Source: Sanyastnella coralliicola
GTDB lineage: Bacteria > Bacteroidota > Bacteroidia > Flavobacteriales_D > Sanyastnellaceae
Assembly (NCBI RefSeq): GCF_030845195.1
Contig: NZ_CP132543.1
Span: 3,055,501 to 3,119,500, forward strand
Direction: 5' to 3'
DNA length: 64,000 bases
Position numbers and translations under genes: made by a program. The notes under the pieces are model-generated. The model made no database searches. It was not told where the DNA came from and worked only from the letters and a program-made list of their open reading frames with translations. Position 1 is the stretch's first letter. Each line of letters begins with the position of its first letter. This document shows positions 1-64,000 of this stretch, in pieces.

Positions 1-209
1 TAAACGTTTACCTCAAACCCCTCGAAGATCCAAACCTCGAACTGCTAGTTCATGACATGACAGGAAGGGTCATCCACAGCATCTCGCAAGCACAAACTGA
101 CATCACGTACATGATGGATCTATCAAATCAGGCAGAAGGTGTCTATCTGGTGACACTCCGCTCTGAGGAAAAGGTGTTGCAGATGGAGAAGGTGGTGGTT
201 ACTAAGTAG
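1..209 (+). CDS. 3' end of a T9SS type A secreted protein (partial)
   Basis: Open frame from the left edge to a TAG at 207-209, giving the last 68 residues of a protein whose start lies outside the window. It is nearly identical to the C-terminus of the protein at 7833-9368, with a handful of substitutions, and carries the same type A sorting-domain features: a VHDMTGR segment, GVYLVTL and a basic-hydrophobic end. It is therefore either the tail of a second full paralogue or an orphan tail; the window cannot decide. A heptad island starts right after the stop, as it does after the full-length copy. Confidence 0.75.
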   Translation, partial: NVYLKPLEDPNLELLVHDMTGRVIHSISQAQTDITYMMDLSNQAEGVYLVTLRSEEKVLQMEKVVVTK

Positions 210-426
210 ACCGTGGACCGTGGACTGAGGACCGGAAGAAGAATAAAAAATGAATTTGAATAGTGAATGGTGAATTGAAGGTACACCCAGAGAGTTCATT
301 ATTCAGTATTCATTAATTATTAATCATTATTTGAGGAGGTTATTGGTTATTGGTTATTGGTTATTGGAAACTAATCATCCTATCCGCCGCAGGCGGCCTA
401 ATCATGCTTAGAGCCTACTGCCTACT
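208..426. repeat. Heptad-periodic intergenic island 1
   Basis: Runs of 7-nt words: ACCGTGG-type, then AT-rich words such as GAATTTG, AATAGTG and AATGGTG, then ATTCATT/AATTATT-type words, then TTATTGG repeated about three times, then a CCGCCGCAGGCGG hairpin (388-400) and CTACTGC-type words. The order of blocks matches the islands near 3.8, 5.6, 7.5 and 9.4 kb. No gene is seen here. Confidence 0.85.
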
Positions 427-460
427 ACAAAAAAGGAAACCCCCAATCTTGGAGGCTTCC
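427..460 (-). terminator. Intrinsic terminator of the S74-domain gene
   Basis: Read on the minus strand, a stem GGAAGCCTCC / GGGGGTTTCC (10 pairs including two G-T) with loop AAGATT is followed by six T. It lies 21 nt after the stop of the minus-strand gene at 482-2611. Confidence 0.75.
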
Positions 461-481
461 GAAAAGAATATCTAGAAATTC

Positions 482-2611
482 TTATAGCTTTATTGCCTTC
501 TTCACCATCTCAACACCATCTACCGTTAGCGCGTAGTAATAGATTCCTGAAGAAACGTTCGTCGCATTCCACTCAACTGAGTAGTCTCCTGGAGATGCTT
601 GTCCTTCAAAAATTACATCAACGATCTCACCCATTTGATTATACACCATGATCTGGGCAGAACAGGCGCACCCAATTGAGTAGTTGATTCTTGTTGTAAA
701 CTGGAATGGATTTGGGTAATTCTGCTGAAGTTCGCTTTTGAACTTTTCTTCCATTTGAATTTCGAATTCCGAGTTATCCATTGATTTCACATCAGATTGA
801 CAACACGCCTCCACCATTGACATTAACTCATTGATTTGTTGTTGTTGGTTGTCAATTATTGACTGCTGCTCTTGTGTAGCTTTAATCAACATAGGGATCA
901 TCGCTGTGTAATTCACTCCTAGATGCTCCATGCCTTCACTAATTACTTCTCCTGTATCAGGGTCTGTAAGAGTTGGCTTCTCTGCTTGGGTCACGAGATC
1001 CGGAGCTATTTCTTGGAGCTCTTGTGCCATGACACCATATTGGACGGTTTCTGGAAAATTGAATGATGGGTACTCTTCTGTTTTGAAGTTGTAGCGCTTC
1101 GGACTGATTTGTAACACAGTTTCCAAGCCAGGAACCTCATCGCTCACATTTTCCTTGAATGTGGCATCCGAAACGTTAATTACCGGTGCGTTGGTCCAAA
1201 CAGGCCCAGCAAACCAGCCAGCGATCAATCCTTCGCCGTAAACACCAACAAACTGATTTCCTGGTGTACCTCCAAGTGCCAGTCCAGCAACTCCAATCGT
1301 GTGATCAGTCCCAGATTGTGCCTGACCTAGGACACCAATTACTTTTTCACCTGCAACTACACGAGCAGTCACACCGTGATTTGTGGATTGCGTTGCTACA
1401 CCTTGGCTTTCTACGCGAACACCTCTTGAGATTGCTGTACCGGCATCAGCGTTTGCGGACACCCAAATAGAATTAATTTCATTCCCTCCTATGGTCTCAA
1501 TTCTAGCATTCGTGTTAAGACCATCAGCAGTGTTGGCTTGGAAAGAATGAAACTTGCCAGTCGGAACATCTAAACCAACGCCAACTCGTCCTTCATTACA
1601 TGCTCCTACATAGCCCATGACAAGGTCTGCAGAACCTCCATTGTCAATCTCATTCCATTCGCACAAGTCGTCTCCATTAACCCATGTTCCATCACCCGCA
1701 AGAAAATCAGTGTCATTGCCCGTGAACTCCAAATAGTCTAATGCGTAATCACCTACCTCGGTTTGCTGAATCCCCGTAATCAAGGCATCTGGCGTTAGCC
1801 CTGGCATGATGCGTAAGCGTGCCGTTCCTTCCACATCTAACTTCTCTGTAGGAAGGCCTTCTGTCGGATCAAAGCCAACAGCCATATTCCCCGTTGGGAT
1901 CACGTGGAAATGACCCAAATTGCTGGTCTGTAGATCGGTGTAGAGGTCGTTAATCGGACCATAGTCGTAGGTAAGCCTCAACTGAGGATCACTACTATCA
2001 TCCCACACTTCCAGTGCCCACACAGGCTGGTCATCATTGCTAAACAACGTACCGATTCCTGTATGTCCTTCAGAAGTCATACGAGCAACCTCAAGGATTC
2101 CTGGACCCGTACCAGTTGACCAGTTAAACGTCAGGTTATCTGGGCCGTTCTGAGATGTAATCGAGTTGTCACCCCAAGCAATCACAGCATCGGTAACATC
2201 ATCCCCGATTCTACGGGGTCCGACATACATCATGTCTTGATTATGGGTGAATAAAATCCCGTAGCGCATCCAATCTCTAAAGCCTAGTTGCTCAGGGAAT
2301 CCATTGGGGTTATTTCCATTAAGATGAAGCTGTGTAAATGGAGACTGAAGCCCTAAATTGAAGAAAGTTGGATCTTGGCTCAGACCAAGAAATCCATTTC
2401 GATTATAGGTATATGTATTGACGGTTATGTTTCCACTATCCATTAAGCGCAAATGCGGATCCCCATCTGTTATAACTGTAACAGGCTGACCGTTGTTAGC
2501 TCCTAAACGATCTAATGGACCAAGTACATTGCCACCAGTATTCCAGTCTTGGCTAAATGTAATTGAAGGAAAACATAGAATAATTAACACTAATATTTTC
2601 GGATATCTCAT
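482..2611 (-). CDS. Secreted protein with S74 intramolecular chaperone domain and T9SS type A signal
   Basis: The start chosen is the ATG at 2611 (MRYPKILVLIIL..., 709 aa), because it begins directly with a signal peptide ending FSQ; a longer frame from 2635 would add eight residues and overlap the upstream gene. After the signal peptide comes a module (about residues 47-141) shared with the truncated genes at 4034-4453 and 5856-6284, then a long repeat-poor region. Around residue 481 a Peptidase_S74 autochaperone domain begins; its SDATFK motif has Ser and Lys five residues apart, as in phage endosialidase tailspikes, where it self-cleaves after trimer folding. A coiled coil rich in QQQ and a type A sorting domain (NYPNPF ... 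GIYYYAL) end the protein. Inference: a trimeric fibre-like surface protein. It is the second gene of a unit, 17 nt after 2629-3651. Confidence 0.85.
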   Translation of the reverse strand: MRYPKILVLIILCFPSITFSQDWNTGGNVLGPLDRLGANNGQPVTVITDGDPHLRLMDSGNITVNTYTYNRNGFLGLSQDPTFFNLGLQSPFTQLHLNGNNPNGFPEQLGFRDWMRYGILFTHNQDMMYVGPRRIGDDVTDAVIAWGDNSITSQNGPDNLTFNWSTGTGPGILEVARMTSEGHTGIGTLFSNDDQPVWALEVWDDSSDPQLRLTYDYGPINDLYTDLQTSNLGHFHVIPTGNMAVGFDPTEGLPTEKLDVEGTARLRIMPGLTPDALITGIQQTEVGDYALDYLEFTGNDTDFLAGDGTWVNGDDLCEWNEIDNGGSADLVMGYVGACNEGRVGVGLDVPTGKFHSFQANTADGLNTNARIETIGGNEINSIWVSANADAGTAISRGVRVESQGVATQSTNHGVTARVVAGEKVIGVLGQAQSGTDHTIGVAGLALGGTPGNQFVGVYGEGLIAGWFAGPVWTNAPVINVSDATFKENVSDEVPGLETVLQISPKRYNFKTEEYPSFNFPETVQYGVMAQELQEIAPDLVTQAEKPTLTDPDTGEVISEGMEHLGVNYTAMIPMLIKATQEQQSIIDNQQQQINELMSMVEACCQSDVKSMDNSEFEIQMEEKFKSELQQNYPNPFQFTTRINYSIGCACSAQIMVYNQMGEIVDVIFEGQASPGDYSVEWNATNVSSGIYYYALTVDGVEMVKKAIKL

Positions 2612-2628
2612 AATCAAACAATTACGAT

Positions 2629-3651
2629 CTACCACTTCAAAATCCTCTCAATATATTCTACATTATTTTCGAAATAAATGACGATTAAATAGAAACCCAC
2701 ATCCAAATTTGCTGTATTGATTCGATTATCGAATTTCGAATTAATCAAATCCCCTTCCAAAACAACTACACCTTTCGCATCATAAATCTGGAAAGTTTCA
2801 GCACCAAAACCGTTAACAGTTAACGAACTCTGAAAGGGATTTGGAAAAACCCTCACCCTTTCAACAATATCTTCAGAAACAGAAACGGGCGTTTGACCTA
2901 TGTAAACATCGTCGATATAATAATATGCATCATCATCAAAATGATTCTCATCAATTACATCGGAAGGAATCGCGTTGATTGTTGGTGTTTCAGAATTTGG
3001 AATAAAATTCCCTATATACAAATATCGCTCTCCACCCTGGGCAACATACTCCCACTGAAGAAGAGTCCAATCATCTTTTTCATCAATAAAGTTACTAGGG
3101 GTATTTGAAAGAGATGCAGCCACCGGGATCGTTGAGTTTAACCCAGAGTATTGGCTTAACAATGAGTCAACTAGGAGAACCTGAATAGCACTTGTCGCTT
3201 TTGATGACCTCTCCGCCAAGCTAAGGTAAAATCTTATATAATAGACTTCACCTTCATTCAATACATCCTGAAGCTCTACAGCTAAATACTCAGACCAATC
3301 ATTCCACGCTTGCGGTCCTGGCGAATAAGGTAAAAACCCAGCGTAACCATCACCACTTCGTGGTTCTTGGCATCCAAAGGCGCTTACAGGCACTCCAAAT
3401 AGCCACGGATCTAAAGTTTGATTTTCAGGGTAAGGACAATCATCGTCCAGAACTACCGTGCAACGATGATATACATCAGGAGTTGCCATCGTAGCGCTAA
3501 ACCAAGGTGGAGCATCATCTAATTCCCCATAATTCGGATCACACTCATCGCGCTCTTCGAAACTCGAATTCGGGACTAAATTATCCACTTGTGCTCTCAG
3601 AGAACAAACTACTAGCAGAAAAACGAGAGAAATACTGAAGCGATAAATCAC
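2629..3651 (-). CDS. Secreted jellyroll-type protein with T9SS type A signal
   Basis: 340 aa starting with GTG (M-IYRFSISLVFLLVV, signal peptide ending RAQ). The mature N-terminus NLVPNSSFEE is typical of galactose-binding-like or carbohydrate-binding jellyroll domains of Bacteroidota; a second half contains YYIDDVYIGQTP, also typical of that fold. The C-terminus VFPNPFQSSLTV ... GFYLIVIYF is a type A sorting domain. GTG is used at the same place in the paralogues at 4450-5400 and 6304-7326, which supports it as the real start. First gene of a two-gene unit; ligand unknown. Confidence 0.8.
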   Translation of the reverse strand: MIYRFSISLVFLLVVCSLRAQVDNLVPNSSFEERDECDPNYGELDDAPPWFSATMATPDVYHRCTVVLDDDCPYPENQTLDPWLFGVPVSAFGCQEPRSGDGYAGFLPYSPGPQAWNDWSEYLAVELQDVLNEGEVYYIRFYLSLAERSSKATSAIQVLLVDSLLSQYSGLNSTIPVAASLSNTPSNFIDEKDDWTLLQWEYVAQGGERYLYIGNFIPNSETPTINAIPSDVIDENHFDDDAYYYIDDVYIGQTPVSVSEDIVERVRVFPNPFQSSLTVNGFGAETFQIYDAKGVVVLEGDLINSKFDNRINTANLDVGFYLIVIYFENNVEYIERILKW

Positions 3652-3698
3652 TTATATAAATATCATTAATTCGATTGGCATACGGAGGCCAATTTTCT

Positions 3699-3794
3699 CC
3701 TGCACTTTCGCAGCATACGCGCATTGCATTAGGTTATTCCCTAAGTTAATGAAGATGTTCTTGTTTCGCTCGCCTACAAGCGAACTAAATCGGG
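3699..3794 (-). promoter_or_regulatory. Conserved leader of surface-protein unit, copy 1
   Basis: About 96 nt nearly identical to 5450-5545 and 7378-7472, always ahead of the jellyroll gene and directly next to a heptad island. On the minus strand it contains TAACTTAG (3748-3741), a plausible -7 element about 90 nt before the GTG. It also contains a hairpin TTCGCT-n8-AGCGAA. On the plus strand TGCACTTTCGCA could be a divergent -7 element. Confidence 0.6.
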
Positions 3795-4033
3795 GGTAGA
3801 ATCGGTAGACCGTGGACCGTGGACTGTGGACCGGAAGAAGAATAAATAATGAATTTGAATAGTGAATGGTGAATTGAACGGGTGACCCAGCAGTTCATTA
3901 TTCAGTATTCATTAATTATTAATCATTATTCGAAGAGGTTCGTGGTTCGTGGTTCGTGGAGACTAACCATCCTATCCGCCTGAGGCGGACTGATCATGCT
4001 TTCAGCCTACCGCATACTGCATACCGCCCATAC
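3795..4033. repeat. Heptad-periodic intergenic island 2
   Basis: Thirty-four consecutive 7-nt words from 3795 to 4032 with no register slip. Blocks in order: GGTAGAA, ACCGTGG repeats, GAAGAAT, GAATTTG, AATAGTG, AATGGTG, AATTGAA, then GTTCATT, ATTCAGT, ATTCATT, AATTATT, AATCATT, then GTGGTTC repeats, a CCGCCTGAGGCGG hairpin, then GCCTACC, GCATACT, GCATACC. The left arm of the AT-rich middle is an approximate inverted repeat of the right arm. The next base group is the truncated coding sequence of the following cassette. Confidence 0.9.
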
Positions 4034-4453
4034 ATCTGTAACATCATCCCCAATTCTACGGGGTCCGACATACATCATGTCTTGATTATGGGTGAATAAA
4101 ATCCCATAGCGCATCCAATCTCTAAAGCCAAGTTGCTCGGGAGCGCCATTAGGGTTGTCACCGTTGAGATGAAGTAAGGTGAAAGGTGATTGAAGCCCTA
4201 GATTGAAGAAGTCAGGGTCTTGGCTTAGTCCAAAGAAACCTGCTCGGTTGTACGTGTAGGTATTAACGGTGATGTTTCCATTGTCCATCAATTTGGCTCT
4301 GTTGATATCATTGGTCCGGAAATCTATAGCTTGTGCGGCATCAAAGCCGAGAAATTTATTTCCTCCAGGAACATTATTCGCTGTGGTGGATTGTGAATAC
4401 CCTATCGAGCAGATCAAGAGTAATGTAAGGGTTAAAAAGAGATACTTTCTCAT
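4007..4453 (-). CDS. Truncated surface-protein cassette (5' part only)
   Basis: 148 codons. Signal peptide MRKYLFLTLTLLLICSIGYS, then the same module as in the gene at 482-2611 (from NGNITVNTYTYNR to RRIGDDVTD). Homology stops exactly after VTD (codon at 4034-4036); the last eight residues (VWAVCSMR) are read out of heptad island 2. The S74 and sorting domains are missing, so the product could not be anchored by T9SS. The ATG overlaps the stop of 4450-5400 as ATGA. Reads as a silent donor cassette or a decayed copy rather than a working gene. Confidence 0.75.
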   Translation of the reverse strand: MRKYLFLTLTLLLICSIGYSQSTTANNVPGGNKFLGFDAAQAIDFRTNDINRAKLMDNGNITVNTYTYNRAGFFGLSQDPDFFNLGLQSPFTLLHLNGDNPNGAPEQLGFRDWMRYGILFTHNQDMMYVGPRRIGDDVTDVWAVCSMR

Positions 4454-5400
4454 TGTAAAAAAAGCTTGCGTGATATAACCTCTTCCCCGACTACAGCTTG
4501 AACAATAACAATTCCATTTGAAGGTAAATCCTCAAATATCACCGATGAATCATTAGACTCTCGGTGACTTAGGAGTTTACCTTCTACAGTATAAACGGAA
4601 ATCAGAGAATCTTTTCCGTCTAACCCTGAGATCATCAACTGACCAGTAGAATAGATGAAGTTCAAATCCAATGAAGAGGATTCTACAACATTCACCGGGT
4701 AACAAGACGGGAATTCACTCTTCTGTACGCAGATGGCATCGATATAGTAGAAAGCAACAGCATATCCTGAAGAGTTAATGTTCCATACTTCGGTGTTCTC
4801 GTCATCAAAGAAGTTCCCAAAGGCGATGTAATCATATGGTTGATCAGCTGTGAAGAAAACTTCAAGGGTCAACCAATTGGTCTGATCTATCACAAGGGTA
4901 TCGATGTTGAAGTGAGCAAAGTTATCTGGCTGCAGCTCATTTAATTGGTCATAATCAGGGTCTTGAAAGAATCTGAAGCCGATATTATTCGTCGCTGCTA
5001 GATTACCAGATTTCAGGCCGCCATCGACGAAAGATATTGAGAACTCAATTCTATATTCTTCTCCCACTTCAAGCGGACTTGTCAAAGCTGTAGCCATATA
5101 CTCCCTAGATTCATCAATGGTCTCGTATGTTATAAAACATGCGTAAGCCGAACCATGAAACGCCTCTTGAGAACCCCATGCATTGTCGGGTACACCTGCA
5201 TTAACCTCCCCACATTCATGAAAGAAATCAGGAGTCAACTGCCATGTCTCCCACGGAAGACAGTTTGTAGCTAACTCAGTTGTTGATACAGGACAGTCTA
5301 TAAACTCCTCAAAGCTCCCATTAGGAACGAGGTTTTCTTGGGTATAGACATGAAGGCTAGTGGCTCCAAAAGCCAGTAACAGAAGGAAGCGGTACATCAC
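4450..5400 (-). CDS. Secreted jellyroll-type protein with T9SS type A-like end
   Basis: 316 aa. The frame opens with GTG (5400) followed by ATG (5397); GTG is kept because both paralogues start there. Signal peptide MYRFLLLLAFGATSLHVYTQ, then ENLVPNGSFEEF, a jellyroll hallmark, and FYYIDAICVQ near residue 223. The C-terminal 70 residues (SVYTVEGKLLSHRES ... IVIVQAVVGEEVISRKLFLQ) form a sorting-domain-like fold. More diverged from 2629-3651 and 6304-7326 than those are from each other. First gene of the second unit. Confidence 0.8.
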   Translation of the reverse strand: MMYRFLLLLAFGATSLHVYTQENLVPNGSFEEFIDCPVSTTELATNCLPWETWQLTPDFFHECGEVNAGVPDNAWGSQEAFHGSAYACFITYETIDESREYMATALTSPLEVGEEYRIEFSISFVDGGLKSGNLAATNNIGFRFFQDPDYDQLNELQPDNFAHFNIDTLVIDQTNWLTLEVFFTADQPYDYIAFGNFFDDENTEVWNINSSGYAVAFYYIDAICVQKSEFPSCYPVNVVESSSLDLNFIYSTGQLMISGLDGKDSLISVYTVEGKLLSHRESNDSSVIFEDLPSNGIVIVQAVVGEEVISRKLFLQ

Positions 5401-5449
5401 TTGTTTATTTCAAAAAATTAGCGCTGTTAGCATAAGGACACTAACAATC

Positions 5450-5545
5450 CCTGCACTTTCGCAGCATACACGCATTGCATTAGGTTATCTCCTAAGTTAA
5501 TGAAGATGTTCTTGTTTCGCTCGCCTACAAGCGAACTAAATCGGG
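5450..5545 (-). promoter_or_regulatory. Conserved leader of surface-protein unit, copy 2
   Basis: Same element as 3699-3794. Putative minus-strand -7 element TAACTTAG at 5499-5492, about 92 nt ahead of the GTG of 4450-5400. The TTCGCT-n8-AGCGAA hairpin is retained. Confidence 0.6.
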
Positions 5546-5855
5546 GGTAGAATCGGTAGACCGTGGACCGTGGACTGTGGACCGGAAGAAGAATAAATAA
5601 TGAATTTGAATAGTGAATGGTGAATTGAACGGGTGACCCAGCAGTTCATTATTCAGTATTCATTAATTATTAATCATTATTCGAAGAGGTTCGTGGTTCG
5701 TGGTTCGTGGTTCGTGGTTCGTGGAGACTAATCATACTATCCGCCTCAGGCGGACTAATCATACTATCCGCCTCAGGCGGACTAATCATGCTAACCGCCG
5801 CAGGCGGCCTAACCATGCTATCAGCCTACCGCATACAGCCTACTGCTTACACCCC
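5546..5855. repeat. Heptad-periodic intergenic island 3
   Basis: Same word order as island 2, with about five GTGGTTC-type words (against three) and three copies of a 27-nt unit that carries a CCGCC-n3-GGCGG hairpin (loops TCA, TCA, GCA). The island ends at 5855 against the truncated coding sequence of the next cassette. Confidence 0.9.
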
Positions 5856-6284
5856 ATCAGTAACATCATCTCCAATTCTACGGGGTCCGACATACATCAT
5901 ATCCTGATTATGGGTGAATAGAATCCCGTAGCGCATCCAATCTCTAAAGCCTAGTTGCTCAGGGAATCCATTGGGATTATTTCCATTAAGATGAAGCTGT
6001 GTAAATGGAGACTGAAGCCCTAAATTGAAGAAAGTTGGATCCTGGCTCAGACCTAGAAATCCATTTCGATTATAGGTATATGTATTAACAGTTATGTTCC
6101 CATTATCCATTAGACGAAGATGTGGGTCTCCGTCGGTTATCATTGAAACAGGTTCGCTATTGTTTGACCCAAGTACATCTGTTGGACCAACAAAATTCCC
6201 CCCAGTTTGCCATTGAGCTTCTGCTACTTGGGTAGTTAATAATATTACACTGAGACAGAGTAGGTATTTTATTTTTTGAAACAT
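5847..6284 (-). CDS. Truncated surface-protein cassette (5' part only)
   Basis: 145 codons: signal peptide MFQKIKYLLCLSVILLTTQVAEA, WQTGGNFVGP, then a module almost identical at DNA level to residues 47-141 of the full gene at 482-2611. The homology ends after VTD (codon 5856-5858), the same residue at which the cassette at 4007-4453 ends; only GV and a stop follow from the island. It lies 19 nt behind the jellyroll gene 6304-7326. Same interpretation: donor cassette or relic. Confidence 0.75.
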   Translation of the reverse strand: MFQKIKYLLCLSVILLTTQVAEAQWQTGGNFVGPTDVLGSNNSEPVSMITDGDPHLRLMDNGNITVNTYTYNRNGFLGLSQDPTFFNLGLQSPFTQLHLNGNNPNGFPEQLGFRDWMRYGILFTHNQDMMYVGPRRIGDDVTDGV

Positions 6285-6303
6285 TTGTTCTCATTGTTAC
6301 AAC

Positions 6304-7326
6304 CTACCGCTTCAAAATTTTCTTCTTTATTATCTCTCCGTTATCAAGTTGGAGAAGGCAGTAATATATCCCTGAAGATAGACCCTCTGTTTTTACGTCT
6401 ACTGAATTCATAGGAAAAGGAAGTAATACTTGCTTCACTAACTTGCCTAATCCGTTATAAATGACAACTTGCTCAATATTCTTCCCAGTGATCTTCAGAT
6501 TATTCTCAACTGGGTTAGGAAAAAGAGCGAATTCTGTATTTTCTTCTTGCCAAATTGATAACGGTGTTTGACCAACGTAAACATCATCTATGTAATAGTA
6601 AGCCATATTCTCATAATGGCCTTCATCAATAACATCAGAGGGGATAGCATTAATTGATGGAGTGTCTTCATTCGAAGTAAAGTTCCCTATATACAAGTAC
6701 TGCTCATCTCCATTAGCAATGAACTCCCATTGCAATAGAGTCCATTCATCTTTGTCATCAATATACGTTTGGATATCATTAGCCAATGAAGGCAAGATTG
6801 GAAGGGTAGTGTTAGTAGCGCTGTACTCCTCTATATTGTCAGGGGATAATAACACATGAATTGAGCTTATCGCTCTCGAAGACCTCTCCGCAAGTGATAA
6901 GTAAAACCGAATATGATAGACTTCACCTGCAATTAATGGTTCAAGCAGTTGTGTTTCCAAATATTCCGACCAATCGAGCCAATCCGACTCTGAAGGAGCA
7001 TAAGGAATAAACCCACCATAGCCCATACCTGAGTGAGGGGATTGACACCCAGGACCATTTGTAGGGACTCCCACTATCCAAGGATCAAGCACTTGGCTTT
7101 CTGGATACGGACAGGGATTATCATTGACGATTGTACATTCATGAAATACATTTGGGGTCGCCATCGTGGGTGACTTCCAAGGGGGGGCATCATCTAATTC
7201 CCCATAATTGGGATCACAGTCGTCACGCTCTTCAAATCCTGGATTAGGAACAAGATTGTCCTCTTGAGCTTGAACTGAAGTAATCGTTGCGATAAATAAT
7301 AAAAAAGAAAAGAAGCGGTAAGCCAC
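6304..7326 (-). CDS. Secreted jellyroll-type protein with T9SS type A signal
   Basis: 340 aa, GTG start, signal peptide AYRFFSFLLFIATITSVQAQ. Close paralogue of 2629-3651 along its length: NLVPNPGFEERDDCDPNY, SEYLE, YLSLAERSS, AYYYIDDVYVGQTPLS. Type A sorting domain at the end (FALFPNPVENNLKI ... GIYYCLLQL ... ILKR). First gene of the third unit, followed by the truncated cassette. Ligand unknown. Confidence 0.8.
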   Translation of the reverse strand: MAYRFFSFLLFIATITSVQAQEDNLVPNPGFEERDDCDPNYGELDDAPPWKSPTMATPNVFHECTIVNDNPCPYPESQVLDPWIVGVPTNGPGCQSPHSGMGYGGFIPYAPSESDWLDWSEYLETQLLEPLIAGEVYHIRFYLSLAERSSRAISSIHVLLSPDNIEEYSATNTTLPILPSLANDIQTYIDDKDEWTLLQWEFIANGDEQYLYIGNFTSNEDTPSINAIPSDVIDEGHYENMAYYYIDDVYVGQTPLSIWQEENTEFALFPNPVENNLKITGKNIEQVVIYNGLGKLVKQVLLPFPMNSVDVKTEGLSSGIYYCLLQLDNGEIIKKKILKR

Positions 7327-7377
7327 GATTTCAGATATTAATATTTAACTCTATTGGCGATAAGGAAACCAATAAAC

Positions 7378-7472
7378 CCTGCACTTTCGCAGCATACGCG
7401 CATTGCATTAGGTTACGTCCTAAGTTAATGAAGATGTTCTAGTTTCGCTCGCTTATAAGCGAACTAAATCGG
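7378..7472 (-). promoter_or_regulatory. Conserved leader of surface-protein unit, copy 3
   Basis: Third copy of the element at 3699-3794 (95 nt). TAACTTAG at 7427-7420 on the minus strand. The hairpin region has changed to TTCGCTCGCTTATAAGCGAA, which still pairs and contains a perfect CGCTTATAAGCG palindrome. Confidence 0.6.
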
Positions 7473-7813
<341 letters not shown>

Positions 7814-7821
7814 TAACTTTA
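7814..7821 (+). promoter_or_regulatory. Putative -7 promoter element TAACTTTA
   Basis: Matches six of eight positions of the Bacteroidota consensus TAnnTTTG counting the two free ones, at the end of heptad island 4 and 11 nt before the TTG start at 7833. No convincing -33 element was picked. Confidence 0.45.
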
Positions 7822-7832
7822 GGTCTACCGTT

Positions 7833-9368
7833 TTGAAATCATTCATTAACATATTAATCTGTCTGCTGACCTGCATATCTGTGCATGGTCAGCAGACTTT
7901 TAATAAAAACTATGCACTTGACACCAACTCTCTTGCTTTTGGTCTAATTGAGACAGAAGATGGATATCTTGTGACCTGTGATGTTGTAGATTCAATTCAC
8001 ACAAATTTCATCATTAAGCTTAACAAACAAGGCGAAATTGAATCGCTGAACGAATACTCAAACTCTCTTAGTATCGAAGGGCACTATTATCGAACATTCA
8101 GGAGACATAGAGATGATTTAATCCTAGATGTCTCGTTCTCGATAAATGAGGAGAACAAATACGAAAATCACTTGATGTGGTTTTCACTGGATGGCGAATT
8201 AGTAGAATTTACTTCCGAACAAAGTCCCTACTATTATGATGATCCAACTTCGGTCTGGGATATCCCTGATGCCTATAGGACGTTCGGTCTGACTACAGAC
8301 GACCATTATAACATTTACACAACAGCATATTTGAAGCATCCATGGGTCAAAGTATCAAAATATGATAAATACGGTAGTGAGATTTGGAGTAGACAATTCT
8401 CAAGCAACTTCGGAGCTGACCAGCCTCAAATTGGTTCCATATCCTATCAAGACAATCTCATCTACTTTGGCAAATTGGAACTCTCACAAAATTTCGAAAA
8501 TCACAACTCCATTATAATCCTTGATAGTGATGATGGATCATTAGTTGACTCGATACCAATTTCTGAAAACAGACCTGTCCAGGACATATTTATACACTCA
8601 AACTCTGACATCTTTCTTCCGATGACCTATTGTGATAACGGCTGCTACTCTTCTATCCTGGCTATAGACTCAACTGGAACAGAAAAGTGGCAGCTCACAT
8701 ATGGAGATGGAACGTTCTCTGTATTTGACGCATGTTACAAAATCATACCTCAGAAGGATGGAACTTTTGTTAGCATCGGAGATTTCAATGCGATAGCTAC
8801 TGACAACATAGAGTTAAACGGAAATTGGAATAATGATGTGGTTCTTTTCAAGTTCAATGATCAAGGCGAGGAAATTTGGAATCGAAAATTCAGACTCATT
8901 CAAAGCCCAGAAGATGACCATGTCGTTGCCGATATTATTCAAACATCCGACAATGGCTTTGCTTTCTGTGGTTACACCGCCAACTTGGATCCAGAAAGCG
9001 AATCCTTCGAACTTCCTTTTCAAAGAATGTGGCTTGTCAAAACCGACCCCTGTGGCTGCCTCATCCCTGGGTGTGACCCAGATTGTAACGCCTACCCAAT
9101 GGCACCTGTTGCCGAGGATGATTACCTCATCCTTGGTCCTTCACCTACTACGGGGTCATTAAACGTTTACCTCAAACCCCTCGAAGATCCAAACCTCGAA
9201 CTGCTAGTTCATGACATGACAGGCAGAGTCATCCATAGCATCTCGCAAGCACAAACTGACATCACATACATGATGGATCTGTCAAATCAGGCAGAAGGTG
9301 TCTATTTGGTGACACTCCGCTCTGAGGAAACGGTTTTGCAGATGGAGAAGGTGGTGGTTAGTAAGTAG
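7833..9368 (+). CDS. Secreted beta-propeller-like protein with T9SS type A signal
   Basis: 511 aa. TTG start; no upstream ATG exists in frame, and signal peptide MKSFINILICLLTCISVHG follows at once. The middle has several blocks of the form KFNDQGEEIWNRKF / ILAIDSTGTEKWQLTYG / KYDKYGSEIWSRQF, which resemble repeated blades of delta-60 or PQQ-like propeller proteins of Bacteroidota. A Cys-rich linker (CGCLIPGCDPDC) precedes a type A sorting domain (LEDPNLELLVHDMTGR ... GVYLVTLR ... EKVVVSK). Its final 209 nt are duplicated at 1-209. It points away from the minus-strand units and has heptad islands on both sides. Confidence 0.8.
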   Translation: MKSFINILICLLTCISVHGQQTFNKNYALDTNSLAFGLIETEDGYLVTCDVVDSIHTNFIIKLNKQGEIESLNEYSNSLSIEGHYYRTFRRHRDDLILDVSFSINEENKYENHLMWFSLDGELVEFTSEQSPYYYDDPTSVWDIPDAYRTFGLTTDDHYNIYTTAYLKHPWVKVSKYDKYGSEIWSRQFSSNFGADQPQIGSISYQDNLIYFGKLELSQNFENHNSIIILDSDDGSLVDSIPISENRPVQDIFIHSNSDIFLPMTYCDNGCYSSILAIDSTGTEKWQLTYGDGTFSVFDACYKIIPQKDGTFVSIGDFNAIATDNIELNGNWNNDVVLFKFNDQGEEIWNRKFRLIQSPEDDHVVADIIQTSDNGFAFCGYTANLDPESESFELPFQRMWLVKTDPCGCLIPGCDPDCNAYPMAPVAEDDYLILGPSPTTGSLNVYLKPLEDPNLELLVHDMTGRVIHSISQAQTDITYMMDLSNQAEGVYLVTLRSEETVLQMEKVVVSK

Positions 9369-9672
9369 ACCGTGGACTGTGGACTGTAGACCGGAAGAAT
9401 TATAAATAATGAATTTGAATAGTGAATTGAAGGGGTGACCCGGTAGTTCATTATTCAGTATTCATTAATTATTAGTCATTATTCGAGGGGGTTATTGGTT
9501 TTTGGTTTTTGGTTTTTGGTTTTTGGTTTTTGGTTTTTGGTTTTTGGAAACTAATCATGCTATCCGCCGCAGGCGGCCTAACCATGCTTTCAGCCTACCG
9601 CATACTGCATACAACCAACACTTAAGCCTTAAGCCATACGCCATAGGCCTAAGGACATAGTCCATCGTTTCC
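9367..9672. repeat. Heptad-periodic intergenic island 5
   Basis: Same order of blocks as islands 1-4. It lacks exactly one 7-nt word (AATGGTG) that islands 2-4 carry, and its third block is TTTTTGG repeated about eight times instead of TTATTGG or GTGGTTC. It ends in CCTTAAG, GCCATAC and similar words up to the -7 element at 9673. Confidence 0.9.
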
Positions 9673-9680
9673 TACCTTCG
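9673..9680 (+). promoter_or_regulatory. Putative -7 element TACCTTCG, leaderless arrangement
   Basis: TACCTTCG ends four nt before the ATG at 9685. With the usual Bacteroidota spacing, transcription would begin at or beside the start codon. Confidence 0.55.
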
Positions 9681-9684
9681 CACC

Positions 9685-10149
9685 ATGCCCCGCAAACCCC
9701 ACCCCACCAAAGACCTTTTCAAGCAACTAAAACGTGTGAAGGATCGTGAATTGGATTCCTTGTTTCATGAGGCGCATGAGGAGGTGTTTGCGGTGACTGA
9801 CTGTCTGGAATGTGCAAATTGTTGCAAAACAACGAGTCCGATTTTTAGGGATCGGGATATTGATCGACTGGCGAAACGGTTGCGGGTGCGTCCTTCTCAG
9901 TTTATTGATCAGTACTTGCGGATGGATGAGGATAACGACTATGTCTTGAAGTCTTCTCCTTGCGCCTTTCTCAATGAAGACAATACGTGTAGCGTGTATG
10001 AAGACCGTCCGCTGGCGTGCCGAGAGTACCCGCATACGGATCGGAAAAAGATGTCGCAGATCCTTGATCTGACCTATCGAAACACCATGGTTTGTCCTGC
10101 TGTGGAACACATTGTTGAGAAAATCAGAAAACGCCTACAAGCGAGGTAA
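9685..10149 (+). CDS. YkgJ-family cysteine cluster protein
   Basis: 154 aa. The Cys pattern CLECANCCK (about 38-46), then SPCAFLNEDNTCSVYEDRPLACREYPH (about 91-117) and a final VCP matches the YkgJ/UPF0153 family of small proteins thought to bind zinc or an iron-sulfur centre; the exact role is not established. Cytoplasmic, with no signal peptide. Stands alone between an island and the adhesin operon. The bases 10150-10271 after it hold no gene. Confidence 0.8.
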   Translation: MPRKPHPTKDLFKQLKRVKDRELDSLFHEAHEEVFAVTDCLECANCCKTTSPIFRDRDIDRLAKRLRVRPSQFIDQYLRMDEDNDYVLKSSPCAFLNEDNTCSVYEDRPLACREYPHTDRKKMSQILDLTYRNTMVCPAVEHIVEKIRKRLQAR

Positions 10150-10271
10150 CTTCATCAGGGTAAATTTGAATGACAGTTGGATTGTCCCATTTTGGGTAGC
10201 ATTCCACGATTAGTTGGTCAAAACCCTATAAAAAGCGTATCCATTTGCCCGATGGTTACGTAGACCTATGC

Positions 10272-13200
10272 ATGGGAAGTGCAAGGAAAACCATATTCCA
10301 CCCTTGGCTTGTCGTGCTGCTGTTATTGCCGACGCTGAACATGTTCAGCCAGTGCCCGGAAGTCTTCGATTTCTTCGGAAATACCGTTGACAACCCGTAT
10401 TGGTATGATTGTTCAGGCGGAAACTACACGCTCAATCTGCAATCTCCAGACGACTGGGGAGAGTACACAATTGATTGGGGTGATGGTAGTCCGGTAGAAA
10501 CAGGAGCATCATGGACATCGCCTACGCCGATACCTCACGTGTACACGGCCGTAGTCGACACATTCATTGTGACCATTTCTGAAGTCAACACTGGCTGCTC
10601 CCTCGAAGGAGTCGTCGTGATGGAAGAGGCTACCAGCGCCTCCATCCAAATCCCGATTGGTGGATTGACTCAGGCCTGTGCGCCGCAGGAAATGGAGTTC
10701 ATCAACTCTTCAACGAACGTATCAGAAACCACCGTATTTACGTGGGATTTTGGAGATGGATCTCCGCCTTTGACCTTCGACTATACCAACTGGAACGAGG
10801 TCATTTCGCATGTCTATCAGCAAAATACCGTCGACTGTGAAACCGAGGTCTCGCTGAGTGCGGAGAACTATTGTAACACCATCCAAGGAGGGGCCAGCGA
10901 AGCTACCTTCAACCCGATTCGAATCTGGGATTTGGATGAAGCAGCAATCACAGCTTCCGCCACGGTCCTTTGTTACCCAGACACCACGGTGACTTTTACA
11001 AATACCACCGAACGAAACTGCCTCTTCCAAGGAAACATCTACCAGCGTTACGAATACTGGAACTTTGGAGACTACTGGGGTGAAGGAACCGACTCGATTA
11101 TCGACTGGACCCCTTGGCCACCAACCTTCCCGAACACAGTGGCCTACCCAGGAATTGGAACCTATGAAGTGCAGCTGCTCGACAGTAACTTCTGTGGAAT
11201 CGATACTGCGAATTTGACGATTACGATTGTGCCTCCTCCGGTGGCTGATATCGTAGCAAGTGAAGACACGATCTGTGTGGGTGAGCCAATCACCTTCTTC
11301 CAGCAAGCTACCGGTGGTGCCGATCAGTACCAGTGGAACTTCGATGATGGCATCGGATGGCTTCCAACCGGTGGTGGGAATATCACTTATGTCTTCAATA
11401 CCCCTGGAACATACAACGTCTGTAGCGCTGTAGGCATTCAATCTGCCAATGGCGGATGTGCGGATACCGCCTGCGTTGAAGTGGTTGTTCTTCCTTCGCC
11501 AACAGCAAACATCGGCTTTGACAACCTCAATGGTTGTGATGCCTTGACGGTGAACTTTGAAGACCTCTCCGTAGGCTCAACGAACTCTACGTGGACCTTC
11601 GACGTGGCCCCATTTACCTTTAATGGAGCGAACCCTCCTCCAGTGGATTACAACTCCCCTGGAACCTATGTGGTGAACCTCCTGGTTGAAGGATTGAACG
11701 GATGTCTTGACAACGACCAAGAGCTCGTCAATGTCTATCAATCCCCCCAGGCCGACTTCCTCGCAGACAATGTCTGTGAAGGGACAGAAGCTGAATTTAC
11801 CGACTTGACCATTCCTGATCCAGGTGATCCTATCACCGGGTGGCAATGGGATTTTGGTGATGCGGGAACCGCGTTTGATCAAAACCCAACGCACGTCTAT
11901 GCCAACACAGGCAGCTACGATGTGACCTTGAATGTCAATACCGCCAACTGTTCTTCTTCGGTGACCTATCCGATTGAAGTGGAGCCGGCGCCGATTCCGA
12001 ATGTCACAGCTGACCCAACGGAAGGATGTTCACCACTCGAGGTGACCTTCACGAACAACACAACGGGAGCCGCTTCATTCCAATGGAACTTTGGCGACAA
12101 CAATGGTAGCAACGATCAGAGTCCGACGCACGTATTCCAAAACTTGACGCAGACTGACACCACCTACACGGTGGTCATGAGCGCCTTCTCAACCTTTGGA
12201 TGTGCCTCCACAGACACGCTCTACATTACGGTGTACCCTGGTGCACAAGCTTCGTTCACAGACAACAGCAACCCTCCGGGATGTGCGCCATTTGACGCCG
12301 TGTTCATCAATACTTCGGTAGGGGCAGACAACTATTTCTGGGACCTAGGCGATGGCTTTACGACGACCGATGAAAGTCCGACCCACACCTACGTGAATGA
12401 GACTGGTTTCGTAGAGACCTTCGACGTGACCTTGATTGCCTATGCGAACAATGGTTGTCACGATACCACCATGACGAGTGTGATCGTCTACCCAACAGCG
12501 AATTTTGATTTTGAGTTGACACCAGATTCGGCGTGTAGCCCATTGGTGGTGACCATGCCATTCATTCAAGGAGTCAACGAATACGATTGGAACTTCGGTG
12601 ATGGCACAGGATCTACGTTCCCAACGCCTACGCATATCTGGGAGAACTTTAGCACAGACCCTGCTGAATACACGGTGACCTTGATTGGTACCTCAGCCTT
12701 TGGTTGTGTGGATACAGCAAGCACGGATGTATTCATCAATCCGCAGCCGCTGGCTCAATTTGCGACCGACATTAACGCGGGCTGTTCGCCATTGACCATT
12801 CAATTGGAGAACATGTCGATCCAAGCTGATAGCTATCAGTGGGTCTATGAACCAGGAGACACATCTTACACCGATGCCCTGGCGCACTCGCACACCTTTG
12901 TCAATCTGACAACGGAAACAATTACCTACCAGGTTGAATTGACAGCGATTTCAGATGACGGCTGTACCCATACGTTCGTGGTTCCAGTGGATGTCTACCC
13001 TGAAGTTCAAGCTTCCTTCGAAGACCCTGGAGATGGTTGTCATCCGTATGCGGTTGACTTTAACAACACGACCATCAACGGTGACGACTTCCAATGGGAT
13101 TTCGGAAACGGATTGATTGCCTTAACGGAAGATGCAAGTTCGATTTTCCAGAACCCATCGGCTATTGACTCCACGTATACCGTGCAGCTCTACGCCACGT

Positions 13201-15326
13201 CAGATGATGGATGTTCGAACCTATTCGCACTCAACCTCGTGGTTCATCCGCAGCCAACCGCTTCGTTTGATATGAGTTGGGATGAAGGGTGCCATCCTTC
13301 ACCGGCCATCTTAACGAACAACAGTACCCTCGCCACAGAATTCCTTTGGGATTACGGCGATGGTTTCCAAAGCGACACGGTGGCGGTAGAACATGCGCAT
13401 ACCTTCTCGAGCACTTCGGGAGACCCGGTGACCTACACGGTTTCATTGACGGCGATCACGGAATTCGGATGTACAAATGTTGACACTGCTCCGTACACCG
13501 TATTCCCTGATGTCACGGCTGCTGCAACGAGCATCGCGAGTGGATGTTCTCCGCTCGAAGTAACCTTCAGCAATCAATCGCTCGGTGCTTCGCAAGGCTT
13601 TGAATGGGAGTTTGGTGACGGCGGCATGTCGAACCAGAACAACCCTACGCATGTCTTCATCAATGAAACAGGTCAAGACACGATCTACAATGTGCAGTTG
13701 GTAGCAGAGTCTATCTATGGTTGTACTGACACGACCTACATTCCTATTGAGGTCTTCAATACACCTATCGCTATCGCGGAATTGGACACTACCATTGGTT
13801 GTTACCCAGTAGATGCGGTCTTCATCAATAACTCCACCGGAGCTGATAGCTACCAGTGGGTATATGGAACAGGTGAAGTCAGCGATACAGCGGCCGTAGA
13901 ACACACCCATACCTACTACAACCTGGGCAGTTCTCCGGTGATTTATAACATTACACTCAACGCATTCACAGCAAGTGGATGTCAAGCTTCAGACGACCTC
14001 AGTATCGAGATCTTGCCACTGCTACAAGCAGATGGTGGTGGGAACCTTCAAGGATGTAGTCCGTTGACCGTTGAGTTTGAAAACTACAGCCAAGGAGCCC
14101 TTTCTTACGAATGGCAGTTTGGTGATGGCGACTTCACCAACGTGGCGGAGCCAACCCACACCTACGAGAATGAAACTACAGAAGATGTGGTCTTCGAAGT
14201 AATGCTCGTAGCTAACTCATTCTTCGGATGTGCTGATACTACCTTCATGGATGTGGTTGTTTTTGCCACGCCAATGGCAGACTTCAATGCACAACCTGAG
14301 GTGCAAGCTTTCCCGAATTCGATTGTCCAACTTGGTAACGAGAGTGTGGCTGGAGATGTGGCAACGTACAGCTGGGACATGGGCAATGATGTCATCTTAG
14401 AGGGTGAAGATCCTGGTCCGTACGACTACGGAACATGGGGAACCTTTACCATCGAACTTCTCGTAAGCAACGGTTTCTGTGCGGACACAGCCATGCGTAC
14501 CATCGAAATCACTCCGCCTCCACCAGAGGCTGGCTTCCTTGGTCCGGCAGAGGGTTGTGCGCCATTGACTGTGAACTTCCAAGACTTAAGTGACTACGTT
14601 GTCGGTTGGCAATGGGACTTTGGAGACGGAGGTGAAGCCAACGTTTCTGATCCAGTTTACACGTATTACCAGCCGGGAATTTACACGGTGACCTTGACGG
14701 TCGAAGGTATCCTTGACGGAACTTCAGATGTGGCAGTGCAAGAGGCATTGATCAATGTTTACCCAACTGCGGTGGCGGCCTTCACGGTGACTCCGCAAGA
14801 GGTATCGGTTCCTGGTGATCCGGTGTATACGATCAACCTTTCTGAAAATGCCAGTACTTATTTCTGGGATTTTGGTGATGGTGCCACTAGCGTGGACACG
14901 AACCCGATTCATTATTACCAAGAAGAAGGAATCTACACGATTTCCCTCACAGCGAACAACCAGTACAACTGTCCTTCAACTTACGTGTTTGAAGATGCCG
15001 TATATGCAGAATCGGATGCCTTTATAGACTTCCCGAATGCCTTTACGCCAAACTTGGCTGAGGCGAGCGATGGTTTCTATAACCCGGCGAACTTTGACAA
15101 CGACATTTTCTTCCCAATGCAAACGGGAGTGATTGAATACCAACTACAGATCTTCAATAAGTGGGGCGAAATGCTCTTTGAAAGTACCGACGTCGCCATG
15201 GGCTGGAACGGTTACTACAAAGGCGAAATCTGTAAACAGGATGTATACGCTTGGAAGGTGAAAGCCCGATTCTCCAACGGCGAAGAAATCATCAAAGCTG
15301 GAGACGTAACCCTTTTGATAAAGTAA
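10272..15326 (+). CDS. Giant PKD-repeat adhesin with T9SS type B (gliding motility-associated) signal
   Basis: About 1684 aa from the ATG at 10272, chosen because MGSARKTIFHPWLVVLLLLPTLNMFS is a signal peptide; the frame extends upstream to a TTG at 10245. The body is made of roughly 16 PKD-like modules, recognised by WDFGDG/WNFGDN/WEFGDG motifs and by repeated GCSPLxV(T/E)F segments with one Cys each. The last 100 residues (FPNAFTPN ... LQIFNKWGEMLFES ... GWNGYYKGE ... YAWKVKARF ... VTLLIK) are a CHU_C type B sorting domain. Proteins with this signal are exported by T9SS with the help of a partner SprF-like protein, and one lies two genes downstream. Probably a filament-like surface adhesin. 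Confidence 0.9.
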   Translation: MGSARKTIFHPWLVVLLLLPTLNMFSQCPEVFDFFGNTVDNPYWYDCSGGNYTLNLQSPDDWGEYTIDWGDGSPVETGASWTSPTPIPHVYTAVVDTFIVTISEVNTGCSLEGVVVMEEATSASIQIPIGGLTQACAPQEMEFINSSTNVSETTVFTWDFGDGSPPLTFDYTNWNEVISHVYQQNTVDCETEVSLSAENYCNTIQGGASEATFNPIRIWDLDEAAITASATVLCYPDTTVTFTNTTERNCLFQGNIYQRYEYWNFGDYWGEGTDSIIDWTPWPPTFPNTVAYPGIGTYEVQLLDSNFCGIDTANLTITIVPPPVADIVASEDTICVGEPITFFQQATGGADQYQWNFDDGIGWLPTGGGNITYVFNTPGTYNVCSAVGIQSANGGCADTACVEVVVLPSPTANIGFDNLNGCDALTVNFEDLSVGSTNSTWTFDVAPFTFNGANPPPVDYNSPGTYVVNLLVEGLNGCLDNDQELVNVYQSPQADFLADNVCEGTEAEFTDLTIPDPGDPITGWQWDFGDAGTAFDQNPTHVYANTGSYDVTLNVNTANCSSSVTYPIEVEPAPIPNVTADPTEGCSPLEVTFTNNTTGAASFQWNFGDNNGSNDQSPTHVFQNLTQTDTTYTVVMSAFSTFGCASTDTLYITVYPGAQASFTDNSNPPGCAPFDAVFINTSVGADNYFWDLGDGFTTTDESPTHTYVNETGFVETFDVTLIAYANNGCHDTTMTSVIVYPTANFDFELTPDSACSPLVVTMPFIQGVNEYDWNFGDGTGSTFPTPTHIWENFSTDPAEYTVTLIGTSAFGCVDTASTDVFINPQPLAQFATDINAGCSPLTIQLENMSIQADSYQWVYEPGDTSYTDALAHSHTFVNLTTETITYQVELTAISDDGCTHTFVVPVDVYPEVQASFEDPGDGCHPYAVDFNNTTINGDDFQWDFGNGLIALTEDASSIFQNPSAIDSTYTVQLYATSDDGCSNLFALNLVVHPQPTASFDMSWDEGCHPSPAILTNNSTLATEFLWDYGDGFQSDTVAVEHAHTFSSTSGDPVTYTVSLTAITEFGCTNVDTAPYTVFPDVTAAATSIASGCSPLEVTFSNQSLGASQGFEWEFGDGGMSNQNNPTHVFINETGQDTIYNVQLVAESIYGCTDTTYIPIEVFNTPIAIAELDTTIGCYPVDAVFINNSTGADSYQWVYGTGEVSDTAAVEHTHTYYNLGSSPVIYNITLNAFTASGCQASDDLSIEILPLLQADGGGNLQGCSPLTVEFENYSQGALSYEWQFGDGDFTNVAEPTHTYENETTEDVVFEVMLVANSFFGCADTTFMDVVVFATPMADFNAQPEVQAFPNSIVQLGNESVAGDVATYSWDMGNDVILEGEDPGPYDYGTWGTFTIELLVSNGFCADTAMRTIEITPPPPEAGFLGPAEGCAPLTVNFQDLSDYVVGWQWDFGDGGEANVSDPVYTYYQPGIYTVTLTVEGILDGTSDVAVQEALINVYPTAVAAFTVTPQEVSVPGDPVYTINLSENASTYFWDFGDGATSVDTNPIHYYQEEGIYTISLTANNQYNCPSTYVFEDAVYAESDAFIDFPNAFTPNLAEASDGFYNPANFDNDIFFPMQTGVIEYQLQIFNKWGEMLFESTDVAMGWNGYYKGEICKQDVYAWKVKARFSNGEEIIKAGDVTLLIK

Positions 15327-16886
15327 ATGAAAGCCACCCTGATTACCATAGCATGTTTCTTCCTCCTTCTCGCCACACAGGCGCAAGAGGGCTGGGGACG
15401 TCGTGAGCGTCAGGCGTTCAAGGATGCAGACTTTGCATTCTATCAGGGAGATTATGGCTTGGCGTATGACAACCTCGAAAAGCTGTACAAGGTTGATAGC
15501 ACCTACCTACCTGTTCAATACGAACTAGGAGTCATCCTACTCGATTGGAAAAACGATAAGAAGCGCGCATTGGAAATGCTGAGCGTTCCTGCGCTAGCAG
15601 ATTACAAAGAAGCATGGTTCCCATACGGAAGAGCCCTTCACCGCAACATGCGTTTCGAAGAAGCCATTGATTGGTTCAACCGATACCTTTCAAGCGGCGA
15701 CGAAGCACATGATTACCGTGAGGTGCAACGCCACATTCAGATCAGCAAACGCGCCATCGAGGCCATCAGCGACCCCGTAGATGTCAGCATCAACAACCTC
15801 GGACCGAAGGTGAATACAGAGGCCAAAGAGTACGTTCCGTTGGTAACGCCTGACAACCGCCAGCTGTACTTCACGAGTCGTCGTGGCGACAGCACGGCAC
15901 GCTTGAAAGACCCTAACGGGGAATACTTCGAAGACATTTACCAATCAACGACGGGTCCGCAAGGATGGGCGGAGGCTGTGAACTTGGGACAACCAATCAA
16001 CAGCGAAACCCACGATGCCACGGTAAGTATTACGGCCGATGGCAAAACGATGATCTTGTACCGTACCAACCGAAACTTGACGGGAGGTGACTTATACATC
16101 ACCAACTTGAAAAACGGAAAGTGGACGGATCCAAAGAAGCTTCCAAATCAGATCAACTCTGATTACCAGGAAGCCTCGGCTACCCTCTCCCCTGACAAAC
16201 GCATGCTGATCTTCAGTAGCAATCGTCCGGGTGGATACGGTGGAAAAGACCTCTACCGCGTGAAAATGCTCCCGAACGGCGAGTGGAGTCTCCCGCGAAA
16301 CTTGGGTCCATCGATCAACACCCCATACGATGAAGATGCACCACACCTCGACGTAGACGGACTCACCCTTTACTTCGCATCGCAAGGACATTCAACCATC
16401 GGAGGCTACGACCTCTTCCGCGTGGAGATGATGGAAGGTGAAACATGGAGTGTACCTGAGAACCTCGGTTTCCCAGCGAATACAGTAGACGATGATATTT
16501 TCTTGTCGCTCGACGCCGGTGGACGAAGAGGCTACTTCTCTTCTGCTCGTCCGGGTGGTTTTGGTGAGCAAGACCTTTACAGTATTGACTTCATTTACCG
16601 TCAGCAGCAGACCTTGGTGATTCAAAGTGAAGTGCGTTCGATTAACGGTCTTCCGTTGAGCGCTGTGATCACTGTAATTGATGAAAAGACACGCGAAGTT
16701 CAAGGTATCTACCGTAGCAATGCGAATACCGGGAAATTCATCTTGGTGATCAACCCACTGACCAGCTATAAGGTGGTGGTGGAAAGTCAAGAATATGAAA
16801 CCGTGAGTGATGAACTCTTCTTCCCTTTCCCTGAGGAAGACGAAGACGAGATCAAGATTGCTCCTTATATGCTACGCCGGAAATGA
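15327..16886 (+). CDS. TPR and PD40 (WD40-like) repeat protein, SprE/PorE-like without OmpA domain
   Basis: 519 aa; the ATG follows the adhesin stop with no gap. Signal peptide MKATLITIACFFLLLATQA. Residues about 30-140 form TPR-like helices (FAFYQGDYGLAYDNLEKLY, EAIDWFNRYL). From about 165 to 420 come PD40-type blades (YFTSRRGDS, MILYRTNRN, MLIFSSNRPGGYGGKDLYRV, LYFASQGHSTIGGYDLFRV, GYFSSARPGGFGEQDLYSI), then a carboxypeptidase-regulatory-like domain (VRSINGLPLSAVITVID). PorE-type proteins usually end with a peptidoglycan-binding OmpA domain; that domain is absent here. Likely a dedicated outer-membrane-associated helper for the adhesin. Confidence 0.85.
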   Translation: MKATLITIACFFLLLATQAQEGWGRRERQAFKDADFAFYQGDYGLAYDNLEKLYKVDSTYLPVQYELGVILLDWKNDKKRALEMLSVPALADYKEAWFPYGRALHRNMRFEEAIDWFNRYLSSGDEAHDYREVQRHIQISKRAIEAISDPVDVSINNLGPKVNTEAKEYVPLVTPDNRQLYFTSRRGDSTARLKDPNGEYFEDIYQSTTGPQGWAEAVNLGQPINSETHDATVSITADGKTMILYRTNRNLTGGDLYITNLKNGKWTDPKKLPNQINSDYQEASATLSPDKRMLIFSSNRPGGYGGKDLYRVKMLPNGEWSLPRNLGPSINTPYDEDAPHLDVDGLTLYFASQGHSTIGGYDLFRVEMMEGETWSVPENLGFPANTVDDDIFLSLDAGGRRGYFSSARPGGFGEQDLYSIDFIYRQQQTLVIQSEVRSINGLPLSAVITVIDEKTREVQGIYRSNANTGKFILVINPLTSYKVVVESQEYETVSDELFFPFPEEDEDEIKIAPYMLRRK

Positions 16887-17887
16887 GAAGGTTGATCATT
16901 GCCATATCATTCCTGGTAGGACTGTCTGCTTCCGCGCTAGCGCAAGACACGCAGTTCACGCAATTCTACGCGGCACCAACCTACATGAACCCAGCGTTCG
17001 CAGGTACCACGGTGCAAAGTCGTTTGAGCGCCAACTACCGCAACCAATGGCCAGCCATTCCTGGTGCCTGGGTCGCATACAACGCGTCATACGACCACTA
17101 TGTACCAGAATTCAGCAGTGGATTCGGACTCATTGCCACCCGCGAACAAGCCGGTACCGGAGCACTCCGAAGCACTACCGTTGGTTTGCAATACGCCTAT
17201 GAAATCCAGTTGAATCGTGAGTTGTACATCCGTCCTGCCCTGCAGTTCTCGTACAGCAATCGAAACATCAGCTTCAGCAACCTCACTTTCAGTGACCAGT
17301 TGATTCGCGACAATGCCGCGACTACCTTGGAGGATGTTCCTGAACCGATCAACTTCTTCGATATGGGTACAGGGGTGTTGTTGTACAGTCCGAAGTATTG
17401 GATTGGCGCAGCGATTCACCACTTGAACCAGCCGAACGAAAGCATCTACCCAGACAAGACATCTTTGATCCCACGTCGTCTATCCCTCCACGGAGGATAC
17501 CGCATGAAGGTGGGCAAAGGCGGCCTCTACCGCAAGCAAGGAAACGCGATGCTTTTCGCTTTCAACTACCTCCAACAAGCAGAATTCAGTCAGCTCGACC
17601 TCGGAGCCTACCTCGAACTTGAACCGATCGTCATCGGCCTCTGGTACCGCGGACTCCCAGGCATCAAGAGCAACAATTACGGCTACATCAATCACGACGC
17701 CATCGCCGTGATGCTCGGCTACGGTACCCACCAATTCCGATTCGGGTACAGCTATGACATCACCCTCTCCCAGCTCAGCCTCGGCATGACCGCAGGATCT
17801 CACGAGCTCTCCATGGTCTACGAATGGGCAAACAAACGCAACGGAAGACTGGGGAAGAAGAGGATTATTCCGTGTGCGAAGTTCTAA
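16883..17887 (+). CDS. PorP/SprF family T9SS outer membrane protein
   Basis: 334 aa, ATGA overlap with the preceding stop. Signal peptide MRRLIIAISFLVGLSASALA, then the family hallmark QDTQFTQFYAAPTYMNPAFAG and a beta-barrel-like sequence with regular aromatic strands. SprF-type proteins are needed for export or surface attachment of type B substrates encoded next to them; here that would be the PKD adhesin. The C-terminus (KKRIIPCAKF) is close to the repeat region that follows. Confidence 0.9.
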   Translation: MRRLIIAISFLVGLSASALAQDTQFTQFYAAPTYMNPAFAGTTVQSRLSANYRNQWPAIPGAWVAYNASYDHYVPEFSSGFGLIATREQAGTGALRSTTVGLQYAYEIQLNRELYIRPALQFSYSNRNISFSNLTFSDQLIRDNAATTLEDVPEPINFFDMGTGVLLYSPKYWIGAAIHHLNQPNESIYPDKTSLIPRRLSLHGGYRMKVGKGGLYRKQGNAMLFAFNYLQQAEFSQLDLGAYLELEPIVIGLWYRGLPGIKSNNYGYINHDAIAVMLGYGTHQFRFGYSYDITLSQLSLGMTAGSHELSMVYEWANKRNGRLGKKRIIPCAKF

Positions 17888-17934
17888 CCGTAGGCTGTAG
17901 GCCGTCAATAAAACGGGCGCTACCCCCATACCAC

Positions 17935-18072
17935 CGAGAGGGACGGATAAAATCCGTCCACCCAAAGAACCACCTTGACAGTTAAGGGCACGCATGCGTG
18001 CCCCGAGAAGGACGGATAAAATCCGTCCACCCAAAGAACCACCTTGACAGTTAAGGGCACGCATGCGTGCCC
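17935..18072. repeat. 69-nt tandem duplication carrying two palindromes
   Basis: Two head-to-tail copies (17935-18003, 18004-18072), nearly identical. Each has a hairpin GGACGGAT-AAA-ATCCGTCC and an 18-nt perfect palindrome GGGCACGCATGCGTGCCC. A related but altered copy lies near 32486-32560, with a different second hairpin. Confidence 0.85.
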
Positions 18073-18579
18073 CTAAAAGACGGATGCCATCTGATCGCAT
18101 CGCCCACGGTGCAATCCCTACCAAAGAACAGGTATAAAGAGAAGGCTTCACCTTGCGCAGCCAAAATCGGACGCCGGACGCCGGACGTCGGGCAAATCCC
18201 AGACCCAGATGGATTTCATCCATCTCTACATTTCACTCTATCAACATCAAAAACAAAGGCGCATAAATGCGCCGCTAAAGGACTAGAAGAATAATAAATA
18301 ATGAATCGTGATTAGTGAATGGTGAATGTGCTCTGAGCCCGAGTTCATTATTCTTTATTCATTCTTTATTAATCAAAGCGGCTGCGCAAGGCGCAGCCAA
18401 ATTCGGACGCCGGACGCCGGACGCCGGACGCCGGGGTAAAACATGCCTTAGGCCATATGCCCAATTCCCATTTCGCCATTTAGCCTTTTCGCCAGTTCGC
18501 CCTTAAAAAAACGGACGCCGGATGCCGGACGCCGGACCCCCCAGGCCGTAAGCCATAGGTCTCGTTAAACCGAAAAACC
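18073..18579. repeat. Intergenic island 6: hairpins plus heptad words
   Basis: No gene seen. Contains hairpins AGATGGAT-TTC-ATCCATCT (about 18208-18226), GGCGCAT-AA-ATGCGCC (18258-18273) and GGCTGCGC-AAG-GCGCAGCC (about 18370-18390). It also holds an AT-rich heptad block (18289-18374) and GGACGCC repeats (18163-18187, 18406-18436, 18512-18537). Heptad register can be followed from about 18406 to 18560. Plus-strand stretches that look open here are repeat translations, not genes. Confidence 0.8.
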
Positions 18580-18587
18580 TATCTTCA
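18580..18587 (+). promoter_or_regulatory. Putative -7 element TATCTTCA of the lipid operon
   Basis: Fits the TAnnTTTG pattern except for the last two bases, at the end of island 6 and 22 nt before the ATG at 18610. It is the only candidate seen ahead of the ten-gene operon. Confidence 0.45.
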
Positions 18588-18609
18588 CCCCTACACCAAA
18601 ACGAAACGA

Positions 18610-19887
18610 ATGGCCTTCTCTTATACCAAAGCATTGACCGCTTTGCAGAAACTCTCTGAAGTTCATGACATTGAAACCTTATTGCAGAAACTGAATCCGA
18701 CGGAGACGCCTGACGTGGTTCGTTCTGGATTTCCTTCTCGTGATCTATTGAACCTGCATGCGATGGATGCACGGGTGGAGTTTTTAGAAGAAAATACCGG
18801 CGCTAAGTTGGATCTCTTGGCTCGAAATAAGCCGATTGATGACCTGAATGTACTCGAAGGGAATATCGAAAACTACATCGGGATGAGTCGTGTTCCGACC
18901 GGGGTGATTGGTCCGATTAAAGTGATTGGCTCTGCGGCGGATGGCGATTTCTTTGTACCGTTAGCAACGAGTGAAGGAGCCTTGATTGCGAGCTATCACC
19001 GTGGAGCGAAAGCTACCTTCTTGGCTGGTGGAGTGCGCTCTGTTTGTTTGACGCAGGGAGTTCAACGCGCGCCTTTGTTCCGATTTAAGAACCTAGGTGA
19101 ACTGGGTACCTTCTTGCTTTGGTTGCTCCCGTTGGAAGATAAATTCCGCGAAATCGTTTCACAGACAAGTCGTTACGCGCAACTGGATGACCTTAGTACG
19201 AATATCGAAGGAAACCAACTGACCCTTTTGTTCAACTACATCACGGGTGACGCTTCAGGACAAAACATGGTGACCATCTGTACGGATGCGATTTGCCAGT
19301 GGATCATTCAAAACTGTCCGGTTCAACCGGAATGTTGGTACGTGGAAGGAAACTTCTCGGGTGATAAAAAAGCTACAGCGCAGTCTTTCCTCAATGTGCG
19401 CGGAAAAAAGGTGACTGCTGAGACTGAATTACCGAAAGAGGTGATCGAAGGGGTCTTGAAAACCAGTGCCGACAAGATTGCTCAGTACTGTCAATCGTCG
19501 ACCTTAGGAACGATTCAAAGTGGAAGTATTGGGGCGCAAGGACATTACGCCAACGGACTCGCAGCACTATTCATCGCCACAGGACAAGATGCCGCTTGTG
19601 TTTCAGAAGCCGCTGTGGGGATCACGCGTATGGAAGCACGAAAGGATGGCAGTTTGTACGCTGCAGTGACCCTGCCAAACCTCATCGTGGGAACCGTTGG
19701 TGGAGGAACCGCCCTCCCAACGCAACGAGAGTGTCTTGAACTGATGGATTGTTACGGACCGGACAAGGCACGAAAGTTCGCGGAAATTGCGGCTGCGATG
19801 GTCTTGGCTGGAGAGTTATCGATTGCCTCAGCATTGAGTGCCGGACATTTCACCAGTGCACACGAACGTCTTGGACGGAAGAAATGA
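18610..19887 (+). CDS. mvaA: Class I hydroxymethylglutaryl-CoA reductase
   Basis: 425 aa. Reduces HMG-CoA to mevalonate, the committed step of the mevalonate isoprenoid route. All family motifs are present in order: ENYIGMSRVPTGVIGP, the catalytic Glu in LATSEGALIASYHRG, ITGDASGQNMVT with the catalytic Asp, VEGNFSGDKK with the catalytic Lys, GTVGGGTALPTQ, and the catalytic His in LSAGHFTSAHERLGR. The ENYIG motif and NADPH-type pattern place it with the eukaryote-like class I enzymes, common in Flavobacteriia. First gene of the operon; its TGA overlaps the next ATG. Confidence 0.95.
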   Translation: MAFSYTKALTALQKLSEVHDIETLLQKLNPTETPDVVRSGFPSRDLLNLHAMDARVEFLEENTGAKLDLLARNKPIDDLNVLEGNIENYIGMSRVPTGVIGPIKVIGSAADGDFFVPLATSEGALIASYHRGAKATFLAGGVRSVCLTQGVQRAPLFRFKNLGELGTFLLWLLPLEDKFREIVSQTSRYAQLDDLSTNIEGNQLTLLFNYITGDASGQNMVTICTDAICQWIIQNCPVQPECWYVEGNFSGDKKATAQSFLNVRGKKVTAETELPKEVIEGVLKTSADKIAQYCQSSTLGTIQSGSIGAQGHYANGLAALFIATGQDAACVSEAAVGITRMEARKDGSLYAAVTLPNLIVGTVGGGTALPTQRECLELMDCYGPDKARKFAEIAAAMVLAGELSIASALSAGHFTSAHERLGRKK

Positions 19888-20804
19888 GCAATGAAAAACC
19901 ACTGATCGGTCGATTCCTCACCTATCAAAAGGAACGGTTTCCCTTCCTGACGCATGGGATCCTGATTGGTGCGTTTACTTTTAGTGCCATTGCCTATGCC
20001 CGACTGAGCGCCGGTTTCGATGACTTTATTGAATGGAAACGTTTCGCTGTTTGCCTCTTCAATACGATCGGTATTTTCTTCCTCCTGAGAGTCTTCGACG
20101 AACATAAAGACCTCGAAGATGACCAGCGCTATCGTCCTGATTTACCTGTATCGCGCGGTCTGATCTCACTACCTGAACTACGCATCTTTGGAATCTCCTT
20201 TTTCGTGTTGATGGTGGCGATAGACCTGTGGCTCTATCCGAAAATCTTGCTGCCCCTCGGCTTAGTAATGGTGTGGATGATGCTTATGGGCAAAGAGTTC
20301 TTTGTGGCGGAATGGCTGAAAGCACGGCAATTCTGGTACGTGGTTTCGCATATGCTCATCATCCCTTTTGTAGACGTGTTCGCGAGTAGTTTTGATTGGT
20401 ATATCGATGGACGTCAAGCACCCATCGGACTCGCCATTTTCTTCGCAGTGTCGTTCATGAACGGCATTGTGCTGGAAGTAGGACGAAAATTACGCGCACC
20501 CGACGAAGAACGCGAAGGCGTGCTCACCTACTCTTCTATGCTCGGAGCGCGAAAAGCCATTCACTTGTGGATTGCTTGTCTCTTTGCTACCGCGGCGCTG
20601 GCGGCATTTGCATGCATCTATGGTGGTTTTCATCCGGCCTGCTTGATTGTGTTGAGTGTAAACCTGCTGCTTTGTTTGGTTGTTGGACTTCGCTATCGCG
20701 GAAACCAAAGCTCCAAGAATGCGAAGACCATGGAAGTGATCTCTGGAATCTGGAGCATCATGATGTACCTCACGATTGGTGGACTACCTTTTCTCTTAAC
20801 TTGA
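19884..20804 (+). CDS. UbiA-like prenyltransferase family membrane protein
   Basis: 306 aa from the ATG at 19884 (ATGA overlap); the frame is open further upstream but that part lies inside mvaA. About eight hydrophobic segments. Residues 72-91 (DEHKDLEDDQRYRPDLPVSRG) match the UbiA first Asp-rich motif ND-x2-D-x3-D with D-E in place of N-D, followed by the usual RP...SRG. The second motif is weak (APDEEREGVLTYSSMLG near 205-222). UbiA enzymes move prenyl chains from diphosphates to acceptors; the acceptor here is unknown. Could also be a phosphotransferase-like relative. Confidence 0.7.
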   Translation: MSNEKPLIGRFLTYQKERFPFLTHGILIGAFTFSAIAYARLSAGFDDFIEWKRFAVCLFNTIGIFFLLRVFDEHKDLEDDQRYRPDLPVSRGLISLPELRIFGISFFVLMVAIDLWLYPKILLPLGLVMVWMMLMGKEFFVAEWLKARQFWYVVSHMLIIPFVDVFASSFDWYIDGRQAPIGLAIFFAVSFMNGIVLEVGRKLRAPDEEREGVLTYSSMLGARKAIHLWIACLFATAALAAFACIYGGFHPACLIVLSVNLLLCLVVGLRYRGNQSSKNAKTMEVISGIWSIMMYLTIGGLPFLLT

Positions 20805-20810
20805 TGAGGA

Positions 20811-23297
20811 ATGGGTAGTCAGGCTCAAAAGACAGATATCGGCGGAAAGGCTTGGCATCTTCAACAGATGAAGGATGCCGGACTTCCTGTACCCGATTTT
20901 ATGGTCATCGCGGCAGATGACTTTTTGAATCCGGAAACGCTTGACGCGAAGATTCAAGAAGTTCAAACCCACTTTCAAGGAACGTCGTGGTTAGCCGTGC
21001 GCTCTTCGGCTGCTGATGAAGACGGCAGTGACCACTCGTTTGCGGGTCTCTTTGAGACCTTGCTCTTTGTCGCACCCAATGACTTAAAAGAGGCCATTCA
21101 AAAGGTTCACCGTTCCGCGAACAGCGAAAGAATTAATACCTACCTAAAAGAAAAAGGCATTACTCAGGGAATGCGCATGGCCGTGATCATCCAAGAAATG
21201 ATCGACGCGCGAAGTGCCGGGGTGGCCTTTGGCATTGACCCGGTTTCGGGTGAAGAACACACGGTGATTAATGCAGTCTATGGGGTTGGTGAAGGACTGG
21301 TAAGCGGCGCATTGAATGCTGATTCTTTTGTGGTGACCAATGGTGATGTCAAGGCACAGCTCACGCAGAAAACCCATGCGTTTAAACTGGATCACGAGAA
21401 CGGAGGCGTAATCGAACAAGCTATAGATGCATCACTACAGGAAGTAGCTTCGATCTCGGATCAAGAAGCACGAGACATTGCGAACCAAGCGGCCAAGTTA
21501 GAAGCGCTCTTCGGTTCGCCCCAAGACGTAGAATGGGCAATCGCAGGAACTCAACTGTACATTCTGCAGTCGAGACCCATCACCAGTGTGCGCAAAAGAG
21601 ACCGCACCGAAATGATTGTGTGGGACAACAGCAACATCATCGAATCCTATCCCGGGTTGAGTAGTCCGCTCACCTTTTCTTTCATCAAGAAGATGTACTC
21701 TGCGGTGTATCGCGAAATGAGCTTGATCATGGGGGTCACTGCCAAGGAAATCGACGCGAACGCCTTTGTATTCGACAACATGCTGGGGCTCCTGAAAGGA
21801 CGTGTGTACTACAACCTCCTCTCGTGGTACAAAGCCCTGGCCTTACTGCCGGGCTATGACCTCAACGCTGAGTTCATGGAGCGCATGATGGGCGTTAAAG
21901 AACGCTTTGAACTGCAGGGTCATGTGCAGACATCAAAGTGGAAGGCCTACCTGCGGGTGGCTCGTTTAGTGGTCATCATGATTCGTAACTACCGCCGACT
22001 TCCGCGCGAGCGAAAAGCATTTCAGTCACATTTTCAACAGGTACTATCAAGCTACCATGTCCTCGCGTTGGATGAGCTTTCGGATACCGCATTGATGCAT
22101 CACTATTTGGCATTTGAAGAACGCTTGACTAAAAACTGGCAAGCGCCGTTGGTGAATGATTTCTTCGCCATGATCTTCTTTGGTGTGACGCAGAAGTTGA
22201 CGGAGAAGTACAAGCTCCCTGAAGGCATTCACAATGATCTGCTGAGTGGGTCGAATGATATTATCAGCACAGAGCATGTCAAGCGAAGCATGGAGATCAT
22301 TCAAGCGATGGATGAGTTCCCTGAACTACCCAAGCATTTCGCGTCGTTGCCAGCGGAAGAGGGAATGGAACACCTCGAAAAGTACCCGAAGATCAAAGCG
22401 CTTGTCAACGATTTTCTACGTGATTTTGGTGACCGTACCGTCGGCGAACTGAAGTTGGAGACGATCACCTTGAAGCAAGCGCCAGAAAAATACATCCGCA
22501 TCCTTCAGAATTACTTGCGCTCTCAGGTTGACCCCACTGATCAGCTCGTGCATGGTGAACGATTGCGGAAAGAAGCCGAGAAGAAACTCGCGCTGGCCTT
22601 GAAAGGAAAGTGGTGGAAGCGTAACGTATACCGATACTTCCTCAAGCGCGCACGCACTTTGGTGAGTGAACGAGAAAACCTCCGCTTCGAACGCACCCGT
22701 GGATTTGGGAAGGTTCGAGAGTTGTTCCTAGCCATTGGAAAACGGTGGGAAGAGCAAGGACATCTCCATGAGCAACGTGACATTTTTTACCTGAAAATGG
22801 AAGAAGTGTTTGATTTCATCAATGGTACCGGACATTCACCGGAACTGAAGGTGCTCATAGATCAACGCAAGAGAGATTACGAAGTTTATGACTCTCTGTA
22901 TTTACCAGAACGCATTGTCACCTATGGGGCCGTGCACGAGAATCAATTGAGTCAAGCGCCACCCGTCATTGCGGAAGAAGGAGACCTTCAGGGCATCGGG
23001 TGTTGTCCGGGAGTGGTGAAAGCGCGAGTGCAAGTGATTCATGATCCGTCAGAAGTAGACAGTTTAAATGGAGACATCTTAGTCACCAGCAGCACCGACC
23101 CAGGATGGATTACCTTGTTCCCAGGAGCCTCTGCTATCATTGTCGAACGTGGGTCACTGTTATCTCACTCGGCGATTGTCAGTCGGGAAATGGGCAAGCC
23201 CTGTATTGTCGCCGTCACCGGTTTATTAAACACCCTGAAGACTGGAGACATGGTTGAAATGGACGGCTCTACGGGAGTGATAAAACGGATTCAATGA
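20811..23297 (+). CDS. PEP synthase / rifampin phosphotransferase-like enzyme
   Basis: 828 aa. The N-terminal ATP-grasp domain has GGKAWHLQQMKDAGLPVPDF, LAVRSSAADEDGSDHSFAGLFET, SAGVAFGIDPVSG and LYILQSRPIT (about residues 1-262). A long middle region follows, then the phosphohistidine swivel domain with GSLLSHSAIVSREMGKPCIV, catalytic His about residue 786. The order ATP-grasp, middle, swivel and the size resemble rifampin phosphotransferases and PEP-synthase-like orphans, not central-metabolic PpsA, whose C-terminal PEP/pyruvate barrel is lacking. Inference: an ATP-driven kinase that phosphorylates a hydroxyl group of a lipid intermediate. Six nt after the UbiA-like gene. Confidence 0.75.
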   Translation: MGSQAQKTDIGGKAWHLQQMKDAGLPVPDFMVIAADDFLNPETLDAKIQEVQTHFQGTSWLAVRSSAADEDGSDHSFAGLFETLLFVAPNDLKEAIQKVHRSANSERINTYLKEKGITQGMRMAVIIQEMIDARSAGVAFGIDPVSGEEHTVINAVYGVGEGLVSGALNADSFVVTNGDVKAQLTQKTHAFKLDHENGGVIEQAIDASLQEVASISDQEARDIANQAAKLEALFGSPQDVEWAIAGTQLYILQSRPITSVRKRDRTEMIVWDNSNIIESYPGLSSPLTFSFIKKMYSAVYREMSLIMGVTAKEIDANAFVFDNMLGLLKGRVYYNLLSWYKALALLPGYDLNAEFMERMMGVKERFELQGHVQTSKWKAYLRVARLVVIMIRNYRRLPRERKAFQSHFQQVLSSYHVLALDELSDTALMHHYLAFEERLTKNWQAPLVNDFFAMIFFGVTQKLTEKYKLPEGIHNDLLSGSNDIISTEHVKRSMEIIQAMDEFPELPKHFASLPAEEGMEHLEKYPKIKALVNDFLRDFGDRTVGELKLETITLKQAPEKYIRILQNYLRSQVDPTDQLVHGERLRKEAEKKLALALKGKWWKRNVYRYFLKRARTLVSERENLRFERTRGFGKVRELFLAIGKRWEEQGHLHEQRDIFYLKMEEVFDFINGTGHSPELKVLIDQRKRDYEVYDSLYLPERIVTYGAVHENQLSQAPPVIAEEGDLQGIGCCPGVVKARVQVIHDPSEVDSLNGDILVTSSTDPGWITLFPGASAIIVERGSLLSHSAIVSREMGKPCIVAVTGLLNTLKTGDMVEMDGSTGVIKRIQ

Positions 23298-24055
23298 TGC
23301 CAGATCAATATTATGCTGAGCTATTCTATGCACCCCAATTCAAATGGATGTGTCTTACGCTCTTGATATTTTTTGTCATTGGCGCGATGGGCCTTTGGCA
23401 TGTGAACAAACGCAAGAGCGACGAAGACAAGAGAGAAGCTTGGAAAAAGTACTTCTTATATCTTTTGATTGTCTGGCCCTTGTTGTTCCTGTTTAGGCAC
23501 TGGGAATCAATGCAAATGATCATGCTAGGGTTCAAAATCGCTCTGGCGATTGGGGCCGTGATTGAGGTAATAATGGTAACCAAAGACAAGCCTCAGTTAA
23601 GAGCCGTATCTCTCATTTTCTTACTCCTCGTTCTTACTTTATTCGTTGGTAGTAGTTCACTCGATTTCAGCTTTGCTGTTATCTTCTTCGGGGTGGTCAT
23701 CTTTGATGGCTTCTCTCAGCTGACCGGTCAACTGATTGGCGGACCAAAAATTCTACCCAAAATCAGTCCGAAAAAAACCATTGGAGGCACCATCGGGGGT
23801 ACCGTCATTACCTGTACTACCTTATACTTCATCATCGGAGACATTCTTCCGTTGACATGGATGTTATACCTCTGTGTCTCTGCTTTCTTTGGCGATTTCT
23901 TCACCTCACTTCTAAAGCGCAAGGCCGAAGTCAAAGACTTCAACAACTTGATTCCCGGACATGGTGGCCTTCTCGATAGATTTGACAGCTTCATCTTCAG
24001 CGTTGCGGCATCGAATTTGCTCCTAATAATTCACTCGATACTGAGCACACCATGA
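23294..24055 (+). CDS. Phosphatidate cytidylyltransferase (CdsA family)
   Basis: 253 aa, ATGA overlap with the previous gene. About seven membrane segments. The family signature is complete near residues 206-233: SLLKRKAEVKDFNNLIPGHGG then LLDRFDS, with the Asp residues that bind magnesium. It converts a phosphatidic-acid-like lipid and CTP into a CDP-activated lipid. A chromosome of this size would normally have a housekeeping cdsA elsewhere, so this copy is probably pathway-specific; that cannot be checked here. Confidence 0.85.
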   Translation: MMPDQYYAELFYAPQFKWMCLTLLIFFVIGAMGLWHVNKRKSDEDKREAWKKYFLYLLIVWPLLFLFRHWESMQMIMLGFKIALAIGAVIEVIMVTKDKPQLRAVSLIFLLLVLTLFVGSSSLDFSFAVIFFGVVIFDGFSQLTGQLIGGPKILPKISPKKTIGGTIGGTVITCTTLYFIIGDILPLTWMLYLCVSAFFGDFFTSLLKRKAEVKDFNNLIPGHGGLLDRFDSFIFSVAASNLLLIIHSILSTP

Positions 24056-24621
24056 AATGGACCATTCCCAACATACTGTCTTTGTACCGCTTGTTGATGT
24101 TTCCTGTGTTGCTCTGGATCATCTATTTGGGAAAAGAAGACCTCTTCGCCATCCTCTTTGTGGTGAGCTTGATCACCGATATTCTCGATGGTTTTATCGC
24201 CCGTCGATTTAACATGGGCAGTGAAATCGGCATCATGCTTGACTCTTGGGCAGATTTCGGCGTGATGATTCTTGCGGTCGTTGGCATGGTGGTGTTTCAC
24301 CCCGTCATACATGAAACCCACGCGATTTGGCTCTGGCTGTTTGTCGGGCTTTACTTGACCCAGCTAGTCATTGCCAAAGTCAAGTTGGGTCTATGGGTAG
24401 CGGGGTGGCATGCCTACAGCACAAAAGTCGCCGGATACACCCAAGGAATCTTTTTCGCCGTACTCTTTGGAATCGGCTTTTTCCCGTGGCTCTTCAAGTT
24501 GGCCGTGATTCTGGGTATCATTACCCAACTCGAACTCATTGCTTTGTGCTTCATCGTACCCGAACCAACGCACAATGTGAAAGGCGTTTACTGGTACTTA
24601 AAGCGTAATAAAGAACAGTAA
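24052..24621 (+). CDS. CDP-alcohol phosphatidyltransferase
   Basis: 189 aa, ATGA overlap. Residues 46-68 carry the exact signature D-G-x2-A-R-x8-G-x3-D-x3-D (DGFIARRFNMGSEIG then IMLDSWAD). About five or six membrane helices. It transfers the phospholipid part of a CDP-lipid to an alcohol such as glycerol-phosphate, inositol or another lipid. The substrate cannot be read from sequence. It follows the CdsA-type enzyme, which would supply its CDP-lipid. Confidence 0.85.
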   Translation: MKWTIPNILSLYRLLMFPVLLWIIYLGKEDLFAILFVVSLITDILDGFIARRFNMGSEIGIMLDSWADFGVMILAVVGMVVFHPVIHETHAIWLWLFVGLYLTQLVIAKVKLGLWVAGWHAYSTKVAGYTQGIFFAVLFGIGFFPWLFKLAVILGIITQLELIALCFIVPEPTHNVKGVYWYLKRNKEQ

Positions 24622-25715
24622 TGGCATCCATCACCAAACGTGCTGACTTTAATTTCCTGCGTTACGCGAACGTTTGGGAAGATGCGGATGTCTTAATGCA
24701 CGCCTTAGGAGGAGCTCCAGACAGAAAATTCTTGAGCATTGCGAGCGCGGGTGATAATTCCCTGAGCTTGTTGACCCTCGACCCCTCCCTAGTGGTAGCG
24801 GTAGATGTGAGTCCGATCCAACTTGCACTGACCGAATTGAAGGCCGTGGCAATCAAAACGCTTTCGCGAGAAGAGTGCATGGCATTCCTTGGATTCCGCG
24901 CTAGCGAGAAAAGAGAACAGACCTATCAACAATTAAGAGGCGCACTATCTCCACCGGCACAAGAGCTGTTTGACGCGCACATCCCCTCGATTGAAAGCGG
25001 GATTGTACACCGAGGTAAATTCGAAGAGTATTTCCGCATCTTCTCTTCCGTTGTCCTGCCCATGATTCATCGAAAGAAAACGGTGCGGCAATTACTCGAA
25101 GAAAAGTCGGCAGAGGACCAAGAACGCTTTTACAACGAGCGTTGGCATAATCGGCGATGGGAATGGCTTTTCCGCATCTTCTTTTCGAAATGGGTCATGG
25201 GAAGATTAGGTCGAGACCCTGAATTCATGAAGGAAGTAGACATTTCTGTCAATCGCTTTATCTTGGATCAAGCAAAGCAGCACTTGAGCACTCCGGCGTG
25301 CCAGCACAATGGAATGCTTCGTTACCAACTGACAGGAAACTTTGGTCATGAGCTCCCTCATTATCTGCAGGAAGCGAATTACGCCAACATTCAAGCGCGC
25401 ATTGATCGTTTGAAATTCTATCAAGGGTATGCCGAAGATGCCATTTCAGAATTTGGCACCTTTCACGGAATGAACTTGAGCAACATTTTCGAATACATGC
25501 CCTTGCCTGTCTTCGAAAGCAGCGCTAAAGCCCTCTCTGACGGACTCAGCGAAGGCGGCAAACTGTGTTATTGGAACCTCATGGTAACGCGTCATGTGCA
25601 TCGAATTGTTGACTCCATTAACTTCGATGAAGTCACAACCAATGCGCAGCGAAAAGTTGACAAGGGCTTCTTTTACAAAGGGGTTGTGATAGAACAAAAA
25701 AAGAATGAGCACTGA
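24621..25715 (+). CDS. DUF3419 / BtaA-like 3-amino-3-carboxypropyl transferase
   Basis: 364 aa, start overlaps the previous stop by one base. N-terminal LRYANVWEDADVLMHALGG, then a SAM-binding Rossmann stretch (FLSIASAGDNSLSLL, VVAVDVSPIQLALTELK) and the later GNFGHELPHYLQEANYANIQ. The pattern matches the BtaA family, which moves the 3-amino-3-carboxypropyl group of SAM to diacylglycerol in betaine-lipid (DGTS) synthesis. The N-methyltransferase BtaB that finishes DGTS is not in the window, so the acceptor or the end product may differ. Confidence 0.8.
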   Translation: MASITKRADFNFLRYANVWEDADVLMHALGGAPDRKFLSIASAGDNSLSLLTLDPSLVVAVDVSPIQLALTELKAVAIKTLSREECMAFLGFRASEKREQTYQQLRGALSPPAQELFDAHIPSIESGIVHRGKFEEYFRIFSSVVLPMIHRKKTVRQLLEEKSAEDQERFYNERWHNRRWEWLFRIFFSKWVMGRLGRDPEFMKEVDISVNRFILDQAKQHLSTPACQHNGMLRYQLTGNFGHELPHYLQEANYANIQARIDRLKFYQGYAEDAISEFGTFHGMNLSNIFEYMPLPVFESSAKALSDGLSEGGKLCYWNLMVTRHVHRIVDSINFDEVTTNAQRKVDKGFFYKGVVIEQKKNEH

Positions 25716-26364
25716 TCTGATCCATTGTCTTCTCCTATCGGGTGCATTCCTGACCCTCTTTCTCGTGGGGGAGATCATGTATCACCGCTTTCAAGTGAGA
25801 GTCGAACTCACCCGCAAGTGGTCGCACTTCGGCACTGGAATTCTTTCCTTGCTCTTCCCCATCCTCTTAAGCAGTCATTGGTATGTGCTTTTCTTGTGCA
25901 GCAGTTTTGCCCTGTTGCTCTTGACCAGCTTACGTTTCAATTTCCTGAAATCGATCAACGCCATCGAACGGAAATCGCATGGCAGCCTGCTTTATCCATT
26001 GGCGGTTTACCTCTGCTTCTTCGCCTTTGAATACAAGGAAGTACAGTACGCCTATTTCTATATTCCTATTCTGACCTTGGCCATTTCTGATCCACTCGCT
26101 GCCCTTGTGGGTAAACGTTTTGGGAAAACCAAGTATCACCTTTGGGGACATGAAAAAAGCTACCTCGGTTCCCTTGCGTTCTTCTTGTCTGCATGTTGTA
26201 TTGCTGCCATCGGAATCGCGCAGATGAATCTTGCATTGACATCCATGATCATGATCACTTTGCTCTTTGCGCTGGTTACCACTATCGTGGAAGCCATGAG
26301 CGGCAATGGTTGGGACAATCTGACCATTCCCCTGAGCGGATTACTCATCTTGCTTATCCTGTAG
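25705..26364 (+). CDS. Dolichol/phytol/diacylglycerol kinase-like membrane protein
   Basis: 219 aa, overlapping the previous gene by 11 nt. Six or seven membrane segments. Motifs RKWSHFGTGI, SDPLAALVGKRFGK, HEKSYLGSLAFF and VEAMSGNGWDNLTIPL match the SEC59/VTE5 group of CTP-dependent polyprenol, phytol and diacylglycerol kinases. It would make a lipid phosphate that the CdsA-like enzyme could activate. Confidence 0.8.
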   Translation: MSTDLIHCLLLSGAFLTLFLVGEIMYHRFQVRVELTRKWSHFGTGILSLLFPILLSSHWYVLFLCSSFALLLLTSLRFNFLKSINAIERKSHGSLLYPLAVYLCFFAFEYKEVQYAYFYIPILTLAISDPLAALVGKRFGKTKYHLWGHEKSYLGSLAFFLSACCIAAIGIAQMNLALTSMIMITLLFALVTTIVEAMSGNGWDNLTIPLSGLLILLIL

Positions 26365-26369
26365 CGTGT

Positions 26370-27356
26370 ATGAAGTTGGAGTGGATCTATGACATAGCAA
26401 CGATTGAAACGGTTCGACAACAACTGGTTGATGATCCTCACGGAACGCGATTAAGTGCTGGGTATGAAGCTGATCTTCTTCATGGCGCCTTGGTGGCATT
26501 TAACGCTAGCGCGGAAGCCGTGGGCATGGTTTGTTTGTACAAGGGTGGACAAATGAAATACCACAACAAACGGGTTTGGTCTTTAGGGAACTACGAGTGG
26601 CTTCCTGATGAGTCGCCTTCTCAGCTTTTTGATCTCGCTAGCGCGGAAGCGAAAAAACACGGTGCCGAAGCCTTGGTGGGCCCACTCAATGGCAGTACGT
26701 GGAAGTCGTATCGTTTTAGGGATCAATCGCAGGAGGAAGTCCCACTATTTGCCGGCGAGAAGATTCATGAACCCCAGTACAACGAGCAATGGAGAAGCTA
26801 CTTCCAGCAACATTTCCGCTATTACTCTGCCCTAGATACCGCGTTCAATACCTCCGCCATCCTAAGCGATCAAGAGATTGCAACGATCCAGGAACGCTAT
26901 GAGCTTCGAAACATCAACTTGAACGAATGGGAGGCTCAATTGGATGCGCTGTATGACTTCAACCAGCGATCCTTCCGAACGAATTTCCTCTTTACTGAGA
27001 TCAGCCGAAAGAGCTTCCACGATCAATACAATCAGGTCAAGCCCATCATTGACCCGCGATTCACCTTGCTCGCGTATGACAACGACCAATTGGTGGGGTT
27101 CATCTTTGCTTATCCTGACTTCTCAATGACCGAATCAAAACGTGCCATTCTAAAAACCGTAGCACGAGACCCCGATCCCAAGCATGCTCGACTGGGAACA
27201 TGGCTCGTCTACTCCCTAAATCAGGTACTGAAAGCCCAAGGATTTCAAGAGGTCATTCATGCCTTCATCTACGCGGAGGGCACGAGTACGAAACACACGC
27301 AAAAGATGGGAATCTCAACCTACGCTACCTACTCGCTTTACCTGAATGAACTCTGA
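26370..27356 (+). CDS. GNAT-like acyltransferase
   Basis: 328 aa from the ATG at 26370, five nt after the previous stop; the frame is open upstream but covers the kinase gene. N-terminal half has ALVAFNASAEAVGMVCLY and GPLNGSTWKSYRF. The C-terminal half has the GNAT-like LLAYDNDQLVGFIFAYPD and ILKTVARDPDPKHARLGTWLVYSLNQ (acyl-CoA-binding loop region). Soluble. Within the operon it could acylate an amino group or a lipid; the substrate is unknown. Confidence 0.6.
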   Translation: MKLEWIYDIATIETVRQQLVDDPHGTRLSAGYEADLLHGALVAFNASAEAVGMVCLYKGGQMKYHNKRVWSLGNYEWLPDESPSQLFDLASAEAKKHGAEALVGPLNGSTWKSYRFRDQSQEEVPLFAGEKIHEPQYNEQWRSYFQQHFRYYSALDTAFNTSAILSDQEIATIQERYELRNINLNEWEAQLDALYDFNQRSFRTNFLFTEISRKSFHDQYNQVKPIIDPRFTLLAYDNDQLVGFIFAYPDFSMTESKRAILKTVARDPDPKHARLGTWLVYSLNQVLKAQGFQEVIHAFIYAEGTSTKHTQKMGISTYATYSLYLNEL

Positions 27357-27937
27357 TGAAGTTATTGAAGTCCATATTGAAATGGCTGTTCATAGCGGGT
27401 ATAACACTCCTCATTTTGGCAGTGGTCTTGAGTCCATACCAGCACTACCCCGGTGAGACGCAACGAGCCATTATCTGCTCGATAGAAATTGACGCTCCGG
27501 TAGAAACCGTCTTCGCTTACCTAGGAGATAGCGACCACGCCAAAGAGTGGTCAGTCTTCGTCGATCACATCACTCCTTTGAACTCCTCAAGCTACCCCGA
27601 TGGCGCCGTCGGCTCTATACGCAGGGCCTTTTGCAACCCCGATGAGAGTGGTATGCGCTGGGACGAGCTGACGACCAAGGTGGTACCCCATGAACTTCGT
27701 CGGCTTGACGTTTATGGCTTTGTAGATTTCCCGATGACTGCCGAGGGGCTATTTACCGAACAACGGTATACTTCCCTACCCGATGGAAAAACACAGCTCG
27801 CATTTACCTTGGAATTTAAGGAGAGTCCGAGTCTTTGGGTTCAATTAAAAACCTCCTTGGGTGCGCATCGAATCGCCTCCATTTTCGACGATAACCTCGA
27901 GAATATCAAACGACTGATTGAAGCTGAAAACCCATGA
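27356..27937 (+). CDS. SRPBCC (START-like) lipid-binding protein with N-terminal membrane anchor
   Basis: 193 aa; start overlaps the previous TGA by one base. One N-terminal membrane helix (about 5-27), then a START/SRPBCC-type sequence: AIICSIEIDAPVETVFAYLGDSDHAKEWSVFVDHITPL ... GAVGSIRRAF ... WDELTTKVVPHELRRLDV ... LEFKESPSLWVQLK. These domains form a hydrophobic pocket. Likely binds or shields an intermediate at the membrane. Confidence 0.65.
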   Translation: MKLLKSILKWLFIAGITLLILAVVLSPYQHYPGETQRAIICSIEIDAPVETVFAYLGDSDHAKEWSVFVDHITPLNSSSYPDGAVGSIRRAFCNPDESGMRWDELTTKVVPHELRRLDVYGFVDFPMTAEGLFTEQRYTSLPDGKTQLAFTLEFKESPSLWVQLKTSLGAHRIASIFDDNLENIKRLIEAENP

Positions 27938-29469
27938 AAGACACCTTGAATATCGTTTCGTTGTTTTTCGCTGAGGCCAAGGCTCACCCCGACCGACTCG
28001 CCATTGCTGACGTCCGTGAAACCATCACTTACCACGAACTCGCTTCGCGCATTCGCGCTCGGGCAGCCCAATTCAAAGCAAAGGGCATTCAAAGCGGTGA
28101 TCGCGTGTTGGTGTTTGTCCCGATGAGCATCGGCCTCTACATCGACAGTCTGGCAATCTTCACCATGGGCGCCACCGCGGTATTTCTCGACGAGTGGGTC
28201 AACTTGAAGCGACTCGACCTTTGTTGTCGGATTGCCCAATGCCGAGCATTCATCGCTCCAACGAAGTTTCGCCTACCTGGAATCATCCTTTCCTCAACGA
28301 TCCGCCAGATTCCGATCAAGATGGGCACCCGTCGCGCCACTGAAAGCAACACCACTCTGGAGCCAGTTTCCATCGATGAAACAAACGAAACCGCTCTCAT
28401 TACCTTCACCACTGGAAGCACGGGCACCCCAAAAGCAGCAAAACGCACCCATGCCTTCCTTCACGAACAGTTCAAAGCACTCCTAGAAAAGATCGACCCT
28501 CAAGACGACGAGATCGACATGCCTGCCTTGCCGATCGTTTTAATGATCAACCTTGCCTGCGGAATTCCATCTATCATCCCCGACTGGAAACCCTCCAAAC
28601 CAACCAAGATGGATCCGTCGAGAATCTGGGATCAGATTGAGCGATTCCAGGTGAATCGTTTAACCTCCTCACCCTATTTCTTGGAGCGACTTTCCGCACA
28701 CATCCTCGAAGAAAAACGAGACACTTCAAACTTTCGAAAACTATTCACTGGCGGGGCTCCTGTATTCCCAACCCAGGCATCCCTCTTCAATGCTGCCTTC
28801 CCCAAAGCCGCAGTCAACATCATTTTCGGATCCACAGAAGCAGAGCCCATTTCGGCCATCAACGCCAAAGAACTGATCACTCACAGCACAACCAAAGAAG
28901 GATTAAACGTGGGTCTTCCCCACCGAACCACCCAAGTGCGCATTATCCAATGGCGTGACGAAACCATCTCCGCTGAATCCGAAGCTGACCTAGACCGCCT
29001 CACGCTACCACCAGGCGAAGTAGGCGAAATCACCGTAGCTGGAGATCACATCTTACGCGAATACTACAACAACCAAGAAGCCCTCCTCCGCAATAAAATC
29101 TTCATAGCAAACCAATGCTGGCACCGCACAGGCGACGGTGGATACATCGCCCCCGACGGCACCCTCAGACTCATGGGCCGCTGCTCTCAATTCATCAACA
29201 CCCCAGAAGGAACCATTTACCCTTTCCTCATCGAACACGAACTCTCCAATCTCAACGGCGTCGTCATCGGCACCCTTCTCGAAATCAACCACCAACTCAC
29301 CTTCGCCATCGAAGCCACCCCAGAAGCCGATCAACAATCCATTCGTGAGTCACTCCAGTCGATGGTCGCAAACGCCAAGGTCATTTTCACCACCATCCCC
29401 AGAGACAAGCGACATCACTCGAAGATTGATTATGGGAGATTGAAGCAAGCGCGAGCGCTTGATTCGTAG
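27934..29469 (+). CDS. AMP-dependent synthetase/ligase
   Basis: 511 aa, ATGA overlap, last gene of the operon. Adenylation motifs in order: TFTTGSTGTPKAAKRTH (A3, about 154-170), FGSTEAEP (A5), RTGDGGYIAPDGTLRLMGR (A7/A8) and a terminal RHHSKIDYGRL with the likely A10 lysine. The A5 core and the lack of a carrier domain resemble fatty-acyl ligases and OleC-like beta-lactone synthetases more than NRPS modules. It probably activates a fatty or hydroxy acid used by the pathway. The stop is eight nt before heptad words begin. Confidence 0.75.
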   Translation: MKDTLNIVSLFFAEAKAHPDRLAIADVRETITYHELASRIRARAAQFKAKGIQSGDRVLVFVPMSIGLYIDSLAIFTMGATAVFLDEWVNLKRLDLCCRIAQCRAFIAPTKFRLPGIILSSTIRQIPIKMGTRRATESNTTLEPVSIDETNETALITFTTGSTGTPKAAKRTHAFLHEQFKALLEKIDPQDDEIDMPALPIVLMINLACGIPSIIPDWKPSKPTKMDPSRIWDQIERFQVNRLTSSPYFLERLSAHILEEKRDTSNFRKLFTGGAPVFPTQASLFNAAFPKAAVNIIFGSTEAEPISAINAKELITHSTTKEGLNVGLPHRTTQVRIIQWRDETISAESEADLDRLTLPPGEVGEITVAGDHILREYYNNQEALLRNKIFIANQCWHRTGDGGYIAPDGTLRLMGRCSQFINTPEGTIYPFLIEHELSNLNGVVIGTLLEINHQLTFAIEATPEADQQSIRESLQSMVANAKVIFTTIPRDKRHHSKIDYGRLKQARALDS

Positions 29470-29909
<440 letters not shown>

Positions 29910-29917
29910 TATCTTAG
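29910..29917 (+). promoter_or_regulatory. Putative -7 element TATCTTAG, leaderless arrangement
   Basis: TATCTTAG is embedded in the heptad run (ACGCCTA words continue into it) and ends four nt before the ATG at 29922. Confidence 0.5.
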
Positions 29918-29921
29918 CCCC

Positions 29922-30812
29922 ATGGAAGACAACAAACCAAGTCTGATCTCGCGAATAGGAGCCATGTTGCTTGACTACATGATTCTGAACTTCGCGCTTC
30001 CTGTTTTAGGGATGATTTTGATGATTCCTTTCATGTTGGATAAAATTCCGAATGGACCGCCTTCACATGACCCGGAGCCGTTTGAATACACCTATATGAC
30101 ATGCGTCTTTGGAATCATATTCGGAATCCTGTTTGCCAAGGACGTCTTTAAAGGACGAAGCATTGCGAAGCTTGCTTTTAAGCAACAATTGGTGGTGCAT
30201 CGAACAGAAAATACTGCGGGTCCGTTGAGGTCTGTGATTCGGAACTTCACCTTCTTCATTTGGCCCATCGAGTTCATCGCGACTTTGATCAGTCCAGGAA
30301 GAAGAATTGGCGATTTGATTGCAGGAACTCGGGTGATCAAATACGACGGACGAGCTGACTCAGTGAAATGGACTCAAATAATCGTGGCCTACGTTGTCGG
30401 CGTGCTATTCTGTGTCGTGACCCTATTCGGGTTGATGTTTTTAGTAGAAGACATCATCGCCCCGAAGGCCCCGAAATATCTCGAAAGCTCTTACAACGAA
30501 GCGCTCAGCCATGAAATTGAAGACCTCATCACTGCCGACCAGAAGTTAGAGGTAGTTCCTGATGTCCGTTACTATGATCAATTAAAGAATGACTCCACCG
30601 TGAGTTATGTATCGATTCTTTTAGATTATGAATCAGGCATCTCCCGTCAATACGAGGTCGAAGAGCGCATTCAGTTCATCATCACCAACAAAGTAAACGA
30701 CCGTCCACTAATTGGTCGATTCATCCATTTCCATTACCGAACAGGCAATAGTGAAACCAGACGCCATTCGTTTGATTGGACGGAAGAAGAAAAAATAATG
30801 AACAGTAAATAA
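29922..30812 (+). CDS. RDD family membrane protein
   Basis: 296 aa. The RDD domain covers about residues 8-145: LISRIGAMLLDYMILNF, KDVFKGRSIAKLAFKQQLV, GPLRSVIRNFTFFIWPIEF and SPGRRIGDLIAGTRVI, with four or five membrane helices. A soluble tail of about 120 residues follows. The last dozen residues (WTEEEKIMNSK) are encoded by the beginning of the next heptad island (GGAAGAA, AATAATG words), so the original C-terminus has been replaced or extended by repeat DNA. Role of RDD proteins is mostly unknown; some act in ion transport. Confidence 0.8.
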   Translation: MEDNKPSLISRIGAMLLDYMILNFALPVLGMILMIPFMLDKIPNGPPSHDPEPFEYTYMTCVFGIIFGILFAKDVFKGRSIAKLAFKQQLVVHRTENTAGPLRSVIRNFTFFIWPIEFIATLISPGRRIGDLIAGTRVIKYDGRADSVKWTQIIVAYVVGVLFCVVTLFGLMFLVEDIIAPKAPKYLESSYNEALSHEIEDLITADQKLEVVPDVRYYDQLKNDSTVSYVSILLDYESGISRQYEVEERIQFIITNKVNDRPLIGRFIHFHYRTGNSETRRHSFDWTEEEKIMNSK

Positions 30813-31291
30813 TGAATAGTGAATGTGTTCAGAGCCATAGTTCACCATTCAGATTCATTAATTATTATTCATTATTCAAAAGACAGCATACCGCTTACAG
30901 CCTACGGCCTTCGTTTGGATGGATTTCATCTATCTCTACAGATCGTGCTTTTCAATTCCTGTGCAAAGGCGCATAAATCCCGAAGAACGGGACAGGTGCG
31001 CCGCTAAAGGACCGGAAGAATAATAAATAATGATTCGTAAATAATGAATAGTGAATATGATCAGAGCCGTAATTCATTATTCTTTATTCATTAATTATTA
31101 ATCATTATTCAAAAGACAGCATACCGCTTACAGCTTACAGTCTACGTTCGGATCACCCCCACTAACGCCTAAAGCCCAAAGCCTAACGCCTCCCCCACAT
31201 TTCGCCATTTCGCCATTTTGCCATTTCGCCCTAGTTCGAACGCCCGAGCAACATACGCCCTAAGCCATACGCCATAAGCCTGAAAAAACCC
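30783..31291. repeat. Heptad-periodic intergenic island 8 with nested hairpin
   Basis: Starts inside the RDD gene. Two AT-rich heptad blocks (30785-30878, 31016-31110), a GGATGGAT-TTC-ATC hairpin region near 30919, a nested hairpin at 30968-31002 identical in stems to 29728-29762, TTCGCCAT octamers near 31200-31232, and GCCATAC words up to the -7 element. No gene. Confidence 0.85.
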
Positions 31292-31299
31292 TATTTTCC
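31292..31299 (+). promoter_or_regulatory. Putative -7 element TATTTTCC
   Basis: Partial match to TAnnTTTG, 14 nt before the ATG at 31314, at the end of island 8. Confidence 0.35.
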
Positions 31300-31313
31300 C
31301 AAAAATACGACGA

Positions 31314-32315
31314 ATGCGCCTCCTCCTCTGTCTCCTCCTCTTCCCAACCCTCTCCCTCGCTCAACCCATCGTCAAAGACAAAGCTTTGATGCAAGAGATC
31401 ATTAGCTATGCGAAAGAGAATTCAGTGAATACCAAACAGGTAGACTGGGATGAGTTGATTCCACGGGCGGAGGCCTTGCATGCGGATAGTGGGTTCATCG
31501 TGGCCTCGCAGTTGATTTTGCGGGAATTGGGTGATTATCACGGACGTATATGGTACAATCAAATGCCGTACAACGGATTGACGAAGAACATCTCTTCGTC
31601 GAGTATGGCGGTGGATGAGCAGTCGATGGAACTGTACCGTTGGTCGACGGCGAAGGTGACGAGTCAGTTGATTGGAGAAGATATTGGTTACATCCAGGTT
31701 CCGGGAATTGGGATGAGTCCGAACGATGGGGAGCGGGCGCATGAGATCAATGATATGGTCATGGAACTGGAGCAGAACAACGACATTGACGGTTGGATCC
31801 TAGACCTCCGTATGAATGGTGGCGGAACGATGTTCCCAATGCTGTGCGGACTGCAAAGTTTTTTGGGCGATGAAGCCTTCGGAAGTTTCATTGACCTCGA
31901 GAACGACTTCAAACAAGAATGGAAAATCGTCGATAACGAGTTATACATCGATACCTTCATGATGAGTGGGTATGGCATTGAACGTGTCCAAAACCTCAGC
32001 GAAAAGCCGGTGGTTGTGCTCATCAGCAGCCTCACCGCCAGCTCCGGAGAAGTCGTGGCTATTGCTTTTAAGGATCGTCCGAACACCACCTTTATTGGCG
32101 AACCAACCTCAGGCTATACCACTACGGTCTCTTGGCGAGATATGGGAAATGACATCTACTTCCAGCTCACTGAAAGCTGGTACGCAGACCGCAACGAACA
32201 CATTTACAAGGGAGACCCCGTCCTCCCAGACATCCCCATGGAAGGCGGCTGCGCGTTGCGGGATTTGGAGAATGATACGTGGGTTTTGCGCGCACTGGAA
32301 ATCTTGGCGCCGTAA
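31314..32315 (+). CDS. S41 family (C-terminal processing) peptidase, secreted
   Basis: 333 aa with signal peptide MRLLLCLLLFPTLSLA. The S41 core is present: IGYIQVPGIGM, GWILDLRMNGGGTMFPM, VVVLISSLTASSGEVVAIAFK with the catalytic Ser in TASSGE, and FIGEPTSGYTT. No PDZ domain is obvious, so this is a short form of the family. Periplasmic or secreted. Stands alone between two repeat islands. Confidence 0.85.
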   Translation: MRLLLCLLLFPTLSLAQPIVKDKALMQEIISYAKENSVNTKQVDWDELIPRAEALHADSGFIVASQLILRELGDYHGRIWYNQMPYNGLTKNISSSSMAVDEQSMELYRWSTAKVTSQLIGEDIGYIQVPGIGMSPNDGERAHEINDMVMELEQNNDIDGWILDLRMNGGGTMFPMLCGLQSFLGDEAFGSFIDLENDFKQEWKIVDNELYIDTFMMSGYGIERVQNLSEKPVVVLISSLTASSGEVVAIAFKDRPNTTFIGEPTSGYTTTVSWRDMGNDIYFQLTESWYADRNEHIYKGDPVLPDIPMEGGCALRDLENDTWVLRALEILAP

Positions 32316-32931
32316 GCTGTATGCGGTAGGCAGTAAGCTGTTTATGTTGTGCGATTGGATTTCCCACGGGGCAATCCCTACGCATGGTTCGTAGTACGTG
32401 GTTCGTGGTTCGTGGTTCGTTGAATGTGGAACGTGGAATGAATAGGTTGCTGTGCCTAATCAGTCTACCCCCAACCAATACCCGCGAGAGGGACGGATAA
32501 AATCCGTCCAACCCCAGAAACCAACGTAACTGTTAAGACTGCGCAAGACGCAGCCGAAAACAGACGCCAGATATCGACACACCGTATACCCAGATGGATT
32601 TCATCCATCTCTACATATCACTCTATTTACATCAAAAACAAAGGCGCATAAATGCGCCGCTAATGGACCGAGAGAAGAATAAATAATGATTCGTAAATAA
32701 TGAATAGTGAATCTCTTCAGAGCTCGAGTTCATTATTCTTTATTCATTAATTATTAATCATTATTCAAAAGACAGCATACCGCATACAGCCTACATTCGG
32801 ATCACCCCTACCCCCACTAACGCCTATAGCCTAAAGCCTAACGCCTCCCCAACATTTTGCCATTTCGCCATTTCGCCATTTCGCCCAAAAAAAAAAAAAA
32901 AAACGGACGCCGGACGCCGGACGCCGGAGCC
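32316..32931. repeat. Intergenic island 9: heptad words, hairpins and a 17-A run
   Basis: No gene. Contains GTGGTTC words (32384-32420), a GGACGGAT-AAA-ATCCGTCC hairpin (about 32491-32509), an altered relative of the 69-nt repeat, GATGGAT-TTC-ATCCATC (about 32594-32612) and GGCGCAT-AA-ATGCGCC (32643-32658). It continues with an AT-rich heptad block (32675-32767), TTTCGCCA octamers (about 32855-32886), 17 consecutive A (32887-32903) and GGACGCC words. For the minus-strand gene ending at 32932 the T17 after a GC-rich stretch might act as a terminator. Confidence 0.85.
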
Positions 32932-33285
32932 CTACGGGACCCCAATAAAGATCCGTTGTTCCACCTCGACTAAGTCTCTCTTCCCTACCCCATTAAACGC
33001 CTCTACCTTCAACACCCGAACTCCTGGGTAATTAAAGGTTAGACGTAGGGTATCGACATTCGTGAATGCGATGGGGAAACCGGGGTCTTCATCTTTTTCA
33101 TCGTAGATGTAGAGCCCAACGAAATCAGCGCTGTGGGAACAGTTAATGATAGGCACGAGTTCACCGACCTGAAAATGGTCTTTCTCGAGCTGAAGACAAG
33201 CGACCGGCTGGATCACCAGTTGCGCTTCTTTGGTACAGGAGAGTAGCAGCGACAACAGACAGGTGAGCAGGAGCAAGCGTGTCAT
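32932..33285 (-). CDS. Small lipoprotein with PKD-like fold
   Basis: 117 aa. Signal MTRLLLLTCLLSLLLSC with lipobox LLSC. The rest (QVGELVPIINCSHSADFVGLYIYDE ... LTFNYPGVRVLKVEAFNGVGK) has the strand pattern of a single PKD/immunoglobulin-like domain. Function unknown. Confidence 0.7.
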   Translation of the reverse strand: MTRLLLLTCLLSLLLSCTKEAQLVIQPVACLQLEKDHFQVGELVPIINCSHSADFVGLYIYDEKDEDPGFPIAFTNVDTLRLTFNYPGVRVLKVEAFNGVGKRDLVEVEQRIFIGVP

Positions 33286-33341
33286 AGCGAGGTTTTGGTT
33301 CTGTCTAACAACGATTTAAGTTAAGGAAAATTTTGGAGGAG

Positions 33342-33447
33342 GAACGCAGATCGCGGAACGCGGATAGCAGTTCACCGCAATCTGCGTTCCACGTTCCGCA
33401 ATCCTACAAACCACGCACTACGAACCACGAACAAACCGTTAGGCTTC
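33342..33447. repeat. Heptad-periodic intergenic island 10
   Basis: About fifteen 7-nt words in register: GAACGCA, GATCGCG, GAACGCG ... GCGTTCC, ACGTTCC, GCAATCC ... TACGAAC, CACGAAC. The left and right parts are approximate inverted repeats. It ends about 20 nt before the gene at 33467. Confidence 0.8.
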
Positions 33448-33466
33448 AGTACAAAAACACCAAACC

Positions 33467-34180
33467 ATGAAAACTCTTTCTCTCTTCACCGCACTCCTCA
33501 CCGTGCTTACCATCACCACTTTTGCTCAAGACGCTACACAACCCGACATCTACAAACAAGCCCACGTCGAAGTCACCGGAACTGCGGAGCGATATGTCGT
33601 GCCGGATGAAATCGTGATTGAGGTTATCATCAAAGAACGAAAAGACGGTAAAGATGAATACAGCATCGAATACCAAGAAGGTGAGTTACGCAAAGCCATT
33701 GCCGAACGTTTACCCAACATCGACTTCTTAGAAATCAACGATCAACAAGCCCGATCAGAACGCATCCGCGTCACCAAGAAAGGCGTGCGTCAAGACGCCA
33801 TTTACACCATTGAAGTGAAGAATGCAGAAGAGACAAGCATTCTATTTTCCATTGTTGAAGATCTTAATCTCTACAGTGCCGAAATCAAAAGTTACGACTA
33901 CTCCAAGCGTGAAGAGGTCATCGATGAACTTCACCTAGAAGCAGCGGTTGATGCCAAAGACAGGGCAAAGGCCTATTGCGAGGTACTTGATGTTCAACTA
34001 GGAAAAGCGATCATAATTAAAGAGGCCTCAGAATCACCTTCTATTAGTACGGAAATTCCATTCCTGCGCATGCGACAAATGAACGGTTATGCCGATTACC
34101 CATCAACAAACAAGGTCAAAACCTCAATCAAGAAGATTCACTTAACAGCAAGGGTAGAAGCGAGATTTTTGATTGACTAA
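33467..34180 (+). CDS. SIMPL (DUF541) domain protein
   Basis: 237 aa with signal peptide MKTLSLFTALLTVLTITTFA. VEVTGTAERYVVPDEIVIEVIIKER and the later AAVDAKDRAKAYCEVLDVQLGKAIIIKE match the SIMPL/DUF541 family of periplasmic oligomer-forming proteins. Role in this organism unknown. Flanked by heptad islands on both sides. Confidence 0.8.
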   Translation: MKTLSLFTALLTVLTITTFAQDATQPDIYKQAHVEVTGTAERYVVPDEIVIEVIIKERKDGKDEYSIEYQEGELRKAIAERLPNIDFLEINDQQARSERIRVTKKGVRQDAIYTIEVKNAEETSILFSIVEDLNLYSAEIKSYDYSKREEVIDELHLEAAVDAKDRAKAYCEVLDVQLGKAIIIKEASESPSISTEIPFLRMRQMNGYADYPSTNKVKTSIKKIHLTARVEARFLID

Positions 34181-34189
34181 TCAGACGAG

Positions 34190-34293
34190 GGTCCAGGGTC
34201 GAGAGTCGAGGGCCTAAAACCAAAGACTAACAACCAAAAACCAACAACCCAAATTCACCATTCATTATTCACTAATCACTATTCACTATTCCC
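34190..34293. repeat. Heptad-periodic intergenic island 11
   Basis: Words in register right up to the start codon of the next gene: GAGGGTC, CAGGGTC, GAGAGTC, AACAACC, AAAAACC, ACTAATC, ACTATTC, ACTATTC, CCTACCT, TAACCCC. Confidence 0.85.
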
Positions 34294-34301
34294 TACCTTA
34301 A
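34294..34301 (+). promoter_or_regulatory. Putative -7 element TACCTTAA, leaderless arrangement
   Basis: Lies across two in-register heptad words and ends four nt before the ATG at 34306. Confidence 0.5.
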
Positions 34302-34305
34302 CCCC

Positions 34306-35913
34306 ATGAACACCCACACCCTCTGCCATCTCTCCGATCTCAACGATCGTGAACCGAAACACTTTGAAGTAAACTTGCTTGACTTGGTGGTTGTCAAATT
34401 TGACGACGAAGTCTCTGTCTTGTACGGACGATGCCATCACCGGGGGGCTTTGTTAGGTGACGGACATATCGACGGACATAACCTCATCTGTGGTGTGCAT
34501 GGATGGGATTACCGTTACGATACCGGAATCAGTGAGTACAATAATGATGAGGCCCTGCACAAGTTTCAGCATAAAATCAAAGATGGGGCGGTGTTGATCG
34601 ACCTTGATGAGATTGATGCTTACCTCGAAGAATTCCCGCAGCCGTTTAATAAGGATCAGTACCTCGGTGCTTATGCCGATACGCATCCGGAGGATACGGA
34701 GCCGTATACGGGGTACATCCAGGAATTGGCGCGTAACGGACTGAAGAACTACGGTCACCACGGACCTTCAGAAGCGATGGGTGTGGATCGGAATTCCCTA
34801 CCGAAATGGGAAGATATTCAGTTCCTTCCGGCACAGCTGGCGAAACGTCCGTTGCTTGATGAAGAGGCGGTGGATACTTCGGTGGTGATCGGACCAAGAG
34901 CGCAAAAACCGCTAAAGCTTGACATTCCCCTCTTCGTTTCTGACATGAGTTTTGGAGCCTTGTCGAAAGAGGCCAAAATCGCCTTGTCAAAAGGAGCTGA
35001 AATGGCGGGGACTGGAATCTGTAGTGGTGAAGGGGGCATGCTTCCAGAGGAACAAGCGAACAACTCGCGCTACCTCTATGAGCTAGCCAGCGGTAAGTTT
35101 GGGTTTACCTGGGAGAAGGTTCAGAAGTCACAAGCCTTTCATTTCAAGGGCGGACAAGGAGCGAAAACCGGCACCGGCGGACACCTACCAGGAGAGAAAG
35201 TAAATGAGACCATTGCAGAAGTCCGCGGATTGAATGTGGGGGAGACGGCGATTAGTCCTGCGGCGTTCCCTGACCTCAAAACGGCGGCTGATTTTCGCGC
35301 TATCGCGGAAGAGGTGAGAGAAAAAACAGGCGGCATCCCCGTTGGATTTAAGATTGCTGCGAGTCGGATTGAGGCAGACATTGATTTTGCCCTGGAGGCC
35401 AGTGTAGACTACATCATTCTCGACGGACGAGGAGGTGGAACAGGATCTGCGCCTACGGTACTTCGAAACAACATCAATGTGCCAACCATCCCAGCACTTG
35501 CGCGTGCTCGTCAGCACCTCGACAACTTAGGGGTACATGACGTCTCTCTTGTGATCACAGGAGGACTGCGTGTCGCTGAAGACTTCGCCAAGGCCATGAT
35601 GCTCGGCGCCGACGCCGTAGCGGTTTCCAACAGCGCCCTTCAAGCCATCGGATGCCTGGGAATGCGCGCCTGCAACACCAACAACTGCCCCGTAGGAATC
35701 GCCACCCAGAAAGAGAACTTGCGCCAGCGATTGATCATTCAATCCTCCGCCAAACAACTCGACAACTACTTCCGCGCCACCACCGACCTCATGAAAGTCA
35801 TCGCCCGCTCTTGCGGACATTCATCTTTCACCCAATTCGAAAAAGCTGACCTCAGCACCTTTGATTACGAAATGCATCGGTTGACTGGGATTCGGTACGC
35901 AGGTATCGCCTGA
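34306..35913 (+). CDS. Rieske domain fused to FMN-binding glutamate synthase domain
   Basis: 535 aa, cytoplasmic. Residues 1-105 are a Rieske [2Fe-2S] domain with C43-x-H45 (CHHRGALLG) and C62-x2-H65 (CGVHGWDYR). Residues from about 150 are a GltB-like FMN-binding barrel: VSDMSFGALSKEAKIALSKGA, GEGGMLPEE, KGGQGAKTGTGGHLPG, DYIILDGRGGGTGSAPT and LGADAVAVSNSALQAIGCLGMRACNTN with the Cys residues of the 3Fe-4S cluster. No glutamine amidotransferase domain is present. The Rieske part suggests electron entry from another donor. The true substrate is uncertain. Confidence 0.9.
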   Translation: MNTHTLCHLSDLNDREPKHFEVNLLDLVVVKFDDEVSVLYGRCHHRGALLGDGHIDGHNLICGVHGWDYRYDTGISEYNNDEALHKFQHKIKDGAVLIDLDEIDAYLEEFPQPFNKDQYLGAYADTHPEDTEPYTGYIQELARNGLKNYGHHGPSEAMGVDRNSLPKWEDIQFLPAQLAKRPLLDEEAVDTSVVIGPRAQKPLKLDIPLFVSDMSFGALSKEAKIALSKGAEMAGTGICSGEGGMLPEEQANNSRYLYELASGKFGFTWEKVQKSQAFHFKGGQGAKTGTGGHLPGEKVNETIAEVRGLNVGETAISPAAFPDLKTAADFRAIAEEVREKTGGIPVGFKIAASRIEADIDFALEASVDYIILDGRGGGTGSAPTVLRNNINVPTIPALARARQHLDNLGVHDVSLVITGGLRVAEDFAKAMMLGADAVAVSNSALQAIGCLGMRACNTNNCPVGIATQKENLRQRLIIQSSAKQLDNYFRATTDLMKVIARSCGHSSFTQFEKADLSTFDYEMHRLTGIRYAGIA

Positions 35914-36016
35914 AAGAAGAATAAATAATGATTCGTAAATAATAAATTATCCATCGAACAGCAGAGGCCACAGCATACAGCATACAGCCTACTGCATACA
36001 GCTTACCGCCTACGTT
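35914..36016. repeat. Heptad-periodic intergenic island 12
   Basis: In-register words from directly after the stop to the next ATG: GAAGAAT, AAATAAT, GATTCGT, AAATAAT, AAATTAT, then AGCATAC, AGCATAC, AGCCTAC, TGCATAC, AGCTTAC, CGCCTAC. Only the left half of the AT-rich block is present. Confidence 0.85.
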
Positions 36017-36553
36017 ATGACCACATACACTCCTACAGCCACCTTCGCCTACCCCCAAGGCGCCCACTTCCGTGGGGCGTTGTCAACTGTAGGTGGAATG
36101 GTTGCGGCTTTTCTGTATTTCATGACCTTCTTCATTCGCTATGAAGATGCGTTGTTGTGGCACAATGTGGTGGGCTACATTATCGGGGTGCCCTTGTTTG
36201 TAGTGTCGTTCAGTATGTTTTTGGCTGTGGAAGGGATTGAGGTTGACCAGAAAGCACGAATGATCCGTAAGTACTCAAAGTTTCTTTGGTTCAAGTACGG
36301 TGAGTGGGTTCCTGTCTCCAACTTCGACAAGGTCATATTGAAACACTACAAGTCAGGACATGCGGGGCACTCTTACCATATGTACGCCGTCATCTTAAAA
36401 GGAGAACGAAGGAGCTTTATTCTTGATGAGTACAAGACCCATACCCATGCCCGCAGTCGTATGAACTATTTCGCTGAGGAAATTGGCCTCCCCTGGCATG
36501 ATGAATTGGTTGAACGTATTCAGAAAGCGAGATCGAAGCCGAGGAGGAGGTAG
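36017..36553 (+). CDS. Small membrane protein of unknown function
   Basis: 178 aa. Two membrane helices near residues 23-42 and 50-72, then a soluble part rich in basic and aromatic residues (YKSGHAGHSYHMYAVILKGERRSFILDEYKTHTHARSR) that could form a PH-like sheet. No family was recognised. The end is strongly basic (KARSKPRRR). It starts right at the end of island 12. Confidence 0.65.
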   Translation: MTTYTPTATFAYPQGAHFRGALSTVGGMVAAFLYFMTFFIRYEDALLWHNVVGYIIGVPLFVVSFSMFLAVEGIEVDQKARMIRKYSKFLWFKYGEWVPVSNFDKVILKHYKSGHAGHSYHMYAVILKGERRSFILDEYKTHTHARSRMNYFAEEIGLPWHDELVERIQKARSKPRRR

Positions 36554-36565
36554 ACGAGAAGTAGA

Positions 36566-37771
36566 TTAAAGGAGATTTTTGTAGAACTCGACTAAGCGTT
36601 TTCCTTCAGATTCCCAGTTCAAATTACCATTTCGGGTCACTTTTGAGCCGTTTTCGATAAAATCGTTCACTTTTTGAGGGTTTTTGAAGATTTCTTCAAT
36701 TACCTCAGCGCAGTTTTTCGGATTCTCTGCTTCGAAAATAAATCCACACTGATTCGTTTCCACAATTCTCTTTAGTGGTGCTGACGAACTCACCAGTAAA
36801 GAACTTGAAGATTGCATGATCTGGAATAGCTTGTGAGGAATGGTATTGTCGCAATGACCATTCGACTTGTGCGGGATAATATTGACATCCGAGCGATCCA
36901 TAATTGGCTGTACAAGCTTGAATGGAACTTTACCAACAAAATGCACTCTTTCCTCTACGCTGCAATCGCTAGCGATTGTTCGAAGATGATTGATGTTATC
37001 GGCATTCCCTGACCCTACGATGTAAAAATGAATCTCTGGATCATTAATGAATTGAGCTGACCTAATCATATCATCTAGCCCTCGATGAGGACCAATCCCG
37101 CCCACGTAGGTAACGCTTTTGCTTCCGAATTGTAGAATATTCTCAACGGCCTCCCTGTCCTCTTTTGGTACTTCTGACTTATGATAAACAGGTTCGTAAT
37201 TACTAATGGTTGTGATCTTATTGGGATCGAGTTGATGGTCATTTATCAACTTCGTCTTCATTTCCTCTACCACTGTGATTACATGGTCAGCACCCTTACA
37301 AGATTTACGCTCCACCTTTTTGAAATGAGAAGGCGGATATATCAGTCGATTCTTTATTCGAATTAGCAAAGAGCTTCTCCAACTAAACCAAGTTGTTAGT
37401 GCCTCTGGGTAGTTCTCATGCATATCAATGACAACTTTAGCATTCTTTCGAATTCTTAAAGCCGTTGCTGCCTGAGGCAGGTCATGGATATGAATCACAT
37501 CAGGATTACAATCAGAAATAGCACGTCTGATAGCTTTTGTCATACTTCGATCATATCCGAGAAAACGAATCCAGAGGTCTCTAAGAGTTTTCGAAATCTT
37601 AGATGAACTTGGTCCGTAAGCAAGCCTAGTCACGCGAGAGTCAATTGCAGCCGAGCTATCCTCGGAGCATAGAAGTGCCACATGAAAGTTTTGATGAAGG
37701 GCTTCAATCTCTTTACGGACTCGTATATCTTCTGGATACTTAGCGTCCAATACCATCAATATCGTCCTCAT
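36566..37771 (-). CDS. Glycosyltransferase, GT4-like
   Basis: 401 aa. N-terminal Rossmann half with ILMVLDAKYPEDIRVRKEIEAL and DVIHIHDLPQA. C-terminal half with VTYVGGIGPHRGLDDMIRSA, FYIVGSGNADNINHL, VNIIPHKSNGHCDNTIPHKLFQIM and the E-x7-E-like region near SSSLLVSSSAPLKRIVE. Cytoplasmic or membrane-associated. Its start overlaps the stop of the upstream glycosyltransferase by one base, so both form an operon for a surface polysaccharide or glycolipid. Confidence 0.85.
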   Translation of the reverse strand: MRTILMVLDAKYPEDIRVRKEIEALHQNFHVALLCSEDSSAAIDSRVTRLAYGPSSSKISKTLRDLWIRFLGYDRSMTKAIRRAISDCNPDVIHIHDLPQAATALRIRKNAKVVIDMHENYPEALTTWFSWRSSLLIRIKNRLIYPPSHFKKVERKSCKGADHVITVVEEMKTKLINDHQLDPNKITTISNYEPVYHKSEVPKEDREAVENILQFGSKSVTYVGGIGPHRGLDDMIRSAQFINDPEIHFYIVGSGNADNINHLRTIASDCSVEERVHFVGKVPFKLVQPIMDRSDVNIIPHKSNGHCDNTIPHKLFQIMQSSSSLLVSSSAPLKRIVETNQCGFIFEAENPKNCAEVIEEIFKNPQKVNDFIENGSKVTRNGNLNWESEGKRLVEFYKNLL

Positions 37772-39036
37772 CAGCTTTTCTCCATTAAGTCAGCCGTTAT
37801 ACTTCGCCTATCAAATGCACTCGGATCCCCTACTTTGCTGAGGCTAATACCATTTCTCAATCCTTCTTCATCATTGTATTCGATCACCTTTCCCGCATTC
37901 GCCCTTCCCAAAATCTCAGCCAAATCCCCGTCCTCAGGTCCAATGGCTAAAATAGGTCGTCCGGAAGCGAGGTACTCAAATACCTTTCCGGTCACGATAC
38001 CTCGAGCATTTTTGGTCTGATTAACCACCAGAAGTAACAGGTGGCTTTTGCGCTGTTCGGTAATGACCTCGCTGTGTGGGAGGTAGGGAATGTGTATGAG
38101 GTGATCTTTTAAACCATGCTCCTCGATACTTTTCCTCACGCTCACATCGATATTGCCCACCACCTTGATGCGCATCCGCCGATTGAATTCTTCGTCTTCT
38201 TGGCAACGGTCAGCGAGTACCTTCCATAGCATGGGTACATTTCTAGCCGGACTAAAAGAGCCGATGTGGGCGATGGTGAAGTGTTCATCCAACGCAACAG
38301 GTTCTTGGGTCTCGGTATCTGAAGGGTCGTAACCATTCGGAATGACGCGAATCTTTTCCGCTGAGATAATTTCAGCGAACTCTTCTTTCATTGTTCGTCC
38401 GATGACCAAGACTTCATCAGCGGCCTCTAACACTTTTTTTTCTAGACGATGATGTTTTCGATCTGCTGCCTTGGTGAGCATGAGGTCTTCGTAAAAGTCA
38501 ATGTTCGTCCAAGGATCTCGAAAATCAGCAATCCATTTCGTTTTCACATAGCGTTGCAAGCCCAAGGCAATCATATGCATGCTGTGCGGAGGTCCTGTGC
38601 TGATGATAAGGTCAACCGGGTTCTCTTGGAGGTATTGCTTCAGGTATTTCACTGAAGGCTTGATCCAAAACTTTCGAGCATCAGGAATAAAGAAGTTACC
38701 CCGCACCCATCGTGAAAGACGTTCCATCACACCGGGCTTCTCCTTATCACTGAGAAACCCTGTATTGATTCGGTCATCCTTCTTCATGCCCACCAAACGC
38801 TTGTATATCGAATACGGTTCCGTGATTTTCGTCTTGATGATTTCAGCCTCTTCAGGAATGTCTTTCAACAGCGATTCATCTACACTGGGCATTTCAGGAT
38901 TCTCTGGTGTATAGATCACTGGTTGCCACCCATGTTCAGGAAGGTACTTGGAGAACTTCAACCAACGCTGCACACCTGAGCCACCTGACGGAGGCCAGTA
39001 GTAGGTGATGATGAGAACGCGTTTGAGTGGTTTCAT
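37771..39036 (-). CDS. Glycosyltransferase, GT4-like
   Basis: 421 aa. Begins MKPLKRVLIITYYWPPSGGSGVQRWLKF, the usual opening of Bacteroidota GT4 enzymes. It continues with DLIISTGPPHSMHMIALGL, WIADFRDPWTN, EVLVIGRTMKEEF, IRVIPNGYDPSD, FTIAHIGSFSPARN and GKVFEYLASGRPILAIGPEDGDLAEIL. First gene of the two-gene unit. Confidence 0.85.
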   Translation of the reverse strand: MKPLKRVLIITYYWPPSGGSGVQRWLKFSKYLPEHGWQPVIYTPENPEMPSVDESLLKDIPEEAEIIKTKITEPYSIYKRLVGMKKDDRINTGFLSDKEKPGVMERLSRWVRGNFFIPDARKFWIKPSVKYLKQYLQENPVDLIISTGPPHSMHMIALGLQRYVKTKWIADFRDPWTNIDFYEDLMLTKAADRKHHRLEKKVLEAADEVLVIGRTMKEEFAEIISAEKIRVIPNGYDPSDTETQEPVALDEHFTIAHIGSFSPARNVPMLWKVLADRCQEDEEFNRRMRIKVVGNIDVSVRKSIEEHGLKDHLIHIPYLPHSEVITEQRKSHLLLLVVNQTKNARGIVTGKVFEYLASGRPILAIGPEDGDLAEILGRANAGKVIEYNDEEGLRNGISLSKVGDPSAFDRRSITADLMEKS

Positions 39037-39085
39037 GAGGTAGGAACAAAGAACGGGAAGGAAGAGTGGAGATGCAAAGAAGATT

Positions 39086-39254
39086 TATTGAACCCCTCTG
39101 GGGTACTGGGTTTTCTCTTTGATCTTCAAGAAACAAGGTAGAGTCTCTGTGGAAGATGGAGGGGCTATCTATATGTTCAAGGGTGATTTGTGGCGCCGTT
39201 AGGCGCCTCTTTTCTCCTAAAAATGCCATGGTAGGGACGGATGAAATCCGTCCA
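39086..39254 (+). repeat. 170-nt mosaic hairpin repeat, copy A
   Basis: Starts TATTGAACCCCTCTGGGG, includes GGCGCCGTTAGGCGCC and ends with hairpin GGACGGAT-GAA-ATCCGTCC. Same layout as 52277-52445 and 53873-54044, all in the same orientation. The rest of 39037-39380 holds no gene. Confidence 0.8.
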
Positions 39255-39380
39255 TTTACAAGGCATAAACCAGAAGCCCGTCAAGCCAAAGCGATTGCCA
39301 ATTAAATTGCAGTTTGAATGAGTATTGCCCTTTCGGTATGCTGATGCCAAATAGACACTTCTCGCAGGAAGACTATAAAT

Positions 39381-40409
39381 AACGCGTTGTGCTATTAACT
39401 CCAGGCGTGCTTAATGTGGTTTAGCGGCCTTCCTTTTTCGATGTTAATTTTCTGAAGCACAGCAATTGCCGCTAGTTTTGATGCCATTCGAACCAAAAAC
39501 CCTCCAAAGGTCTTGGCGTAGTTGAGCTTGATCCTAAATTGATCACAAAGTTGAGCGAACTGTACTTCTATCCGTCTTCGTTTTTTGCCGTTCTCAGGAT
39601 TTATGGGAATTTTCTCCCTTTGATTCGATTTGTAAGGTACTTCCAGCTTGATCTCGTACTGGGTAAATAAATCGGTCTGAACTTGCTTCGAGATATATCC
39701 ACGGTCTCCAAGAATGGTTTTGTCTCGACAATATTCTTCAGGTGCTAGATCTTTTAAAAAGTTGATATCGTGAACGTTAGCAGGAGTGACCAGCATATCT
39801 TGGAACACCCCGTGCTCGTTGGTTAATAAGTGGAGTCTGTAGCCTATATAATAGCGTTGATCAACGGCAGAAAACCCCTTCCTAGGGGCATTGACCGGGT
39901 CTTCTTTGCAGATCCTAAAACTTCGTTCACGGCTATTCTTTACAATTGGACAAGGCATAGAGTCCACGATACTAATATCGGATGAAACGCCCATCGTCAT
40001 TGACATCCGCTTAGTTAACTCCACAATGAATGGTTGTAACAACCTTCTCCTTCTATTGAACCTACTTCGGTCTATGAGCTCTGGAAATCGACTTTTAAAA
40101 TCTGTTCGCAACTTACTGAACAACAGGTTTTCGCTGTCGATACATGCAGACTCGGATGATACTGCCAATGCAATCACTTGTAGGTCTGTCATCTTCGAGG
40201 GTCTGGGCTTGAAGTTGAAATCTCCTCGCTCATTTACGTCTTCATTGAAAACTTCCTGTGCTATCTCAGGGGTCTTTTCGTACATTGCTCTCAGGTCGTG
40301 CATGGGTCTTGTTTTATTGATTTTAGCACCTTTAAGATACTGACCACCAATGAAGTGCACGACCCCTTTTTGCCTTTTTTAATTCACAATTTCAATAGCA
40401 CAACGCGTT
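39381..40409 (-). mobile_element. IS982-type insertion sequence, copy 1 (1029 bp)
   Basis: Bounded by 16-bp perfect inverted repeats AACGCGTTGTGCTATT (39381-39396) and its complement (40394-40409). Contains one transposase gene. Nearly identical to 46046-47074, with about three base differences seen. No clear target duplication; at most AAT on both sides. It follows directly on the stop of the efflux adaptor gene, whose TAA uses two bases of the inverted repeat. Confidence 0.9.
39395..40360 (-). CDS. IS982 family DDE transposase, copy 1
   Basis: Up to 321 aa from a GTG at 40360; an ATG at 40303 (MHDLRAMYEK) would give 302 aa, closer to the family length, so the start is open. Features: DSMPCPIVKNSRERSFRIC with the first catalytic Asp, YYIGYRLHLLTNEHG, DINFLKDLAPEEYCRDKTILGDRGY with the second Asp, and a Glu in RRRIEVQFAQL. 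The stop codon lies inside the left inverted repeat. Differs from copy 2 by Pro instead of Leu near residue 31. Confidence 0.9.
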   Translation of the reverse strand: MHFIGGQYLKGAKINKTRPMHDLRAMYEKTPEIAQEVFNEDVNERGDFNFKPRPSKMTDLQVIALAVSSESACIDSENLLFSKLRTDFKSRFPELIDRSRFNRRRRLLQPFIVELTKRMSMTMGVSSDISIVDSMPCPIVKNSRERSFRICKEDPVNAPRKGFSAVDQRYYIGYRLHLLTNEHGVFQDMLVTPANVHDINFLKDLAPEEYCRDKTILGDRGYISKQVQTDLFTQYEIKLEVPYKSNQREKIPINPENGKKRRRIEVQFAQLCDQFRIKLNYAKTFGGFLVRMASKLAAIAVLQKINIEKGRPLNHIKHAWS

Positions 40410-41622
40410 AATGACTATGCTCTGCTTCGCCTTTTTTCATTTCTGCTAATAAGTAATAGGCGTTGTTCCAAGCTACTTTGGTTTCTTTAGGCAAGGGATT
40501 CATTAGTTTGACTTCTATCCACCCGTCATCTTTGGTTCCGGTAATTATTTCAATCGGTTCAAATGCCCATTCGGTTTCTCCATTGTCGTTCTCTCTTTTA
40601 GCAGTGAAAATGAAATACTTTTCCCCCTCACGAACCACCGCAGCTTCAGGCAAAGCATAGCTCTCAACATCTTCTGTCATTATCCGCCCCCTGATGTACA
40701 TGCCCGGAATCAGCAAACCTTCCTTATTTTCAATTTCTGCATGAATATGAATGGCTTTCGGGTCTTGCTCAAAGGATTTTCCTACTGCATATATGGTAGC
40801 TTCCAACTCTTTATCTGGTAATGATTCTATGGTGAATTTAACTTTTTGCCCTTCTTTTACTTTGTGCATGTCTTTCTCAAATACCATCAAATCAGCATGT
40901 ATGTGACCGATGTTGACGATTTCAAACATCTCAGTTTGAGGCTGAACATATTGCCCGGTTTTTACTTCTACCAACCTGATATGTCCGCTGATTGGACTTG
41001 GAACAGGAACCTGTTCGTAAATCTCTCCCTGTTTTATTTTCTCAAGGCTCAACCCCATTAACTTCAACTGTGCTTCATAGCCTTTAACATTGCCTTTCAT
41101 GGATTGGTAATCGGCCTGAATTTTTTGAAACTCTTTACCGGAACCCACTTTTTCTTCGTACAGCTTTTTCTGTCTTTGGTATTCTTTTTCAAGGTACTGA
41201 AGCTGGTTCCAACTATTAGAATAATCTGTTTGCAATTTTATCAGGTCTGGATGGCTTAAATAAGCCAGTACCTGTCCTTTGTTTACCTTATCACCTTCTA
41301 TTACCTTAATAGCAGTTATGTTGGCTCCAATGATAGCCGTAACCGCAGCCTCGTATTGCGGTGGTACTTCCAGTTGTCCGTTAGCTTCAATGTATGAAAC
41401 AATGTTTCGCATAGGTAAGGTATCCGCCTTCATATTCAGCGATTGGAATTGCTGCTCGGAGAAATGCACTTCTTCTTCGTGCCCTTCTCCGTGTTCATGG
41501 TGTTCGGATTCCTTACCGTTTTTGTGTTCATGTCCTTCTTCGTTGTGCCCGGAATTTCCACAGGCTGCCAGAAATAAACTTGCTGCAAATAGCAGGATGT
41601 ATGTCTTTATTTTTGAATTCAA
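40408..41622 (-). CDS. Heavy-metal efflux RND periplasmic adaptor (CzcB/CusB type lipoprotein)
   Basis: 404 aa from a TTG at 41622, chosen because NSKIKTYILLFAASLFLAAC is then a lipoprotein signal peptide and the leader is A-rich. An ATG at 41670 in the same frame would add 16 residues read through a hairpin. A His-rich stretch (HEHKNGKESEHHEHGEGHEE) follows the lipid Cys and HSH ends the protein, both likely metal-binding. Then come the barrel-sandwich and hairpin (GDKVNKGQVLAYLSHPDL, coiled coil about 130-200, VPSPISGHIRLVEVKTGQYV) and a beta-barrel (DLMVFEKDMHKVKEGQKV). It links the inner-membrane pump with its outer-membrane channel. Confidence 0.88.
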   Translation of the reverse strand: MNSKIKTYILLFAASLFLAACGNSGHNEEGHEHKNGKESEHHEHGEGHEEEVHFSEQQFQSLNMKADTLPMRNIVSYIEANGQLEVPPQYEAAVTAIIGANITAIKVIEGDKVNKGQVLAYLSHPDLIKLQTDYSNSWNQLQYLEKEYQRQKKLYEEKVGSGKEFQKIQADYQSMKGNVKGYEAQLKLMGLSLEKIKQGEIYEQVPVPSPISGHIRLVEVKTGQYVQPQTEMFEIVNIGHIHADLMVFEKDMHKVKEGQKVKFTIESLPDKELEATIYAVGKSFEQDPKAIHIHAEIENKEGLLIPGMYIRGRIMTEDVESYALPEAAVVREGEKYFIFTAKRENDNGETEWAFEPIEIITGTKDDGWIEVKLMNPLPKETKVAWNNAYYLLAEMKKGEAEHSH

Positions 41623-41643
41623 TTTTCTACGTTTTAATGCCTG

Positions 41644-41659
41644 CCTGTCGGCAGACAGG
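41644..41659. repeat. Hairpin between efflux genes
   Basis: CCTGTC-n4-GACAGG, directly after the transporter stop and before the likely TTG start of the adaptor. Might tune adaptor expression or be a mobile palindrome. Confidence 0.5.
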
Positions 41660-44600
41660 TTATTGACCAATGAGGTATTCCAGGTTGATAATAGCCTGAT
41701 TGTACCCGTTTAATGTGTTAAGGAAATTGAATTTTAGCTCCAATCCCTGATTGAGGTTTTGGAAATATTCCACATAATCAATGGCTCCGTTTTCAAAGCT
41801 CTTTTGTGCATTGCCAATGATTAGTTCCGCTTGCGGAACTGCCTGATCTTTGTAATAACTCAGGCTGCTTTGGTATTTCAGTACTTCCTGTAATTGCTGC
41901 TCATACTGCCCCTGAAGGACAGTTGAAAAGTAATTGGCATTCGTTTCTGCCATTTGTTCTTTGAGTTTAGCAGACTTGATGTTTGCCTTGTAAGATCCAT
42001 AAAACAGTGGTATGGATATGCCTGCCTGTACACCGCTAAACCGGTCTGTTCCTGTGGCAACATTGCCGTTTGCCGTTTGGCTCCCAATAAGCGACTGATT
42101 AAAATAGCCCAAAGACAAACCAGGAAGCATTTTGGAAGATTGTACCGCTTTTTCTGCACCGGCAATGTCTATTTGTTGTTTCGCATACGCCAATAATGGA
42201 TTATTCGCCAGTTGAGTGGAATCTTGAATATTTATTAGATACCTCTCTGCAACAGGTTCCGGTGAAAATATTAACCCGGTGGTATCGTTCAGCAATACCC
42301 TTAATTGTTTTTCCTGAATAAGAATGTCAGAAGCTATCAGTTTCAGTTCATTTTGGATTTCCATTACCCTGGTTTCAGCTGCCGCTTTTTCCAGGTAGCT
42401 GGTGGCTTCTGTTTCGTAACGGATAGTAGCTGCATGTAAAAACCTGCCATAAATGCTATCCTGATACAAAAGCAATTTTTCTTTTTCTTTCAGGTAAGCC
42501 AGTTGATACCAGCTTTGCCGAATGTCCCGTTTTAAGCTTTTCTCTGTTACTGAGAGTTGTAAGTGGCTCCCTTCGGTTTTTTCCTTAGCCAGTTTGCGTT
42601 GGTTGGTGTAAACGGTAGGAAAGTCGAACTGCTGATTCACGTTAAACCCAAAATCGGTTTCAAAGCTGTTGTACTGCCCGTATTGAATACCTACGCTGGT
42701 TTTACCGGGATCGAAGGCTGCTTTTTTGCCTTGCTCCTGTAATTCAATGTTCGTTTTAGCTACCTGTACATTTCCATTATTGGATAATCCGGTTTTTATA
42801 GCCTCATCTAAAGTGGTGATGGTTTTTTCATTTACATCTTGTGCGTTGAGTTCACCTGATGAAAAGAGAGAAAGACCTCCAACAAGTAGTAGTGCGGATA
42901 GAGCCTTTGGTACATGTACTTTGGCACTTCTACTTTCAACCCAACGGTATAATATTGGCAACACAAAAAGTGTAAGTAAAGTAGCTGTTATCATTCCACC
43001 AATTACTACCGTTGCCAATGGCTGCTGTACTTCCGCTCCGGCAGAAGTGGATATGGCCATTGGTAAAAATCCCAAGACATCGGTGAGGGCTGTAAGAAGA
43101 ATTGGTCTAATTCGCCTTTTCGCCCCTAAACGAATGCGTTCATTCAAATCACTTACACCTTCTTCTTTTAACTCATTCCATCCGCCAATAAGTACCAGAC
43201 CATTTAATACGGCTACACCAAACAGTACAATAAACCCAACGCCTGCGGAAATACTAAAAGGCATGTCTCTCAACCACAAGGAAAATATTCCTCCGATGGC
43301 AGCCAGTGGAATGGCCATGTATATCATCATGGACTGTTTAAAGGATCGTAATGCGAAGAATATGAGCAGGAATATTAGTCCTAATGCAATAGGAACCACT
43401 ATTTGTAATCGCTTACTTGCCCGTTCCAGGTTTTCAAAGGCCCCACCGTAGCGGATGTAGTAGCCGGGAGGAAGATCGAGCTGTGCATCGAGCTTTTGCT
43501 GAATTTCTTCCACCAATGATTTTACATCTCTGCCTCTTACATTGATACCCACATAGGTTCTGCGGTTAGTGTTATCCCTGCTGATTTGCATAGGGCCGGG
43601 TTGATAACTTATTTCTGCTACTTCTCTGAGCGGAATTTGAGAGCCGTTGGGCAAATTGACATACAGATTTTTAAGGTCGTCAATACTCTGACGATGTTGC
43701 TCGTCCAATCTTATCATCAGGTCAAAACGTTTTTCACCTTCAAAAATGACACCCGCTTTCCCTCCGGAAAAAGCGGATTGAACAACGGTATTTAAATCTT
43801 CAACGTGAAGACCGTATTGTGCCAATTTATGACGGTTGTATTGAACGGTCATTTGAGGAAGTCCGCTGGTAGCTTCAACCTTCATATCACCCACACCCTG
43901 AACGGTAGAAATAATTTTACCCATTTCTTCCGCTTTTGTAGCTAAAATATCTAGGTCTTCACCAAATAGTTTCACGGCAATGTCTTCCCGAACACCTGTG
44001 AGCAATTCATTAAATCGCATTTCAATGGGTTGGGTAAACTCATAGTTTACTCCCGGCACGGTACTAACTGCTTCTTTCATTTTTTTTATCAACTCTTCTT
44101 TGCTTTCTGCTGATACCCATTCATCTTGTGGTTTCAACAATACAAAGCAGTCTCCTATATCCATCGGCATGGGGTCGGTAGGTACATCTGCCACTCCAAA
44201 CCTTGTCATAGCGTGTTTGACCTCCGGGAATTCAGCAAGTAGAATACCTTCGATTTTTGTTGCCGTTTCAATGGATTCTGACAGAGAGCTGCCCGGCTTT
44301 AAAATTACGTGAAAAGCAATATCGCCTTCATCTAATTGTGGGATAAACTCTCCGCCCATACGGGTGAAAGTGAAGGTAGCCAAGCCGAGCAATAGCACTG
44401 CTGAAACAATGACCCATTTTGCTCCTCTCAATGCCCGACCCAATGTGGATTCATAGATATTTTCTAACCAAATGACAAAACGGTCTCCCCATGATAATTT
44501 GTTTTTAGGGTTCATTCTAATAAACCATGCAGACATCATTGGAACATAGGTGAGGCATAGAATCATCACCCCAATCATGGCAAACATGAAAGTAAGTGCC

Positions 44601-46030
44601 ATTGGTTGGAACATTTTGCCCTCTACACCTTGTAATGCCAAAATGGGGATAAAGACAATCAGGATAATGAGCTGCCCGAAAAATGCCGAGTTCATCATCT
44701 TGCTGGAAGCAGAATAAGCTACTTCGTTCCTGACTTTTGCAGTGATATTTTGTTTCTTTAAGACTTTGTCATGGAGCAGGAATACGGTTCCTTCCACAAT
44801 AATGACCGCTCCATCTACAATGATTCCGAAGTCGATAGCTCCCAGGCTCATCAGGTTCGCCCAAACATCAAAAACATTCATCAGTATGAAAGCAAACAAT
44901 AGGGATAGTGGGATGGTAGAGGCTACAATCAATCCACCTCTCCAGTTACCGAGTAGAAAAACCAGTACAAAAATGACAATCACAGCTCCTTCCATCAGGT
45001 TTTGACTAACAGTACTTGTGGTTTTAGCAATGAGCGAACTCCTATCGAGAAATGGTTCTATTGTTACGCCTTGGGGTAATGATTTCTGAATTTCTGAAAT
45101 ACGTTGTTTAACATCCTGAATCACATCATTGGAATTGGCTCCCTTCAACATTAGAATCATACCTCCAACAGCTTCACCTTTTCCGTCTTTGGTAAAAGCA
45201 CCATATCTTACAGCTTTACCAAATTGTACCTTTGCTACATCTTTTATAGTGATTGGAAGTCCGTTAACATTGGTAACAACAATATTTTCAATGTCTTTTA
45301 AACTTCGTGCCAGTCCTTCACCTCTGATGAAGTTGGCATAGTGGTCTTTTTCAATGTAAGCACCACCCGTGTTCTGATTATTCTTTTCCAGTGCATTGAA
45401 AATATCCGAAATGGTCAAGCCAATGGCTTTGAGCTCATCTGGATCAACAGCCACTTCGTATTGTTTTATATTTCCGCCAAAGGCATTGACTTCTACCACA
45501 CCAGGAACCATTGCCATCTGCCTGCGTACAATCCAATCTTGCATCGTTCGCAAGTCTGAGGATGAATACTGGTTTTGGTAAGCAGAATCAACTTCCAGCG
45601 TATATTGATATATTTCACCCAACCCGGTAGATATTGGCCCCATTGAAGGTTCTCCGAAACCTTGTGGTATTGCATCTTTTACTTCGGTGAGTTTTTCGGC
45701 TACTAATTGCCGGGGGAGGTAGGTTCCCAAGTCGTCTTCAAAGACAATGGTCACTACCGATAGCCCGAAGCGGGAAACAGAACGGATTTCTATTACACCC
45801 GGAAGGTTGGCCATTGCGACTTCTACCGGATAGGTGACAAATTGCTCAATATCCTCCGTACCCAAATTGGGTGCTTGCGTGATGACCTGTACCTGGTTAT
45901 TCGTTATATCTGGTACGGCATCGAGCGGAACTTTGGTCATGCTCCATATTCCCCCAATGATGAGAGCAAGGGTGAGCAAACCAATGACCAGCTTATTTTT
46001 TATCGAGAACGATATTATTTGATTAATCAT
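41660..46030 (-). CDS. CzcA-type heavy-metal RND transporter fused to TolC-like outer membrane factor
   Basis: 1456 aa. Residues 1 to about 1030 are a full HME-RND pump: MINQIISFSIKNKLVIGLLTLALIIGG, VPDITNNQVQV, DFGIIVDGAVIIVEG in TM4, and GVAVLNGLVLIGGWNELKEEG. The DFG-x3-DGA pattern fits divalent-cation exporters (Zn, Co, Cd, Ni) better than Cu/Ag pumps. After a second signal-like hydrophobic segment (ALSALLLVGGLSLFSSGELNAQ, about 1045-1066) comes a TolC-like part with long coiled helices (TLDEAIKTGLSNNGNVQVAKTNIELQEQGKK ... ESFENGAIDY-type repeat near the end). Such fusions are known in Bacteroidota. The ATG is 15 nt from the right IS, so an external promoter must drive it. Confidence 0.92.
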   Translation of the reverse strand: MINQIISFSIKNKLVIGLLTLALIIGGIWSMTKVPLDAVPDITNNQVQVITQAPNLGTEDIEQFVTYPVEVAMANLPGVIEIRSVSRFGLSVVTIVFEDDLGTYLPRQLVAEKLTEVKDAIPQGFGEPSMGPISTGLGEIYQYTLEVDSAYQNQYSSSDLRTMQDWIVRRQMAMVPGVVEVNAFGGNIKQYEVAVDPDELKAIGLTISDIFNALEKNNQNTGGAYIEKDHYANFIRGEGLARSLKDIENIVVTNVNGLPITIKDVAKVQFGKAVRYGAFTKDGKGEAVGGMILMLKGANSNDVIQDVKQRISEIQKSLPQGVTIEPFLDRSSLIAKTTSTVSQNLMEGAVIVIFVLVFLLGNWRGGLIVASTIPLSLLFAFILMNVFDVWANLMSLGAIDFGIIVDGAVIIVEGTVFLLHDKVLKKQNITAKVRNEVAYSASSKMMNSAFFGQLIILIVFIPILALQGVEGKMFQPMALTFMFAMIGVMILCLTYVPMMSAWFIRMNPKNKLSWGDRFVIWLENIYESTLGRALRGAKWVIVSAVLLLGLATFTFTRMGGEFIPQLDEGDIAFHVILKPGSSLSESIETATKIEGILLAEFPEVKHAMTRFGVADVPTDPMPMDIGDCFVLLKPQDEWVSAESKEELIKKMKEAVSTVPGVNYEFTQPIEMRFNELLTGVREDIAVKLFGEDLDILATKAEEMGKIISTVQGVGDMKVEATSGLPQMTVQYNRHKLAQYGLHVEDLNTVVQSAFSGGKAGVIFEGEKRFDLMIRLDEQHRQSIDDLKNLYVNLPNGSQIPLREVAEISYQPGPMQISRDNTNRRTYVGINVRGRDVKSLVEEIQQKLDAQLDLPPGYYIRYGGAFENLERASKRLQIVVPIALGLIFLLIFFALRSFKQSMMIYMAIPLAAIGGIFSLWLRDMPFSISAGVGFIVLFGVAVLNGLVLIGGWNELKEEGVSDLNERIRLGAKRRIRPILLTALTDVLGFLPMAISTSAGAEVQQPLATVVIGGMITATLLTLFVLPILYRWVESRSAKVHVPKALSALLLVGGLSLFSSGELNAQDVNEKTITTLDEAIKTGLSNNGNVQVAKTNIELQEQGKKAAFDPGKTSVGIQYGQYNSFETDFGFNVNQQFDFPTVYTNQRKLAKEKTEGSHLQLSVTEKSLKRDIRQSWYQLAYLKEKEKLLLYQDSIYGRFLHAATIRYETEATSYLEKAAAETRVMEIQNELKLIASDILIQEKQLRVLLNDTTGLIFSPEPVAERYLINIQDSTQLANNPLLAYAKQQIDIAGAEKAVQSSKMLPGLSLGYFNQSLIGSQTANGNVATGTDRFSGVQAGISIPLFYGSYKANIKSAKLKEQMAETNANYFSTVLQGQYEQQLQEVLKYQSSLSYYKDQAVPQAELIIGNAQKSFENGAIDYVEYFQNLNQGLELKFNFLNTLNGYNQAIINLEYLIGQ

Positions 46031-46045
46031 AATTATACATATTTT

Positions 46046-47074
46046 AACGCGTTGTGCTATTAACTCCAGGCGTGCTTAATGTGGTTTAGCGGCCTTCCTT
46101 TTTCGATGTTAATTTTCTGAAGCACAGCAATTGCCGCTAGTTTTGATGCCATTCGAACCAAAAACCCTCCAAAGGTCTTGGCGTAGTTGAGCTTGATCCT
46201 AAATTGATCACAAAGTTGAGCGAACTGTACTTCTATCCGTCTTCGTTTTTTGCCGTTCTCAGGATTTATGGGAATTTTCTCCCTTTGATTCGATTTGTAA
46301 GGTACCTCCAGCTTGATCTCGTACTGGGTAAATAAATCGGTCTGAACTTGCTTCGAGATATATCCACGGTCTCCAAGAATGGTTTTGTCTCGACAATATT
46401 CTTCAGGTGCTAGATCTTTTAAAAAGTTGATATCGTGAACGTTAGCAGGAGTGACCAGCATATCTTGGAACACCCCGTGCTCGTTGGTTAATAAGTGGAG
46501 TCTGTAGCCTATATAATAGCGTTGATCAACGGCAGAAAACCCCTTCCTAGGGGCATTGACCGGGTCTTCTTTGCAGATCCTAAAACTTCGTTCACGGCTA
46601 TTCTTTACAATTGGACAAGGCATAGAGTCCACGATACTAATATCGGATGAAACGCCCATCGTCATTGACATCCGCTTAGTTAACTCCACAATGAATGGTT
46701 GTAACAACCTTCTCCTTCTATTGAACCTACTTCGGTCTATGAGCTCTGGAAATCGACTTTTAAAATCTGTTCGCAACTTACTGAACAACAGGTTTTCGCT
46801 GTCGATACATGCAGACTCGGATGATACTGCCAATGCAATCACTTGTAGGTCTGTCATCTTCGAGGGTCTGGGCTTGAAGTTGAAATCTCCTCGCTCATTT
46901 ACGTCTTCATTGAAAACTTCCTGTGCTATCTCAAGGGTCTTTTCGTACATTGCTCTCAGGTCGTGCATGGGTCTTGTTTTATTGATTTTAGCACCTTTAA
47001 GATACTGACCACCAATGAAGTGCACGACCCCTTTTTGCCTTTTTTAATTCACAATTTCAATAGCACAACGTGTT
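46046..47074 (-). mobile_element. IS982-type insertion sequence, copy 2 (1029 bp)
   Basis: Inverted repeats at 46046-46061 and 47059-47074; the right one has one change (AACGTGTT for AACGCGTT in its complement). No target duplication was recognised. Transposase transcription runs towards the efflux operon and could read into it. Confidence 0.9.
46060..47025 (-). CDS. IS982 family DDE transposase, copy 2
   Basis: Same protein as at 39395-40360, with TLEIAQ in place of TPEIAQ; the alternative ATG start is at 46968. All catalytic motifs are intact. About 30 nt separate its stop from the transporter ATG, so transcripts passing the left IS end would enter the efflux operon. Confidence 0.9.
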   Translation of the reverse strand: MHFIGGQYLKGAKINKTRPMHDLRAMYEKTLEIAQEVFNEDVNERGDFNFKPRPSKMTDLQVIALAVSSESACIDSENLLFSKLRTDFKSRFPELIDRSRFNRRRRLLQPFIVELTKRMSMTMGVSSDISIVDSMPCPIVKNSRERSFRICKEDPVNAPRKGFSAVDQRYYIGYRLHLLTNEHGVFQDMLVTPANVHDINFLKDLAPEEYCRDKTILGDRGYISKQVQTDLFTQYEIKLEVPYKSNQREKIPINPENGKKRRRIEVQFAQLCDQFRIKLNYAKTFGGFLVRMASKLAAIAVLQKINIEKGRPLNHIKHAWS

Positions 47075-47090
47075 ACGTACTACCTAAGTC

Positions 47091-47585
47091 ATGACATGGT
47101 ATTTTAGAACAATAATGTTGTTGATTTTAATCTCTTGTTCTGAAAATGAGGAAGGAAAATTCATGACGAATCCATCTTCGAAGCCAAGAAGTGAGGTTTC
47201 GAATCGATATCACTGCAATGAGTTGCGTCTATCTTTGAGCAGTGCCTGTGAAGCAAAGAATTATCAGGATGTTGTAAGCTTAAATCAAAAATTGAATTTA
47301 AACTGTAACCCGGATACTTTGGCATTTTTAACAACGCAGTTAGAAATATCGAAAGTTTACTATGACGATGCTGATAGTGTTCTTTACTATCTCAGACGAA
47401 TTTGGAATAGACCTAATAGGAATAAAGTATGGAGTGATTCAGAACTATTGTTGTCATTCGCGATTACCTTCGATGTTATTGCACAGCGTGACTCCGCTTG
47501 CATTTATTTTGAACTTCTTCGAGAAGAAGGAGACTTGGAACAATACAATAAGTACTTTCCACAAAGGCTAGATTATTGTGATTGA
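47091..47585 (+). CDS. Hypothetical lipoprotein
   Basis: 164 aa. Signal MTWYFRTIMLLILISC with lipobox LISC, then a polar N-terminal stretch and a helical body (ACEAKNYQDVVSLNQKLNLNCNPDTLAFL, SACIYFELLREEGDLEQYNKYF) reminiscent of tetratricopeptide pairs. No family recognised. It begins 17 nt outside the right IS end, so its own promoter was probably removed. AT-rich codon use. Confidence 0.65.
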   Translation: MTWYFRTIMLLILISCSENEEGKFMTNPSSKPRSEVSNRYHCNELRLSLSSACEAKNYQDVVSLNQKLNLNCNPDTLAFLTTQLEISKVYYDDADSVLYYLRRIWNRPNRNKVWSDSELLLSFAITFDVIAQRDSACIYFELLREEGDLEQYNKYFPQRLDYCD

Positions 47586-47743
47586 ATAACAACCTCCCAA
47601 GTTGGCAGTGGGTCAAACTATCACCTGAAGGCTCTGAACTACAATTATTGCAGCCGCTCTAAATAAGAAGGGTGTTCGAACTAGAAAACTAAAACATCAA
47701 TGTTGCGCATATTTGTGAACGTCAAAAAGCAGACGAATTTATG

Positions 47744-47932
47744 TTCACAATCGTGTTTTCAGATTCCATGTTCACAATTGCATTCGCGAAGTGCGTGTTC
47801 ACAATCGTATTTTAATGACCCATGTTCACAATGACATTCGAGAAATGCGTGTTCACAATGGTGTTTCTGGGTTCTATGTTCACAATTGCATTTCAGAATC
47901 GCCGTTTCACAATGCATTCTCAAAGAATTTGT
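47744..47932. repeat. 27-nt tandem array, copy 1 (seven units)
   Basis: The word TTCACAAT recurs at 47744, 47771, 47798, 47825, 47852, 47879 and 47906, exactly 27 nt apart. Units alternate between two types: one with TGTTTTnnGATTC-like middle and one with GCATTC...AATGCG. The stretch 47586-47743 before it shows no gene. Confidence 0.9.
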
Positions 47933-47964
47933 GAATCAAGAATGTGACTGAAATTATCATGGAC

Positions 47965-47998
47965 CAAAAAAGGGCTACCGAAACCGGTAGCCCTTCCA
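47965..47998 (-). terminator. Intrinsic terminator
   Basis: Stem AAGGGCTACCG / CGGTAGCCCTT (11 pairs, 4-nt loop) followed on the minus strand by six T. Ends the transcript of the minus-strand gene at 48041-48460. Confidence 0.9.
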
Positions 47999-48040
47999 CT
48001 TAACACCTTGATTTATTCATGAGGTGATACATTTGATTGA

Positions 48041-48460
48041 TTATGCAGCGTTAGCCAAGATCGAATCGATCTCTACGATCTTTGCTTCGAGGTAGCCGAT
48101 CTCCATTTCTACTGCGGCGATGGCGCGTAGCTGCTGCTGAGCTTCACGGGGAGTAATGCCGGTTGGTGCCAGGCGCTCCTCCTCTACCTCTTGTTCCAGT
48201 TCAGCCACTTCAGCTGTCTTTCGATCTATGATTCCAGATGATAGTCCGGCATCAATCATCTCCTGAAGGTCGGTCTGAGCCTGCTCCAGTTGAAGTTCGA
48301 GTTCTGACAATTCATCGGTATCATTTTCAGTCGAGGCGATTCTACGATCAAGACGCTTAGTGTCTTTGGCGACTTGCGTTCGTAGATCCTCGATATCTCC
48401 GGTCCAGCGTATTTTCAAGTACCCTAGATCGTCTGCATTAAAATTTGATAACTCTTTCAT
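48041..48460 (-). CDS. Coiled-coil protein of unknown function
   Basis: 139 aa from the ATG at 48460, chosen for its A-rich leader (AGAACGAAAAATG); the frame extends upstream to a TTG at 48631 through a very basic stretch without good start signals. Almost entirely helical and acidic: DIEDLRTQVAKDTKRLDRRIAS, ELELQLEQAQTDLQEMIDAG, EVAELEQEVEEERLAP and AVEMEIGYLEAKIVEIDSIL give heptad coiled coils. Its own terminator follows. It lies behind an XRE regulator, and the pair sits between the two 27-nt arrays. Confidence 0.65.
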   Translation of the reverse strand: MKELSNFNADDLGYLKIRWTGDIEDLRTQVAKDTKRLDRRIASTENDTDELSELELQLEQAQTDLQEMIDAGLSSGIIDRKTAEVAELEQEVEEERLAPTGITPREAQQQLRAIAAVEMEIGYLEAKIVEIDSILANAA

Positions 48461-48651
48461 TTTTCGTTCTATTTTTATGTTATCCCCTGAGAGACAAGCA
48501 TGCATAAGGTCTCTATCACGCCACTCGTCAGTGAGGTGATTCCGATTCCGGGGTTTTCGGATTTTCTTTCGGCGTCGGTCGTTCGACGACCGAGATGTTC
48601 TATTGTCTGTTTTGAATTTTTTCCTTCTCAAGGCAAGGCACTATGATCCAT

Positions 48652-48930
48652 TCACTGTTCATTCGGGTAATAGATCAGCTCCACGGTCAAGCCTTCCACT
48701 CCGTCAAAGGCGCACTTCGCGGCATAGCGCAAATCACAAATCAGTTGACCCGTAAATTCCTGAAGCTTAAGGATGGTGATACCTCCGGGTCGTCGTTTTC
48801 CTTTTTCAATCATGCTCAACATTCCAACAGAAATGCCCGTGGCTATCGAAAATTGGCGGAGGTTCATCTGGTATTGCTCTCGCACCCATTTGAAGGTACG
48901 CGCAGAATGGTCTGAGATTTTTCGTCTCAT
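48652..48930 (-). CDS. XRE-family helix-turn-helix regulator
   Basis: 92 aa. FKWVREQYQMNLRQFSIATGISVGMLSMIEKGKRRP (about 13-48) is an HTH_3 domain. The remaining 40 residues (ILKLQEFTGQLICDLRYAAKCAFDGVEGLTVELIYYP) are a small C-terminal extension. Between it and the next minus-strand gene (48461-48651) lies a stem TCGGTCG-n5-CGACCGA and no clear gene. It probably binds DNA near by. Confidence 0.8.
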   Translation of the reverse strand: MRRKISDHSARTFKWVREQYQMNLRQFSIATGISVGMLSMIEKGKRRPGGITILKLQEFTGQLICDLRYAAKCAFDGVEGLTVELIYYPNEQ

Positions 48931-49171
48931 AGTACAATGTGTTAATGGTGAGTCTTACGACTCGAGTTCAAGTGTGTTAAGTGCATCTCCTTTCAGAAGA
49001 CACCAGCAAGGTATGCAAGACTATTAGTTATGCATAATTGTTCACTCAGTATTAGACGAAACGGGCTTTTTACCCGACTAACTTCCTGAGGGGTTGGGAT
49101 TTGCCTATATATAAACTGAGTGGTGAACGGGAGAGGAAGAGGAAGAATGAGAATTAGAGGGAGAATGAAAG

Positions 49172-49348
49172 AAAAAGCTAATCTACGAACCACGAACCCC
49201 TTCGAATAATGATTAATAAATAATGAATTCTGAATGGTAAACTCTCGGGCGGCACCTTCAATTCATCATTTACTATTCAAATTCATTATTTATTATTCTT
49301 CCGGACCACGGACCACGGACCACGGACCACGGACCACGCCCCCCTTTG
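49172..49348. repeat. Heptad-periodic island 13, inverted orientation
   Basis: Word order is the reverse complement of islands 1-5: CCACGAA, GAATAAT, GATTAAT, AAATAAT ... ATTCATT, ATTTATT, ATTCTTC, then about five CGGACCA words, ending directly at the second 27-nt array. The preceding stretch 48931-49171 holds no recognised gene. Confidence 0.85.
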
Positions 49349-49510
49349 TTCACAATGGTGTTTTCGAGTTCCATGTTCACAATGGCATTCGGGGAATGCG
49401 TGTTCACAATCATGTTTTTAGATTCTATGTTCACAATTGCGTTTGAGGAATGTGGTTTCACAATGGTGTTTGGGAATTCTGATTTCACAATTGTGGTTTC
49501 GTTTTCTACG
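49349..49510. repeat. 27-nt tandem array, copy 2 (six units)
   Basis: TTCACAAT at 49349, 49376, 49403, 49430, 49457 and 49484, again exactly 27 nt apart and with the same A/B alternation as the array at 47744-47932. One B unit has a perfect hairpin GCATTC-GGG-GAATGC. Both strands stay open in frame with a 9-residue repeat, but no start or secretion signal supports a gene. Confidence 0.9.
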
Positions 49511-49514
49511 TTTA

Positions 49515-49886
49515 TCAGAACTCAGGCTTTCCAGCTAAACGCTGGAATTTCTCATAAACGGTGTTTGATTTTTCAAGCCAAACTCCTCGAAGACAATTTT
49601 TGAAATTTGGGTTCGCTTTGGTGTATTCTGCAACAAGGCTAAACATCATTTCGCCGTGATTCGTCAATAAGTTCTCCAAAGGACCCGCTGCGATCATACC
49701 CACAATTTCCTCTGCAGTTCTCGCTTTCTCGAAAGTCATCTTGATGGCTTCCCATGCCGAGTGGGGCTCGTTATAGGTTAAATCATCAAATGCGAAAATG
49801 GCCCAATGGAGATTTGGGTCACTAGACGCCTGGTAAGCGATCCATTTTGAGGTTAGTTCATCCAGGTTTACCTTATCTCCATTCAT
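49515..49886 (-). CDS. DUF6869-like protein
   Basis: 123 aa, soluble. WIAYQASSDPNLHWAIFAFDDLTYNEPHSAWEAIKMTF ... IAAGPLENLLTNHGEMMFSLVAEYTKANPNFKNCLRGVW resembles the DUF6869 family by my reading. Its function is unknown. It overlaps the phosphatase fragment upstream (ATGA), and its 3' end touches the 27-nt array. Confidence 0.6.
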   Translation of the reverse strand: MNGDKVNLDELTSKWIAYQASSDPNLHWAIFAFDDLTYNEPHSAWEAIKMTFEKARTAEEIVGMIAAGPLENLLTNHGEMMFSLVAEYTKANPNFKNCLRGVWLEKSNTVYEKFQRLAGKPEF

Positions 49887-50140
49887 AGATGTCCTTCTAA
49901 AATCTCACCCTTTTCGCTTGCCTTGACAAATTCTCTTGTTTCTACGTTCAAACAAGTCAGCCACTGACCACCGTACGCATAGGTATCGATACAAATAGTA
50001 TGTCCGAAATCGTCGATTTCATCATTCTTTCTGGAAGTATGACTACAGATCACTATTTTGTATTGAACTTCGAGGTGAATGTTTTTCGAGTTACTGCGGT
50101 AGATTTGTCTATCATACTTTCCTGTTTTCTTCAGCATCAT
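49883..50140 (-). pseudogene. C-terminal remnant of a Ser/Thr-type metallophosphoesterase
   Basis: 85 codons. VQYKIVICSHTSRKNDEIDDFGHTICIDTYAYGGQWLTCLNV matches the last blocks of calcineurin-like protein phosphatases (the usual GHT ... G ... IDT motifs; here SHT). The N-terminal metal sites (GDIHG, GDxxDRG, GNHE) are missing and the first 25 residues are unrelated, so it cannot be an active enzyme. Probably a decayed gene whose end still leads into the DUF6869-like gene. Confidence 0.65.
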
Positions 50141-50207
50141 TAATTACGAATGAAATATCGAAGGGTGAATTTTCGACACAATCCCGAAACTAACAATAGC
50201 TTATTTC

Positions 50208-51128
50208 ATGATGATAAATAGGAGCACGATTTCGATAATAGTCTTCACATGTTGTTCTTTTTTCAGACTGAATGCAAGTTCTAGCCTAAACACAATAGTT
50301 GATAATGAGCTTATTAAGCTTGAAAGCTATATAGGAATTCAAGTTGAAGAGTTTATTCTGAAAAGTATTGAACCTACTGTCCAGAAACGGGGAGCCGAAG
50401 GGTCCAGATGTCTCTACGAATATTTCATTATCACCGAATTTGACACGATTGGAGCAGTGAAGTTTAGCAATGACAAGCGGGAAGTCCAGTATTTGAAACT
50501 TAGATCGTTCTTTGCGAAATATAGAAATGGGGAGTTGACAGAAATAATTGACTCAGAATCTAGTCAATTATGTGGGGTGGATTCAATTCGAATTGAGAGG
50601 TATATATACTCTAATAGAATAGATACCACTTTTAATATAGCGAAGTTGATGGACGACGGTGACGGTTATTACATCGATATGTACTCAACTGAGCGAGATG
50701 TGGATGTTTCAATAATCAAGGAAACCAAACCAGAGGATTATAAGAGATTTGGCGGTAGCGTAGGTGTAGACGACTTTCATGTTAAATTCATTCAATTCCC
50801 TTATGATGATGGGAAAATTGAAATCCAATTGAATGACTTTGGTGAATTCAATATTTCAGTGAGCTCTCAATGTGATTGTGGTTTCTCAGTGGTTATCAGT
50901 TTTCAAATAAACCATAGAGGAAAGTTGGAAAAGAGTATACTGGACGAAACTCATTGCATTTACAGCAACCAAAAAGTGGAAAAAGAAATCCTCATGTTAT
51001 GGCCAGAAAACATGTCATTCGAAGAGATTGATGTTTTATTCCAAACAATGCTCCGGGAGAATTACGATAGAGAGACATTGAAAAGTCTTTTCGACCATAT
51101 TGAAGAGTTCGAAAAGACGATTAGGTAA
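50208..51128 (+). CDS. Hypothetical secreted protein
   Basis: 306 aa. N-terminal hydrophobic stretch (STISIIVFTCCSFFRLNAS) suggests export. The rest is a charged, AT-rich-coded mix of strands and helices (DDFHVKFIQFPYDDGKIEIQLNDFGEFNISVSSQCDCGFSVVISF) without a family I recognise. The next 258 nt (51129-51386) hold no gene. Confidence 0.6.
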   Translation: MMINRSTISIIVFTCCSFFRLNASSSLNTIVDNELIKLESYIGIQVEEFILKSIEPTVQKRGAEGSRCLYEYFIITEFDTIGAVKFSNDKREVQYLKLRSFFAKYRNGELTEIIDSESSQLCGVDSIRIERYIYSNRIDTTFNIAKLMDDGDGYYIDMYSTERDVDVSIIKETKPEDYKRFGGSVGVDDFHVKFIQFPYDDGKIEIQLNDFGEFNISVSSQCDCGFSVVISFQINHRGKLEKSILDETHCIYSNQKVEKEILMLWPENMSFEEIDVLFQTMLRENYDRETLKSLFDHIEEFEKTIR

Positions 51129-51386
51129 AGAATAATAACCTTTCTAATAAAATGTAATGATGGAACGTACACGTTTTTGAATTTCTAATTCTCCTAAGGA
51201 AAGTCTGATTTCAGCCCAAATGCCAAGGAATTTGGTTTGAGACAAGTCATGTTCACATATTTAGTCCTCAATAAACATGGGGATCCACTAATTAGACATA
51301 GTTAGGTCCCTTGTGATTTGAATGACATTGCTTTGTTCTAACAGAAGTAAAGATATCTATCTAATAATACAAACGATGAAAAATAC

Positions 51387-52145
51387 ATGAGACCGTTTTC
51401 TTGGCCTTTGTTTTTGCTCATTTTGATTCAGTTAACATCATGTCAAACAGAGGTAGATGATTATCAGGTGATGCTATCTTCGGTCAAAGGCCAGATGACA
51501 CAGGAAGAAATTGATCGGTTGAAGCAATGTGAGTCTGTTCAGTGTGCGTCCAAATTTCTTGACGTTTCGTTTGATCAATGTCATTTCAGGGACATTGACT
51601 TTTCCCAGTCAATTACAGACGTTAATGATAAACTTGATTATCACTCTGTGAGAGTGTTAGTCTTGTATTTGATTGCTATAGAATGTGATGATTTTGATCT
51701 TTGTTTCGCTCAGTTCCAGAGAGAATGGGAGGAGATCAAAGAAGACGAGCTTAAACGAGTGCAGGGTCATAGAGATTATATGGATAAGCTACTCTATGAT
51801 ATGGCAAAAAGTAATTTTGAGCGTGCTACAATTGGAGACATAGCCATTTTTGTATGGCCATTATCGCAGACAAAGGATGTTCAGACCATAGATAATAGAT
51901 TGCCTCAAATTAGAGACGATTTGGTCTATTTGAAATGTAGAGTGGATGAGAAGAGAGAAGTGCAGCACAATCATTTCAAGTGGGGTGAAAGATTTGAATT
52001 TTTCCTGGATCTAGAAATCATCGAAGTCTCAGGAGTTGATGATTCAAGTGTAGAATTCAATGGGAAAGTCGTTCATGAAGGAGAGGGAATAAGTGTATGC
52101 TTGAATGACTACCAACGTTGGTTCGAAATTTTGGATAATCCTTGA
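51387..52145 (+). CDS. Hypothetical lipoprotein
   Basis: 252 aa. Signal MRPFSWPLFLLILIQLTSC with lipobox LTSC. Later parts contain SVQCASKFLDVSFDQCHFRDIDFSQ and paired Cys residues; no family recognised. AT-rich like its neighbour. The two may be related accessory genes but share no operon signs. Confidence 0.6.
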   Translation: MRPFSWPLFLLILIQLTSCQTEVDDYQVMLSSVKGQMTQEEIDRLKQCESVQCASKFLDVSFDQCHFRDIDFSQSITDVNDKLDYHSVRVLVLYLIAIECDDFDLCFAQFQREWEEIKEDELKRVQGHRDYMDKLLYDMAKSNFERATIGDIAIFVWPLSQTKDVQTIDNRLPQIRDDLVYLKCRVDEKREVQHNHFKWGERFEFFLDLEIIEVSGVDDSSVEFNGKVVHEGEGISVCLNDYQRWFEILDNP

Positions 52146-52276
52146 TATTCACTTAACCATGCTTGAGGTCAGCCTGAGATAGAAAATCAAATTTTCCTTT
52201 TTTGGAGGCTTAACAGCTCGTTGCCTCCATTTCTTTCAATTTATGAACACAAATAGAGACCGCAGACAGGTGCATC

Positions 52277-52445
52277 TATTGAACCCCTCTGGGGTACTGG
52301 GTTCTCACCTTAATCTTCAAGCAACAAGGTGGAATCCCTACGGGATATGGAGGGGAATTCTATGTATTCCAGGGTGATTTTGTGGCGCTGTAGGCGTCTC
52401 CTCTCCCCCTAGAAATGAAGTGGTAGGGACGGATGAAATCCGTCC
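52277..52445 (+). repeat. 170-nt mosaic hairpin repeat, copy B
   Basis: Same layout as 39086-39254: ACCCCTCTGGGG, ATCCCTACGGGAT, GGCGCTGTAGGCGTC and GGACGGAT-GAA-ATCCGTCC. With copy C it brackets the kelch gene. The rest of 52146-52516 shows no gene. Confidence 0.8.
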
Positions 52446-52516
52446 ACCAAAAACATGAATCCTCCAATAAATCAACAACACCTACCCCAACCAACCTTCG
52501 ATTGGCAAGCCCTGCC

Positions 52517-53722
52517 TTAATGCGAAATAACCACCTTCTGAGTGCTCACGGTTTCACCCTTAGAGAATTGTAGGAAATACAATCCATTCGGAAGGTCTGC
52601 TACATTCAGTTGGTTACTGACCACATTGTCTACGATCTGGCCATAGCTGCTGACCAATCGGATGTCTGTGAAATCCTGTAGGTTGTTTTGAATGGTGATG
52701 ACGCTGTTTGCAGGGTTAGGGTAGAACTTGATGTCTTGCTCGTTCTGCGCATTCTCAACGCTCACAATTTGATTCAACGGGAAGCGCATCATGTCGTGCT
52801 CCAATTGGTCAATGCTTTCACCGCAGGTGAAATACACGTACTCGTCGATCACAAAGCTTCCTGGTGCCCATCGACTGCTGTTTCCAGGGTGCGATGGTAG
52901 TTGAGTCCATGAATCGCTACTGGTGTCGTATTCCCAAAACTCGCCTTCTTCCATAAAGGAGTGATCATCTCCATCTCCGCTCAGGATGTACCCTTTGCCT
53001 TCAAAGTCAAATTGCGTTCCGGCTACGCGCGCCTCTCCTGGGAAGTCGTTGAGCTGTGTCCATTGCTCCGTTGCTGGATCATACTCGTACCAGTCTGTGT
53101 AAATCTGCAAGACACCGTTGATGCTATTTCCATGTCCAAGACCAGTGTACGCTTTACCGTTCACTCCGAAGTAAAAAGGGTGATGACGTGGCGGTCCAGG
53201 GAGATCGTCTTTTTGAGACCATGAATCAGTAGCAATATCGTACTCCCACCAATCGTCGAGATTGGTATCGTTGTTTCCTTGACCCATGAAGATCTTTCCG
53301 TCTAGTTGAATAAACGTAGGGTGGTAACGACCATCGCACGGACAACTTGAAAGCTCCGTCCATGTTTCCGTTTCCGAATCGTACTCCCAGAGGTCGTTGA
53401 ATGCCTGTCCTGTAATCCCTCCAAAACCGACATAAGCTTTGGTTCCTCTACTTGTTCCGTACGAGAAACTTCTCGCTGCACCTGGGAAATCAGGCAGAGC
53501 CTCCCACGTATCGCTTACAGGGTCATAGCGCATAAAGTCATTCGAAGGAGTGGTTCCGACTGTTCCAGTAAGAAGGTATCCTATTCCATCAATAGAGAAG
53601 GTCACTGGATGGTGTCGTGCATCCGAAGTCCCACCAGGAAGCGGCGCGACAAATTCCCAATCTTGGGCGATGATTAGACTTGAAAGAAGGAAAAACGTAG
53701 AGAATAGTAAAAACTGTTTCAT
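52517..53722 (-). CDS. Kelch-repeat secreted protein with T9SS type A signal
   Basis: 401 aa from the ATG at 53722, where signal peptide MKQFLLFSTFFLLSSLIIAQ begins; the frame upstream is non-genic. Six or so kelch blades: WEFVAPLPGGTSDARHHPVTFSIDGIGYLLTG, FMRYDPVSDTWEALPDFPG, DLWEYDSETETWTELSSCP, DWWEYDIATDSWSQKDDLPG, DWYEYDPATEQWTQLNDFPG and EFWEYDTSSDSWTQLPSHPG. Type A sorting domain at the end (IKFYPNPANSVITIQNN ... GLYFLQFSKGE). Surface-exposed or released protein. Confidence 0.88.
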   Translation of the reverse strand: MKQFLLFSTFFLLSSLIIAQDWEFVAPLPGGTSDARHHPVTFSIDGIGYLLTGTVGTTPSNDFMRYDPVSDTWEALPDFPGAARSFSYGTSRGTKAYVGFGGITGQAFNDLWEYDSETETWTELSSCPCDGRYHPTFIQLDGKIFMGQGNNDTNLDDWWEYDIATDSWSQKDDLPGPPRHHPFYFGVNGKAYTGLGHGNSINGVLQIYTDWYEYDPATEQWTQLNDFPGEARVAGTQFDFEGKGYILSGDGDDHSFMEEGEFWEYDTSSDSWTQLPSHPGNSSRWAPGSFVIDEYVYFTCGESIDQLEHDMMRFPLNQIVSVENAQNEQDIKFYPNPANSVITIQNNLQDFTDIRLVSSYGQIVDNVVSNQLNVADLPNGLYFLQFSKGETVSTQKVVISH

Positions 53723-53872
53723 TGCAGGTGGTTTTCTATGTCGAAAGGAAGCGCATTTACCTGTAGCAACAACTACCAATAAAGGCCCATCCTTGGTAAG
53801 ACAACAGGAAATGGGGGAATGTTCAATGGTAGGAGGAATGGGGTGGTAGGGCATATGAAACCCATTGATTTC

Positions 53873-54044
53873 TATAGAACCCCTCTGGGGCACTGGGTTT
53901 TCTGCCTAATCTTTAGGCAACGAGGTAGAATCCCTACGGGATATTGTGGGGGCAATCTATGTGATGCAGGGTTAATTTGTGGCGCCGGTAGGCGCCTCTT
54001 CTTTCCCCAGGGTTGCTGTTGTAGGGACGGATGAAATCCGTCCA
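53873..54044 (+). repeat. 170-nt mosaic hairpin repeat, copy C
   Basis: ACCCCTCTGGGG, ATCCCTACGGGAT, GGCGCCGGTAGGCGCC and GGACGGAT-GAA-ATCCGTCC, in the same order as copies A and B. Confidence 0.8.
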
Positions 54045-54049
54045 GATCA

Positions 54050-54128
54050 TGCGTCGCACCCCATAAACCCTAGACCCTAGACCCTCGTCTCTCGACAAAA
54101 AACCCACAAACCACGAACTACGCACCGC
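54050..54128. repeat. Short heptad-periodic island 14
   Basis: AAACCCT, AGACCCT, AGACCCT, CGTCTCT, CGACAAA, AAACCCA, CAAACCA, CGAACTA and CGCACCG in register, ending at the stop of the nuclease gene. Confidence 0.75.
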
Positions 54129-54129
54129 C

Positions 54130-56904
54130 TCACCCTTCCATGACGAGGCAGTACTCACAATACTTCGCCTTCTCCTCATGCACCGCAGGACGAACCCCCA
54201 GCCCCATATCTGAGATGAGGCCTTGAAGCCAGGCTTCCATGCTTTCTGCCAGAGCTTGGTCCATAATCAGTTCCTTCTTGTTGTTGACTACCGAGAGGAA
54301 ACCGGAGCTGTGACTGCGGGAGGAGAGGATGCCGGCCATGGCGTTTTCTCCGTATTTGTTGAAGGCAAGCCAGGCGTAGATCATGGTTTGTAAGGCTTTG
54401 CCTTTGTCGCCCTTCATGAGTTGTTCTTGCCATTGGCCGCGGAGGGAAAGCTCGGGTTGGGTCACCTTTCCGCTTTTGTAGTCAACTACGCGCAAGGTTC
54501 CATTGAAGCGGTCAATGCGGTCGGCTTTTCCGAAGATGGTGACTCCGGGTGAGAGGGATTGGGTGAGGTCACCTTCGAGGTCTTTGATTTCGATTTGATT
54601 GTCTTTCAAACTGGCGATCTCGTTGTCTATGAGCTTGCGGACATATCTTCTAACGACAGACTTTGAGAGGTAATTCAAACCGCTGGTGGTCAACTCCCGA
54701 CTGTAGTGTTTTTCGATGGCTTCATCTAAGAGGGTATCGAGACGTGGCTTCAAAGCTTCAATGTCTGAGGCGTGAATGACCCTGCCCTTCAGATGCTCAT
54801 AACCGCGCTCTAGAATTTCATGGACCAGCGTTCCCAAGGTGTTCGCCTCCATAGATTCTTCTACCTCGTCTTGCTCACGCAGTCCTAAGATGTAACGGTA
54901 GAAAAAGTCTGCCGTGCATTGCGTCCATTTGTTAATGGCTGATGGTGAAAGTCCTTTATCAAGAAGGGCTTGCCAGCGTTCCTCTGTCCATTCGCTTGCA
55001 GTGATAGGTGCTACTTGCGGTGCGCCTTTCGGCGCGGCTGCCATGAGTTGGTGCTGGTGGACTTGTATCTCTGACTGCGCAATGGTCTCAGAGGTTTCGA
55101 GTTGCTGAACGTAACGGCTTTTCTCTCCCACTTTGTGGTCAGATCCATGTCCGTTGTACAGTACATGCACTTCGCTTGCTCGTTGCAGGAGGCGGTAGAA
55201 ATAGTAGGCGAAGATGGCGTCACGTTCATGCGAGTTCGGAAGGCCATAACCTGCTCTGATCTCTGCCGGTAAGAAGCTCTCATGCATTTGCTGCTTTGGC
55301 AAAATGCCTTCGTTTGCATTCAGAATAAAGACCCGTTCGAAGTCAAGCGCACGCGACTCCAATAACCCCATGATCTGTAAACCCGTTAGGGGTTCACCAA
55401 TCAAGTCAACCTGCAATCGCGAGAACAATTTCATGGTGATGCGCTCCAGCTCCCGTACATCTTCAATCACAGGATAGCGCTGCATTAATCGATCTAAACG
55501 CTGCAGCAAATCATTCAATATGCGCCAGCGCTGGAAGGCTTCACTGCGTGCCTCGTCTTCTTTCAAAACCGGACGAACGACCTTCAGTAAGGTCTTCAAC
55601 GACTGCACTAAGTCTTGCGGTGTTCGCGTCTTCACTGCCGCATAGAGATCGATCAAGACACCGGTCACTCCGGCATGATCTGCGGGCTTACCCGAATTCC
55701 ATGTCGCCAGATCTTCTCGACCGACGAAGACCCGGTTATGTCGCACCATTTGCTGATGAATGGAGCGGAATATTTTGGATGCTGGTGTTTGTCCACCCCC
55801 GAGGTAAGGGTGCAGCAACAAGTTCGTAAATGCTTGGTGACGAATCTTCGGTCCGCGCATATCGAAGATGCGGAAGAAGGCGTGCAAGAGGCTTTTATAG
55901 GGCGTGTGCGACAACGACTTACCCATGGTCACGTTGATGCCGTTGTAGTTCTCAGGAACGGCATGCAGCAGTGGTGGCAAGACACTATTATCAGGTAACA
56001 CTACGGCAGTATTCAATGCCTTCGTTGGGTCAAGTTTCTCCAAGGCCCCATGTACGTATTGCATCTGCGCAATGGTCGTACTACATGAAACTAGGTGGAT
56101 GTTATGGAGCCGCTGAAGCATGTTCGAAGGCAAGCTCTGCGCATTCCCTAGGAAATCCATTTCGCGAATGAAATGTCCGGCCTCCAATCGTTCTTTGCGG
56201 ACGAAGTAATCATCCGCATCAAAGACCACCGTCGCTCGATCGGTTTGTTCCAGGCGTTTGATCACCGCTTGTTCTGCTGGCGTTAAAGCATTCAAGCCAG
56301 CAAATATCACGTGATCAATTCCGAGCGCAGCGAGCGGAGTAATCGGATCTTTAGCCACTGCTCGAGCTACCTTACCCCCTTGAAAACGTCCTTCTTTTTC
56401 TTGATGCGCCGCAAAGGCCTCATACAAGGGAAGCAGCTTCCCCCAGAAGTTGGCAAAGTCTTTCTGCTCTTTCGACCATAACTCTTCGTCTTCACCAAAA
56501 CTCCAATCATCCAGGTCTTTATACGCCTTCAGGTTCCGGTACACTTGCTGTGCATCTAACAGGTGATGATCCACCTCATTAAAGTCAGCCAACACGGTAC
56601 TTCCCCACTGCAGGAAATCGATAAACTTCTCTCCGGTATTAAAGTGCTTTCGCCAAACCAAAAAGAGTTCGAAAACCAAGTCCATGGAATCTAAGCGGGT
56701 CTTCCCACTCATCCGTTCAAACAGTTCCGAAAGGGTAATAATCTGCGGCAGCCAACCGATATGTCCGCTGCGTTCTTTAATCGCTCTAATCAGGAATTGC
56801 CCCGAACGTTTACCTGGCAACACAACGGCCAACTGCGCAAAGCGGCCCTCGTGTTTTTCTATAATGTGATCTGCAAGGTCTTGTATGAAGCTATTCACGT
56901 TCAT
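54130..56904 (-). CDS. PD-(D/E)XK nuclease family protein, AddB-like
   Basis: 924 aa. The N-terminal half resembles an inactivated helicase of AddB type (LAVVLPGKRSGQFLIRAIKE, HVIFAGLNALTPAEQAVIKRL, DRATVVFDADDYF, LTGLQIMGLLESRALDFERVFILNANEGILP). The C-terminal nuclease domain starts near SPSAINKWTQCTADFFYRYILGL and includes GTLVHEILE, IDRFNGTLRVVDYKSGK with the catalytic Asp and Lys about residue 808, QTMIYAW, and a final CEYC that with the earlier Cys may bind an Fe-S cluster. Likely acts in double-strand break repair with an AddA-like partner not in the window. Its start overlaps the TPR gene by 14 nt. Confidence 0.85.
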   Translation of the reverse strand: MNVNSFIQDLADHIIEKHEGRFAQLAVVLPGKRSGQFLIRAIKERSGHIGWLPQIITLSELFERMSGKTRLDSMDLVFELFLVWRKHFNTGEKFIDFLQWGSTVLADFNEVDHHLLDAQQVYRNLKAYKDLDDWSFGEDEELWSKEQKDFANFWGKLLPLYEAFAAHQEKEGRFQGGKVARAVAKDPITPLAALGIDHVIFAGLNALTPAEQAVIKRLEQTDRATVVFDADDYFVRKERLEAGHFIREMDFLGNAQSLPSNMLQRLHNIHLVSCSTTIAQMQYVHGALEKLDPTKALNTAVVLPDNSVLPPLLHAVPENYNGINVTMGKSLSHTPYKSLLHAFFRIFDMRGPKIRHQAFTNLLLHPYLGGGQTPASKIFRSIHQQMVRHNRVFVGREDLATWNSGKPADHAGVTGVLIDLYAAVKTRTPQDLVQSLKTLLKVVRPVLKEDEARSEAFQRWRILNDLLQRLDRLMQRYPVIEDVRELERITMKLFSRLQVDLIGEPLTGLQIMGLLESRALDFERVFILNANEGILPKQQMHESFLPAEIRAGYGLPNSHERDAIFAYYFYRLLQRASEVHVLYNGHGSDHKVGEKSRYVQQLETSETIAQSEIQVHQHQLMAAAPKGAPQVAPITASEWTEERWQALLDKGLSPSAINKWTQCTADFFYRYILGLREQDEVEESMEANTLGTLVHEILERGYEHLKGRVIHASDIEALKPRLDTLLDEAIEKHYSRELTTSGLNYLSKSVVRRYVRKLIDNEIASLKDNQIEIKDLEGDLTQSLSPGVTIFGKADRIDRFNGTLRVVDYKSGKVTQPELSLRGQWQEQLMKGDKGKALQTMIYAWLAFNKYGENAMAGILSSRSHSSGFLSVVNNKKELIMDQALAESMEAWLQGLISDMGLGVRPAVHEEKAKYCEYCLVMEG

Positions 56905-57583
56905 CCTGGTTCGGGTCGTCTAATTTAAACCCGTTCCTGATGAATCGGAAGAATTCCTTCAATGAACTACGTGATCTAAATACGGATCCCGCCTCTTTCA
57001 AAATCGAGCCCTCATCCTCCAATTCTGATTCTCCTTCTAATTCTAATTCTGATTCTAATTCTTCCTTTGATTCTAACTCTCTCAGTGTTTTCCTCTCCGG
57101 ACTCTCATCCTCAGCCCGATCCCTACCTTTCGCGACATCCGCCGGATCAATGTTATTCTCATTGAGAATCCCCATCAGCTCATCGGCCACCTTGTAGCGG
57201 TCTTGTGCTTCTTTGAAGTAGCCCATTTGTTCTTCCAGCAAGCCAAGGTTATTCAAAGCAATAGCATCTTCCGGATCCAGCTCGATGGCCTTCTTGTAAT
57301 CTTCCAAGGCCCCTTGCACATCCTTCATCGCTGCCTTCATAAAAGCGCGCGAAGAGTAGCGGTAGCTGTAGTCGGGCTGTAGTAGCTGTGCCTTGTCCAG
57401 TTCTGCAATTGCTTCATGCTTGCGGTCAAGGTTAAACAGGGCTACTGCGCGATCATGAATGAGGTCAGGATGATCACCCACTTCTTTCATCGCTTGATCG
57501 AAAGCTACCAGCGCTTCCTGCCAGTTGCGGTCTTGTGACAACTTCGTGCCGTTTATCCAATGCTTATTCTCCATCTTTGGCAA
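56891..57583 (-). CDS. TPR protein with acidic C-terminal repeats
   Basis: 230 aa (or 227 from the ATG at 57574). Three or four TPRs: WQEALVAFDQAMKEVGDHPDLIHDRAVALFNLDRKHEAIAELDKAQLLQPD, GALEDYKKAIELDPEDAIALNNLGLLEEQMGYFKEAQDRY. The C-terminal third is a low-complexity Glu/Leu/Ser tract (ELESKEELESELELEGESE) coded by a near-repeat, then a short helical end. Cytoplasmic. Translationally coupled to the nuclease gene. Confidence 0.8.
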   Translation of the reverse strand: MPKMENKHWINGTKLSQDRNWQEALVAFDQAMKEVGDHPDLIHDRAVALFNLDRKHEAIAELDKAQLLQPDYSYRYSSRAFMKAAMKDVQGALEDYKKAIELDPEDAIALNNLGLLEEQMGYFKEAQDRYKVADELMGILNENNIDPADVAKGRDRAEDESPERKTLRELESKEELESELELEGESELEDEGSILKEAGSVFRSRSSLKEFFRFIRNGFKLDDPNQDERE

Positions 57584-57594
57584 AATTACACGCT

Positions 57595-57843
57595 GTGAGC
57601 GAAATTCAGTTCCCCATCTTCTGCCAACTCAAAGGAGGCAACTCCTTTTACCGGGTCGACAGTCATACTCATATGACAGAATACCAACGAATAGGTTCAC
57701 GCTACACGGTATATACCCTGGAGGCCAAGATTCTGCCTGAGCGCAATATGATTATGGATTTGATTGAGGATGTGGAGAGGTATGAGCGGATGAGTGAGGA
57801 GGAGTTTGAGGGGATGGTGAAGGAGTTGAAGAGCAGGATTTAG
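57595..57843 (+). CDS. Small conserved-looking hypothetical protein
   Basis: 82 aa from the GTG at 57595 (SEIQFPIFCQLKGGNSFYRVDSHTHMTEYQRIGSRYTVYTLEA...). The frame runs further upstream, but that part lies in the divergent TPR gene. The start, two strands and a C-terminal acidic helix (IEDVERYERMSEEEFEGMVKELK) look like a real compact protein. Divergent from 56891-57583 with only 11 nt between starts. Confidence 0.6.
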   Translation: MSEIQFPIFCQLKGGNSFYRVDSHTHMTEYQRIGSRYTVYTLEAKILPERNMIMDLIEDVERYERMSEEEFEGMVKELKSRI

Positions 57844-57854
57844 ACCCCTCCCGG

Positions 57855-57877
57855 CCTCCCCTTTTGCAAAGGGGAGG
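57855..57877. terminator. Hairpin after the small gene
   Basis: CCTCCCCTTT-TGC-AAAGGGGAGG, ten perfect pairs, 12 nt after the stop at 57843. No T-run follows on the plus strand, so it may be a mobile palindrome rather than a terminator. Confidence 0.5.
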
Positions 57878-57897
57878 TGCGCTTTGAGCCAGTATAG

Positions 57898-57943
57898 GAG
57901 TTATAGATTATCGTTTATAGTTTATCGATTATAGTTTAGAGAG
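57898..57943. repeat. Short heptad-periodic island 15
   Basis: TTATAGA, TTATCGT, TTATAGT, TTATCGA, TTATAGT and TTAGAGA in register, running directly into the -7 element of murB. Confidence 0.85.
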
Positions 57944-57951
57944 TACATTTG
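57944..57951 (+). promoter_or_regulatory. -7 element TACATTTG of murB, leaderless arrangement
   Basis: Exact match to TAnnTTTG, ending three nt before the ATG at 57955. Best promoter in the window. Confidence 0.65.
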
Positions 57952-57954
57952 TGT

Positions 57955-58974
57955 ATGCCCAAAATCAAACCATCCCACGACCTTCAGCCTTTTCATACGT
58001 TTGGTACTTCTGCGACGGCCGAGTTTTTGGCTGAGGCTGGAACCATCGAAGACGTTATTGAGCTTTCTGAGCATGCGACTGCGGAGCAGTTGAAGTTGAC
58101 CATTCTTGGGGGTGGTAGCAATGTGTTGTTTACGAAGGATGTGCGTGGATTGGTGCTGCTGAATCGCATTACTGGGATTGATTTGGTGGGGGAAGATGAC
58201 CACCACTTTTATGTCCGCGCGGGTGCGGGTGAGGTGTGGCATGACTTTGTGGAGAAGTGCATTTCTGAAGGATGGGCTGGGGTTGAGAACCTGGCTTTGA
58301 TTCCGGGGATGGTGGGTGCTAGTCCGATGCAGAATATTGGGGCTTATGGGATCGAGATTGAATCGGTCTTTGACCATTTGATTGCAGTGCATTTGCCTAC
58401 CGGCGAACTCCATCAGTTTGACAAGCGCGACTGCCAGTTCGGGTACCGCGAAAGTGTATTCAAGCGGAAGTTTAAGGGGCAATATGTCATTTGCTACGTG
58501 CAGTACAAGTTGCGCAAGAAGCCTGATTTCAACACCAGTTACGGTGCCATCCAACAAGAACTAGAGAAGCAAGGCGTGAGTGATCTTTCCCTTCGTGCCG
58601 TGGCCGATGCGGTGATCGCCATTCGCCAAAGCAAACTTCCAGATCCGAAAGAAATTGGGAACGCAGGTTCTTTCTTCAAGAATCCGGTGGTTGATCAAGA
58701 TACCTTTAACGCTATCGCGGAAGAGCATCCAGAGCTCCCGAACTACCCTGCCCCAAAAGGAAAAGTCAAACTCGCCGCTGGCTGGCTCATCGACCAAAGC
58801 GGCTGGAAAGGTTTCCGCGAAGGCGACTTCGGCGTTCATGACCGTCAAGCCCTCGTCCTCGTCAACCACGGCAACGCACACGGAAGAGAGATCTTCGACC
58901 TGAGCAAGCGGATATTGAAGGATGTGGAGGAGAAGTTTGGGGTGAAGCTTGAGCGTGAGGTTAACATCCTCTAG
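57955..58974 (+). CDS. murB: UDP-N-acetylmuramate dehydrogenase MurB (type I)
   Basis: 339 aa from the ATG at 57955; a TTG two codons upstream lies inside the promoter element and is unlikely. Reduces UDP-GlcNAc-enolpyruvate to UDP-MurNAc with FAD and NADPH, in the cytoplasm. FAD domain: HTFGTSATAEFL, ILGGGSNVLFTKDVRGLVLLN, LALIPGMVGASPMQNIGAYG. Catalytic motifs: YRESVFK with the substrate Arg, NAGSFFKNP with the proton-donor Ser, and LEREVNIL with the Glu. A second copy of the last 20 codons lies at 59090-59149. Confidence 0.95.
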   Translation: MPKIKPSHDLQPFHTFGTSATAEFLAEAGTIEDVIELSEHATAEQLKLTILGGGSNVLFTKDVRGLVLLNRITGIDLVGEDDHHFYVRAGAGEVWHDFVEKCISEGWAGVENLALIPGMVGASPMQNIGAYGIEIESVFDHLIAVHLPTGELHQFDKRDCQFGYRESVFKRKFKGQYVICYVQYKLRKKPDFNTSYGAIQQELEKQGVSDLSLRAVADAVIAIRQSKLPDPKEIGNAGSFFKNPVVDQDTFNAIAEEHPELPNYPAPKGKVKLAAGWLIDQSGWKGFREGDFGVHDRQALVLVNHGNAHGREIFDLSKRILKDVEEKFGVKLEREVNIL

Positions 58975-59089
58975 GCTCTGACTAGGCGTTAGGCTATAGG
59001 CTTTAGGCGTTAGTTCGTAGTCTACCTGAACTATTGAACCTATTTCATTATTCATTAATTACTAATCATTATTTATTATTCCTCCAGTT
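58975..59089. repeat. Heptad-periodic island 16a between murB and its duplicated tail
   Basis: GCGTTAG, GCTATAG, GCTTTAG, GCGTTAG, TTCGTAG ... TATTCAT, TAATTAC, TAATCAT, TATTTAT in register. It corresponds to the inverted orientation of islands 1-5. Confidence 0.85.
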
Positions 59090-59149
59090 TTGAAGGATGT
59101 GGAGGAGAAATTTGGGGTGAAATTGGAGCGTGAGGTAAACATCCTGTAA
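59090..59149 (+). pseudogene. Duplicated 3' tail of murB
   Basis: Sixty nt coding the same 19 residues plus stop as the end of murB (LKDVEEKFGVKLEREVNIL). It differs from the real end at seven positions including the stop (TAG/TAA), and every difference is silent. No start precedes it, so it is not a gene. The conserved protein sequence shows that this copy derives from a functional, diverged murB allele. Confidence 0.85.
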
Positions 59150-59283
59150 GCTGTAGGCGGTATGCTGTAGGCCGCAACTTGATACTCACACTCAGTTTAT
59201 TATTCATTATTTACTAATCATTATTTATTATTCCTCCGGTCCTTTAGCGGTGCACCTGTCCCGTAATTCGGGATTCATGCACC
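59150..59283. repeat. Heptad-periodic island 16b with nested hairpin
   Basis: GCTGTAG, GCGGTAT, GCTGTAG ... ATTATTC, ATTATTT words, then a nested hairpin GGTGCA...CCCG...CGGG...TGCACC (59249-59283). This is the reverse-orientation version of 29728-29762, with a C-G pair replaced by T-A. Confidence 0.85.
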
Positions 59284-59329
59284 ATATACTAGGAATGCGC
59301 TGAATCCATGGCATTCATTAATTAGATTT

Positions 59330-59689
59330 CTAATTAAGCGCCACCTTCACCATCGCCTCCAACTCCTCCATCTGATAAGGTTTAGGAATGAAGTAATCCA
59401 CATGTCCTTTCTCGATGAGTTCTGGGATGACTACGGGGTCCATGTAGCCGCTGAGGAGGATGACGGGGATGTCTGGATGAGTTGATTTGAGCTCTTTGAT
59501 AAAATCTAAACCGAGCTCTTTTTGTAATATGAAATCGGAAATAACGAGGTGTACATCGCCTTGACCCATGACTGATTTCGCCTGGGCGATAGATCCCACC
59601 GTTTCAACATCGTAGTCGCGACGAAGGGCCGCTTTGACGATGAGACGGTTGGTCTCTTCATCTTCAATGTACAGTATGCGCAGCTTCAA
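59330..59689 (-). CDS. Single-domain response regulator
   Basis: 119 aa, CheY-like receiver only. Acidic pocket ED at 9-10, phospho-acceptor Asp52 (VISDFIL), SG after the fourth strand and Lys in FIPKPYQ near 103. It lacks an output domain, so it acts by binding other proteins or in a phosphorelay. It lies 50 nt behind the histidine kinase on the same strand. Confidence 0.88.
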   Translation of the reverse strand: MKLRILYIEDEETNRLIVKAALRRDYDVETVGSIAQAKSVMGQGDVHLVISDFILQKELGLDFIKELKSTHPDIPVILLSGYMDPVVIPELIEKGHVDYFIPKPYQMEELEAMVKVALN

Positions 59690-59739
59690 TTGTGGTTGTT
59701 GAGCGACGCAAATATAACCGCCAGTTAATTACAACTGTA

Positions 59740-60588
59740 TCAATTCATTGACAATCTTGGAATTGAAAGCAACAAAGTGGTGCCTCCGAGTGAGGTTTCT
59801 TTCAGGCCAACCGTCCCTTTGTGAAGGTTGGCAAGGGTTTTAGACTTGGATAGCCCGAGGCCCAAATGTCCTTGTTTGGTGGTGAAGAAAGGACGGAAGA
59901 TTTGCTTTCGTACTTCATCGGTCATGCCATCTCCATTGTCGCGAACGGTGAATACGTGCGCATCGTTGAGGATCTCGTAACGCAAAACGATGGTTGCATT
60001 GACTTCCGAAGCTTCCACTGCGTTCTTGATTAATTCAGCCAACGCCACCGCAGTCTGTTCGGGATTGCAAATGATGTGTTCGTCGCTGGCGTATTCCTGA
60101 ATGACATTCACTGACTTCGAAGAAATCAGTGTAAATGCGTTTTGAATTGCTTTAGATACAATGCGCGACGGGTCATTCTTTGTCAACAAAGACTTCCCAA
60201 GCGAACTACGTGATGCTTGAATGGTGTGAAGCACCTTCTTTCCATCCACGATGCCTTGGTGAATGGCCTTCCATGCCAGGGCACGTGTGTCATCATCTGA
60301 ATCATCGCGATGCAGCAGGTCATAACCTGCTTGAATTAGATGAAAAGGATTATTCAATTCATGCGAAAGGCTCGTGACCAATTCCGCAATGGTTGTTTCA
60401 TGAATGATCATCGGGTCAATCGACCAATCATCATCAGAAATTGAATGTTGTTGCTGAGCAGCTTTTACCTTCTTTAATTGAAGTATTAAAACCACTAAGC
60501 TTACTGTCATTATGCCAACAATGACAGCCAAGATCGTCTCCAGTGGACTAATCGCCGCTAAGAGAAGTTGAGCAGAGTTTACAATCAT
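59740..60588 (-). CDS. Membrane-anchored sensor histidine kinase
   Basis: 282 aa. One membrane helix (about 15-38), no recognisable sensor domain, then H-box SLSHELNNPFH with His76, N-box ELIKNAVEAS, G1 DNGDGMTD, F-box FRPFFTTK and G2 GHLGLGLSKS. It probably phosphorylates the response regulator next to it; the signal is unknown. Confidence 0.88.
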   Translation of the reverse strand: MIVNSAQLLLAAISPLETILAVIVGIMTVSLVVLILQLKKVKAAQQQHSISDDDWSIDPMIIHETTIAELVTSLSHELNNPFHLIQAGYDLLHRDDSDDDTRALAWKAIHQGIVDGKKVLHTIQASRSSLGKSLLTKNDPSRIVSKAIQNAFTLISSKSVNVIQEYASDEHIICNPEQTAVALAELIKNAVEASEVNATIVLRYEILNDAHVFTVRDNGDGMTDEVRKQIFRPFFTTKQGHLGLGLSKSKTLANLHKGTVGLKETSLGGTTLLLSIPRLSMN

Positions 60589-60721
60589 ACTTTTTGCCGT
60601 AGGGTGTAAGTGTCAAATTGCGCGCCCGACACGTTAGTCGGCACGCATATCTTTCAGTTTTCGGAGACAAAAGTATTAATTGTCTTTCGTACACTTTGTA
60701 GGAATAGAGAAATTTAACATT

Positions 60722-60850
60722 CGTTGAATCAAGAGGTTAGGGGGATTCAACAACTAGGAGATAGTTTGATTAGTATGGTTAGGCCGCCTTTGGCGGATAG
60801 CATGGTTAGGCCGCCTCTGGCGGATAGGATGATCAGTTTGACAGTGACTG
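60722..60850. repeat. Island 17: heptad-like words and CCGCC-n3-GGCGG units, inverted
   Basis: Two 27-nt units with hairpins CCGCC-TTT-GGCGG and CCGCC-TCT-GGCGG, in the opposite orientation to those of islands 1-5, preceded by GGTTAGG-type words. The stretch 60589-60721 shows no gene. Confidence 0.75.
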
Positions 60851-60882
60851 AAAAGAAAAAGGGTGTCCCTACAAAACACCCC
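60851..60882 (-). terminator. Intrinsic terminator of the metalloprotease gene
   Basis: Minus strand: GGGTGT-n9-ACACCC stem followed by a T-rich run (TTTTTCTTTT). It lies 35 nt after the stop at 60917, with AT-rich heptad words (60884-60915) in between. Confidence 0.7.
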
Positions 60883-60916
60883 AATTCATTATTTATTAAT
60901 CATTATTTACTATCCC

Positions 60917-63900
60917 TTATTCTTTCACCACGCGATGCACTCTCCGCTCTTCTCCATCACCGATCGTGACTGAATAAATTCCCGGAGCCAGGGCTGCCAA
61001 ATCAACTGTTAGTTGTGTTCTTGAATTGACTGATTCCTCAAACACCAATCGCCCTTGGGTGTCGTGAATGCGGATGAAGTCTGCAGGGGTGCCTAGGCTT
61101 ACGTTGAGGTGCTGTGATACAGGGTTCGGAGAAAGAAGGTCTAGCGACGCAAGTTGTTCTCCGATGCTGTTTATGATGATACCACAGTCTGTCACCACCA
61201 CCGTGTCTGTTGCGAAACATGGCGTGCTGGTGGTCACCCAGTAGGTTCCAGCTTCGTAAACTGTATAGGTCGGACCGGTCCAACCGTCTTGCCAGACGTA
61301 GTCGAGGAAATCATTGCCCGCGTTGAGTACGATGGCTTCTTCGCAAATGTCTTGGTCTGGACCAAGGTCAATCACCGGATCGATGAAGGCTTCAAACGCA
61401 ATTTCATCAGTGACCTCACAAACACCATTGGAAACAGTACACGTGTAGATTCCAGTGGTGGTCACTTCGAAGGTTTGTTCCTCACTTCCATCTTGCCACT
61501 CATAGCTTTCGAATCCTGGTCCGGCGTCAAGCGTTACGGTACTTCCATCAGCACACAACGACATATCAGGTCCTAAATCAAGATCAATCGCGGCTCCCAC
61601 CGAGATGTAGGTAGTGTCAATAATGGCGCCGCAGAACAGCTCTACTTCAGCCACCAAGGCAATTTCTCCTTCGCTATTGAATGTGACATCCACCACACCT
61701 GGTGCTGTTTCCATAAAGGATGCATCCCCTTCAATGCTCCAAGTAATTGGAGAGGTGACGCAGTCAGGGGCGAATACATTGTAGCTTTCGGTCACACCGG
61801 CACATACCGTTTCTTCCCCTTCGACAAATAACTGGGGTCCGTAGATATACCCGTGGTGGAAGTTGGCAAGTCCGTTCACTGTTCCTTCAATGAACTCCGC
61901 ATTGTCATTGAAGATGACTTCATTCGCTGGCGCATCAGGATTTTCAATAATTGAGAGCCATCCTCCAAAAGTTTCTTCTTGATAGATTCTACCATCTGGC
62001 CCCAAAGACATTCCGATTCCTAAATCAATCACACTGAGTTCATCAATGACCGTCAGCGATTCTTGCCATTGATCTACTGGTAAGCTCAGATCGGCTTGCA
62101 CCAAATCGACAAACAACTCGCCAATCTGGAAGTAGGCTTTTGTCCCACCAAAAGAAAGGGCGTTCGAAAAGACCAGTTCCGTTTCAAAGGTGAACACGTG
62201 TTCTGCTTCCCCCGTTGAGGGGTCAAAATTGTAAACGACAGGACCTTGCAATAGCAAGTCACCTGGACCATTCGCCTTCAGAGGGTAAATGTAACCCTGA
62301 TCAATAGGGAAGGCAGGCACATCAGAGACTACAGGCGTGTCAGCTACACCGTTTTCATTGACCAAGTAACTCTTGATGGTGTTATCTTCTCCATCGTAGA
62401 ACGCGACCCAGAAGTCAACGAGATTACAGTGACGTATAGTGGTAATGCTTTCCCAATCATTCGTTTCTATCAAGATGTTCTTCTCTCCTTCAATGACTCC
62501 GCCTAAGCCACCATTCAGTGTCTCGTCAATCACGTGGTAGCGAATACCGTTGGCGAAGTTATTTTCTTCTGAATCACAGGTGAAAAGGTAGATCTCATGA
62601 TCAGATCCCGGCTTGCGAATAAACACCGAACCCCAATGTGACGATTGGTTCGACAACAAGCCGCCACCGTTCTGAATCTCGTTTCCTTCAGGGTCAAAAA
62701 TAGCTACCCCGTTGGTTGCATACATCAAGTTCCCTGCACCATCGCAGAAGGTTGATTTGTTATGCCCGAGTGGACCAGGCAATGGTGGTTGCTCTTCAAT
62801 AAGGAAGTCTTCTCCGGGGTTAAATTCCAGACCAAAGAAATTCCCAGAGCTGTTCTGGAAGTACCAAACGTTGGCTTCACGTCCGGTAGCACAATTCCCA
62901 ATCGCGACATTCAACACATAGGCATCGATGCAAAGTCCGTTGGTGACGTCCAATTGAATGGTGAATACCCCGCCTTGGTCGAAGGTATAGTTCAAGATCG
63001 CTTCGGATCCTACTTCTTCTCCGTTGATCGTCCAGGTATATTCTGTGACTCCTTCAGAATCGTTCACGAATTCCAAGGTGGTTCCCACCGGCCATGTTCC
63101 TCCTTCTCCGGAGAACACTGCAGAAACTCCACAAGTCACGGTAATCACGTACTCGAACTCTTGGGTACATCCTGGCTCGTCATTGAAGACCTCTGCCACC
63201 AACTCGAATTCCCCTTCCGCGCTAGCGTCAAAAATGAAGGTCGTCTCATCAGAAACAAACACATTATCGATATACCAATTGATACCCGTAAAGTCTGTGG
63301 CATCCAATACGAACGGCTCATTATCACCCACTTCCAACTCGGTACTTCCAGCCAAAATCTCAGCCGGGAAAGGCGTCTCACAAGGGGTTGAACAACGGTC
63401 ACCGTCAAGCAAAGAAAAACGCACCTCGAGCAACGCCGCGACCATACGATCGCTTTGTCCTTGCGTGAATTGATTGAAGCAGTAGAGGTTGGTGTAGTCC
63501 ATGTAATTATCGGCCTCATCGAGTTGATCTCCTAGTCCGCCAAGCTCTACCGCACGGAATGGATTATTCTCAGAAGTATCATCTTCATCGGTAGTACAGC
63601 TGTTCGTACCGTCGTAACAGAAGTAGTTGAAGCCCACTTGGTCTGGCGGGGTATCACAAACCCAATCGCCGCTAGTTTGACAATCGTCGTTCGGACAAAG
63701 ATCTTGGAAGGTGTGGTAGAGTCCGAGGTAATGTCCGATCTCGTGAATGTGCACCTTACTGTAATCTTCCTGCGGCGTTCCAAAGAACTCCGCCTCACAC
63801 ACGATGCCGTCAATATCCATTCCATGCGCATCCGGGAAGGTCGCATAACCGACCACACCGGAGTTATTCTCTTCACGGGTGATTTGCTTCACCAGCCAGA

Positions 63901-64000
63901 TATTTAAATACTGTTCTGGATTCCATCGGCTCAAATCCTTCAAGTCAAGGTCTTGCGAAGGCACCAACATGTCTGTCAATGGATCTTCCACACGATTGAT
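60917..64000 (-). CDS. M43 (pappalysin-type) metalloprotease with PKD domains and T9SS type A signal, 5' end missing
   Basis: The frame stays open to the right edge, so the visible 1027 codons lack the start and part of the prodomain. The zinc motif HEIGHYLGLYH with the downstream CDTPPDQ and the Met-turn region MDYTNLYCFNQFTQGQ are M43 hallmarks; the protease part covers roughly the first 190 visible residues. Then come PKD/Ig-like segments (VFSGEGGTWPVGTTLEFVNDSEGVTEYTWTI), a large propeller-like region, two LDLGPDMSLCADGSTVTLDAG-type modules and a type A sorting domain (LDLLSPNPVSQHLNV ... GIYSVTI ... HRVVKE). Secreted protease. Confidence 0.9.
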   Translation of the reverse strand: MNRVEDPLTDMLVPSQDLDLKDLSRWNPEQYLNIWLVKQITREENNSGVVGYATFPDAHGMDIDGIVCEAEFFGTPQEDYSKVHIHEIGHYLGLYHTFQDLCPNDDCQTSGDWVCDTPPDQVGFNYFCYDGTNSCTTDEDDTSENNPFRAVELGGLGDQLDEADNYMDYTNLYCFNQFTQGQSDRMVAALLEVRFSLLDGDRCSTPCETPFPAEILAGSTELEVGDNEPFVLDATDFTGINWYIDNVFVSDETTFIFDASAEGEFELVAEVFNDEPGCTQEFEYVITVTCGVSAVFSGEGGTWPVGTTLEFVNDSEGVTEYTWTINGEEVGSEAILNYTFDQGGVFTIQLDVTNGLCIDAYVLNVAIGNCATGREANVWYFQNSSGNFFGLEFNPGEDFLIEEQPPLPGPLGHNKSTFCDGAGNLMYATNGVAIFDPEGNEIQNGGGLLSNQSSHWGSVFIRKPGSDHEIYLFTCDSEENNFANGIRYHVIDETLNGGLGGVIEGEKNILIETNDWESITTIRHCNLVDFWVAFYDGEDNTIKSYLVNENGVADTPVVSDVPAFPIDQGYIYPLKANGPGDLLLQGPVVYNFDPSTGEAEHVFTFETELVFSNALSFGGTKAYFQIGELFVDLVQADLSLPVDQWQESLTVIDELSVIDLGIGMSLGPDGRIYQEETFGGWLSIIENPDAPANEVIFNDNAEFIEGTVNGLANFHHGYIYGPQLFVEGEETVCAGVTESYNVFAPDCVTSPITWSIEGDASFMETAPGVVDVTFNSEGEIALVAEVELFCGAIIDTTYISVGAAIDLDLGPDMSLCADGSTVTLDAGPGFESYEWQDGSEEQTFEVTTTGIYTCTVSNGVCEVTDEIAFEAFIDPVIDLGPDQDICEEAIVLNAGNDFLDYVWQDGWTGPTYTVYEAGTYWVTTSTPCFATDTVVVTDCGIIINSIGEQLASLDLLSPNPVSQHLNVSLGTPADFIRIHDTQGRLVFEESVNSRTQLTVDLAALAPGIYSVTIGDGEERRVHRVVKE

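Follow-up and report, generated by a model that had tools for sequence, protein, structure and literature searches.

A ten-gene operon of Sanyastnella coralliicola with a conserved core may direct the synthesis of a polar membrane lipid with a fatty-alcohol-derived alkyl group

FcrA is a fatty acyl-CoA reductase derived from HMG-CoA reductase (HMGR), described by Grossi et al. 2025 (PMC11948995). Compared with HMGR, the catalytic residues are kept, S684 is changed to Glu, a pocket lysine to a small residue and L862 to a bulky residue, and the enzyme occurs in genomes without a mevalonate pathway (PMC11948995). Activity was demonstrated for enzymes bearing an N-terminal extension, and a function in wax-ester synthesis is established; a role of some FcrA enzymes in ether lipids was suggested by the authors without a test (PMC11948995). 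The same paper describes the ElbD/plasmalogen-type ether lipid synthesis of Myxococcales, and PMC3533463 reports GGGP synthase in diverse Bacteroidetes. A literature search, with subscription journals mostly outside its coverage, found no description of the gene cluster presented here, and passages of PMC12419801 describe different neighbourhoods.

The window, a stretch of 64,000 nucleotides of the S. coralliicola genome, contains ten open reading frames at 18610-29469, all on the + strand, which according to the ORF listing form one tightly packed operon. The junctions between successive genes 1-10 are -4, +6, -4, -4, -1, -11, +5, -1, and -4 nt, with the +5 junction before the GNAT gene counted from its first Met at 26370. 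The ORF coordinates confirm the initial annotation, which had described a ten-gene operon with gaps of -11 to +6 nt. The + strand neighbours end at 17887 and begin at 29922, leaving spacers of 722 nt upstream and 452 nt downstream. Promoter-like sites showed no excess (10 observed versus 11.8 in shuffles) and terminator-like sites a slight one (17 versus 11.8). Nine of the ten gene products pass their Pfam cut-off; the tenth, the DolK-like gene 7, is sub-threshold, with 17.3 bits against the CTP_transf_1 cut-off of 24.

Seven genes make up the core of the cluster, encoding the HMGR-like, UbiA-like, PEP-synthase-like, DUF3419, DolK-like, GNAT, and AMP ligase proteins. At least six of them stand together in 13 scattered Bacteroidota loci, the window included, and a plasmid of Roseinatronobacter (Alphaproteobacteria) carries all seven in the same order as the window. 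Synteny limited to this strain, a check named beforehand, is contradicted by these 14 loci, and the co-occurrence of the core families is hence not due to chance. The earlier proposal of a lipid-modifying pathway encoded in one operon is supported, as the set is conserved beyond the S. coralliicola strain. The patchy distribution and the plasmid copy suggest that the gene set has probably moved horizontally. The SRPBCC gene is present in six of the 14 core loci. Genes for a CTP-transferase and a CDP-alcohol phosphotransferase co-occur in four, while neither was seen in the stretches retrieved for the other ten, so CDP activation within the cluster is not obligatory.

Several variants of the cluster were observed. 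A four-gene block HMGR-DolK-CDPOH-CdsA stands in genome G003 (locus L061). In G106 an HMGR homologue and an APH-type kinase form a single fusion protein, and the genes next in line are CarS-like (below cut-off) and PEP-synthase-like; this arrangement is as expected if phosphorylation comes after reduction. CarS-like proteins are encoded at L016 (Pfam), L017 (by eye), and L097 (below cut-off). Two related variants without the HMGR homologue, L070 and L071, encode an NAD_binding_4 (Male sterility) reductase instead. L022 (G512), L019 (G116), and L072 (G249) have no cluster-type HMGR, and inspection by eye of the stretch retrieved revealed no acyl-CoA reductase; replacement of FcrA by another reductase is not general. 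FcrA-like genes that stand alone, with no recognised lipid gene nearby, are found in G081, G087, G091, and G097; three of these carry E559Q together with D690E, and one carries H866Q.

Gene 1 (18610-19887) encodes a class-I HMGR homologue of 425 aa (Pfam HMG-CoA_red, 387 bits). The human numbering was anchored at E559, which we take to belong to the TTEGCL motif. With this anchor, nine other HMG-site residues of HMGR, listed in PMC7503714, aligned as expected. The gene 1 product retains E559, K691, D767, and H866 and carries the substitutions S684E, K735S, and L862F, so that the catalytic residues are present and the three positions are changed in the manner of FcrA, and the HMG pocket has Glu and Ser at the positions of S684 and K735 in a mevalonate-pathway HMGR. 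S684, K735, and L862 are retained in the human, Arabidopsis, and Methanothermococcus enzymes. Among 22 class-I-like Bacteroidota sequences, position 684 is acidic and K735 missing in all, and L862 is replaced by F or Y in 21, the last having a gap from trimming; all 14 sequences from clusters or mini-clusters retain the four catalytic residues. In a tree with long branches and no characterised FcrA sequence among its rows, the 18 cluster-type rows form a single clade (99/98), separate from canonical class I and class II; all 18 show E at 684, a residue other than K at 735, and F or Y at 862. These substitutions strongly indicate that gene 1 encodes an FcrA-type enzyme, predicted to reduce acyl-CoA to fatty alcohol, in which the changes of S684 and K735 would remove the contacts to the HMG carboxylate. 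PMC11948995 prints the pocket lysine as Lys795; residue 795 of the human enzyme is a cysteine, while all three canonical enzymes have K at 735, and we read the number as a misprint for 735.

In the initial annotation, gene 1 supplied isoprenoids: mevalonate from HMGR would lead to an isoprenoid that the UbiA protein attaches to a polar lipid. The family names favour this reading, as UbiA enzymes are usually prenyltransferases. The host genome, however, contains DXR, a marker of the MEP pathway, and no match to mevalonate diphosphate decarboxylase (MDD), and gene 1 is its sole HMGR match, without a second copy. Thirteen cluster genomes were tested for both markers, G512 and Roseinatronobacter being left out; DXR is present in ten and MDD unmatched in ten. 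The MDD matches in the remaining three, G104, G275, and G181, reach 161-164 bits, all under the curated cut-off of 171. They speak for an isoprenoid product, but these three genomes keep a separate, class II HMGR, which adjoins MDD in G104, and G275 and G181 have MDD without DXR. In G512, class II is the only HMGR. HMG-CoA synthase was dropped as a mevalonate marker in favour of MDD and DXR, since G275 and G181 were missed both by the profile PF01154 (matches in 1 of 20) and by a search with the G104 protein (3 of 26, two marginal). With the HMG-binding residues replaced as well, isoprenoid supply by gene 1 is not supported, and the model of an HMGR-fed isoprenoid attached by UbiA appears very unlikely. 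The loss of the HMG contacts, the FcrA substitutions, and the presence of DXR without MDD suggest that the building block of the pathway is likely a fatty alcohol.

Gene 1 might also make mevalonate, or another non-acyl alcohol, as a head-group or building block and not as an isoprenoid precursor. This would fit the occurrence of an HMGR homologue in MEP genomes that show no MDD and the fusion with an APH-type kinase in G106. A source of HMG-CoA is hinted at by a protein resembling HMG-CoA lyase, which scored 179-210 bits in 12 of the 17 genomes searched (none of the 17 above the cut-off of 246). Yet the other five, the cluster genomes G135, G387, G395, G375, and G324, show only 35-53 bits, and the predicted loss of the carboxylate contacts would affect HMG in this role too. 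As FcrA is a tested precedent with the same substitutions (PMC11948995), the idea was given up as very unlikely. The use of FcrA in wax-ester synthesis (PMC11948995) suggests yet another fate of the fatty alcohol, with the remaining genes as unrelated lipid housekeeping. This is barely conceivable, as Pfam matched no wax synthase among the ten operon genes and the core is kept together across phyla.

A fatty alcohol from gene 1 could be phosphorylated by the product of gene 7 (25705-26364), a polytopic DolK/phytol-kinase-like protein of 219 aa and predicted CTP-dependent lipid-alcohol kinase. Positions that do not vary across an alignment of 13 sequences include R37, H41, G45, D129, G136, K151, G155, E196, D204, N205, and P209. 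CTP_transf_1 is matched by one of ten homologues, below cut-off, the homologues have no relevant NCBIfam match, and profile comparison gave a weak match to CdsA proteins (probability 40%). A model of the protein (pLDDT 67, 3 sequences) matched nothing in the PDB at E 0.001, nor did the DolK profile find anything among solved structures. The DolK family name is our presumption from motifs; with library support only sub-threshold, the name polyprenol/diacylglycerol kinase-like is likewise motif-based. Gene 4 (23294-24055; 253 aa; CTP_transf_1, 120 bits) belongs to the CdsA-type CTP:lipid-phosphate cytidylyltransferases and is the second CTP_transf_1 copy of the genome, a stronger one (190 bits) lying elsewhere. 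It contains the CdsA-type signature, in the pattern that we assume for it. In gene 5 (24052-24621; 189 aa; CDP-OH_P_transf, 77 bits), a CDP-alcohol phosphotransferase, the motif D..DG..AR........G...D...D is intact.

Gene 2 (19884-20804; 306 aa) encodes a divergent UbiA-like intramembrane transferase, with 36.7 bits against the Pfam gathering score of 34.2. All 14 aligned sequences share D72, E73, K75, D76, and D80 of the first acidic motif; the second is rich in Glu, not in Asp. The only match to a solved structure, DGGGP synthase, is not significant (E 0.054). Gene 3 (20811-23297; 828 aa), a PEP-synthase-like phosphotransferase, matches only PPDK_N (197 bits) and PEP-utilizers (81 bits) in Pfam, with no match to the C-terminal PEP-binding domain, and has the histidine motif LSHSAIV. 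Its best PDB matches, 5hv2 and 5fbs, are deposited as PEP synthase, and its NCBIfam matches, all below cut-off, are PRK06241 subgroups, PigC/RedH, and rifamycin phosphotransferase.

Gene 6 (24621-25715; 364 aa; Pfam 204 bits) is conserved among cluster homologues and, as a DUF3419 protein, a candidate BtaA-like SAM-dependent 3-amino-3-carboxypropyl transferase; the DUF3419 profile found nothing among solved structures. Of a BtaA/BtaB pair the DUF3419 member is present, and a Pfam search of the ten gene products (E 0.01) gave no methyltransferase family that would provide a BtaB-type N-methyltransferase. In gene 8 (26370-27356; 328 aa), a GNAT and candidate N-acyltransferase, the Acetyltransf_1 match (28.9 bits) falls in the C-terminal half, and the PDB entries matched by a model of low confidence (pLDDT 61) are tandem GNATs; the protein is probably a tandem GNAT. 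Gene 9 (27356-27937; 193 aa; 43.5 bits) encodes an SRPBCC protein (Polyketide_cyc2). Gene 10 (27934-29469; 511 aa; AMP-binding, 148 bits) belongs to the acyl-CoA/acyl-AMP ligase family, with TTGSTG and TGD motifs; its NCBIfam matches, PRK09274 (341 bits) and two OleC models (194 and 171 bits), are all below cut-off.

These below-cut-off resemblances of gene 10 to PRK09274/OleC and of gene 3 to PigC/RedH, together with the SRPBCC protein, the patchy distribution with one plasmid copy, and an RND-like gene seen by eye in L071, would suit a natural product of alkyl or olefin type that is secreted, in place of a membrane lipid. We regard such a product as unlikely, as characterised CdsA, CDP-alcohol transferase, DUF3419, and DolK-type members act on membrane lipids, and no OleA, PKS/NRPS, or exporter family was matched by Pfam among the ten genes.

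On balance we lean, with some reserve, towards a polar membrane lipid with a fatty-alcohol-derived alkyl group as the product of the operon. A fatty acid would be activated by the AMP ligase; the acyl-CoA would then be reduced with NADPH to the fatty alcohol by the FcrA-type HMGR homologue, the step most strongly indicated by sequence; and the DolK-like membrane protein would phosphorylate the alcohol. Conversion of an alkyl or diacylglyceryl phosphate to a CDP-lipid may fall to CdsA, or in relatives to an enzyme like CarS, and the CDP-alcohol phosphotransferase may then move it to an alcohol. An alkyl- or prenyl-bearing backbone might be built by the UbiA-like and PEP-synthase-like enzymes. 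With SAM as donor, the DUF3419 enzyme could attach a 3-amino-3-carboxypropyl (homoserine) group, whose amine the GNAT could acylate; the SRPBCC protein may be accessory, perhaps a lipid carrier. Much more tentatively, the cluster may represent an undescribed bacterial route to alkyl (ether) membrane lipids in full: an FcrA-derived alcohol, DolK-like/PEP-synthase-like phosphorylation, an alkyl-glycerol (or alkyl-headgroup) bond made by the UbiA family, homoserine from DUF3419, and GNAT acylation, without AGPS/ElbD-type enzymes and spread between phyla by plasmid. If the main reading holds, FcrA enzymes would gain a place in membrane-lipid synthesis, so far only suggested by their discoverers, and HMG-CoA reductase labels would be corrected in bacteria that make no use of mevalonate. 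Functions would be offered for branches of the DUF3419, UbiA-like, and PEP-synthase-like families that have none, and the lipid could be traced in the cultured Roseinatronobacter sp. S2, with the core on a plasmid.

Several known systems share parts of this gene set. As in archaeal phospholipid assembly (DGGGP synthase, CarS), UbiA and CDP-alcohol transferase families occur together, with CarS-like proteins in relatives, but the ten operon genes have no match to GGGP synthase or G1P dehydrogenase. Gene 6 links the operon to the betaine-lipid (DGTS) pathway through DUF3419, the family to which BtaA belongs, whereas the ten genes give no match to a BtaB-type methyltransferase, so that the product would not be a betaine lipid of the known kind. 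Like rifamycin phosphotransferase and PigC-type homologues, gene 3 has ATP-binding and mobile histidine domains and no PEP-binding match, but it has other gene partners and is below all NCBIfam cut-offs. With the ElbD/plasmalogen-type synthesis of Myxococcales the proposed pathway would share the activation of a fatty acid and its reduction to a fatty alcohol that enters a glycerolipid; the operon differs in its separate FcrA-like and ligase genes, its UbiA-like and DolK-like proteins, and the lack of a PlsC or AGPS match among its ten genes. FcrA and gene 1 have in common class-I HMGR homology, catalytic residues, the three substitutions, and a genome without the mevalonate pathway; FcrA in places stands beside WS/DGAT and fadD (PMC11948995), whereas gene 1 lies inside a ten-gene lipid operon.

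All ten ORFs that the initial annotation placed between 18610 and 29469 are present there, on the + strand and with junctions of -11 to +6 nt, which bears out the tight packing. Nine of the ten proteins reach their Pfam cut-offs, while the one called kinase-like falls below (17.3 bits vs 24), and its DolK assignment is weak. The GNAT gene starts with the ATG at 26370, a start backed by homologues, and the operon's + strand neighbours lie beyond spacers of 722 and 452 nt. In these spacers, copies of a dispersed repeat flank the operon on both sides, adjoining runs of gacgccg-type repeats; a 25-nt probe (0-3 mismatches) found five copies in the window (18290-18314, 29527-29551, 29779-29803, 31019-31043, 59056-59080) vs 0 in 100 shuffles.

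To describe the HMGR-like enzyme (gene 1; 18610..19887, +), human HMGR numbering, verified on a printed PDB alignment, was used. The catalytic residues E559, K691, D767 and H866 are retained in 13 sequences linked to the cluster (for that of genome G395, through its coordinates alone) as well as in the mini-cluster of genome G003. S684 and K735 belong to the HMG-site residues given in PMC7503714. Where the human, plant and archaeal enzymes have Ser at position 684, 18/18 cluster-clade sequences have Glu and four distant ones Glu (three) or Asp (one); K735 is replaced in 22/22 sequences, by S, T, A, V, M or H. L862 is changed to F or Y throughout the cluster clade (18/18) and to F in three of the four distant sequences, the fourth having a gap from trimming. 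According to PMC11948995, the class-I HMGR homologue FcrA converts acyl-CoA to fatty alcohol and does not reduce HMG-CoA; in FcrA, S684 is replaced by Glu, the pocket lysine by a small residue and L862 by a bulky one. Judged from its residues, the active site of gene 1 strongly indicates a fatty acyl-CoA reductase. In a tree that contained no characterised FcrA, 18 cluster-type rows stand apart from canonical class I (99/98) and from class II; finer placement is unsure because of long branches.

The initial annotation had assigned the HMG-CoA reductase to isoprenoid supply. This role is not upheld, as the host genome has the MEP enzyme DXR, a search for diphosphomevalonate decarboxylase (MDD) gave no match, and the cluster gene is its sole HMGR. 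Among 13 cluster genomes (G395 included; G512 and Roseinatronobacter left out), DXR is found in ten and MDD, always under the curated cut-off, in three (G104, G275, G181); both occur in G104 and neither in the incomplete G101. The three MDD genomes have a second HMGR, of class II, which was unmatched in the other ten. HMG-CoA synthase searches were too insensitive to inform the mevalonate question. In G104 (loci L105 and L108), MDD and class II HMGR genes are adjacent, alongside two genes that by eye are GHMP-kinase-like; another contig carries an HMG-CoA synthase gene. Bacteria with FcrA and no canonical HMGR are described in PMC11948995 as missing other mevalonate enzymes too. The cluster HMGR very probably does not feed isoprenoids.

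FcrA-like genes also occur outside the cluster, some with altered catalytic residues. Those at loci L026, L027, L102 and L103 (genomes G081, G087, G091, G097) have no recognised lipid neighbours, and three of them carry Q at Glu559. Plasmid genes labelled hydroxymethylglutaryl-CoA reductase, with 38-51% identity to gene 1, were seen in Vibrio fluvialis (L113), Alteromonas macleodii (L114; downstream of AMP-binding, SDR and 'thermostable hemolysin' genes) and Sinorhizobium meliloti (L115; flanked by acyl-CoA carboxylase and biotin carboxylase genes). These labels may be wrong.

Conserved synteny, by which the initial annotation proposed to check the gene set, is found outside the strain. The DUF3419 protein matched in 7/120 relatives (host counted), six strongly (E < 1e-90), and a profile search over the phylum matched 46/395 genomes, 12 at E < 1e-60. 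Neighbourhoods were fetched for 17 of the 46, and cluster genes were read by tblastn. Six or all seven of the core genes (HMGR-like, UbiA-like, PEP-synthase-like, DUF3419, DolK-like, GNAT, AMP ligase) lie together in 14 loci: the window, genomes G001, G104, G100, G101 and G044 (each over two contigs), locus L022 (a Saprospiraceae MAG), genomes G275, G181, G135, G387, G375 and G324, and a Roseinatronobacter sp. S2 plasmid. DUF3419, DolK-like, GNAT, ligase and UbiA-like genes are present in 14/14, the HMGR-like gene in 13 (exception L022) and the PEP-synthase-like gene in 13 (none seen in G101, 71% complete and broken there). SRPBCC occurs in six; the CDP-alcohol transferase occurs in four, together with a CTP-transferase that is CdsA in the window and G001 and CarS-like in loci L016 (Pfam) and L017 (by eye). 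In G387, G375 and G324, GNAT and ligase genes lie upstream, not downstream, of the HMGR-like gene. In G395, cluster-type HMGR and DUF3419 genes are 3.7 kb apart on one contig, and seven weaker DUF3419 loci (G178, G352, G198, G182, G252, G205 and G260) and G311 gave no other cluster-gene match by tblastn. Among the 120 relatives, cluster-type HMGR (E < 1e-130) is found in 6/6 strong-DUF3419 genomes vs 5/114 others (Fisher p 1.3e-7, uncorrected for kinship).

In a plasmid search, one record combined matches to the UbiA-like, PEP-synthase-like and DUF3419 proteins: plasmid unnamed3 of Roseinatronobacter sp. S2, an alphaproteobacterium from an alkaline spring. Its order, HMGR-like (spanning the record origin), UbiA, PEP-synthase-like, DUF3419, DolK-like, GNAT and AMP ligase, is that of the window minus genes 4, 5 and 9; the DolK-like and GNAT genes, annotated as hypothetical, match the cluster profiles at 1e-56 and 9e-56. 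By eye, and outside the residue counts, its HMGR-like protein has Glu at 684, Phe at 862 and no Lys at 735. The core in the window's order on a plasmid from another phylum argues for transfer of the cluster as a cassette. Another PEP-synthase-like gene, on a Streptomyces clavuligerus plasmid (L116), adjoins AfsA-like and isoprenylcysteine-methyltransferase genes.

The NAD_binding_4 (Male sterility) family has known fatty-alcohol-forming members. Such a reductase is encoded in two related loci from genomes without HMGR, L070 and L071, with UbiA-like (Pfam match absent in L071), PEP-synthase-like, DUF3419 and GNAT-like genes; L070 adds phosphatidylserine-decarboxylase and diacylglycerol-kinase family proteins, and L071 a decarboxylase judged by eye only. 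Genome G003 has a four-gene block of HMGR-like, DolK-like, CDP-alcohol transferase and CdsA genes; in G106, a fusion of an HMGR homologue with an APH-type kinase precedes CarS-like (below cut-off) and PEP-synthase-like genes; and in G116 an APH-type kinase gene adjoins DUF3419 and ligase genes, at the DolK-like gene's place in core loci. Together, these swaps and modules suggest a pathway order in which acyl-CoA is reduced to alcohol, the alcohol is phosphorylated and a CDP-lipid is used. The G106 locus (L097:9268-17202) continues with methyltransferase and desaturase genes and is possibly a further lipid cluster. No Male sterility-type reductase was seen by eye in the HMGR-less or FcrA-less loci L022, L019 and L072. 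In L072 (9073-10935, genome G249), DUF3419 is fused behind an N-terminal membrane domain, isoprenylcysteine-methyltransferase-like by eye, and DAG-kinase-like and GNAT-like genes adjoin.

From family chemistry, the ligase would activate an acyl chain, which gene 1, as a strongly indicated second step, would reduce as acyl-CoA to fatty alcohol. The DolK-like kinase may then form an alkyl phosphate, and CdsA or CarS with the CDP-alcohol transferase would transfer a head group. As a second copy in the host genome, the CdsA of the cluster is likely dedicated to it. The UbiA-like and PEP-synthase-like enzymes may build the backbone, DUF3419 would add a SAM-derived aminocarboxypropyl group, and the GNAT is a candidate for N-acylation; the substrates of the UbiA-like, PEP-synthase-like and GNAT enzymes are not legible from sequence. 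Some related loci without any recognised acyl-CoA reductase, the lone FcrA-like genes without a cluster, and the weak DolK assignment speak against this reading. On balance we lean towards an alkyl-containing, homoserine-modified polar lipid as the product; a bolder reading, a new route in which the UbiA-like enzyme makes an alkyl ether bond, appears rather unlikely.

Among the open-access matches listed by literature searches on this operon or its parts, no report of the operon was found, and we rate it as a probable lipid-biosynthesis operon. FcrA itself is already known, and its authors suggest an ether-lipid role for some FcrA (PMC11948995); the window enzyme agrees with FcrA on every sequence feature compared.
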